This document shows positions 1 to 30,927 of a stretch of 30,927 bases of DNA, piece after piece (within the stretch, counting starts at the first letter, position 1; each line of letters begins with the position of its first letter). The position numbers and the translations under genes are program-made. The stretch comes from a virus. The stretch lies in IMG/VR virus record IMGVR_UViG_3300048586_000849, positions 1 through 30,927 of that record; one strand, written 5' to 3'. Under the pieces are notes generated by a model. It searched no databases. It had not been told where the DNA came from and saw only the letters and a program-made list of their open reading frames with translations.

Positions 1-113
1 CCCGGAATTCTACGCCTGCCTTTCCGATCCGGCCAGATGCCGGATTGGCGGGCGGAGACGGGACACCGCCCCCCAATTCCGGCTTCCGGGCTTCGATAAG
101 GGGGTCGTTCGTT

Positions 114-314
114 TTACCCCACTTCCCTGCTCGCCTTCCGCCACCATCCCAACGTCGCGAGATGCCCGCCGATCCCGACGAGCAAGGTAGTGACGCTGTC
201 GACCTGCAGCGTGAGGGTGCCAACCTCGGCATCCCAGACGCCGACGCCACTGGCGGCGAGGAAGGAGAAGAACGAAAACAGCATGATGCGGAGAAGCTGG
301 GTTGCGAGGCCCAT
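114..314 (-). CDS. Small holin-like membrane protein (lysis cassette)
   Basis: A 66-residue protein with two hydrophobic stretches, at about residues 5-22 (LLRIMLFSFFSFLAASGVGV) and 40-58 (VTTLLVGIGGHLATLGWW), ending in a short basic tail. The start at 314 is chosen because a good Shine-Dalgarno (AAGGAAA) sits 6 bases upstream; the frame stays open further upstream without a comparable site. It lies 59 bases downstream of the endolysin gene on the same strand and is the last gene of the late operon in view. Size, two membrane segments and position next to a lysozyme suggest a small holin or accessory lysis protein, but no family signature is recognised, so the function is inferred from context. 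Confidence 0.6.
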   Translation of the reverse strand: MGLATQLLRIMLFSFFSFLAASGVGVWDAEVGTLTLQVDSVTTLLVGIGGHLATLGWWRKASREVG

Positions 315-373
315 AGCGATTTCCTTTCTGACGAGTGGGTGATGCGGCTGAAGCCGCGGGGTAGTGTTGGGTC

Positions 374-1066
374 TCACGCGGCAAGCGCTGCCTCGAGATC
401 CGCGAGGGCACGCGCTGCCGCGTCCTGAGCGGCGCGGACCCGGGTGGCGGCTGCGATGGCGGGAGCCAGATCCATCATCTTCGGCAATTCCACCGGGATC
501 GGCGCGGCCGCTATCTTTCGCAGCAGCTCCTCGCCCGACATCGCGCGCAACACGCCTGTCAGCCCGCCTTTGCCATCGGTCCGCCAGATCGGCACTTCAT
601 CGCCGTTGGCCGCGTAGTCTCCGGTCCGGAACAGCGCCATCTCGGCTGTGCGCCGCTTGCGGATCTCGGGCGGCCTGAGCCAGCCCATGAAGTGCCGTGC
701 AGCATCTGGCTCGTTCGCGTTGATCGCCGCAGTGAGCCTCGCGCGATAGATTCCGCCGGTGTTGAAGTCGAAGGAGACCAGCGCGTCGAACTGGTGCTGA
801 ACGAGCGGCAACCGGATCGCGTCATTGACCCGCGCTACATAGCCCTTCACGTCGATGGCGAACTGGTCGATGGCGGCCATCACCGCGGCGTCGATGTCCT
901 GCGGCATGGCGCGATGCATCATGGCAGGGTCAGGGTCGCCCGCGGCGGCGGTATGGCCGATGCCCCAGGTCCAGACGCCGGCGCTGTCGAGATAGGGTGC
1001 GGGCACGATACCCTCGTGTTCCGCGATCTCGATGAGGCCGCGGGAAGAGATGGTCATGTCGGTCAT
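374..1066 (-). CDS. Phage endolysin, GH24 lysozyme (T4/RrrD type)
   Basis: A 230-residue muramidase expected to cleave the glycan strands of peptidoglycan at lysis. The N-terminal region carries the GH24 signature: Glu18, Asp27 and Thr33 have exactly the E-8-D-5-T spacing of the T4-lysozyme catalytic triad, within the motif around YLDSAGVWTWGIGHT. No signal peptide is evident, so release probably depends on a holin. It is longer than the usual 150-180 residues: about 60 C-terminal residues form an Ala/Arg/Glu-rich, probably helical tail (from about residue 170). The start at 1066 has an AGGAG Shine-Dalgarno 8 bases upstream; the Met at codon 4 is a less likely start. It is flanked by two holin-like genes, and a terminator-like hairpin ends just upstream of its ribosome binding site. 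Confidence 0.9.
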   Translation of the reverse strand: MTDMTISSRGLIEIAEHEGIVPAPYLDSAGVWTWGIGHTAAAGDPDPAMMHRAMPQDIDAAVMAAIDQFAIDVKGYVARVNDAIRLPLVQHQFDALVSFDFNTGGIYRARLTAAINANEPDAARHFMGWLRPPEIRKRRTAEMALFRTGDYAANGDEVPIWRTDGKGGLTGVLRAMSGEELLRKIAAAPIPVELPKMMDLAPAIAAATRVRAAQDAAARALADLEAALAA

Positions 1067-1080
1067 GGGTGGTTCTCCTT

Positions 1081-1112
1081 AAAGAAAAAGCCCGCGCGAC
1101 GCCGGCGGGTTG
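1081..1112 (-). terminator. Intrinsic terminator-like hairpin just upstream of the endolysin gene
   Basis: On the minus strand a GC-only CCCGC/GCGGG stem (9-base loop) is followed by CTTTTTCTTT and then directly by the endolysin Shine-Dalgarno. The stem is short (5 bp), so efficiency is uncertain. It falls inside the lysis cassette, not at its end. Confidence 0.5.
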
Positions 1113-1175
1113 CAGGATTGCAGGGCAGGGGATCGCCCGCTGCGGATTGACCTGTTGCGGGACCTTCAGGTGCAG

Positions 1176-1304
1176 TCAGACCCCGAGGACCAGGAACAAC
1201 AGGACGCCAAAGGTCAGGGTGACGACCCAGACCCTTGCCTCGCGGCGCAAGAGGCGCGGGAGGTCGCAGTTCTGCAGCAGTCGCGGAAGATCACGGTTGC
1301 GCAT
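1176..1304 (-). CDS. 42-residue single-pass membrane peptide of the lysis cassette
   Basis: A tiny open reading frame encoding 42 residues: a charged, Arg-rich N-terminal half containing two copies of a DLPRLL segment (residues 5-10 and 14-19), followed by one hydrophobic helix (WVVTLTFGVLLFLVLGV) reaching the C-terminus. It is supported by a strong Shine-Dalgarno (GGGAGG, 6 bases from the ATG) and by a 14-base overlap with the end of the upstream holin-like gene, typical of coupled phage genes. The layout (cytoplasmic basic N-terminus, C-terminal membrane helix) would fit an accessory lysis or antiholin-type peptide, but no family is recognised. Confidence 0.6.
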   Translation of the reverse strand: MRNRDLPRLLQNCDLPRLLRREARVWVVTLTFGVLLFLVLGV

Positions 1305-1665
1305 CGCTGCCTCCCTTGTCGCCGTCCTGCTTGTCGCGGTTCCCTTGGCCGACCTCCGCGCGCCGCGCGCGGAAGATGTCGATCAGCAGCCCCGAGATCG
1401 ACATGCCGCCAATGCCGACGACGAAGGCGCTGAAGCCAGCGGTGTCGCCGCCGGGGGCCAGCCTGCCGATCACCGGCTCGAGGATGGGCGCGACCAGCGG
1501 CCCGAGATAGACCGCGCAGATTGCGCCCACGAGGAGCGACAAGATCCCGTCGCGCCAATGCTCCCGCAAGGTGACCCAGCGCACGATGCCGCCAAGAGCG
1601 CCAGCGAGGGCGGCTTTGCCCGGCTCGGTCCAGAGCCATGTCAGAATGTCCGGGCGATCACCCAT
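1291..1665 (-). CDS. Holin-like multi-pass membrane protein
   Basis: A 124-residue protein with hydrophobic segments at about residues 18-30, 41-64 and 77-98 and a very charged hydrophilic C-terminus (RARRAEVGQGNRDKQDGDKG), the usual architecture of holins. The start at 1665 has AAGGA 8 bases upstream. It is the first gene of the lysis cassette after the DUF2793 gene (33-base gap), and its 3' end overlaps the 42-residue membrane peptide. In this place, with a GH24 endolysin lacking a signal peptide downstream, it is the best holin candidate: it would form inner-membrane lesions that let the lysozyme reach peptidoglycan. The assignment is by architecture and context only. Confidence 0.65.
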   Translation of the reverse strand: MGDRPDILTWLWTEPGKAALAGALGGIVRWVTLREHWRDGILSLLVGAICAVYLGPLVAPILEPVIGRLAPGGDTAGFSAFVVGIGGMSISGLLIDIFRARRAEVGQGNRDKQDGDKGGSDAQP

Positions 1666-1698
1666 GTCTCGTGTCCTTTGTTGTCGCGATGTTGGGCG

Positions 1699-3003
1699 TC
1701 AGGCTATCCGGAGCCAGATCGCGGTCGCGACGCTGGCGTTGATCTCACTGGCATCGAAGCCCCAGGTGGTGGGTGCCGCGGTCGCATAAGCGATGGTGCG
1801 CTGCAGGGTCTTGCGCGCGGTGGTGGCGGGGGCCCCGCCGTTGATGTCGGCAGTGCCGGAGGTCGACCAGACCGATACCGTGGCGGTGGAGGAGTGGCGC
1901 AGGCCGAACCAGTAAGTCCGCCCGGCCCGCAGGGTCAGGGAGGCCGCGATGCTGCGGATACCGAGCGTGCCGAGATCGAGATCGCCGGTTTCCAGGATCA
2001 GCTGATCGGGTCGGCCGTTTGCGTCCGCCGAATAAACGGCGATCTTGCCCAGCGCCCCGGCCACTTCAGAGGTGACGTTGATCGCCATCTGATCCACCAC
2101 CAAGTCCGCCCCCGGAGCCCAGGGGAAGAGCCTGATCCGGCCCGCCGCCCCGGTCTGGGTGCCGGTGACCGCGCCCATGCTCGAGGTCATCACGTGCTCG
2201 CCGGTGGCGGGCACGAGGAAGGGCACCTGCCTGCTGCCGAGAGCGACAGTCTGGCCAGCGATCCGGGCGCGCAGCTGCGATGCCGTGGAATTGTACCAGA
2301 GCCAACCGTCCGAGGGAGAGCCAGGATCGGAAGCGAGCCCTGCCAGCGCGACCCCGACCGGGAACTGCACCCGCCCGCTCGCCCGGTCTGCGATGATCGC
2401 GTCGAGGAAGGTGGTGCCGTCCGCACTGACGCGCAGCCGCCAGTCATCCGTGCCCAGCAGACCCATTCGTGCCCGGGCCGAAAGCGCAGTCCGGAAGGCA
2501 AGGGCGGCGTCGTTCCCGGAGGCCGCCTTGTTCAACGCGACCTGGATCCCTGAACCGGCGTGGTTCAACAGGACGGCGGCCGCGTTGATCGCCAGCCGCG
2601 TCGTGCTGTCCGCGGTCGCCCCGCCAAGGGCCAGCGTCCCGGCAACAATATCGGTGGGGAGCACGACGACGGGATCCCAGGCCGAGCCGGTCCAGACGCG
2701 AAACATCTCCTCGGACGCGATCCAGACCAGCCAGCCCGGGCGCGGCACCAGGCGCAGCCAGGCGCCGTCGATCCAGAAGGCGATGTTCTCATCCCATCCT
2801 GCCCAGAGCCCTGTCGCCCCTGCCGCCACGAGGTGGCGGTCTCCATCGGCGGGGCTGGCGGGCGGCGCAGTGCGGATGCGGTCGAGGACCGAGAGCTGGA
2901 CCAACCCGTCGAGAAGGCGCAGCGCCTCGTTGTGGGTGACATGCTTCTGGGACTGGGCGGCCAAAAGGTAAGGCAACCCGAGATGGGTTGTTGTGTCAGA
3001 CAT
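1699..3003 (-). CDS. DUF2793 phage protein, probable tail fibre / tip accessory
   Basis: A 434-residue protein whose first ~95 residues match the DUF2793 family common in alphaproteobacterial prophages (MSDTTTHLGLPYLLAAQSQK..., then HNEALRLLDGLVQLSVLDR and a W-rich GLWAGWDENIAFW region). The middle is repetitive and fibre-like (Ala/Thr/Asp-rich, about residues 130-270). The C-terminal ~150 residues look like a beta-sandwich (alternating beta strands, LTLRAGRTYWFGLRHSS) and could bind a surface ligand. It follows the host-specificity gene by 21 bases and precedes the lysis cassette, the usual slot for tail-fibre genes. AGGA lies 9 bases before the start. DUF2793 has no firmly established function; a role in adsorption is inferred from position and domain layout. 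Confidence 0.75.
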   Translation of the reverse strand: MSDTTTHLGLPYLLAAQSQKHVTHNEALRLLDGLVQLSVLDRIRTAPPASPADGDRHLVAAGATGLWAGWDENIAFWIDGAWLRLVPRPGWLVWIASEEMFRVWTGSAWDPVVVLPTDIVAGTLALGGATADSTTRLAINAAAVLLNHAGSGIQVALNKAASGNDAALAFRTALSARARMGLLGTDDWRLRVSADGTTFLDAIIADRASGRVQFPVGVALAGLASDPGSPSDGWLWYNSTASQLRARIAGQTVALGSRQVPFLVPATGEHVMTSSMGAVTGTQTGAAGRIRLFPWAPGADLVVDQMAINVTSEVAGALGKIAVYSADANGRPDQLILETGDLDLGTLGIRSIAASLTLRAGRTYWFGLRHSSTATVSVWSTSGTADINGGAPATTARKTLQRTIAYATAAPTTWGFDASEINASVATAIWLRIA

Positions 3004-3024
3004 GGAGGTATCCTGAGGTTGAGG

Positions 3025-6000
3025 TCAGAACTGTAGGGTCACGGCGGCAGGCGTGCCGCGCCCGAGGCGGTTCGAGATCTGGAAGATGCGGATCGCGAGC
3101 GTGTCGCCGGGTCCGAGGGGTGCGCCCCAATCGGCGGTCTGGTCGGCTGCGGCATAGATCACAGACGTGGTGGTCGCCGTCAGAGTGCGCTTGACCGTTG
3201 CGCCGTCACGGATCTGGACGTCATAGCGCTCGATCTCTTCGGCCAGCGGCACCTCGACCTGTTCCCAGGCATCGGCGACGAGCGCACGGGAGCGCCGCGT
3301 CCAGCGGATCGTCAGGTCGCCGGGCACCCGGGCAGACCGCCATGGCTGTTCGACATGGACCGGCGCGAAGGGCACGAGCCCCTGTCCCTCGGGCGTGAAG
3401 CTGCGCGCGGTGTAGCTCGGATCGCTCACCGCCCGGGCCGCAGGACCAATGCGCCAGTTCCAGGGGATCCCGAGATCGGCCTCGGCGATGGGCAGTTGCG
3501 TCACGGCCGCATCCAGCACCACCACCCGTGCGCCTGCCGGGGTCGGGGTGCCCATCGCGGCCTCCGTCCCGCGCTGTCCACGCAAGAGCCGGGTCAAGCG
3601 ATAGCGCCGCGGGGCGATCAGTTCGGCCGAGCCCGCCTGCACGATCTCCCAGACACCCGGTGCTGCTTCCACCGCCAGCGCATTGGCCCCGCCGAAGAGG
3701 GTGAGGTCGGTGACGCCTTCCAGCGTGCCGGATGCAAGATCGACGACGAGGGCATTGCCCATGTCGAACCGCGAGGTAGGCCCGGGTCCGAGATCGGCGG
3801 CTAGCGTGCCGATCCGAGCCCGGCGGCCGAAGATGGTCCTCAGGGCAAACCCATCGGTCGAGGGACTGCGGAACACGGCAATCTCGCCCGGCCACGGGAT
3901 GGCGTGGGTGGCGATCAGCGGGCGATGCGCGGGTTGGTCCTCAGCGAGTTGCGGCAGATCGAGGAGAATGACCTGTGGCGCGCCGAAGACCACCGGGCGT
4001 GTCAGTGTCGTGGTGCGCGGCTGAGTGGGCGGCACTTCTCCAGCCGCCTGATCTTGGCGCACGGCCTCGATCCCGCGCGCGTCCGCATCGGCGATGGTGA
4101 CCAGCCGGAGGTCCACCTCGCGTCCGTCATGCACGAGACTGATCACATCGGTTGGGTCGAGCGCCAGCCGCGATGGCGGCAGGCGGAAGCTCGCTGTCTC
4201 GCGGCCGGTCCAGGCTTCCATCAGCGCGCGGCGACAGCGGCGCTCGGCTTCCTCGGGCGGCACCGCGACGGGGAAGGTCTCAGAGGCAATCCGCGTCGTG
4301 TCGACGGTGATGCGGCGCGCCTCGACGAGGGCGGCGTCGTAATCCTCGTCGGCGCGGGCGACCTGCCACTTCAGGGCTTGCGGCAGCTCCGTCTCCTGCG
4401 CTCGGACCAGTTCCAGCACTTCGCCATCGCCTGACGCGCCGCCGATGTTCGGGGCCACAAGATCGTCATGGGTCAACGTCAGGGCTGCCGCCCGCCCGCG
4501 CATGACGAAGCGGATGCGGCCTTCGGTCTCGATTGCATCGAACCCGAAATGTCGCGCCAGCATGCTGATCGAGGTCCGGGGACTTTCCAGTGCCGAGATC
4601 ACATAGCCTTCGACGGCACCCCAGAGACCCCCGACATCGATCCGGTCTTCCGGCATCCCGGCCCGCTGGCACAGGTGGCGCACGAGAGCAGCCAACGATA
4701 CGGCACCCAGCCGTCCGGTCAGCCAATGCCCGGTACGCCAGTTCGTGCTGTCGGCCCAGACTTCGGTCAGTTCGGGAAAGAACGGATAGGGACGCGCGTC
4801 CCAAGACCAGGCGGCGGAATCCGCCAGGCGGACCATCCGGCCCACGTAGACCGAAGAGGCTGGATTGTTCGCCGACTTGCCCCACCAGGAATAGACGGCC
4901 TCGAGCGCCGCGCGCTGGATCGCATCATCGCGCCCACCCCGCGAGAAATGCGGCAGGCCACTGTCCGAAGACAGCGCATCGACGGGTGCATCGGGCTGGT
5001 TAGTGCCGCGGTCGATCGCGGGACACCCCAGTTGCGTGAACCGGATCGGCTTCGACTGCGGGGCCCAAGCCGTTGGTCCACCGCTTTCCACCCCGCCGGG
5101 TCGGTTGACGTGCTGGTTCGACCACCACGCCTGCAGGTCCTTGGGCCGGAAGACCCACGGCTTGCCATGGGCGGCATCCGTAATCGGGGTGCGGACCTGC
5201 GCGTTGCGGTTGGCTGTGCTGGCATAGCGCCAGTCGAAACCCTCGCCACCCGCGATGTTGGCCTGCAGATAGCTGCGGTCGTAGATCGCGGGCCAGCCCC
5301 CGGGCGGTGGGGTGATAACCCCGATAGGGTCAGCCGAGATGGCGTCGAGATGATCAATCCCGTCCCGCCAGTCCGACAGCGGAAACCATGCGTCGATCCC
5401 GATGAAATCCACCGCGTCATCCACCCAGAGCGGATCGAGATGGAAGAAGACATCCCCGCTGCCATCCTGCGGCTGATGCCCGAAATACTCCGTCCAGTCC
5501 GCCGCATAGCTGATCTGTGTCTCGGTCCCGAGGATCGTCCGGACATCGCCCGCGAGGGTCCGGAGCGCAGTGACGGCGGGATAGGTGCTCGCCCCGGAGC
5601 GGATCGTGGTCAGCCCGCGCAGCCCGCTGCCGATGAGGAAGGCATTCACGCCACCGGCCGCCTCGCAGAGATGGGCATAGTGCAGCACCATCCGGCGTAG
5701 ACCCCAGTCACCGGAGGGTCCGTCCCAGCTGACGGTCTCGCCGCTGACATCGAAGTCGCCGGGAGCCGCCCCACCGAAGAACGCCGTGACCTGCGTGGCG
5801 GCTGCACCGGTCTTGTCCACCGTTCCCGTGAAACCCGCCGCCGGGGAACAGGTGATGCGCGCCCGGGAGGGATACTTGGGCTGGCCTGTGGTCGCGGCAT
5901 TCGCGCTGTAAGGGTTCGGCAGGCCGTTTCCCGGCGGCACGTCCATCAGCACCAGCGGCAGCAGCGTGACGCGCAACCCGCGCGCCTTCAGCTCCCGGAT

Positions 6001-7041
6001 CGCCTGCACCACCGCGAAATCCGCGGGTGTCCCGCCGAAGACCGGGCGGTCGCCGCTGTCACGACTGATCAGATGCGCGGTCCCCCGGCCGACGCCGTTC
6101 ACAACCCAAGAAACCGGTGTGGTGATCTTCGCGTTCACTTCGACACCGGGCCTGATCGTGCAGGACCCCGCGCGGAGATCGTCGCCGAACCACGGCACCA
6201 CAAGCGTCACACCTTCGACTGCCGGGACCATCGCCTGCAGCTGGTCGAGGGCGACAATAAAGTCGGGCGTGTCGGGGAGAGCGGTCAGGTTCTCCGGGAC
6301 CGTCTCGCCGCTGCTGCCTGAGCGGATCGCTTGCGTCGCGAGACCGAACTCGCCGCCGGGGAGCAGGGTGACGGCCTTGACCAGCCCCTCGGCGGTGTCG
6401 GGATCGGCCAGCGGGCGGAACACCTCGAAGGAGAGCTGCGGCAGGCGGTTGCCGTAGCGCGACAGCGCCAGATCCTCGAATATGACATAGGCCGTGCCGC
6501 GATAGGCAGGAGTGTTCCCGGTGCCCATCGTCGCGGCGATGAAGGGATCGGGGGTCTGCGCCTCGTCGCCCGGATACCAGCGCCAGGTCACGCCGGTAAT
6601 GTCCATCGGCTTGCTGTCCGCCCAGATGCGGCCGATGCCGGTGATCGGGCCCTCGCAGAGCGCCACCGCGAAGGAGGCGTAGTAGAGGTATTCCGTGGTG
6701 GTGACAGACCCGCCGCCGCCACCCTTGCCGCCACCTTGGCTGGTGGTCTTCGTCTCCTCGCGGAAATCGGTGGCCCAGATGATGTTGCCGCCAAGGCGCA
6801 TCCGGCCGTAAAGCCGCGGGATCACCGCGCCTTCGGTTGCCGAGGTGATGCGCAGGGTGTCGAGCCTTGCGCCCTCGATCCGCTGGGCCGGGGCCAGCGA
6901 GGACACGATCCAGCTGTCGACGACCGACCCCACGGCCGAGCCGATGAAACCGCCGATCGTGGCGGCGCCGACGCCGAGGATCGTGCCGCCGATACTGCCG
7001 CCGATGGCAGTGCCGACAGCACCTAGGACCAGGGTAGCCAT
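3025..7041 (-). CDS. GTA TIM-barrel host-specificity / tail tip protein (lambda J position)
   Basis: A 1338-residue tail-tip protein of the family that includes the C-terminal tail protein of the Rhodobacter gene transfer agent (gp15, the 'megatron'). Regions: a glycine-rich hydrophobic N-terminus (about 1-50, GTAIGGSIGGTILGVGAATI) that could insert into membrane; an N-terminal hub-like region to about 430; a GTA TIM-barrel-like domain at about 440-755 (LHYAHLCEAAGGVNAFLIGS, FIGIDAWFPLSDWRDG); a phage-tail_3-like region at about 810-1000; and a C-terminal beta-rich part. Expected roles are the central tail hub or fibre, host recognition and envelope penetration. It comes 9 bases after the NlpC/P60 gene, in the order DUF2460-DUF2163-NlpC/P60-GTA_TIM known from GTAs. 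The Shine-Dalgarno is weak (GAGAG), so coupling to the upstream gene is likely. Confidence 0.92.
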   Translation of the reverse strand: MATLVLGAVGTAIGGSIGGTILGVGAATIGGFIGSAVGSVVDSWIVSSLAPAQRIEGARLDTLRITSATEGAVIPRLYGRMRLGGNIIWATDFREETKTTSQGGGKGGGGGSVTTTEYLYYASFAVALCEGPITGIGRIWADSKPMDITGVTWRWYPGDEAQTPDPFIAATMGTGNTPAYRGTAYVIFEDLALSRYGNRLPQLSFEVFRPLADPDTAEGLVKAVTLLPGGEFGLATQAIRSGSSGETVPENLTALPDTPDFIVALDQLQAMVPAVEGVTLVVPWFGDDLRAGSCTIRPGVEVNAKITTPVSWVVNGVGRGTAHLISRDSGDRPVFGGTPADFAVVQAIRELKARGLRVTLLPLVLMDVPPGNGLPNPYSANAATTGQPKYPSRARITCSPAAGFTGTVDKTGAAATQVTAFFGGAAPGDFDVSGETVSWDGPSGDWGLRRMVLHYAHLCEAAGGVNAFLIGSGLRGLTTIRSGASTYPAVTALRTLAGDVRTILGTETQISYAADWTEYFGHQPQDGSGDVFFHLDPLWVDDAVDFIGIDAWFPLSDWRDGIDHLDAISADPIGVITPPPGGWPAIYDRSYLQANIAGGEGFDWRYASTANRNAQVRTPITDAAHGKPWVFRPKDLQAWWSNQHVNRPGGVESGGPTAWAPQSKPIRFTQLGCPAIDRGTNQPDAPVDALSSDSGLPHFSRGGRDDAIQRAALEAVYSWWGKSANNPASSVYVGRMVRLADSAAWSWDARPYPFFPELTEVWADSTNWRTGHWLTGRLGAVSLAALVRHLCQRAGMPEDRIDVGGLWGAVEGYVISALESPRTSISMLARHFGFDAIETEGRIRFVMRGRAAALTLTHDDLVAPNIGGASGDGEVLELVRAQETELPQALKWQVARADEDYDAALVEARRITVDTTRIASETFPVAVPPEEAERRCRRALMEAWTGRETASFRLPPSRLALDPTDVISLVHDGREVDLRLVTIADADARGIEAVRQDQAAGEVPPTQPRTTTLTRPVVFGAPQVILLDLPQLAEDQPAHRPLIATHAIPWPGEIAVFRSPSTDGFALRTIFGRRARIGTLAADLGPGPTSRFDMGNALVVDLASGTLEGVTDLTLFGGANALAVEAAPGVWEIVQAGSAELIAPRRYRLTRLLRGQRGTEAAMGTPTPAGARVVVLDAAVTQLPIAEADLGIPWNWRIGPAARAVSDPSYTARSFTPEGQGLVPFAPVHVEQPWRSARVPGDLTIRWTRRSRALVADAWEQVEVPLAEEIERYDVQIRDGATVKRTLTATTTSVIYAAADQTADWGAPLGPGDTLAIRIFQISNRLGRGTPAAVTLQF

Positions 7042-7050
7042 GGTGAACTC

Positions 7051-7512
7051 TCAGCGTTGGGGGAAGAGGAAGGCGAAGGCGATGCGCCGTCGCCAGGTCA
7101 GGGTCAGCGGTTCCTCGATGACGCCGAGCCGCTCATAGGCGTGGATGAAACTGGCGGGCCCCGTCAGGATGCCAACATGCTTGGCGATGGCGCCCGGCCG
7201 CATGCGGAATAGGACCAACGCACCGGGTGGGGGATCGCTTGCGGTAACCTCCACCATCATGCGTCGTGCGCCTTCGGCCAGAACCTCGCGCGGACCAGTC
7301 TCGCCCCAATCCCGGCTGTAGGGTGGGATCGGGAAGGGTTCGGGCCCGAACACCTCGCGCCAGACCCCGCGCGCGAGACCGAGGCAGTCGCAGCCCACAC
7401 CCTTGAGACTGGCTTGGTCGTGGTAGGGCGTGCCCAGCCAGGACCGCGCAATGGCGATGACCAGAGTAGGGTCGACGACGGCACTCACCTCTTCAGGATG
7501 AGCGGCCTTCAC
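7051..7512 (-). CDS. NlpC/P60 family tail-tip peptidase
   Basis: A 153-residue NlpC/P60 cysteine peptidase, the counterpart of RcGTA gp14 and of the lambda K peptidase position. Candidate catalytic residues from the chosen start: Cys43 in GCDCLGLARGVW, His112 in KHVGI and His124 in FIHAYE, in the order and spacing of the Cys-His-His triad. It probably cuts peptide stems of host peptidoglycan during DNA entry and sits in the tail tip. The GTG at 7512 is chosen as start because it overlaps the TGA of the preceding DUF2163 gene (GTGA) and has AGGGGG 7-8 bases upstream; longer in-frame starts would run deep into the DUF2163 gene. Confidence 0.9.
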   Translation of the reverse strand: MKAAHPEEVSAVVDPTLVIAIARSWLGTPYHDQASLKGVGCDCLGLARGVWREVFGPEPFPIPPYSRDWGETGPREVLAEGARRMMVEVTASDPPPGALVLFRMRPGAIAKHVGILTGPASFIHAYERLGVIEEPLTLTWRRRIAFAFLFPQR

Positions 7513-8393
7513 AGCACCGCCCCCTGATGCCCGCCATCCTTGGTGGCATAACGCAGCACGGCATCTTGGCCGGGAATGTGCGGGAACCCCCTGAAGTTCG
7601 CGACATTGGCGAACTTCGCCGCGCAGGTCTCGATGCGCTTGTCGCATCCTGCGCGGATGGTGAAGGCTGCAGCAACGGCGATGGCCCGCACCGGCGGTTC
7701 CAGGAGAGTCAGCACCACCGCGCCAGCCGCAACGTCATGCGCCAGCACCTCGGCCTGCCGCCCGGCATTGGCCCCACTGGTCCAGTGCAGCGTGCCGGAG
7801 GCGAACCAGCCGGGATCGAATGCGCCAAGCCCTGAGGCGGTGAAGGCCCGATCATGCTGGAGGGCGGTGACCGCGCCGGTGCCCTTGAGCGCCGGTGCCT
7901 CGATGTTGACTCCGCAGCGCGCATCGCCCAGCGCCGCGTCACAACTGGCCTGGAACGTCCGCCCGACTGTTTGGCCAAGGACATGGGCCAGCGACCGCAC
8001 CTCGGCGACGAAGGCCAGCCGTCCGCGCCGGATCTGGCCGATGGCGCCGCGCCGCATCAGAACGCGCTGACCCGTCGCTCGCCAGTTCACCCGCCAGACC
8101 TCGACGGCGGCATTGTCCCAGCGACCGTCGAGAATGTCGGTCTCTGTGATGCGATCAGAGGACAGCACCCCTTGGGCATCTTGCGCATCGACCGCGAGGT
8201 CCGACCCGGAGCGGACTTCGGACGCCGAAAACCCGCTTTCAGGATCGAAGGTGGTGCCGTCGAAGCTGAGCGGCTCATCATGATCGGTGAAGCCGAAGCT
8301 GACCCCGTCAGCGCGGGTGATCCGCCAGCACCAGGCCAGCGTCGTGGTGCCATCGTCGAGATGCGCCTGCAGGGCGGGAGAGAGCGACTTCAT
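7509..8393 (-). CDS. DUF2163 tail hub protein (GTA gp13-like, lambda L position)
   Basis: A 294-residue protein matching DUF2163 (N-terminal MKSLSPALQAHLDDGTTTLA, the RADGVSFGFTDHDEPLSFDG block) and the C-terminal domain that ends many of these proteins. Four cysteines (Cys151, Cys160, Cys250, Cys257) have C-x8-C and C-x6-C spacing; these are the spacings I recall for the iron-sulfur ligands of lambda gpL, which occupies the same gene-order position. It is expected to form part of the baseplate hub joining the tail tube to the tip. The start at 8393 is preceded by GAGG at 8 bases. It lies 28 bases after the DUF2460 gene and overlaps the NlpC/P60 gene by 4 bases. Confidence 0.92.
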   Translation of the reverse strand: MKSLSPALQAHLDDGTTTLAWCWRITRADGVSFGFTDHDEPLSFDGTTFDPESGFSASEVRSGSDLAVDAQDAQGVLSSDRITETDILDGRWDNAAVEVWRVNWRATGQRVLMRRGAIGQIRRGRLAFVAEVRSLAHVLGQTVGRTFQASCDAALGDARCGVNIEAPALKGTGAVTALQHDRAFTASGLGAFDPGWFASGTLHWTSGANAGRQAEVLAHDVAAGAVVLTLLEPPVRAIAVAAAFTIRAGCDKRIETCAAKFANVANFRGFPHIPGQDAVLRYATKDGGHQGAVL

Positions 8394-8421
8394 GGTCTGA
8401 CCTCGATCATGGCAGCAGTCC

Positions 8422-11223
8422 TCACGCCGGGACCAGCGTGACGGTGACGCCGGTGGCATCGACGACCGGCGTGTAGCCCGCATGGGTGACGGTCAGCGCG
8501 CCGGAACAGGTGCCGACAGTGCGCAGCACATGCTTGGTCGTGGCCTCGAGATCGTCGATCCGGATGCTGCCGCTGATCCCGGTTACCCGGGTGGCGGAGA
8601 TGCCGCGCTGGCCACCTCGCTGGAAGCAATTCGCGAAGGTGAGACCGGTGACGTCCTCGAAGTACCAGGCGTAGTGGAAGGTCTGGGTCCGGATGGCCTC
8701 GAGGCGGACCCGGCGCAGGGTCAGGTCCTCGATCCGGAACAGGCGGAAGTTCAGGATGCCCCCGACATTGGCCGTGCCCACCCCCGAGCCGCCGACCGTC
8801 CAGTCCTCAAGCGTCAGGCGCTTGACGTGGATGCTGTCCGAGGTGTTGTCCACTTCGCTCAGCCGGTCGCGGATATTGTCGGCACTGACATTGCGGATGA
8901 TGATATCTGTCGAGAAGAGCGCCGGATGCCGGTCGTTCTTGGCGATGGCCAGTACCCGGTCGACATCGTCGCAGTCGAGACCGTCCACGGTGACGTTGCG
9001 CGAGCCCGGCACGATGTTGATCGCATTGCCCCGGTAGCCGGTGACGGTGTTGTTCAGGACCTGGATGTCCTCGTCGAACCAGAAGCGGTTATTGCCGATC
9101 CGGATCGCATCGGGCAGATCGCCAAGGTCGGGCGAGAGCAGGAGCCCGTCATTGCTGATCGTGTTGTTGCGGATGATGACACCCTTGTTCCAGCTGCCAT
9201 GGGTGTCGAGGCTGCTCGAGGTGTCGTCGCGCACCGTGTTCCATTCGACGATGCAGCCGTCCGTCGTGCTCCAGAGCTCGATGCTGTGGCGGCACTTCTC
9301 GATGTCGCAGCGCGACACGACGGAGTTCCGCTCCCCGCGGCGCAGGGACACGCCATAGCCTTCACCCGCCTCGATGCTGCCGCCCCGCCCGATGGTGAGG
9401 CGCGTGATCGTGTTCCCCGCGCCGGTATCGGACCGCACCGCCTGGCCGATCCGGCGATGCGTGAGGGCCCGGGCGGCGTCCTTGTCGAACAGCGCATCGC
9501 TGATCGTGCTGTTCACGCAGTAGCGCGCCCAGATGTACTGGTGCTCCCAGGCCTCGGCTGCAGACCCATCCTGCTGGCCGACATAGCGCCCGCCCTTCAG
9601 GGTGGCATTCTCGATCGGGTCGACCTTCACGCAGGCAGCGTTCCAGGCGGTCAGCTTGTTCTTGCCGAGGGGCTCGGCCAGCGTCAGCGTGTTGCCCGAC
9701 TTGGCGGTGATGCGATGGATCTCCTCGTTGATGATGATGTCGCCAAAGGGCTCGGTCGGATCGAGCAGCACGCCCAGCGTCGCCGCAAACTGGTTGCCGG
9801 TGGGCGTGGGCAGTTCCGAGGTCGAGAGATAGACCCAGTCGCCGACAGAGAGACCGCTGGCATCGACAAGGGTCACTTGCGTGGCCCCCGTGGCGGCATT
9901 GGCAGAAAGAAGCGAGCCGACCAGCAGCGTCACAGTCGACGGGTCCTCGGTCTCGCCGGGAAAGTCGAGCGGGTTTGAAACGGCGACCGAGATGGTCAGC
10001 GGGCGCGACAGGGTCAGAACCCGGCCGGAAATGCTTTCGATGTAGATGATCTCCCGGCTCTCGGCGGGGTGGTAATCCGGGGCGGTGGCATTGGTGCGCA
10101 CCACGGCGATGGACCCCGGACCGACGGTCGCCAGAAACGCGGTGGTGTCCGCATCGTCCTTCAGGGTCAGCGTCGTCGCGCCGATGGCAGCGGCAACACC
10201 GACCGAGGGCGGCGAGACCGAGGGGGCTTCGACGACATCACCCCAGAGGTGGAATTGGCCCCAATAGGTTCCGGTCTTGCCGCGCTCGACCACGGTGTCG
10301 GCGAGGTCCAGCGTCCAGTTCCGAAGCACCGAGCGCGGCGGCGGCTGCATCCGACCGCGCAGGTGCATCGTGCCTGTCGGGCTCTCGAGGAGGATAGTCG
10401 CGCCGTCAGACTGAAGGGTGGGCAGCACGCTCCGCATGAAGAACTCGAGCGGCACTTCGGCAGGCTGACCGGTGCTGGTGCCCCAGCCGGTCCAGTTGGC
10501 TCCCCCGGCAATACTGCGGTGATCCGCGAAGACGTCGGTCCAGGTGAAGATGGTGGGTGCGGGCGGTTCCGGGTCCGGGGGAGGCAGCGCAGGTCCTCGC
10601 TGCCGGATCTCGATCAGTGGGATTGAGGTGATCGAGCCCAGCCGTTCGACATCGAGTGTGACATCCAGCAGATCGGTGTCGAACCGGACCGGTACGTCAA
10701 ACTGGAAACCTGCGCGGACAACGACGCCGTTCGCGGGCGCGGTGGCAAAGGTCACGACGCCTGTCGCGGCATCGAGCGTCCAGCCTGAGGTCTGCTCTGT
10801 AAGGCCCAGCGCAATGCGCACAGTACCGGCAACCGGTCGGGCGATCGTCCGGACCCATGTCTGCCCCCCCGATGTATAGCGCTTCACCAGCTGAAACGCG
10901 GTGATGACCCCGTTCCCGGTGCCGATCGACTGATCGAGCGGGGTGACGGTCTGCGACGGCAGGCAGGACTTGTAATCCGCCCAGTCCTTGAAGCGGAAGC
11001 CGTGCAGGCGGCCGTTGCGGGCTTCAAAGAAGGCAACGACCGCTGCCAGATCGTCCGCGCGGCGGATGCCATAGGCCACATCATAGCGCCGCCGCGAGTT
11101 CGCCCAGCTGGCGTTGCGTTCCTCGTCGCCCGAGGCCAGCGTCACGATCTGCGTGCGCCGCTCCGGCCCGCCGCGCGCGCCACGGCTGATGTTGTCGGGA
11201 AACCGGATGTCGTGAAACGCCAT
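8422..11223 (-). CDS. DUF2460 distal tail protein fused to a right-handed beta-helix tailspike
   Basis: A 933-residue protein. Residues 1-208 are a complete DUF2460 domain (MAFHDIRFPDNISRGARGG, FFEARNGRLHGFRFKDWADY), equivalent to RcGTA gp12 and usually a free-standing ~210-residue protein at the lambda M position. A proline-rich linker (about 211-223, PALPPPDPEPPAP) leads to a ~700-residue C-terminal region. Its last ~400 residues show the short repeating beta/Asn pattern of right-handed parallel beta-helices (RNNTISNDG, IRIGNNRFWF, VLNNTVTGYRGNAINIV, IIIRNVSADNI), as in pectate-lyase-like tailspikes and depolymerases. Inference: a tail-tip subunit carrying its own receptor-binding or polysaccharide-degrading spike. 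The start at 11223 has GAGG 9 bases upstream; a GTG five codons earlier overlaps the tape-measure stop and is a second option. Confidence 0.88.
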   Translation of the reverse strand: MAFHDIRFPDNISRGARGGPERRTQIVTLASGDEERNASWANSRRRYDVAYGIRRADDLAAVVAFFEARNGRLHGFRFKDWADYKSCLPSQTVTPLDQSIGTGNGVITAFQLVKRYTSGGQTWVRTIARPVAGTVRIALGLTEQTSGWTLDAATGVVTFATAPANGVVVRAGFQFDVPVRFDTDLLDVTLDVERLGSITSIPLIEIRQRGPALPPPDPEPPAPTIFTWTDVFADHRSIAGGANWTGWGTSTGQPAEVPLEFFMRSVLPTLQSDGATILLESPTGTMHLRGRMQPPPRSVLRNWTLDLADTVVERGKTGTYWGQFHLWGDVVEAPSVSPPSVGVAAAIGATTLTLKDDADTTAFLATVGPGSIAVVRTNATAPDYHPAESREIIYIESISGRVLTLSRPLTISVAVSNPLDFPGETEDPSTVTLLVGSLLSANAATGATQVTLVDASGLSVGDWVYLSTSELPTPTGNQFAATLGVLLDPTEPFGDIIINEEIHRITAKSGNTLTLAEPLGKNKLTAWNAACVKVDPIENATLKGGRYVGQQDGSAAEAWEHQYIWARYCVNSTISDALFDKDAARALTHRRIGQAVRSDTGAGNTITRLTIGRGGSIEAGEGYGVSLRRGERNSVVSRCDIEKCRHSIELWSTTDGCIVEWNTVRDDTSSSLDTHGSWNKGVIIRNNTISNDGLLLSPDLGDLPDAIRIGNNRFWFDEDIQVLNNTVTGYRGNAINIVPGSRNVTVDGLDCDDVDRVLAIAKNDRHPALFSTDIIIRNVSADNIRDRLSEVDNTSDSIHVKRLTLEDWTVGGSGVGTANVGGILNFRLFRIEDLTLRRVRLEAIRTQTFHYAWYFEDVTGLTFANCFQRGGQRGISATRVTGISGSIRIDDLEATTKHVLRTVGTCSGALTVTHAGYTPVVDATGVTVTLVPA

Positions 11224-11234
11224 GGGTTCGGACC

Positions 11235-13676
11235 TCACATGCCCCGGCGGCCCAGCGACACCGCGCGGGCGATGTCGGCGGCGACCTGCGTGCGGGATTG
11301 CCGGAAGCTCTCGGCATCGCGTGCCATGATCGTGACGTTGACAGTCGAGGCACTGGACTGGTCGTAACCTGCAGCCTCGCGCCGCGACAGAACACGTTCG
11401 CCCCGCTGCAGGATCGCAGGAACCTCGTCAGGCCGCAGCCCGGCCCAGCCACCGCTGTGCATCCGGGGGGCGCCCGCGAAGGCCAAGGCGGGGACCATAC
11501 GACCCGGGCCCGGCGTTCCGACTGTCCCGCCCGCGTGCAGGATGTTGGCGAAGATCCCGCCTGATCCGCCCAGCGCGCCAGACAGGGCTCCGGCGATCGG
11601 CCCCAGGATGAACCGCCGCGCGGCCAGTTGCGCCAGATCGGCGATCATCGACGTCACCAGATCCCGGAAGTCGAGCTTGCCGGTCTTCACGAAGTCACCC
11701 ACCGCCCGCTCGGCCGAAGTGAAGGCCCCGACCAGCGTCTGGCCGATATCGCCGCCGATGTCGCGGGCCTTCGTCGCATAGTCGGCCAGCGCCGCCGTCA
11801 CGGCAGCCCAGCCAGTCAGCGCTTGTTCCGAGCCTTCGGCCGCCGCAGCCCCGGCATCGCGCGCTGCTGCCCCGGCGCCGGTCGCGGCGGCGGCTGTCTC
11901 GTCCAGTTCCAGACCCAGCGCATCCGCCGAGGCAGCGGCATCCGCCAGTGCGGCCTCAGCCTCCGCCCCGGTCCCGGTCACCGCATCACGCAGCGCCTGC
12001 CAGCTGGCGAGCGGTCGTCCAGTCGCATCGGCCAGCAAGCCTGCGGCCTCGCGATAACCGTCGGCCCGGGCGCGGGCATCGGCGGCCATCGCGCCAAGCC
12101 CGAGGTCGGGCGGTGCGAGGTAGGTCTGCGACAGCGCCGCCGAGAAGGCTTCCGCCGCAGCTGTTCCTGCTGCCGCAGCCGACCCCTCAAACGGGTTGTC
12201 GATCCGGCCCAGAGTCAGCGGGTCGAGCGTGCCGATCCGGACACCTCCTTCGCCCACCGCCCAGTCCGGCAGAAGGTCGAGCGCCGCGTTCAACCCGTTG
12301 ATGAACCCGTTGATGCGGGTGACGACACCGTTCAGCATCGCTTCGACGCCCGAGATCAGTCCGTTTGCAGCCTGAAAGGCAAAGTCCCCGATGGCACCGG
12401 GCAAACTGCCCCAGATCGCCACGGCGGCATCAAAGGCCCCCTGAAACACCGCCGCTGTCCGGTCCCCAAAACTGACGACACCGGCGATGGTGCCTTCCAG
12501 CGCAGAAAGTCCGGCCGCCTTCAGACCCTCCCAGCCAGCGGCCATGTTGGCGAAGGCAGCGTCGAGCGACAGGCTGATACGGGACCAGACCTCCTTGGCC
12601 AGATCGCCGAGCAACCGGAAGGCTTCGCCTACACCGCCGACCCGCTCCACCAGCCGGGTGAACTGGTAGACCAGTTCCCCCGCACCCACGATCAGTGCGC
12701 CGATCCCGGTCCGGATCAGTGCCCCGCGCAGGAAGACCAGTGCGGTGGCCAGACCGCGCACCGAAAGGGCTGCAACCGCCATGCCCGCGACCCAGCGCCC
12801 TGCCATGAAGGCGACGAAGGTTGCGGCATAGGTCGCGAGGCGGCCGAGGTTGTCGAACACCAAAGTGATGGCACCGCCGAGCGGCCCTGTCCCCCGCGCG
12901 ACATCGGCCAGTGCGTTCGCCACCGTCTCCAGCGCCGGGGCGACGGCGGCGGTCAGGCGGTTGGTGAGGCCAAGCCAGATCTGGCTCAGCTTCGCTATTG
13001 CATCGCCGGTGCGTTCGATCTGGGCCGCATCCGCCGCGCTGACCGCCACCCCGAAATCCTGAACATCCTGAGCGGCCTCCCGCAGGGTGGCAGCGTCGAT
13101 GCGAAGGAACGCGAGTGCCGCCCGGTCACCGAAGAGGTCAGACGCCACCGCCGCGCGCTCGGCCTCGGGGACATAGCGGGCCAAGGCATCCTGGATGGCC
13201 ACGATGCGCTGGTCGAGCGGCATCGCCTGCAGTTCGGCCGCCGTCAGGTTCAGGCGCTGCAGGGCGCCGACGGCCGAGCCAGACCCAGCGGCGGCTTCCG
13301 ACAGCCGCGTGGTCAGCTTCTTCGTGGCCTGTTCGATCTCGCCCATCGAGACACCGGCCAGCTCTCCTGCCCATGTCAGCACCTGCAGGCTTTCGACGGT
13401 GGTCCGTAGCGAGGCGGCCATGTCGGCCTGCGCGCCGATGACATCCAGGCCCGAGCGCACCATCGCCACGCCCGTGGCCACGGCTGCTGCCGTCACGGCC
13501 GCCAATGCGATCCCGGCTTTGCGGGCGAACGCGCCAAGCCGCGAATTGGCAAGCTCCATCTCGGAGGACAGGCGGCCAAACCCGCGCGTGCCCGCCTCGC
13601 CGATGCCTTCCAGTTCCGCGCGCACCTGGCGGCCGCCTTCGGCGACAAGGCGGACGGAGACGCGTTTCTCGGCCAT
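11235..13676 (-). CDS. Tail tape measure protein (lambda H position)
   Basis: An 813-residue, Ala-rich, largely helical protein. It opens with the common tape-measure start (VSVRLVAEGGRQVRAELEGI), has an early hydrophobic helix at about 53-72, a longer hydrophobic stretch at about 270-330 and a C-terminal block at about 630-700 (LVGAFTSAERAVGDFVKTGK, FRDLVTSMIADLAQLAARRF) resembling the lambda-type tape-measure C-terminal domain. It sets tail length and is expected to be ejected with DNA; at the usual ~0.15 nm per residue the tail would be roughly 120 nm (inference). It begins 3 bases after the stop of the T frame of the tail chaperone gene and has no good Shine-Dalgarno of its own, pointing to coupling. 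Confidence 0.93.
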   Translation of the reverse strand: MAEKRVSVRLVAEGGRQVRAELEGIGEAGTRGFGRLSSEMELANSRLGAFARKAGIALAAVTAAAVATGVAMVRSGLDVIGAQADMAASLRTTVESLQVLTWAGELAGVSMGEIEQATKKLTTRLSEAAAGSGSAVGALQRLNLTAAELQAMPLDQRIVAIQDALARYVPEAERAAVASDLFGDRAALAFLRIDAATLREAAQDVQDFGVAVSAADAAQIERTGDAIAKLSQIWLGLTNRLTAAVAPALETVANALADVARGTGPLGGAITLVFDNLGRLATYAATFVAFMAGRWVAGMAVAALSVRGLATALVFLRGALIRTGIGALIVGAGELVYQFTRLVERVGGVGEAFRLLGDLAKEVWSRISLSLDAAFANMAAGWEGLKAAGLSALEGTIAGVVSFGDRTAAVFQGAFDAAVAIWGSLPGAIGDFAFQAANGLISGVEAMLNGVVTRINGFINGLNAALDLLPDWAVGEGGVRIGTLDPLTLGRIDNPFEGSAAAAGTAAAEAFSAALSQTYLAPPDLGLGAMAADARARADGYREAAGLLADATGRPLASWQALRDAVTGTGAEAEAALADAAASADALGLELDETAAAATGAGAAARDAGAAAAEGSEQALTGWAAVTAALADYATKARDIGGDIGQTLVGAFTSAERAVGDFVKTGKLDFRDLVTSMIADLAQLAARRFILGPIAGALSGALGGSGGIFANILHAGGTVGTPGPGRMVPALAFAGAPRMHSGGWAGLRPDEVPAILQRGERVLSRREAAGYDQSSASTVNVTIMARDAESFRQSRTQVAADIARAVSLGRRGM

Positions 13677-13679
13677 GGG

Positions 13680-14356
13680 TCAGGAACTTTCCATCTGTTC
13701 GTTGAGCTTGCGCACCATCGCAGCCTCGATCTCGGGGAGCAGTTCGGCGGCGATGAGGGGGTCGATGCCCAGCGCATCGGCTAGCGCCAGCGCCGCGCCC
13801 ATGTCCCAGCCGAGCACGGCGCCAGGGACCACACGCAATTGCCCGCCAAGACGGCTGACGAGATCCCAGATCTGCCAGCCTTCCATCGTCTGCGGGCGGT
13901 TCAGTCGAGCGGGGCAGTCGGGGCAGCGGCCGCCGGGGCCCTCGCAGGGTTCGCAGGCCGCGCAGTACCTGTCGCCCCCGCCGAAGGACCAGTCGGCAAG
14001 GGCGCGGAGACGTTTTTTTCCGCATCCAGCAGCAGGCCCTTGGCGACGTACCGGGTCTGGAACGCCTCGAAGACCGGCCAGATGTTCAGAAGCGCATCGA
14101 TGCCCTCGGGCGTGACCGGGACGGCATCGCCTGCGTCATCGCCAACACCCTCCCAGTCCAGCACGGCACGCCGGGCGACAGCTTTCGCCATGGCCAGCGC
14201 CAGTTCCTCCTGCGTGGCGGTGTCCGGCAGCGCCTCGATCACCGGGTCGGCGCGGGCCGAGACCATCAACGCGGTGGTCAGAGGTGCCACATGCAGGCGG
14301 AGGCCGGGGGCGAGTTCCAGCCAGTCAGGGGATGCGGTCAGGTTCAGCCGGATCAT
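13680..14356 (-). CDS. Tail assembly chaperone G-T fusion made by -1 frameshift
   Basis: Joint product of two overlapping frames. Codons 1-115 are read from 14356 in the G frame; at A_AAA_AAC (14018-14012) a -1 slip continues from 14012 to the stop at 13680, adding 110 residues for about 225 in total. The -1 frame has no stop between the slip site and the downstream open frame, which ends MEGWQIWDLVSRLGGQ...NEQMESS. The added part starts with a cysteine cluster (YCAACEPCEG...RCPDC, five Cys within 17 residues, possibly metal-binding). In lambda, gpG and gpGT made this way coat the tape measure protein and recruit tail-tube subunits. The downstream frame has an ATG at 13886 but no Shine-Dalgarno before it, supporting synthesis by frameshifting rather than independent initiation. 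Confidence 0.85.
13901..14356 (-). CDS. Tail assembly chaperone (lambda gpG-like), zero-frame product
   Basis: A 151-residue protein directly downstream of the tail tube gene, where lambda gpG lies. The start at 14356 overlaps the tail-tube stop by one base (TGATG). The N-terminal ~115 residues look like a small helical chaperone domain (DWLELAPGLRLHVAPLTTAL, then a DNIWPVFEAF-like helix), followed in this frame by a low-complexity Ala/Pro tail (TARPANPARAPAAAAPTAPLD-like), which suggests the tail after the slip site is under little constraint. It carries the A_AAA_AAC slippery heptamer at codons 113-115. Expected role: binding the tape measure protein during tail assembly; gpG-type proteins are absent from the finished virion. 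Confidence 0.82.
   Translation of the reverse strand: MIRLNLTASPDWLELAPGLRLHVAPLTTALMVSARADPVIEALPDTATQEELALAMAKAVARRAVLDWEGVGDDAGDAVPVTPEGIDALLNIWPVFEAFQTRYVAKGLLLDAEKNVSAPLPTGPSAGATGTARPANPARAPAAAAPTAPLD
13973..14018 (-). promoter_or_regulatory. Programmed -1 frameshift signal: A_AAA_AAC heptamer plus stem-loop
   Basis: The minus-strand heptamer A_AAA_AAC at 14018-14012 is in the correct phase (last base of codon 113, then codons 114 and 115). After a 7-base spacer comes a 12-bp stem (14004-13993 pairing with 13984-13973; 10 Watson-Crick pairs and two U-G wobbles) closing an 8-base loop. Heptamer type, phase, spacer and stem all match known bacterial and phage -1 frameshift elements, and the slip joins exactly the two frames expected for lambda-like G and T. 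Confidence 0.85.
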
Positions 14357-15297
14357 CAATAGGCCTCCACGTCGTTGATCAGGGTGGCGGTGCACATGCG
14401 GCCGAGGGTGTTGTCGCGCGCGGCCTGCCAGTCGAAGGTCGCCTGCACACCCTGTGGCCCGGAAACCTCGATCCGGGGACGCGGCAGGTAGACGGCGTGC
14501 ACCTTGAAAGCGAAGCTCTCGCCCGAGGGCAGGCTGTAGCCGAACTCCAGCTCGCAGGGATCGCCATTGATCGCCTGCGTCACCAGCGTCTGGTCGGCGA
14601 AGCGCACCTCGATCCGCCCGGTCAGCGCGGCGATGGAGGGATCCGCGCCATCGATGCGACCGTCACCCCGGATCGTCTCGATCCGGTCGAGGTTGTTGGC
14701 ATAGGTGATCTCAGCCGAGACCACGTTACCCAGTGCCGAGCCGTTGCGGGTAATGGCCCCGTTGAAATGGCCGAAGCGCTGCAACTCAATGGCGGCGGGC
14801 GTGCCAACGCTCGAGGTCGGCCCCACGGTCTCGCCCTGCGCCACAAGCCGTGCCGTCGCTGTCAGCAGACCCGACCGCTGCATCTGCCAGGACAGCTGGT
14901 CCAGCACGCAGCCGGTGTACATCGCGTATCGCGGCACCTCTGGCATGCCGGTCTCGATCGCCATCGAGGGCAGCGACCAGTTCCCCGACTGGAACGCATG
15001 GGTGTAGGGCGCATCCGCGCCGGTGGTCACTGGATCCCCGAACGCCGCCTTCAGCCAGAAACCGAAGGCCGCCACATCGATCGGCACCACAACATCGCCG
15101 TCCGCCGTCACTGCGTCCTTGATCGGGGCGAGCGGATCGCGGCCGTAGCCAAGAAGCTCGCTGTTCAAGAGCGGCTGTTCTGATCCCAGCGAGGTGCTGG
15201 CAAAGGGTACCCGCGTGAAGCCGCCCGAGGGCGACGTGCCATAGGTATTCTCGAACGCAAGCGCCATTTGCGCCCGCGCGCCTTGTGCGCGTGCCAT
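14356..15297 (-). CDS. Major tail tube protein (lambda V position)
   Basis: A 313-residue protein resembling the phage tail tube family of Rhodobacterales siphophages (MARAQGARAQMALAFENTYG, FKVHAVYLPRPRIEVSGPQG, ending DNTLGRMCTATLINDVEAY). It is rich in beta-strand patterning, as expected for a subunit that stacks in hexameric rings around the tape measure. AGGAG lies 7 bases before the ATG, the best ribosome binding site in the tail block, consistent with high expression. It sits between the tail terminator gene (26 bases upstream) and the G/GT chaperone gene (1-base overlap), exactly as lambda V sits between U and G. Confidence 0.88.
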   Translation of the reverse strand: MARAQGARAQMALAFENTYGTSPSGGFTRVPFASTSLGSEQPLLNSELLGYGRDPLAPIKDAVTADGDVVVPIDVAAFGFWLKAAFGDPVTTGADAPYTHAFQSGNWSLPSMAIETGMPEVPRYAMYTGCVLDQLSWQMQRSGLLTATARLVAQGETVGPTSSVGTPAAIELQRFGHFNGAITRNGSALGNVVSAEITYANNLDRIETIRGDGRIDGADPSIAALTGRIEVRFADQTLVTQAINGDPCELEFGYSLPSGESFAFKVHAVYLPRPRIEVSGPQGVQATFDWQAARDNTLGRMCTATLINDVEAY

Positions 15298-15323
15298 ATC
15301 TCAACTCCTGTCGTGTGTGGGGA

Positions 15324-15743
15324 TCAGCCGAGCTGGTCGACCGTGGTGTAGTGCAGAACGACGGTAATCACCGCCGCCTTCAGGCTGGCCGCACCTTCGA
15401 CCGGCAGATCAACAGGGCGCGGCGCCTCTGCTTCGAGCCAGTCGCAGAGGCCGCCGAGTGTGCGGTCGGCCGCAATCGCTGCGCCGACGCTAGCACACAG
15501 GGTGTCGAAGGCGACGTCACGGGAGGCCCCCTGCACCACGGCCTCGATCTCGGCTCGGTGCTGGTAGTGGTAGCGGAGCGGCGACAGCGTGACTTCGGGC
15601 TCCCCCGGTTCGCCGTCGCGCAGGATCAGCAGGCCAGCCGCAGGCACGCGTTCAGGCAGCACGTCACCGCGCAGGGCGGTGGCGGCCAGCGCCGAAAGCC
15701 GCGCGTGCAGCGCGGAGAGAATGGTTTCGCGGGGAGTGGGCAT
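15324..15743 (-). CDS. Tail terminator / minor tail protein U-like
   Basis: A 139-residue protein starting MPTPRETILSALHARLSALA. It has an early amphipathic helix, a central beta region (AGLLILRDGEPGEPEVTLSP, YHYQHRAEIEAVVQG) and a second helix, the plan of lambda gpU / DUF3168-type tail terminators, which cap the tail tube and set its end. Position supports this: it lies directly upstream of the tail tube gene, as U precedes V in lambda. The Shine-Dalgarno is poor (GGA about 11 bases before the ATG), so the start could be slightly off. A toxin-antitoxin pair now separates it from the upstream connector genes. Sequence similarity alone would not settle U versus DUF3168. Confidence 0.72.
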   Translation of the reverse strand: MPTPRETILSALHARLSALAATALRGDVLPERVPAAGLLILRDGEPGEPEVTLSPLRYHYQHRAEIEAVVQGASRDVAFDTLCASVGAAIAADRTLGGLCDWLEAEAPRPVDLPVEGAASLKAAVITVVLHYTTVDQLG

Positions 15744-15832
15744 CTTTGGTCCGTTCCAACGGAAAAAGCCGATAGCCGCGATGCCCCTGAAACACTGGGC
15801 GGCGCTCGTCCCGCGGCATGATAGGCAGATCG

Positions 15833-16225
15833 TCAGATCTGGTTGAGCCTGCTGCTTTTCATGGGGATTTCGAACATCGCCCCGCCGCCGACCAGGTCGG
15901 CTTGGATTTCGATGGTTTCCCATAACGCCATCAGGCGTTCCATCTGCTTGGTCAGTTTGGCCTTCTGCAGCCCAGGCGCAAGGAAGAAACCTACCAGTTT
16001 CGAACTCTTGAATGCTTGTTGTTCAGCTTTGTTCTTCGTGATCCGGCGGTCCGCTGAGATGATGACCCAATGCCCCTCGGCGTTCAAAGCCCCGATCCAT
16101 TCGGTGTCCTTGACTGCGGACCCGAACTTTTCTCTCAGGTGAACGACCTCATGTTTTCCAGCAAAGAGAGCTGCAAGTGCTTTCGCCATGGCCGGAGGCA
16201 GGTTTTCATCAACCATTACCTTCAA
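15833..16225 (-). CDS. PIN-like toxin (VapC45 / DUF5615-like)
   Basis: A 130-residue protein of the PIN-like group whose members begin with a KxLxDENLP motif (here KVMVDENLPPAMAKAL). Candidate metal-binding acidic residues are Asp6, Glu7, Asp40 (VKDTEW) and Asp59 (ISADRRI), in the order seen in PIN ribonucleases, so an RNA-cleaving toxin activity is expected. The frame starts at a TTG (16225) that overlaps the antitoxin stop (TTGA); the ATG at 16216 is an alternative but would remove part of the first beta strand. A GGAG lies 13 bases before the TTG. Base composition is visibly less GC-rich than the surrounding tail genes, consistent with acquired cargo. Confidence 0.72.
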   Translation of the reverse strand: MKVMVDENLPPAMAKALAALFAGKHEVVHLREKFGSAVKDTEWIGALNAEGHWVIISADRRITKNKAEQQAFKSSKLVGFFLAPGLQKAKLTKQMERLMALWETIEIQADLVGGGAMFEIPMKSSRLNQI

Positions 16226-16923
16226 GCGGCCATCAGCTCCTCATGGAACCTGACGGCATCCTGGACCACCGACTTTTCAACTTCGTACATCGCCGCTACG
16301 CGAGACACGGAGCCTTCGGCCTTGACGGATTCCGCCAAGACAATCGTTGGGACACCGGATGCGGACGCAACCGGCTGGCCGAAGGATCGTGTGGGGTCGA
16401 CGACGATGCTGTCCTTCCCCCGATACGGCCGCCACCGCGTTACGATGTCACCCTCGAGATCCAGATCCTTGAAGCTCTGCTCGACAGCCTGCTTGAAGAC
16501 ATACTGCTTGGCCTTGAGATCAAGCAACTTAGGCTCGTCCGAAGCATCAAGGCTCTCGAGGAAGATCGTGCGTCCATCGGTCCGGAAACGACCAGACGAA
16601 AAGGGGCGATCCGTTTGCATGCACTGCCGAGCATATTCGAGGCAGTTCCGAACAGCCTTCAGCCCAATCCCATTGTCGAGGAAGGCCCGCACGAAACGGA
16701 GTTCAATGAGATCGCGAAAGCTCAGCTCGATTTCATCGTCAATCTTGGGGATGTCTGGTTTCCAGAGGGGCGCAACATGCTGGATTTCGTCATTTTTCTT
16801 GTAATCATAACCATCCAGCCACCGCCGCAGTGTCCGCGGTGGTGCCTTTAGAAGCTGCGCAGCATCGGCCACAGAGTACAGGCCGACCCCAACGAACTGG
16901 TGGATGGGCATGTGTCGGTTCAT
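16222..16923 (-). CDS. DNA-binding antitoxin (VapB45-like, HTH plus DUF433-type C-terminus)
   Basis: A 233-residue protein. Residues ~12-40 form a MerR-like helix-turn-helix (GLYSVADAAQLLKAPPRTLR, then RWLDGY), followed by a helical middle region with RDLIELRFVRAFLDNG and a C-terminal winged-helix-like region related to DUF433 (GVPTIVLAESVKAEGSVSRV). This two-part architecture next to a DUF5615-type PIN protein is that of VapB45-like antitoxins. It probably neutralises the toxin and represses its own promoter. The start at 16923 is chosen as the first ATG; an upstream TTG (16959) and the ATG at 16911 are possible. Its 3' end overlaps the toxin frame by 4 bases. Base composition again differs from the tail genes. 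Confidence 0.72.
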   Translation of the reverse strand: MNRHMPIHQFVGVGLYSVADAAQLLKAPPRTLRRWLDGYDYKKNDEIQHVAPLWKPDIPKIDDEIELSFRDLIELRFVRAFLDNGIGLKAVRNCLEYARQCMQTDRPFSSGRFRTDGRTIFLESLDASDEPKLLDLKAKQYVFKQAVEQSFKDLDLEGDIVTRWRPYRGKDSIVVDPTRSFGQPVASASGVPTIVLAESVKAEGSVSRVAAMYEVEKSVVQDAVRFHEELMAA

Positions 16924-16931
16924 CGTTTCAG

Positions 16932-16959
16932 GTTGTAGCGACGCGGTCGCGGGAAGCAA
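16932..16959 (-). promoter_or_regulatory. Weak candidate promoter for the toxin-antitoxin pair
   Basis: On the minus strand TTGCTT (16959-16954) and TACAAC (16937-16932) are spaced by 16 bases in the 108-base gap ahead of the antitoxin gene. The -10 match is 4/6 and the -35 match only 3/6. If used, transcription would begin within a few bases of the ATG, giving a nearly leaderless mRNA. Confidence 0.25.
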
Positions 16960-17031
16960 CAGGAATGCTTGGACAAGGCGGTGCTGAGCTGAAGGTCAGA
17001 CGGACTACCTCGCGATCAGCTCGATGCCGAC

Positions 17032-17661
17032 CTAGGGACCGGCACCCTCCCACTTTGCCACGATCAGCCCCGGAACACTGTCCACCGCCCGCTCGGCATC
17101 CCGCGCTAAATCCAGCCGCTTCGGTAGCCTGACCTGTGGGACGAGCAGGAAGATCGGCGCAGTCACAACGCCCCGGCCGGTTTTCGACCGGGATGCCACG
17201 GCGCGTCCCTTGCTGTTCAGCCGCCCCTCGGCCACCAGCAGGCTCGGTCCCCGGCGACGGTAGACGAACCGCAGCGTGAGGCCCGTCCGTCGTTCCCAAT
17301 CGCCGGGGGTGATCCGTCCCCCGCGCGTGGACTTGCCTGCAGCCTCGGTCGGGATCGCCAGCCAGAACCCGTCCCGCGCCCTGATCAGCGGCCCACTGTC
17401 ATGAGCGTTGATGATGACCGGTGCCTTCGACCAGACCAGCGTCGCGGCATTCAGGCTTTCGCCCGATTTCGGGAAGCTGACGAGGCGGATCGAGTTGCTG
17501 AGGCGCTGCCCAAGCCCAGCACCGGTGATCTGGCCCCGCCAAGCAGTTTTCAGGCCGGCCCCGGCCTCGCGCATGGCGGTCGTGACGGCCTTCTCACCGG
17601 CGCGGACTTCGGCCGCCATCAGCGCGGCGATGTCCGGGCTGATCTCGATCTTCAGTTTCAT
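17032..17661 (-). CDS. DUF6441-like phage protein (minor tail / connector, lambda Z position)
   Basis: A ~209-residue protein recognised as DUF6441-like (MKLKIEISPDIAALMAAEVR; then AVTTAMREAGAGLKTAWRGQ; basic middle with RITPGDWERRTGLTLRF). Its N-terminal helix followed by a beta-rich body resembles HK97-gp10/lambda-Z-type proteins that help complete the head-proximal end of the tail. Gene order agrees: it follows the FII-like connector and would directly precede the tail terminator but for the toxin-antitoxin insertion. Start is uncertain: the ATG at 17661 gives the family-like N-terminus, whereas a GTG at 17670 would overlap the upstream stop as GTGA. Neither has a strong Shine-Dalgarno. 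Confidence 0.75.
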   Translation of the reverse strand: MKLKIEISPDIAALMAAEVRAGEKAVTTAMREAGAGLKTAWRGQITGAGLGQRLSNSIRLVSFPKSGESLNAATLVWSKAPVIINAHDSGPLIRARDGFWLAIPTEAAGKSTRGGRITPGDWERRTGLTLRFVYRRRGPSLLVAEGRLNSKGRAVASRSKTGRGVVTAPIFLLVPQVRLPKRLDLARDAERAVDSVPGLIVAKWEGAGP

Positions 17662-17666
17662 CGCGG

Positions 17667-17978
17667 TCACGCGGGCCTGAGGTCGAGCGTCCAGACCAGC
17701 CGCTCGCGGTCGCGTACCGGTTCGCCCTGGATGAGGAAGGCATCGCCATCGATCTCGATCCGGTCGCCGGGACGGGGGCTCGGAACCTCGGCCACGCGCA
17801 GATCGACGCGCGTGGTTTCCGACCAGAGCCGTGCATCGCCGAAACCGGTGATCTCGTCCGCACGGCGCATGACCACGCGGACGATGACCGGCGCGCCACC
17901 ATCGGCGGTGTAGAAGGCGTCGCGCGCAATGGCGGGATCGGCGAAGAGGTTGTCGATGGCGGCGGAGAAGATGGACAT
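17667..17978 (-). CDS. Head-tail connector protein (lambda FII / Phage_attach-like)
   Basis: A 103-residue beta-rich protein (MSIFSAAIDNLFADPAIARD; then RVVMRRADEITGFGDARLWS; SPRPGDRIEIDGDAFLIQGE, closing with ERLVWTLDLRPA). Length and plan match lambda FII and related head-tail attachment proteins, which form the ring joining the filled head to the tail. It follows the major capsid gene by 30 bases and overlaps the next gene's possible GTG start. AGGAA lies 7 bases before the ATG. No gpFI-like DNA packaging gene is visible between the capsid gene and this one. Confidence 0.8.
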   Translation of the reverse strand: MSIFSAAIDNLFADPAIARDAFYTADGGAPVIVRVVMRRADEITGFGDARLWSETTRVDLRVAEVPSPRPGDRIEIDGDAFLIQGEPVRDRERLVWTLDLRPA

Positions 17979-18008
17979 GGCCGGTTCCTGCTACTGTTCT
18001 TGTCCCTG

Positions 18009-19031
18009 TCAGTTCGAGCTGTGCAGCCGGATCGCCAGCCGGGGGCGCTTGTTGACCGGCAAGATAGAGGCTTCGGTCATCAGATCGATCCAGCGGCCCT
18101 TGGCATCCATCATCTGGCGGGCATAGAGCGGCAGGCCGACGGTATTGGCGGTCTCCAAGAGGTTTGCCGGCCCGCCATAGGTGGTGAAGGTGTCGAAGGT
18201 GCCGAGCGGAAAGGCGATCCCCTCGCCGGCCGGTATCAGCCGTTCCGCTGTTCCGTTCGAAAGCGTGACCGACCCATTGTACTCCTCGAACAGAACGCCC
18301 GCGAAAGGGAAAGCGCGACGCATGTCCTCGCGGAGCGGCTGACCGCCCGTGGCGGAGAAGAACTTGTAGGCTTCTTCCGTCTTGGGGTGGCTGATCAGCT
18401 TGTCGAAGAACTCGGAGCTGACCAGCGCATGGGCGGTGGTCATCGTCTCGCCGAGGAGATTGTCCTCGATGGCGCGCAGCGTGGTGCGGACCTTGCCCTG
18501 GATGTTGGTCCCGGCAGTGCCGAAGACGAAGTCGACGGAGATCTGGGCGAGGTCGAATTCGGTGAAGTAGTTGTAGAGGGTGGTGCCTGCGCCATCCTTC
18601 ACGATGCCGCGCAGCGCATTCATCTCCATGTATTCCCGGGTCTGGGCATGCTTGCGCCGCATCAGGGTGAGCTTGCGGTTCATCACATCGACCAGCGGAT
18701 CGGCGGCATCCGAGACGCCCAGCGCGGGCATCCCCTGGATGTCGGCGGGCAGGATGACATCGTCATGCGGAATCCAGGGCAGGGCGAAGGAGCGCATGGC
18801 ACGGGCCTCGCGGTTGCCGACGGTCGCAGGGGCGCCGAGCGGGACCGAGGGCAGGAGGCTCAGCACCCCCGCCCGCTGTTCGATGACGATGGAGCGCTGG
18901 GTGACGCCTTCGAAGCGGAAGAGGCCGATCTGGCCGAGGCGGGTGTAGAGGTTGGGCAGGATATTGATGGCCTGCGTCATCTCGGCGAGCGAATAGCCGC
19001 CCGCGTCGAACGGGTTGCGGGTGATGGTCAT
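18009..19031 (-). CDS. Major capsid protein (lambda gpE-like)
   Basis: A 340-residue coat protein of the lambda E family. Recognisable blocks are MTITRNPFDAGGYSLAEMTQ, NILPNLYTRLGQIGLFRFEG, the E-loop-like VTQRSIVIEQRAGVLSLLPS and the C-terminal VGLPLYARQMMDAKGRWIDL with SILPVNKRPRLAIRLHSS. It assembles the icosahedral HK97-fold head stabilised by the decoration protein encoded just upstream. The start at 19031 has GGAG 8 bases upstream; the open frame extends 15 codons further but gives a low-complexity Pro/Thr leader unlike the family. A 121-base non-coding gap separates it from the decoration gene; it contains a short CCCGG/CCGGG hairpin at 19111-19123 and no convincing promoter. Confidence 0.93.
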   Translation of the reverse strand: MTITRNPFDAGGYSLAEMTQAINILPNLYTRLGQIGLFRFEGVTQRSIVIEQRAGVLSLLPSVPLGAPATVGNREARAMRSFALPWIPHDDVILPADIQGMPALGVSDAADPLVDVMNRKLTLMRRKHAQTREYMEMNALRGIVKDGAGTTLYNYFTEFDLAQISVDFVFGTAGTNIQGKVRTTLRAIEDNLLGETMTTAHALVSSEFFDKLISHPKTEEAYKFFSATGGQPLREDMRRAFPFAGVLFEEYNGSVTLSNGTAERLIPAGEGIAFPLGTFDTFTTYGGPANLLETANTVGLPLYARQMMDAKGRWIDLMTEASILPVNKRPRLAIRLHSSN

Positions 19032-19152
19032 GGGGAACTCCGGGGAATGAGGGGGTGGGGTGGTGGTACCCGGCAAAGGCCGTCAGCCGCCGCTGGCAAG
19101 GCGGACAGGACCCGGCTGCCGGGCTCGGGGAGTGAGGCGCGGGTCCTGAGGA

Positions 19153-19533
19153 TCAGGCGGTGTTGCGCGCGATGATGCCTGCGGCGGCCAACTGGCCGAT
19201 CTTGGTGGTGATCTTGCCCCCGTCATCGACCGTGGCGTCGTAGGCGAGGGCTGCACGGGACACGATGGCGGGGCCCCGCGCCAGCACGATGCCGGCGGCA
19301 TCAGCGAGGGTGGCATCGACGGCATAGAGCAGGACGGCCGATGCCGTCTGCGCACCATCGCTGCCGCCGGAGGTGGCGAGCTTGTACTTGCCGCTGGCGG
19401 TGATGCGACCGAGCACGGAGCCCACGGGATAGGTCATGCCCTGCAGGAGGGTCACCTCCTCGCGGGTGTAGTTCGGGTTGACCTCGTATTTGAGGATGTC
19501 GCCCATGCTGGCGGGCTGGTGAAGGACGGTCAT
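19153..19533 (-). CDS. Head decoration protein (lambda gpD-like)
   Basis: A 126-residue protein of the lambda D / HDPD family: an N-terminal arm (MTVLHQPASMGDILKYEVNP), NYTREEVTLLQGMTYPVGSV, and the body ending GKITTKIGQLAAAGIIARNT. gpD trimers cement the expanded capsid at its local threefold axes. AGGAA lies 7-8 bases before the ATG. The gene is preceded at 25 bases by the strong terminator-like hairpin at 19559-19593, so its mRNA must come from read-through, antitermination or processing, unless a promoter lies upstream within the protease gene. It sits before the capsid gene, as D precedes E in lambda. Confidence 0.9.
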   Translation of the reverse strand: MTVLHQPASMGDILKYEVNPNYTREEVTLLQGMTYPVGSVLGRITASGKYKLATSGGSDGAQTASAVLLYAVDATLADAAGIVLARGPAIVSRAALAYDATVDDGGKITTKIGQLAAAGIIARNTA

Positions 19534-19558
19534 GGCTGGGTTCCTGTCTTAGGGGGGC

Positions 19559-19593
19559 AAAAGAAAACCCCCGCCGGAGAGGTGCGGCGGGGG
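19559..19593 (-). terminator. Strong intrinsic terminator inside the head operon, before decoration and capsid genes
   Basis: On the minus strand a 9-bp all-GC stem (CGGCGGGGG on one plus-strand arm, CCCCCGCCG on the other; 19585-19593 and 19568-19576) with an 8-base loop is followed by TTTTCTTTT. It lies 55 bases after the protease/scaffold stop and 25 bases before the decoration start, leaving no room for a separate promoter between hairpin and gene. Confidence 0.8.
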
Positions 19594-19647
19594 ATCAATC
19601 GGGCAGAGGCGTTTGGAGGTGGTCGTGGTCCGGTGCCGCGAGCAGCG

Positions 19648-20130
19648 TCAGCGGCGCTTTCCGTCGGCCGCCGCGCGCTTCGCGGCTGCAACAATCGGGC
19701 TTTCCTTTGTCTGCGGCAGGACGAGGGAGGGCGCTGCGACGACAATGTCGCGGGCATCCGCGGCAGCGCTGGCCCGATCGAGGACGAGGCGGCGCAAGGC
19801 CTCGGGCGTTGTGCCCTCGCGAAGCGCTTTCGCGGCATCGATGGCGACCCCGAGACGCCCGGCCTGCGCCGCGATCTCGGCAATCTCCGCCGCCGCCTCG
19901 CGCAACTGCGCCGAAAGCGCGGCCAGATTGCCCGGCTGTGCCGCTGCCACCGAGGGGGTAGGGGCCTCGGCGGGGGCAATGGCAGGTGGGGAAACTGCTG
20001 CAACTGCCTCAGAAGGGTTGGGCTGCGGCACCAGGTCATTTTCGGCGGCATCGGGTTCGCCGCTCTCTGCATCTGTTGCATCACTGCCGGGCTCATCGGA
20101 TCTGTCATCCTGGTCTTGTTCGGTGGCCAT
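19648..20130 (-). CDS. Capsid scaffold protein (lambda Nu3-like), nested in-frame within the protease gene
   Basis: A 160-residue protein read in the same frame as the protease from an internal ATG (codon 333). The start is marked by a perfect AGGAGG (20141-20136) five bases upstream, stronger than the protease gene's own site. The product is acidic at its N-terminus (MATEQDQDDRSDEPGSDATD), Pro/Ala-rich in the middle and helical toward the C-terminus (LSAQLREAAAEIAEIAAQAG), ending KRAAADGKRR, as expected for a scaffold with a basic C-terminal capsid-binding segment. Lambda makes Nu3 from gene C in the same way. It should guide capsid assembly and then be removed by the protease. Confidence 0.8.
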   Translation of the reverse strand: MATEQDQDDRSDEPGSDATDAESGEPDAAENDLVPQPNPSEAVAAVSPPAIAPAEAPTPSVAAAQPGNLAALSAQLREAAAEIAEIAAQAGRLGVAIDAAKALREGTTPEALRRLVLDRASAAADARDIVVAAPSLVLPQTKESPIVAAAKRAAADGKRR

Positions 20131-21126
20131 GCATGCCTCCTGTCTGGGGTGGGGAAGGGATGCGCGTGGGACGCGCGGGGTTGAAAGTGCGCGAGGGAGG
20201 CGCTCCGCAGAAAGAGTCGAGCCGCGCGCGACGAGCTGCCGGAAGGCACCAAAGCCGCGCGCCAGATCGGTGACCTCGTCAGCGAGACCCGCCGCGATGG
20301 CATCCGTTCCGCGATAAGTCGCCGCCTCGGTCGCCATGGCAGCGTCGTGGCTCAGCCGATCGCCGCGCCCCGCAGCGACGGTCTCGGTGAAGAGGAAGCG
20401 CAGCACGTCGATCTCGCGCTGGATGTCGTCCCGGACCTTGGCGGGCAGCGGCGTGTAGGGATTGCCATCGACCTTGTGGCGACCGGAATGGATCAGCGTC
20501 ACCCGCATGCCGTCCTGGTCAAGCTGACCGCTGAGATCTGCATGCATCACCACGACACCGATGCTGCCCACGGCCCCGGTGCGGGGCAGCAGGATGCGGT
20601 CGGCCTGGCTGGCCAACGCGTATCCCGCAGAGAAAGCGTGTTCCGCGACGAAGGCCCAGACCGGCTTCGCGGCCCGGGTTGCACGAATGCGATCGGCGAG
20701 GTCAAAGACTCCTGCGACCTCGCCCCCGAAGCTGTCGATTTCCAATGCGACGCCTTGTACGAGGGGGTCGTCCGCAGCCGCAGCGATCTGCGCCGCAATC
20801 CCCTCATAGCTGGTCTGGCCCGAGGACTGCCCGATCCAGGACCCGCGATGGATCAGTACCCCTGCGATCTCGATCACCGCAATGCCATCGACCACCGGAT
20901 AGGGCGCGCTGCCCTGGAGACGACCTTCATCCAGCAGCCCGCCCGCCAAGATACTCGCGCGGGCGGGGAGGGAGGCAGTGCTTTCCGGCGTGTCAGTTCC
21001 CTCTGCCAGCTCGATTTGCCGCCCGAGGATCCGGGGCCCGAGGCCGGAGAGGAAGGCCATGGCCTTTGAGGGTTCGACCAGCAGCGGCGTGTTGAAGGCG
21101 CGCGTGGCAATGCGGGCGTGGAGCAT
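19648..21126 (-). CDS. Prohead protease, S49 family (lambda gpC-like), with C-terminal scaffold
   Basis: A 492-residue protein. Residues ~75-300 are an S49/SppA-type serine protease domain with the Ser166/Lys218 dyad (HAFSAGYALAS and SGRHKVDGNPY) and the oxyanion region around EIDSFGGEVAG. Residues ~333-492 are acidic, Pro/Ala/Glu-rich and helical, the scaffold part. As with lambda gpC, the protease should act inside the prohead, on scaffold and probably portal. The start at 21126 overlaps the portal stop by one base (TGATG). The scaffold portion is also made separately from an internal start (see the 19648-20130 entry). After the stop comes a 55-base gap and a strong terminator-like hairpin. 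Confidence 0.92.
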   Translation of the reverse strand: MLHARIATRAFNTPLLVEPSKAMAFLSGLGPRILGRQIELAEGTDTPESTASLPARASILAGGLLDEGRLQGSAPYPVVDGIAVIEIAGVLIHRGSWIGQSSGQTSYEGIAAQIAAAADDPLVQGVALEIDSFGGEVAGVFDLADRIRATRAAKPVWAFVAEHAFSAGYALASQADRILLPRTGAVGSIGVVVMHADLSGQLDQDGMRVTLIHSGRHKVDGNPYTPLPAKVRDDIQREIDVLRFLFTETVAAGRGDRLSHDAAMATEAATYRGTDAIAAGLADEVTDLARGFGAFRQLVARGSTLSAERLPRALSTPRVPRASLPHPRQEACMATEQDQDDRSDEPGSDATDAESGEPDAAENDLVPQPNPSEAVAAVSPPAIAPAEAPTPSVAAAQPGNLAALSAQLREAAAEIAEIAAQAGRLGVAIDAAKALREGTTPEALRRLVLDRASAAADARDIVVAAPSLVLPQTKESPIVAAAKRAAADGKRR

Positions 21127-22652
21127 CAGGATTGGTCCTCTTCCTCGCGCGGTCGATCTTCCGCGTCCTCGGCCTCGTCTTCCTCTGCACCGGCGTTTAG
21201 TCTTGCGGCCTCCCCCTCCGGCCCCGCCAGCGTCTGCACGCCCTGCGCAGGCGACCCCGGCCTGCGGAAGTCGAGGCCCAGCGCGCGTTCGCGGGCGCGC
21301 TCGGCGGCGATGTCGCGGTCGACCTGCTCGGCGTCATAGCCGCGCTCGGCGATGGCCTGCGTGCGGGATTTCAGGCCCGCCTCGATCTGCGCGATTTCGG
21401 CATTGGCGTCTTTCAGCGGGTCGACCCAGTCCCATTTCGTGGGAAGCCAGTCGGCGGCCAGAAGGCGCGACCGGTTGGCCTCATAGCCCGGCAGAACGAG
21501 TGCACCGGACAGCACGGCCGCATCCATCCAGCGGGCATAGACCGGGCGGCAAAGCTGCCAGACCATCACCGAATGCTGCCAGGCCGAGACGCGGCGGCGG
21601 AACTCGATCAGGGCGAGGCGCGAGTTCGAGAAGTTCCCCTTCACCATGTCATTGGCGAGATAGGGATAGGGAATGCCCAGCGCCGCCGAGATCTGCAGGA
21701 GCGTCCGGTACTGAAAGGGCTCGTAGGTGGCACCGCTGTCGGCAGGCTGGCCCACGGTGACATCCTCACCCGGATCGAGACGCACGATCTGGCCCGGGCT
21801 GATCTCCACTTCGGCGGGGTCTGCCTCATCCTCGGGAGGAGCGAGCGGGTTTTCCGGCGCGGGCGAGGTCACGAACATCGCATACATCGCCGCCACCTTC
21901 TTCCGGTCCAGTTCGGCATCGTCATACTGATCGAGGAGAAAGAGCTTTACGATCGCAGGGGCCAGCTTCGACACCCCGCGCAGCTGGCCACCCTCGACCG
22001 GGTCGATGACATGGATGACCTCGGTCGCCGGCACCCGCACGATATCGCCCGCCAGCCCCGGATCGGTGCTGTCGCCCGGATGGCGTCGCAGGAAGTGATA
22101 GGCCACGCGCCGGCCGATCCGGTCAAACTCGATCCCCTGTCGGATCGCATTGCCGCTGGCGGCCGTGCCGGTCTGTTCCAGCGGCAGCATCTCGGCGGGC
22201 AGCATCTGTAGCTGCAGGGGCACGCTCAGCCCATCATCCGCGCGGCGGGGCCGGATCCGAAAGAATACCTCACCCGCCATGAAGACCTCTCGGGCGGCGC
22301 GGCGCTGTAGCCCATAGAAGTCGGTCAGCCCCTCGGCATCGGCCTCGTCAGTCCAGGCGAGCCAAAGCCGCTGCAATTCCTCTTTGCGCGCCGGATCGCC
22401 GATCTTCGAGATCGGCTTGATCCCGTCGCCCACGGTATTGGCGGCCCAGCTTTCCACCGCATTCACGGCATAGCCGTTGTTGCGCACGAGCCAGCGGGCG
22501 CGGGCGGTGATGTCGGGGCCGCTGGCCGCGATCAGCGCGTTGACATGGGCGCGGGTCGCGCGGAACCCGCGCAGGCGACGATGATGCTGGCCCGCATCGA
22601 ACCCTCCGATGAAGGCGCCGATGCGTTGCCGCCAGTTCAGGGTGCCGGACAT
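21126..22652 (-). CDS. Portal protein (lambda gpB-like)
   Basis: A 508-residue protein of the lambda portal family: N-terminal RARWLVRNNGYAVNAVESWA and NTVGDGIKPISK, central LAGDIVRVPATEVIHVIDPV, EGGQLRGVSKLAPAIVKLFL and C-terminal YEPFQYRTLLQISAALGIPY, YLANDMVKGNFSNSRLALIE. It forms the dodecameric DNA channel at the head vertex where terminase and connector dock. The C-terminal ~60 residues are rich in Glu/Asp. The start at 22652 (second of GTG-ATG) has GGAG 8-9 bases upstream. It follows gpW by 13 bases and overlaps the protease gene by one base. Confidence 0.95.
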   Translation of the reverse strand: MSGTLNWRQRIGAFIGGFDAGQHHRRLRGFRATRAHVNALIAASGPDITARARWLVRNNGYAVNAVESWAANTVGDGIKPISKIGDPARKEELQRLWLAWTDEADAEGLTDFYGLQRRAAREVFMAGEVFFRIRPRRADDGLSVPLQLQMLPAEMLPLEQTGTAASGNAIRQGIEFDRIGRRVAYHFLRRHPGDSTDPGLAGDIVRVPATEVIHVIDPVEGGQLRGVSKLAPAIVKLFLLDQYDDAELDRKKVAAMYAMFVTSPAPENPLAPPEDEADPAEVEISPGQIVRLDPGEDVTVGQPADSGATYEPFQYRTLLQISAALGIPYPYLANDMVKGNFSNSRLALIEFRRRVSAWQHSVMVWQLCRPVYARWMDAAVLSGALVLPGYEANRSRLLAADWLPTKWDWVDPLKDANAEIAQIEAGLKSRTQAIAERGYDAEQVDRDIAAERARERALGLDFRRPGSPAQGVQTLAGPEGEAARLNAGAEEDEAEDAEDRPREEEDQS

Positions 22653-22665
22653 CACAGGTCTCCCA

Positions 22666-22875
22666 TCACAGATCCTTCACCGCGTAGGGGCGAAGGACCC
22701 GACGACCGGTTTTCTGCAAGGCCGCGATGCGCCGTTCGATGTCGGCAATCGCCGCCGCCAGTTCGGCATCCGTGCCATAGGTGACGGTCTTGCCGTCGTA
22801 GCTCACGCTGCGGGTGCCGCTGTAGCGCGCGGCCAGCAGCGCGCTGTGGCGGGTGGTCAACTCGTCGAGGGTCAT
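22666..22875 (-). CDS. Head completion protein gpW-like
   Basis: A 69-residue protein (MTLDELTTRHSALLAARYSG, then SVSYDGKTVTYGTDAELAAA, ending in a basic helix RIAALQKTGRRVLRPYAVKD). Length and helix-beta-helix plan match lambda gpW (68 residues), which is added after packaging and is needed for binding of FII and the tail. It lies between the terminase large subunit (10-base gap) and the portal (13-base gap), exactly as in lambda. The start at 22875 has a modest AGG 6-7 bases upstream. Confidence 0.88.
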   Translation of the reverse strand: MTLDELTTRHSALLAARYSGTRSVSYDGKTVTYGTDAELAAAIADIERRIAALQKTGRRVLRPYAVKDL

Positions 22876-22885
22876 CGGGGGCCTG

Positions 22886-24967
22886 TCATTCCATGTATTT
22901 GGGCGTGCTGATCTTCCAGCCGCGCCGTCGTGGGGCGGTGATCCGCCCGGCCTCGGGCGCGTCGGGTTTGTCAGGTGTCGCAAGCGGCGCGGTCGTCGCG
23001 ACCGCAGCCACGGAGACAGCAGTTGCGGAAGTCTCCACTCCGGCCTGTTTCTCGAGCTGCCGCCACATCCGTTCGTCGAAGCGATCTGCCCCGAGAATCC
23101 ACGCGGCCGCGCGGGCATAAATGCGGGCGTCGAGCGCCTCATTCCGCTCCCGCATCTTCTGCCATTCCTGCCGGGCATAACCGCGCCGGTCGCGGATCGT
23201 GACCAGCTGCTCGGCCACCAGCTGCTTCAGCCATTCGCTGTCGACCCAGTCGGGCAGGTGGACCGTCCCGGCGGGATCGGCCAGGCCCAGCGCGCGGTCC
23301 TCGTCGCTCGGCCGCTCGATGCGCAGATGCCGATAGGTCTCGGCCTTGAAGGTGGCGGTGGCCACCGTCCAGAGCCGGGCCCCGCGCTTGAGCTTCCGTC
23401 CGTTTACCGTGGCATCGACAAAGGTTGGCCCCGAGACCGGTGTCGCCCGGTTGAAGCCTTCCACCCCTTTGACCGGGGCGACCTGTGCGATCCCCTGCTT
23501 CCGCGCCCAGGCATAAACCGCCGCCGACTCGTAGCCCGTGTCGATGGCGAGCTTGGCCAGCGTCATGAATGCGCCGTGCTCATGCGCCCATGTTTGCCCC
23601 AAGATGGCTGTCAACTTATCCCAGCAGGCAGGATTGTCCGGCCCGCCCGGGATCACGATGTGATCGACAAGCCAGCTGGTCCCACCCCGGCCCCAGGCCC
23701 AGACATCAACCTCGAACCGGTCCTTCTGTACGTCGGCCCCGGCGGTCAGGAACAGCCCGCCTGCGGGGATCTGCGCCGGGAAGACCACGCGCCGGTCGGC
23801 CAGCCGCTGCCATTCCGGCGCCTCGCCTGACTCGATCCAGGTCTCGCCCAGCAGCGTGTTGCGCGCGGCGCGCAGCATCGCGTCGGAGCCCTGCGCCGCG
23901 AGCCAGTCCCGCGCGATCTGCTCCCAGCTTTTCCAGCCGATCGGCGAGTAAAGCGCCGAGAGGTGGAAGCCGATCGCTGCCGGATCGCTCGAGGTTGCCG
24001 TCGCCCGCCATTCGCCCTGCGCCAGCATCCCCGTCTTGTGGTGCTCAGCGATGGGGCGCTCGCAGCCTTCGCAATGATAGGCCGCTGTCTCGGGTTTCCC
24101 CTTCGCCCAGCGCAGCCGTTCGAACTGCAGCCATTGCATCGCGCCGCAATGGGGGCAGGGGACGAAATACCGCCGCTGGTCAGAAGCCTCGTATTCCCGC
24201 TCGATCCGGCTCAGCCCGCGGATCGTGGGCGTCGACACCATGAACACCTTGCGCCGGTGCGCGAACGTCGTGGTCCGGGCCTCGGCCAGCGTGACCGGAT
24301 CGCCTTCCTCGTCGGCTGAGGCCGGATAGGCATCGACCTCGTCCAGAAACACATAGCGCGCGGGCATCGACCGCAGGCCTGTCGCGCTGTTCGCGCCGGT
24401 CAGCACGAGGATGCCGCCGGGGAATTCCTTCGACAGCATCGAATTGCCGGCGTCCCGCGACCGGGCCGGGCTGACCCGTTCCCGCAGTGCCGGGCTGTCG
24501 GCGATCAGCGGATCGAGCCGCCCCCGCGAGGTGCGCTTGGCCATTTCGACCGTCGGCAGAACCGCCAGCATCGGCCCCGGCGCATGGTGGATCACGAAGC
24601 CGATCCAGTTGTTCCCGGCCTCGGTCGCGCCGACCTGCGCGGCCTTCATGAAGCTGATGCGCTGCGCCGGATGGCTGGGCGAGAGCGCATCCATGATTGC
24701 CCGCAGATAGGGCGTGCGCGCGGTGCGATACCGCCCCGGCTCCGCCGAGGCACGTGACGACAGCCAACGATGCGCATCCGCCCATTCCGACACGGTGAGG
24801 TCCGGGTCGGGCCGGGTCCCCCGCCGCCAGGCGCGCAGGATGTCCTCGGCGCCCTCGAAGCCGAGGTCGAGGTCAGCCGTCAGGTCGAGGTGGGTCGGGC
24901 TGTGGTCATCATGATCACCCGAGCGAGACCCTGAGGTCTGCGAGGGCATCGAGCTGCTCTCGGACAT
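22886..24967 (-). CDS. Terminase large subunit (lambda GpA-like)
   Basis: A 693-residue packaging ATPase/nuclease of the lambda GpA type. Visible motifs: divergent Walker A KAAQVGATEA at 108-117, Walker B YVFLDEVD at 205-212, a zinc-finger-like pair of CxxC motifs (Cys271/Cys274 and Cys299/Cys302) and a C-terminal nuclease region beginning ADVQKDRFEVDVW at about 411 with AIDTGYES further on. It cuts concatemeric DNA and pumps it into the prohead with the small subunit; GpA relatives usually act at cos sites. The start at 24967 overlaps the small-subunit gene by 53 bases; codon 7 (24949) is an alternative start. Neither has a strong Shine-Dalgarno, so coupling is likely. Confidence 0.95.
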   Translation of the reverse strand: MSESSSMPSQTSGSRSGDHDDHSPTHLDLTADLDLGFEGAEDILRAWRRGTRPDPDLTVSEWADAHRWLSSRASAEPGRYRTARTPYLRAIMDALSPSHPAQRISFMKAAQVGATEAGNNWIGFVIHHAPGPMLAVLPTVEMAKRTSRGRLDPLIADSPALRERVSPARSRDAGNSMLSKEFPGGILVLTGANSATGLRSMPARYVFLDEVDAYPASADEEGDPVTLAEARTTTFAHRRKVFMVSTPTIRGLSRIEREYEASDQRRYFVPCPHCGAMQWLQFERLRWAKGKPETAAYHCEGCERPIAEHHKTGMLAQGEWRATATSSDPAAIGFHLSALYSPIGWKSWEQIARDWLAAQGSDAMLRAARNTLLGETWIESGEAPEWQRLADRRVVFPAQIPAGGLFLTAGADVQKDRFEVDVWAWGRGGTSWLVDHIVIPGGPDNPACWDKLTAILGQTWAHEHGAFMTLAKLAIDTGYESAAVYAWARKQGIAQVAPVKGVEGFNRATPVSGPTFVDATVNGRKLKRGARLWTVATATFKAETYRHLRIERPSDEDRALGLADPAGTVHLPDWVDSEWLKQLVAEQLVTIRDRRGYARQEWQKMRERNEALDARIYARAAAWILGADRFDERMWRQLEKQAGVETSATAVSVAAVATTAPLATPDKPDAPEAGRITAPRRRGWKISTPKYME

Positions 24968-25490
24968 GGGTTTCCAGCACCCTCTGCAGGATCGCAGTCT
25001 CGATCGTCACGGGTGTGCCCAATGCCTTCTCCATCTCTGCGGACAACTGTGCGGCCATCAGGGCCGCCACGCGGGTGGGCCAGGTCACCCAGACGTCGCG
25101 CTCTTGGCGGGCGAGCCGGAACACCAGCGTCTCGGCCCGCGCCCGATCCACCAGCACGCCCTTCTTCTTCTGGATCGCAAGCTGCTTGTCCTGCGCCTGG
25201 TAGACCGTCAGCGCCGTCCGGGCCTTCAGATAGGATGTGCTGTCCCCCGGGCCGGAGACCGCAGCGCCCTCGCCAGAACCACTGCCTCCACCTCCCATCC
25301 CGGCCAGGCCGCCCCGCGCGCGCAGCTGCTGATCGGGATCTGTCGCCGCACCCCGTCGCGCATCCGAGGCCGCGGCATTGATCGAGCCGTCCGGATAGAC
25401 CACCAGCCGCCCAGTCTTGCGCGCCTTCTGCACCGCGCCGCGCGAGAGCCCGGAATGGGCGGCGTAGCTGCGCTCGGACATACCTTCCAT
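24915..25490 (-). CDS. Terminase small subunit (Nu1-like)
   Basis: A 191-residue protein with an N-terminal winged-helix/HTH (MSERSYAAHSGLSRGAVQKA, KTGRLVVYPDGSINAAASDA) of the kind that gives lambda Nu1 its cos-binding specificity, a Gly-rich linker (about 65-75) and a C-terminal helical domain (YLKARTALTVYQAQDKQLAI, QKKKGVLVDRARAETLVFRL) for oligomerisation and contact with the large subunit. The first Met (25490) is taken as start, with Met4 (25481) possible; the ribosome binding site is weak. It is the first gene of the packaging/head block, facing a 141-base AT-richer intergenic region that could hold its DNA target. Confidence 0.88.
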   Translation of the reverse strand: MEGMSERSYAAHSGLSRGAVQKARKTGRLVVYPDGSINAAASDARRGAATDPDQQLRARGGLAGMGGGGSGSGEGAAVSGPGDSTSYLKARTALTVYQAQDKQLAIQKKKGVLVDRARAETLVFRLARQERDVWVTWPTRVAALMAAQLSAEMEKALGTPVTIETAILQRVLETHVREQLDALADLRVSLG

Positions 25491-25631
25491 GGTGCTGGTC
25501 TCATCCTCAACATATTGGAAATAAACGGGAAAGATCGCCTAATTCGGTTGATTACATTCCACGCCAGAGCGATTCTCGGGAACAGATCGGGAGTGCATTC
25601 CGCATGCCGGAGACCAAAAGGAGGACTGCCA
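25491..25631. other. Divergent intergenic region upstream of terminase; candidate promoters and cos
   Basis: This 141-base stretch separates the minus-strand packaging operon from the plus-strand cassette and is clearly more AT-rich than its surroundings (for example 25508-25555). It must carry at least the plus-strand promoter. No -35/-10 pair is good enough to call. In lambda-like phages the cos site lies just upstream of the small terminase gene, so it is also the natural place to look for cos; no defining repeat set was identified by eye. Confidence 0.4.
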
Positions 25632-25862
25632 ATGGCCACACACTCCGGGACCACCCCGAAGCCCGCCCCGAACCCGGACGCCGCCCGCGACGCGCTGCTT
25701 CTGGAGATCGCCGAACGTCACCTGTTCCTCGACACCCTTGAGACCCGCATGTCCGACAGTCTCGATTTCCACGATCACGCCGTCTGGGCCGTCCGTTCTG
25801 CGCTGGAAGCCGCCTTCGAGGCTGGTCGCCGCGCGGCGTCTGCCACCCAGTCTCCTTCCTGA
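25632..25862 (+). CDS. DUF6900-like small conserved protein
   Basis: A 76-residue protein with a disordered Pro/Lys/Thr N-terminus and a compact helical domain (LLLEIAERHLFLDTLETRMS, then DSLDFHDHAVWAVRSALEAA, FEAGRRA) that I recognise as DUF6900-like, a family seen on mobile elements and in accessory regions of alphaproteobacteria. No function is established. The start is well defined by AAGGAGG 7 bases upstream. It is the first of five short plus-strand genes running against the surrounding phage genes, with a 12-base gap to the next. Confidence 0.8.
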   Translation: MATHSGTTPKPAPNPDAARDALLLEIAERHLFLDTLETRMSDSLDFHDHAVWAVRSALEAAFEAGRRAASATQSPS

Positions 25863-25874
25863 AAGGATCCCACC

Positions 25875-26237
25875 ATGACCGTCTCCCCCAACTGCCTGCC
25901 CGAGGGCGACACCCTTGACGATTTGATCCGACGCAACTGCGCCATTGGCTTTGACCTGCGGTTCTGCCGCAGCGTCGCCGTCACGCCCGAGGATCGCGAC
26001 ACGGTCACCTGCGATCCGGGTGAGGCCGAGTTCGCCACGCTCTATGCCTTGACCGATCTCGGCGAGGCGATTGCCATCCACGATGTTCCGTTCTCGGGCG
26101 CCGGGGCTGACGAGGTCGCCGCCATCAGCCGCGCGCTCTTCGTGGCGCTCGTCAATGCCCGCCGCGATCCACCCGATGCCGCCCAGCGCCATGAGGCGGA
26201 ACAGGCGGCGCTGACAGAGCCGGACCGGATTGCATGA
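25875..26237 (+). CDS. Hypothetical protein of the plus-strand cassette
   Basis: A 120-residue acidic protein (MTVSPNCLPEGDTLDDLIRR, IGFDLRFCRSVAVTPEDRDT, then ALTDLGEAIAIHDVPFSGAG and a C-terminal helix AISRALFVALVNARRDPPDA). No family is recognised. A good AAGGA lies 7 bases before the ATG, and codon usage is the strong GC-third pattern of a real gene. It is the second gene of the cassette, 12 bases after the DUF6900-like gene, and probably shares its transcript. Confidence 0.72.
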   Translation: MTVSPNCLPEGDTLDDLIRRNCAIGFDLRFCRSVAVTPEDRDTVTCDPGEAEFATLYALTDLGEAIAIHDVPFSGAGADEVAAISRALFVALVNARRDPPDAAQRHEAEQAALTEPDRIA

Positions 26238-26374
26238 CCGATAGGGGGTATAAGTTCCCAAGGAACTGCGATGAAAAACCACTGATAACGATCAGAATTG
26301 CCTACGAGTCTTGCCCGATCAGAGCGATGATCACTGCGACAAGACGATGCAACTCACCGAAGGACGACCCCGCC

Positions 26375-26605
26375 ATGTCCACCCGCCGCGCAACCGCTGA
26401 TAATGCTGCCGCACTGGACGGCTTCCTCGCCGCCAAGCTTGAGATCGACGCCCTGCTCGCCCGCCTGCAGACCCTGAGCGACGAGCACTTCAACGCCTCT
26501 CCCGACGAGATCCATTGGGGCCATGTCGGCACCCTGAACCACTACCGAGCCCGGCTGCGCGAGATCACCGACATGGCCTTCGCCGAGGGCGAACACGCCG
26601 CCTGA
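26375..26605 (+). CDS. Small conserved protein of the plus-strand cassette
   Basis: A 76-residue helical protein (MSTRRATADNAAALDGFLAA, KLEIDALLARLQTLSDEHFN, then ASPDEIHWGHVGTLNHYRAR and LREITDMAFAEGEHAA). It resembles short conserved hypothetical proteins in alphaproteobacterial accessory DNA; function unknown. The start at 26375 is taken because of GAAGGA about 10 bases upstream and because protein-like composition begins there. The frame is open back to an ATG at 26234, which would overlap the previous stop as ATGA, but the extra 47 codons are AT-rich and unlike protein-coding sequence around them. Confidence 0.7.
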   Translation: MSTRRATADNAAALDGFLAAKLEIDALLARLQTLSDEHFNASPDEIHWGHVGTLNHYRARLREITDMAFAEGEHAA

Positions 26606-26633
26606 CGCGCGGACATTCCGACAGATCAACCTG

Positions 26634-26686
26634 CCCCGCCATGACTGCGGGGTCGGGGTCGTAGGACGGCCGCGATGGTCGCGGCC
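26634..26686 (+). repeat. Pair of GC-rich hairpins between cassette genes
   Basis: Two perfect inverted repeats lie in the 100-base gap before the next gene: CCCCGC/GCGGGG with a 7-base loop (26634-26652), and GGCCGCGA/TCGCGGCC with a 3-base loop (26668-26686). Neither is followed by a T run. They could stabilise or attenuate the mRNA. Confidence 0.5.
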
Positions 26687-26705
26687 CGCCACCGGAGACG
26701 ACCCC

Positions 26706-26915
26706 ATGACACTTCTGCACGCCCAACCCTGCATCGTCCTGATTGACCGGGACGGCACTCTCGGCTGGCTCGGCCAGTTCCCCAACATCGCCACCGCCCG
26801 CGCCGCGATGGACGATTGGCTGGCCGCTGATGACCGCGACGCCGAGGACACGGCCTTCATCCTGCCCATCATCGGCTTCGGCCGCCCGGGTGCGTCAGTT
26901 GGCGCGGAGGGCTGA
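26706..26915 (+). CDS. Hypothetical protein of the plus-strand cassette
   Basis: A 69-residue protein (MTLLHAQPCIVLIDRDGTLG, WLGQFPNIATARAAMDDWLA, then ADDRDAEDTAFILPIIGFGR). A beta-hairpin followed by a helix and a final strand suggests a small alpha/beta fold; no family is recognised. GGAG lies 9 bases before the ATG. The next gene starts 2 bases after its stop codon, indicating co-transcription and probable translational coupling with the DUF3489 gene. Confidence 0.68.
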   Translation: MTLLHAQPCIVLIDRDGTLGWLGQFPNIATARAAMDDWLAADDRDAEDTAFILPIIGFGRPGASVGAEG

Positions 26916-26917
26916 CC

Positions 26918-27481
26918 ATGACCCGCATGTCCGACACCCAATCCCTGATCCTCGCGCGCGCCGCTGCGCGGCCGGGCAACCTCGCCCTGCCGCTGCCCAA
27001 TGGGCTGGCTGGTGCCGCCGCAAAGATGGTCGCGGGCAAGATGATCGCCCGCGGCTGGCTCGAGGAGGTCGAGGCCAACCTCCGTCAGGGTGAGCCGCTC
27101 TGGCGCGAAACCGGCGATGGTCACGGCACCACGCTGATCGCCACCGCCACCGGGCTCGAGGCCATCGGGATCGACCCGGTCGTCGCCAGCGCGGTCACCA
27201 GCGCACGGAAGACCAAACCGAAGCCCGAGGTTGCGCCGACTTCTGAGGCGACAGGCACCCCGAAGCCCATCACCATACGCGCGGGCACGAAGCAGGCGCA
27301 GATCATCGCCATGCTCCAGCGGCCCGAGGGTGCCACCATCGCCGAAATGGCGGAGGCGACCTCGTGGCAATCGCACACCGTCCGCGGTTCGCTCTCGGGG
27401 GCACTGAAGAAGAAGTTGGGCCTGCCCATCACCGCCGAAAAGGTTGAGGGCAGGGGGACGGTCTACAAGCTGGCCGCCTGA
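26918..27481 (+). CDS. DUF3489 domain protein (predicted DNA-binding)
   Basis: A 187-residue protein. The C-terminal ~65 residues (RAGTKQAQIIAMLQRPEGAT, IAEMAEATSWQSHTVRGSLS, GALKKKLGLPITAEKVEGRG, TVYKL) match DUF3489, a winged-helix-like domain common in alphaproteobacterial accessory genomes. The N-terminal ~95 residues look like a second helical/winged unit (LALPLPNGLAGAAAKMVAGK, ARGWLEEVEA), joined by a Pro/Lys linker. It is probably a DNA-binding or regulatory protein, though the family's role is not established. GGAGGG lies 8 bases before the ATG. It ends the plus-strand cassette, with a strong hairpin 28 bases after its stop. Confidence 0.82.
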   Translation: MTRMSDTQSLILARAAARPGNLALPLPNGLAGAAAKMVAGKMIARGWLEEVEANLRQGEPLWRETGDGHGTTLIATATGLEAIGIDPVVASAVTSARKTKPKPEVAPTSEATGTPKPITIRAGTKQAQIIAMLQRPEGATIAEMAEATSWQSHTVRGSLSGALKKKLGLPITAEKVEGRGTVYKLAA

Positions 27482-27508
27482 ACCCTCGCAGATCTTCGAG
27501 TCATGTTG

Positions 27509-27531
27509 CCGCCGCCCTGACCGGGCGGCGG
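27509..27531. terminator. Bidirectional terminator-like hairpin between convergent genes
   Basis: A 9-bp perfect stem (CCGCCGCCC / GGGCGGCGG) with a 5-base loop lies in the 54-base gap between the plus-strand cassette and the minus-strand gene ending at 27536. On the plus strand it is followed by TCGTTC, only a partial T run, so termination strength is uncertain. Confidence 0.5.
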
Positions 27532-27535
27532 TCGT

Positions 27536-27733
27536 TCATTGCCAAGAGAGCAGGTCGCGGGCCGCCGCCTGCAGGATGTCTTGCGCCATGCGCGGTTCGC
27601 AGGTGTAGATCCCGCCCGGCTCTGGCTCTCCGACATTGTCCTCGAGCCACGCGCGCCCTTCGTCGGAGATCGGACGCAGGACGACGATGGTCCCGTGATC
27701 GTTGATCTCGATATGTTGCCAGCCGTCGGACAT
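27536..27733 (-). CDS. Small conserved hypothetical protein
   Basis: A 65-residue protein (MSDGWQHIEINDHGTIVVLR, PISDEGRAWLEDNVGEPEPG, then GIYTCEPRMAQDILQAAARD). The pattern W-x-x-I-x-I-x-DHG-x-I followed by a short helix and a C-terminal helix recurs in small proteins of unknown function in alphaproteobacterial mobile DNA, so it is probably real, although no Shine-Dalgarno is evident. It lies downstream of the HEPN-like gene (17-base gap) on the same strand and ends 5 bases before the convergent hairpin. Confidence 0.6.
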   Translation of the reverse strand: MSDGWQHIEINDHGTIVVLRPISDEGRAWLEDNVGEPEPGGIYTCEPRMAQDILQAAARDLLSWQ

Positions 27734-27750
27734 AGGAGAAGGCTAGGCGG

Positions 27751-28269
27751 TCAGGGCAGATGGTTCAACTGGATCCCGAAGTAGGCACTTTCCGCCTTTC
27801 GGGGATCCTTTTGCCTGGCCGCATCGCTCAGCCCGCCAATGGCCCAGACCATATGGGAGAGGATGCGCATCACCAGCTCCAGGTCAGAATGCGCGTGCTT
27901 GCGCTTCTCTCCGTTCAATTCGGTCTCCAGATGCGCATCGCCGTCCCGGCCAAAGGGATCGGCTGTGACGCCGACCAGGCCGTGGGCCAGTCGGTTCCTG
28001 AGTTCCAGCGCCTTCATAAGGCGGTCGCGCACCTCGTTGAGCAGTTCGCGATGTTCGAGGCGTTCTTCACAGACGGCGGCCTGTAGGCTTTCCCAACGCG
28101 CGATCTTCTGCGCCAGGGCATGCGCCCCGTTTCGGCTTTTCCCGTCGTCCAGTTGTTCGATGCGCTTCGTCAGCTCTCGTTCGATCGACGACCACAGGAA
28201 CAGGATCGAGCCGACGCTCGCCTTCATTTCCACGAAGGAGACGGGACTGATGGCGGGGTCATCTTCCAT
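27751..28269 (-). CDS. Hypothetical protein with HEPN-like RN-x3-H motif
   Basis: A mainly helical protein of ~172 residues from the ATG at 28269 (183 if the TTG at 28302 is used). The motif ELRNRLAHG (Arg91, Asn92 and His96 from the ATG) matches the R-x4-6-H ribonuclease signature of HEPN domains, preceded by long helices (LFLWSSIERELTKRIEQLDD). HEPN proteins often act as toxins or abortive-infection RNases, but this motif also occurs in unrelated helical proteins and no MNT-type partner is adjacent. No Shine-Dalgarno supports either start. It lies 67 bases downstream of the methyltransferase pair, and its base composition is somewhat less GC-rich than theirs. Confidence 0.55.
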   Translation of the reverse strand: MEDDPAISPVSFVEMKASVGSILFLWSSIERELTKRIEQLDDGKSRNGAHALAQKIARWESLQAAVCEERLEHRELLNEVRDRLMKALELRNRLAHGLVGVTADPFGRDGDAHLETELNGEKRKHAHSDLELVMRILSHMVWAIGGLSDAARQKDPRKAESAYFGIQLNHLP

Positions 28270-28336
28270 TCGCAGGTCAGCTTCGAATTCCGTTCGCACC
28301 AAGTGCTTTATGGGCCAAGCCCTCGAAAGTTGAAAG

Positions 28337-29668
28337 CTAATCGCCTTGGACTCGGTTCGCCTTCCGCCCAGTCGCCATCTCCCACCGCCGGACGGCGACG
28401 TCGCAATAGACTGGGTCCAGTTCCACCGCGCAGCAGTGCCGCCCGGTGCGTTCCGCTGCGATCAACTGGGTACCGGAGCCGCAGAAGGGCTCGAACACCA
28501 GGTCGCCGGGGTCAGTGAAGGCCTCCAGCACTGCCTCGACTAGAGCCACCGGAAACACGGCAGGGTGCGATCCGGCGGCGCCGAGCCCGCCCTTGTGGCG
28601 CATGATGCGGAAGACAGAGTCGGGGATGCGGTGGCTCTGGATCGCATTGCCGAAGCCGGTCTTGCGATGGACCGTGCCATCGGCCCCGCGCAGCCCACCG
28701 CCGCCGAGGGTCTCGCCCGCGTGCTTGCTCTCGACCGTCTTGTTCGGCTTCCGGGGCTGGCGGTTGAAGTGGAAGATGAACTCGTGCGACGGCGCCAGCC
28801 GCCCATTCCAGTCCCCGGGCAGGCCCGGCCCCTGGTCCCACACATACCATCCGAACCGCCGCCAGCCCTGTGCGCGCATCCAGTCGACCCAGCCCTCCCA
28901 GTAGGGGATCCACTCGCCATCGCGGTGGACGAGGCCGAGGTTTACGAGCAGTTGGGCATCGGCGGTGACAGGTGCCGCGGCGAAGACGCCCTGCATCAGC
29001 GCATCCCAATCGCCGACCTTTTCCTTCGCCGCGCCATAGTCGCGCTGCTGGGCATAGGGCGGGGAGGTGAAGAGGAGCGAGGCCTGTGCCCCATACATCA
29101 GCCGGGCCACCACAACCGCGTCGGTCGCATCGCCGCAGATCAGCCGGTGGTCGCCCAGCGCCCAGATGTCGCCGGGCCGGGTGATCGGGTCGGCCGGGGC
29201 CTCGGGGATGGTGTCGGCGGTGTCATCATCGATGGGCGCGCGGTCGTCGGTGTCGTGCAGCAGGGCGTCCAGCTCGTCCTCGGGGATCCCGATCAGCCCG
29301 AGGTCGAAGTCCTCGGCCATCAGGCCTCGCAGTTCTTCCAGCAGCAGCGCCTCGTCCCACCCGCCCAGTTCGGTCAGCTTGTTGTCGGCGATCCGATAGG
29401 CGCGCCGTTGCGCCTGGGTCAGATGACCCAGCACGATGACCGGCGCCTCAGCCAGCCCCAGTTGCGCAGCGGCAAGGACGCGACCATGGCCCGCGATCAT
29501 CTCCCCATCCGCGGCGACGAGGCAGGGAACGGTCCAGCCGAATTCCGCCATGCTGGCGGCGATCCTTGCCACCTGGTTGGCGTCATGGGTCTTGGCGTTG
29601 CGGGCATAGGGACGCAGGCGGGCGAGGGGCCAATGCTCGATCTGGCCGGGCAGGAGGGGCGCGTTCAT
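28337..29668 (-). CDS. ParB-like / DNA methyltransferase fusion, SPPY type
   Basis: A 443-residue protein. Residues ~8-110 are a ParB/sulfiredoxin-like domain (LRPYARNAKTHDANQVARIA, DGEMIAGHGRVLAA, RRAYRIADNKLTELG) and residues ~165-443 a beta-class DNA methyltransferase with catalytic SPPY (202-205, LLFTSPPYAQQRDYG) and the AdoMet-binding FCGSGT motif near the C-terminus (395-400). The order, catalytic motif before AdoMet motif, is that of N4-cytosine/N6-adenine methylases; SPPY is more often linked to N4-cytosine. No cognate restriction enzyme is visible, so it is an orphan phage enzyme, probably protecting phage DNA. The start at 29668 overlaps the stop of its paralogue as ATGA. The target sequence cannot be told from this window. 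Confidence 0.9.
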   Translation of the reverse strand: MNAPLLPGQIEHWPLARLRPYARNAKTHDANQVARIAASMAEFGWTVPCLVAADGEMIAGHGRVLAAAQLGLAEAPVIVLGHLTQAQRRAYRIADNKLTELGGWDEALLLEELRGLMAEDFDLGLIGIPEDELDALLHDTDDRAPIDDDTADTIPEAPADPITRPGDIWALGDHRLICGDATDAVVVARLMYGAQASLLFTSPPYAQQRDYGAAKEKVGDWDALMQGVFAAAPVTADAQLLVNLGLVHRDGEWIPYWEGWVDWMRAQGWRRFGWYVWDQGPGLPGDWNGRLAPSHEFIFHFNRQPRKPNKTVESKHAGETLGGGGLRGADGTVHRKTGFGNAIQSHRIPDSVFRIMRHKGGLGAAGSHPAVFPVALVEAVLEAFTDPGDLVFEPFCGSGTQLIAAERTGRHCCAVELDPVYCDVAVRRWEMATGRKANRVQGD

Positions 29669-30927
29669 GCCGCGAGCCGCTTGGCCTTGAGGACGGCAAA
29701 CGTCTCACCGGTGTCCTCCAGCACGGCATCCTGGCCCGTGAACGACTGCCAGCGCTCGATGGCCACATCGACATAAGCCGGGTTCAACTCGACCCCGTAG
29801 CAGACACGGCCGGTGGTGTCGGCCGCGATCAGTGTGGTGCCGGATCCCATGAACGGTTCATAGACCGCCTGGCCGGGGCTGGAGTTGTTCAGGATGGGGC
29901 GCCGCATGCATTCGACCGGCTTCTGTGTGCCGTGCACGGTGTCGGCATCCTGATCCCGGTTGGCGATCTGCCACAGCGTCGTCTGCTTGCGGTCCCCGGC
30001 CCAATGCCCCTTGCCCTTGGCGCGCACCGCATACCAGCAGGGTTCGTGCTGCCAGTGATAGTCGCCACGGCTGAGGACCAGCCGGTCCTTGGCCCAGATG
30101 ATCTGCGACCGGATCGCGAAACCTGCAACGGTCAGACTGTCCGCCACCGTCCCGGCGTGCAGCGCGCCATGCCAGACATAGGCGACGTCGCCGGGGAACA
30201 GGGCCCATGCCTCACGCCAGTCGGCTCGGTCGTCGTTCAGCACCTTGCCGGTGCGTTTGGTCTTGGCCGCGCCCGCCTGGTTGCGCCAGGAGGGATCGTA
30301 CTCCACGCCATAGGGCGGGTCGGTGACCATCAGGAGCGGGCGCACATCACCCAACAACCGCCCGACCACGTCGGCCGAGGTGCTGTCGCCGCAGATCAGC
30401 CGATGCGCGCCCAGCTGCCAGAGGTCGCCCGGCACCGACACCGGCGTGACCGGCAGCTCCGGAACATCGTCCTCGCCCTCGACTGGACCATCCCCGCCCA
30501 GCGCCTCGGGATCCCGCAGCAGGGCGTCGAGGTCGTCGTCACTGATGCCCAGAAGAGTCAGGTCGAAGTCCTCGGCCAGCAGTCCCGCGATCTCGTCGCG
30601 CAACACGGCCTCGTCCCATTCGCCCAGTTCCGTCAGCTTGTTGTCGGCGATCCGGTAGGCCCGGCGTTCCGCTTCATCCAGATGGCTGAGCCGGATCACC
30701 GGCACTTCGGTCAGCCCGAGCATGGTGGCGGCCAGCACGCGGCCGTGGCCTGCGATCAACTCGCCATCGTCGGCGACCATGCAGGGCACGGTCCAGCCGA
30801 ACTTCGCCATGCTGGCGGCGATCTTCGCCACCTGGTCGTCGCCATGCATCTTGGCATTGCGGGCATAGGGGCGCAGCCTGTCAATCGGCCAGGTTTCGAT
30901 CTGGCTCGGCGCGAACACGAGGTCCAT
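29665..30927 (-). CDS. ParB-like / DNA methyltransferase fusion, DPPY type
   Basis: A 420-residue paralogue of the next gene. The ParB-like domain (~8-110) is nearly alignable with it (PYARNAKMHGDDQVAKIAAS, DGELIAGHGRVLAATMLGL, RRAYRIADNKLTELG), whereas the methyltransferase part differs: catalytic DPPY at 203-206 (MVTDPPYGVEYDPSWRNQ) and FMGSGT at 359-364. DPPY is the usual motif of N6-adenine methylases. Its ATG is the last triplet of the window, and the paralogue's N-terminus aligns with this one, so the gene is probably complete. It overlaps the next gene by four bases. Upstream promoter and Shine-Dalgarno lie outside the window. Confidence 0.9.
   Translation of the reverse strand: MDLVFAPSQIETWPIDRLRPYARNAKMHGDDQVAKIAASMAKFGWTVPCMVADDGELIAGHGRVLAATMLGLTEVPVIRLSHLDEAERRAYRIADNKLTELGEWDEAVLRDEIAGLLAEDFDLTLLGISDDDLDALLRDPEALGGDGPVEGEDDVPELPVTPVSVPGDLWQLGAHRLICGDSTSADVVGRLLGDVRPLLMVTDPPYGVEYDPSWRNQAGAAKTKRTGKVLNDDRADWREAWALFPGDVAYVWHGALHAGTVADSLTVAGFAIRSQIIWAKDRLVLSRGDYHWQHEPCWYAVRAKGKGHWAGDRKQTTLWQIANRDQDADTVHGTQKPVECMRRPILNNSSPGQAVYEPFMGSGTTLIAADTTGRVCYGVELNPAYVDVAIERWQSFTGQDAVLEDTGETFAVLKAKRLAA

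Follow-up and report, generated by a model that had tools for sequence, protein, structure and literature searches.

A distal tail protein carrying a predicted beta-helix tailspike, probably a polysaccharide depolymerase, in Rhodobacterales phages with an RcGTA-type baseplate

In RcGTA, six trimers of the tailspike TspA (Rcc02623) stand around the baseplate, where they touch the OB domain of the distal tail protein (Dit), the tail tube and the megatron (PMC13420450, a July 2026 preprint). TspA has a beta-helix, cuts biofilm and falls off easily, and the preprint found no homologue of it in phages whose baseplate is of the RcGTA type; RcSimone-Hastad has no such complex (PMC13420450). The Dit itself forms a hexameric ring above the hub and the megatron in phage R4C (PMC10276861), and the Dit proteins of both RcGTA (Rcc01695; PDB 6tba) and R4C (8gtc) end at about residue 210. 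Dits enlarged by a polysaccharide-directed module are known from Gram-positive phages (Deep-Purple gp28, Lactobacillus J-1 and skunaviruses) as evolved Dits (evoDits), defined by a carbohydrate-binding module in internal Dit loops (PMC7291167). The Klebsiella K1 capsule lyase (7w1c/7w1d; catalytic residues Tyr311, His373 and Arg397) and P560 depolymerase (7vul) combine a beta-helix, an inserted domain and a C-terminal part, and have no Dit fusion. Here we describe a viral gene in which a Dit of the RcGTA type and a predicted beta-helix spike share one reading frame, and compare it with these systems.

The gene lies in a window of 30,927 nucleotides, the whole stretch of DNA that was analysed (positions 1 to 30,927 of IMG/VR record IMGVR_UViG_3300048586_000849), and runs on the minus strand for 933 codons from an ATG at 11223 to a stop at 8422-8424 (Table 1). 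A sequence-only reading of the window had the limits of this frame exactly right, and we correct its strand to minus. It had also proposed a complete DUF2460 domain followed by a proline-rich linker and some 700 further residues, and this layout holds. PF09343 (DUF2460) matches residues 4-207 over model positions 1-205 of 205 (E 1.1e-89; 299.8 bits against a curated cut-off of 30.4), and the NCBIfam model TIGR02217, 'phage distal tail protein, Rcc01695 family', matches with E 2.6e-78 (262.4 bits against a cut-off of 136.65). The solved homologues of this half are the RcGTA Dit (6tba, E 1.2e-72) and the R4C Dit (8gtc, E 9.7e-50), which share with it the whole N-terminal domain (residues 1-207) and the position between tape measure and hub. 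By both profile and cassette position, the N-terminal part is thus a full DUF2460/TIGR02217 distal tail protein. Whereas the RcGTA and R4C proteins stop there, the window protein adds about 710 residues. The linker that opens this extension is 17 residues long in one subfamily of relatives (A) and about 33 in the other (B), proline-rich in both and variable in sequence.

Table 1 Features of the fusion gene and of the surrounding tail cassette in the window
Feature	Coordinates	Strand	Basis or remark
Dit-spike fusion gene	8422..11223	-	Single open frame, 933 aa; same fusion in L003-L011 and L084-L089
DUF2460/TIGR02217 distal tail (Dit) domain, residues 4-207	10603..11214	-	Profile and PDB matches
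Pro-rich linker, residues 208-224 (PALPPPDPEPPAP)	10552..10602	-	Starts where unspiked Dit proteins stop
Predicted right-handed beta-helix spike, residues 225-811, inserted region ~345-540	8791..10551	-	AlphaFold2 models; Foldseek and VIA matches
Sub-threshold K1-lyase Rider domain (PF24149), residues ~439-471	9811..9909	-	Profile match below Pfam cut-off
Pfam Beta_helix match, residues 595-747	8983..9441	-	Pfam scan
Best-conserved spike stretch, residues 640-740	9004..9306	-	Candidate active-site face
C-terminal tip, residues 812-933	8425..8790	-	Candidate trimerisation or specificity part
Tape measure protein	11235..13676	-	Tape_meas_lam_C, E 1.1e-20
DUF2163/BR0599 baseplate hub	7509..8393	-	28 nt between spike stop and hub start
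NlpC/P60 cell-wall peptidase	7051..7647	-	Domain match
Megatron (GTA_TIM, Phage-tail_3, Rcc01698_C)	3025..7041	-	Domain matches
DUF2793 fibre-like protein, separate candidate receptor-binding protein	1699..3003	-	Domain match

The genes around the fusion follow the order tape measure, Dit, hub, NlpC and megatron, which is that of RcGTA-like phages and is also found in Rhodobacter phage RcFrancesLouise. The head genes are ordinary (lambda-type portal, S49 protease, Phage_cap_E and gpA terminase). Elsewhere in the window, judged by eye, two overlapping small genes of the tail operon (15833-16225 and 16222-16959, minus strand) resemble a toxin-antitoxin pair of a PIN-like protein and a helix-turn-helix partner, the sole match of the second gene being a PHROG of unknown function, and two adjacent frames (28337-29668 and 29665-30927, minus strand) each join a ParB-like N-terminus to an N6/N4 DNA methylase domain.

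Long DUF2460 proteins are the exception, and the usual length of about 210 residues assumed by the sequence-only reading is what we find. Searching IMG/VR with the window protein left 79 loci, of which nine are long and belong to one family; the rest end at 199-215 residues, bar one locus, in which the printed match starts with a stop codon. With a second and a third seed, 83 loci came up, of which 82 have 206-213 residues and one is interrupted. Most of the matches listed from 394 Rhodobacteraceae, 385 alphaproteobacterial and 398 proteobacterial genomes sampled are short. Of the long stop-to-stop frames, those we opened (up to 971 aa) extend upstream or are simply open frames. Exceptions that run on downstream are the spike family itself, a linker-bearing remnant that keeps Dit and linker and then continues into unrelated sequence (L136, in genome G246), and a truncated DUF2460 domain followed by 381 residues without resemblance to the spike (L135, in G070). 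None of 17 annotated phage records opened has a C-terminal spike on DUF2460, and outside the family we found no other C-terminally spiked DUF2460 protein among about 150 viral loci, the genome samples and these 17 records; nearly all other DUF2460 proteins examined end at residue 208-215. Used as a query against phage records, the spike returns just weak matches to particle-associated lyases and one tailspike. Its profile finds ten viral and five genomic loci, all of them fused to DUF2460, and the genomic ones lie in Oceaniglobus (twice), Cognatishimia, Roseisalinus and one Rhodobacteraceae MAG, so that every named carrier of the fusion belongs to the Rhodobacterales. The family is thus a small one, in phages of marine roseobacters and related bacteria.

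About a dozen distinct fused copies are thus spread over independent contigs and genomes. An assembly chimera or decaying prophage junk might be suspected from the interrupted spikes in L084, L085 and L087, which sit in prophages or fragments, and from the remnant L136. However, the frame is intact in the window and in L003-L008, L010, L011, L086, L088 and L089, and dN/dS of the spike is 0.05-0.17 in most pairs, like or below that of the flanking structural genes (0.38 between subfamilies, where synonymous sites are nearly saturated). The spike is under purifying selection. Its GC (66.1) and GC3 (86.6) fall within the genome range, GC3 at the upper edge, and a foreign composition is ruled out. 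Because independent contigs and named genomes carry the same in-frame fusion, and because its dN/dS is low, chance or a chimera is excluded and we give a reading as assembly artefact or decay almost no weight. The fusion is real, rare and conserved.

Two AlphaFold2 models (mean pLDDT 67 and 72, from ten-sequence alignments) both predict a parallel beta-helix bearing an inserted region, and both model the C-terminal part well. On these models, nearly all of the stretch 225-933 folds as a right-handed parallel beta-helix. The sequence-only reading had called for such a prediction and expected the helix in the last ~400 residues; the fold is as expected, although in the models it covers nearly all of the extension. 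The same reading had called the repeats Asn-rich, but asparagine is just mildly enriched, at most 11 per 100 residues (701-800). Because the Dit half is poorly modelled (pLDDT under 50 over residues 1-97), its placement is based on homology to the solved structures. The best Foldseek matches are the Klebsiella P560 depolymerase (E 1.8e-13) and the K1 capsule lyase, followed by the LKA1, phi297, KP34 and AP22 tailspikes, and further structural matches from Foldseek and VIA are AP22 gp54, HK620 and Sf6. In VIA-align the K1 lyase scores Z 26.3, aligned over 447 residues at 3.5 A; AlgE epimerases and other tailspikes reach Z 22-25. The top BFVD match is A0A7L7SNT1 (954 aa). Scanned alone, the spike passes the Pfam Beta_helix cut-off (26.8 bits against 25.9), and the Rider domain recurs in the same place in 5 of 10 spikes scanned at E 0.005-0.1, the best score being 17.6 bits against a cut-off of 27. 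The predicted succession of beta-helix, inserted region and C-terminal part is that of the K1 lyase and P560, to which the spike is 10-14% identical. We base the case for catalysis on fold and conservation, because identity to proven depolymerases in the structural alignments is just 10-16%.

Within subfamily A, to which it belongs, the window spike shares 79-96% identity with the other members; with subfamily B the figure is about 48%. Between the subfamilies, residues 640-740 are best kept (about 61%) and include the invariant H646, E649, D673, H675 and R708, whereas the tip drops to 10-29%. This pattern marks the first stretch as a candidate active-site face and the tip as a candidate trimerisation or specificity part. 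The spike could instead be a non-catalytic adhesin that binds polysaccharide and raises adsorption without cutting it. In known evoDits the added modules are binding modules, and the proteins serve as accessory adhesins (PMC9128512, PMC7291167), some of the beta-helix matches are non-enzymes (PfbA and NosD), and no catalytic motif could be transferred to the spike. However, depolymerases are the closest fold matches over almost the full length of the spike, and invariant His, Asp, Glu and Arg residues abound on its best-conserved face. On balance we regard an adhesin as unlikely, though a serious alternative, and depolymerase function together with a role in host range as likely.

For comparison with TspA, we collected its orthologues at the lysS locus of Rhodobacteraceae genomes, and two of these, both of 763 residues and one from Oceaniglobus, carry the published residues at the same numbers (E271, D287, R297, E377, D505, H533, D566, E571, E575 and D645). 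TspA and the spike share a broadly similar layout of helix, inserted domain and C-terminal part, and both present, or in our case would present, a beta-helix at the Dit of an RcGTA-type baseplate in Rhodobacterales. It might be supposed that the spike is a TspA family member carried by a phage and fused to its Dit, given the same Dit-centred location, fold class and bacterial group, and an Oceaniglobus genome that has both TspA (L272) and two Dit-spike prophages. However, phmmer finds no match between the spike and the TspA orthologues, blastp gives chance matches only and profile-profile comparison (hhalign) a probability of 0.6%. The profile of subfamily A recovers nothing TspA-like at E 0.01 from 295 Rhodobacteraceae genomes, and the TspA cap signature PF12708 did not turn up in the window spike. 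Homology to TspA is rejected on these searches, and membership of its family is highly improbable. TspA is encoded by its own gene in the host genome, adjacent to lysS, and docks non-covalently as six detachable trimers, whereas the spike is fused to Dit within a phage tail cassette. The best reading of the comparison is that the spike would be a functional counterpart of TspA, at the place where TspA works, yet not itself a TspA. The Oceaniglobus species is O. ichthyenteri, with prophages L085 and L086 and a GTA-type TspA beside lysS, and both designs therefore occur in one host.

Taken with the recurrence and constraint of the fusion, the predicted fold and the syntenic baseplate lead us to conclude that the gene product is probably a tailspike covalently anchored on the Dit ring, most plausibly a polysaccharide depolymerase, and as such an 'evolved Dit'. 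The sequence-only reading had foreseen a host-recognition or depolymerase element as part of the baseplate ring, and the fusion frame, the beta-helix models and the depolymerase fold matches agree with it. Homology to the solved Dit structures, with the full DUF2460 domain and the RcGTA-like gene order, suggests that the protein would build a six-fold ring at the tail end, with the spike tethered to the Dit C-terminus through the linker and six spike chains per virion permanently fixed beside the hub. The most likely task of these chains, as the fold implies, would be to bind and cleave polysaccharide of the host surface or of a biofilm, letting the tail tip and the separate fibres reach the outer membrane. 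That a spike-type enzyme can be presented at the Dit ring follows from the docking of TspA on the Dit OB domain in RcGTA, and the fused spike would do by covalent linkage what TspA does by docking. A tension is that spikes of such fold are usually trimers, whereas the Dit ring has six subunits. The six chains might form two trimers or stay six monomers, and the Pro-rich linker may allow either; monomers are conceivable because the K2-2 depolymerase is reported to be active without trimer formation (PMC10936425).

Alternatively, the spike could be cut off Dit after assembly or detach, to act as a loosely bound or soluble enzyme like TspA. TspA does come off in RcGTA (PMC13420450), and the linker, Pro-rich and variable as it is, might allow this. 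However, the linker shows no conserved cleavage site, every relative is fused, and a fusion is the opposite of a detachable design, making this alternative improbable.

The sequence-only reading had also proposed a possible specificity-swapping site, to be checked against the DUF2460 proteins of related prophages. One part of this stands: tail modules that are otherwise syntenic, with similar flanks, differ in whether they carry the spike. Flanking tail genes of spiked and unspiked phages are about as alike as those of spiked phages among themselves; the tape measure of the window is 89% identical to that of the unspiked L014, versus 70% over less than half for the spiked L085. In L087, the Dit half is 89-90% identical to unspiked phages versus 81-83% to the spiked L085 and L086, and its spike is 92% like theirs. 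Between L087 and L086, dS is 0.89 for Dit versus 0.26-0.48 for spike and flanks. The Dit half of L087 has been exchanged, its history differing from that of spike and flanks, and the linker is therefore a working module boundary. The cargo at the junction between Dit and hub is also varied. Across 181 loci carrying both genes, the gap is at most 20 nt in 107 and holds cargo in 74, which may be the fused spike, holin-like, lysozyme or GH108 genes, or separate fibre-like genes of 800-1129 residues. Examples of junction cargo are L014:6397-7532, L031:9100-9846, L075:7104-10490 and L081:5223-10565; the 1129-residue protein of L075 has no sequence relation to the spike.

Against the rest of the proposal, all Dit-spike fusions involve a single spike family, whose two subfamilies share about 50% identity, and exchange of different spikes was not seen. 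Fused forms fall in four places of the DUF2460 tree and form one clade in 0% of bootstrap trees; an AU test does not reject a single clade (p 0.122), and either one origin or repeated independent fusions may lie behind this pattern. A recent transfer of the spike between the L088 and L089 backbones was suggested by 87% spike identity against 62-78% in the flanks. It is rejected because synonymous sites are equally saturated throughout (pS 0.58-0.67), and constraint explains the spike identity.

DUF2460 also occurs in N-terminal fusions, with F5/8 type C (galactose-binding) domains in two genomes (L246:1821-3746 and L247:2632-3918) and with a TIM barrel of a non-contractile tail sheath in another (L254:1589-4444), and in phages DSS3P8 and RcKickapoo the DUF2460 genes are likewise extended at the N-terminus. 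The label glycoside hydrolase is attached to many short DUF2460 phage proteins (phrog_2913 and phage records), whereas the solved structures are of a distal tail protein; TIM-barrel fusions such as L254 may be its source.

The window gene is best read as an evolved Dit of a new sort, bearing a depolymerase-like tailspike. Like the evoDits of Gram-positive phages it would be a Dit enlarged by a polysaccharide-directed module, the fold suggesting the polysaccharide binding. Those carry binding modules, usually in internal loops, whereas here a depolymerase-like beta-helix of 710 residues is C-terminal and the host group Gram-negative. We tentatively propose that phages with an RcGTA-type baseplate have independently evolved a counterpart of TspA, in which an unrelated beta-helix depolymerase is held covalently at the same Dit as six tethered chains; the Dit-hub junction might then be a general entry point for cargo and the fusion one stable outcome.

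If true, a depolymerase-like spike on the Dit of a Gram-negative phage would add an enzyme-like module to the evolved Dit architecture. At least some phages with this baseplate would put an unrelated beta-helix spike, by fusion, where RcGTA uses TspA, which raises the structural question of how a normally trimeric fold is arranged on six Dit-bound chains and would let detachable and fixed spikes be compared, as they occur in nature, on the same type of baseplate.

Follow-up and report, generated by a model that had tools for sequence, protein, structure and literature searches.

The window, which is the whole 30,927-base record, carries on its minus strand the genes for a tail tube protein, a tail assembly chaperone pair and a tape measure protein, in the order tail tube - G - T - tape measure, so that two overlapping frames (G and T) lie between a Phage_tube_2 gene and the tape measure gene. 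The tail tube (major tail) protein gene (313 aa, 14356..15297; Pfam Phage_tube_2, E 9.4e-57) overlaps with its stop the start of G in the sequence TGATG. G itself, the zero-frame chaperone of 151 aa (14356-13901), begins with an ATG at 14356 and stops at 13903-13901; its residues 3-137 match the PHROG 313 profile ‘Tail assembly chaperone’ (E 1.6e-21), and a search of the Pfam models with G returned no match. The tape measure protein gene (813 aa, 11235..13676) was assigned through PHROG 8462, tail length tape measure (E 6e-213), and Pfam Tape_meas_lam_C. Elsewhere in the record the head module is lambda-like (gpA-type terminase, lambda-type portal, S49 peptidase, Phage_cap_E) and the tail tip is GTA-like (GTA_TIM, Rcc01698_C, NlpC/P60), and the closest named relatives are Rhodobacterales prophages, for example of Paracoccus yeei.

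On the same strand, the slippery heptamer A_AAA_AAC (14018-14012) sits in phase inside codons 113-115 of G (GAA AAA AAC), where the run of A's is seven long (14019-14013). AAAAAAC is present as a single copy in the record, both strands included, at a G+C content of about 67%; we estimate from base composition that the chance of finding one in phase within the ~40-base stretch at the site is ~1e-4. The heptamer is followed by a 7-nt spacer, GTCTCCG (14011-14005), and by a stem-loop of 12 bp with an 8-nt loop (14004-13973), whose arms CGCCCTTGCCGA and TCGGCGGGGGCG enclose the loop CTGGTCCT and form 10 Watson-Crick and 2 U-G pairs. The -1 frame opens with the codon CGT (first base at 14012) and runs for 110 residues to a TGA at 13682-13680, 3 bases ahead of the tape measure ATG (13676). 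We refer to this extension (14012-13680), which is recognised as an open frame, a conserved protein and a predicted fold, as T. The positions that the earlier note had given for the heptamer, spacer, stem and -1 frame, along with the distance to the tape measure gene, proved exact to the base.

Residues 1-115 of G are common to G and to a predicted G-T fusion of ~225 aa (115 residues from G and 110 from T), with the slip junction falling within ...LLLDAEKNRLRALADW..., while the last 36 residues of G constitute its zero-frame tail (13901-14011, minus strand). This tail is rich in Ala, Pro and Thr, and spans 30 or 36 codons in most relatives. In four distant relatives (L254, L262, L274 and L258) the zero-frame stop comes one codon past the heptamer, so that G ends at the slip site, which indicates that the 30-36-residue tail is dispensable.

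The stem-loop was assessed by folding energy, conservation, covariation and synonymous constraint. The 70-nt stretch around the site folds with z = -2.5 relative to dinucleotide shuffles, 3 of 200 shuffles being as good, but the stem alone reaches a z of only -1.6 in its G+C-rich setting, and conservation is therefore the stronger evidence. The stem could in principle be nothing more than a consequence of two coding frames overlapping at high G+C, having no role and leaving the heptamer to work alone, and a stem-alone energy that is unexceptional for the composition would agree with this. The pattern of variation does not. All 12 pairs are kept in 91 of 113 distinct close-to-middle relatives. 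Diversity at four-fold sites is 0.17 over T codons 1-14, 0.41 over T codons 40-110 and 0.43 in upstream G, and for the four-fold third positions of T in paired columns it is 0.15 versus 0.45 in upstream G (Mann-Whitney p 4e-4); third positions of the overlap that lie outside the stem vary more, although the contrast between stem and non-stem inside the overlap alone is weaker (p 0.054). When C sites of the stem change, they do so almost wholly to T, which still pairs with the facing G (97 of 101 changes, versus 337 of 1019 upstream), and mismatches are tolerated at one stem position, the third base of T codon 12.

Divergent relatives extend this picture. Across 15 divergent rows, 82% of stem cells are paired, compared with 42-53% when the arms are slid, and changes on both sides of the stem were counted in 10 cells against 3.0 in shuffles. 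A similar both-side count (11) was obtained with the arms slid by +1, which fits a shift of the stem register in some relatives. RNAalifold, run on the 15-row alignment, returned a consensus of only 7 pairs, part of it displaced by one column; since this short consensus is due to stem register shifts among relatives, we counted the named structure directly. At this position, distant prophages such as L255-L257, L267 and L278 form different hairpins, often strong ones (z from -3 to -6), whereas in L259, L262, L266 and L274 the folding is no better or little better than that of shuffles. The 12-bp stem with its 8-base loop, as first described, is present here, with the qualification that relatives build the structure from other sequences and to other lengths. 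Compensatory changes above the shuffle level and the rebuilding of the stem from other sequence in distant relatives, together with the constraint at paired positions, make a stem without function very unlikely.

Relatives of the locus were gathered from viral contigs, bacterial genomes and phage records, and all were placed by a T profile to give 160 distinct contexts. A_AAA_AAC stands at the identical codon in 151 of these phage and prophage contexts, and other canonical heptamers take its place in a few more, G_GGA_AAC in three (L081, L258 and L259) and A_AAA_AAA in two; these are counts of sequences and overstate the number of events, because the relatives are not independent. A canonical heptamer is absent from the remaining four. 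In L127 the site is covered by Ns, and in L162 the G frame upstream is not recognisable. L208 has GAA GAA AAC (GAAGAAAAC) in place of the heptamer with the remainder of the site intact, and possibly represents a sequencing error or else a natural variant that has lost the slip. The fourth, L260, is the most distant relative (T 28-30% identical) and has AGGGGGAAG at the site. An alignment of homologues had been proposed as a check in the earlier note, with absence of the heptamer as the contrary outcome; with 151 of 160 contexts unchanged and 5 more canonical, that outcome did not materialise.

The run of seven A's raises a second alternative, namely that RNA polymerase stutters on it, so that transcriptional slippage would act instead of or besides ribosomal frameshifting. 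In bacteria, polymerase slippage can occur on long A runs, and a Roseisalinus antarcticus prophage, seen twice among the relatives (L042 and L091), carries an A8 run whose extra base puts G and T into one frame at the DNA level, as a continuous G-T open frame of 241 residues (L042, around 2480-2495). The extra A may be a sequencing slip or a sign of decay, or G and T may be naturally fused in this prophage; the prophage is included in the 151, since the heptamer pattern was located by reference to T. We nevertheless judge polymerase slippage to be highly improbable. First, the G_GGA_AAC of L081, L258 and L259 suits slipping by ribosomes and not stuttering by the polymerase. Second, the A run is limited to six in many distant relatives (CAAAAAAC). 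Lastly, the hairpin is conserved at a fixed spacing, the arrangement that usually stimulates ribosomes to slip.

T shows no conserved start of its own. The sole ATG in its frame between the slip site and residue 50 is at 13886, has no Shine-Dalgarno sequence and encodes Met43 of T, a position at which relatives mostly carry E, P, Q, V or another residue. An ATG in the T frame before residue 50 occurs in 33 of 189 distinct loci, leaving 156 without one, and any T-frame start codon with a Shine-Dalgarno-like match occurs in just 6 of the 189. It had been claimed from the sequence that the downstream frame lacks a Shine-Dalgarno of its own, and that homologues with an independent start driven by one would contradict a frameshift; the claim is upheld both at ATG 13886 and among the relatives, the 6 loci notwithstanding. 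That T should be a short gene in its own right (starting, for example, at ATG 13886 and giving the 68-aa DUF7697 protein that gene callers would produce), with the overlap reflecting translational coupling only, has in its favour that this ATG lies in frame 15 bases past the beginning of the G stop, that Pfam and PHROGs keep the C-terminal half as a stand-alone family and that the annotation of Synechococcus phage Sc-Yong805-1 has two separate genes, but we rejected a separate T start as scarcely credible, since neither a start codon nor a Shine-Dalgarno is conserved, the 42 residues ahead of ATG 13886 include the best conserved residues of T, and the heptamer and stem would be left unexplained.

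The heptamer, the stem, the conservation of T and the lack of a conserved start support the earlier proposal that a -1 programmed frameshift joins the two chaperone frames. With the slip itself inferred from such sequence features, we are strongly confident that the tail assembly chaperone pair of this long-tailed Rhodobacterales phage uses programmed -1 ribosomal frameshifting of the standard kind. Most ribosomes would produce the 151-aa G, and a minority, held up by the hairpin just downstream, would move back by one base on A_AAA_AAC while tRNA-Lys occupies the P site and tRNA-Asn the A site, and would continue into T to yield the G-T fusion. By analogy with lambda, the G part may bind the tape measure protein and the T part may recruit the tail tube protein encoded by the gene just upstream, in which case the efficiency of the slip would set the ratio of G to GT. 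At bacterial slippery sites AAC in the A site is less usual than AAG, and this was counted against the frameshift reading, as were the few relatives without a canonical heptamer and the Roseisalinus prophage with its single G-T frame. The mechanism is already well known and already annotated in relatives, making this an ordinary but well-supported example; its value is as a clean and widely conserved case of tail chaperone frameshifting, most probably at A_AAA_AAC, in Rhodobacterales phages and prophages, in which the stimulatory hairpin has comparative support.

Homologous pairs are present in eleven deposited Rhodobacter phages, where they are annotated as tail assembly chaperone genes, and in RcKemmy, the one inspected, the frames are joined. 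This phage of the RcC-cluster (genes 15/16) shares with our locus a homologous G (39% identical), a homologous T (52% identical) and the gene order; its annotation gives one start and two products, the long one joined, and its stem lies at the same place as here, although its heptamer is G_GGA_AAC and not A_AAA_AAC. The frameshift is treated as usual in a paper on these Rhodobacter phages (PMC8601537). A homologous pair is likewise found in Synechococcus phage Sc-Yong805-1 and Nostoc phage Nsp-JY21, with an 8-bp plus 8-bp stem and an A-rich slippery run that reads A_AAA_AAA/G where ours reads A_AAA_AAC; both are deposited as two separate genes. For hundreds of prophages the annotation rule would be to join both frames.

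In lambda itself, a low level of -1 frameshifting yields a G-T fusion; the binding partner of G is the tape measure protein, and that of T is the tail tube protein (PMC5009743). Our site shares with lambda the order V-G-T-H, a -1 slip (here predicted) towards the 3' end of G and a T frame that reaches the tape measure gene (PMC5009743). It also shows the features of the lambda-type G/GT class (Xu, Hendrix and Duda 2004), with overlapping frames, an in-phase X_XXY_YYZ near the end of the first frame and no own start downstream. The two differ in their heptamers (GGGAAAG in lambda, A_AAA_AAC here) and in a four-cysteine motif that T has here and lambda T does not. Descent from lambda gpG or gpT was not found by sequence, as hhalign detected no similarity to either (probabilities 0.05% and 1.3%). 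The label ‘lambda-type’ is therefore apt for mechanism and gene order but finds no support from sequence for protein descent, and the locus adds one more case to a familiar class, with a protein family of its own. Acinetobacter phage Loki offers another parallel, with a -1 frameshift proposed at AAAAAAC between gp12 and gp13 (PMC5313236). The Loki heptamer adjoins the gp12 stop, as in L254, L262 and L274 but not here; a sequence match to Loki was not found. By predicted fold, the Loki tail assembly chaperone is one of the structures closest to our T.

The T protein is conserved across relatives, with R1, W8, Y16, C17, C20 and C33 invariant over 34 divergent rows. Its N-terminal part, previously described as a linker, is more than that, for it carries conserved helices and a four-cysteine motif, YCxxC...CxxC (13914..13967, minus strand), that extends from Tyr 16 to Cys 33 and comprises Cys 17, 20, 30 and 33. 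The motif is present in 254 of 270 T proteins, and the rest mostly have YCxxC and a later C at different spacing. Judging by this pattern of residues, the cysteines possibly bind metal. A literature search on tail chaperones and zinc yielded nothing relevant, and matches to cytochrome c (E 0.15) were set aside as probably chance hits of the CxxC type. The C-terminal half of T (13683..13832, minus strand) matches DUF7697 (PF24752) and phrog_11212 with E-values of 1.1e-27 and 5.6e-28, the DUF7697 match scoring 96.2 bits against a curated cut-off of 27; the name DUF7697 was not found in the literature searched. Both families are without known function in the libraries, and gain a setting here as the C-terminal half of a probable frameshift extension and not as separate genes.

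We modelled T with AlphaFold2 from an alignment of 34 rows, two rows from annotated phage records being left out (pLDDT 88, pTM 0.79; weakest near residues 21-30). No solved structure compared by fold with the model was similar, and no credible solved relative emerged by sequence. A comparison with predicted viral structures gave, among its best named hits, four tape measure chaperones as well as the tail assembly chaperone of Loki, with probabilities of 0.69-0.99 and E-values of 0.07-0.43; as the E-values are all above 0.05, the matches form a consistent pattern without being significant singly. We tentatively postulate, with rather less than even confidence, that the lineage concerned here, made up of alphaproteobacterial phages and some cyanophages, has a distinct T family in which a four-cysteine, possibly zinc-binding knuckle is joined to the DUF7697 helical domain, so that the metal site would occur only on the rare GT.

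Away from the tail genes, two neighbouring N6_N4 DNA methylase genes occupy the record edge (28337-30927, minus strand), and an apparent toxin-antitoxin-type cargo pair was also observed.
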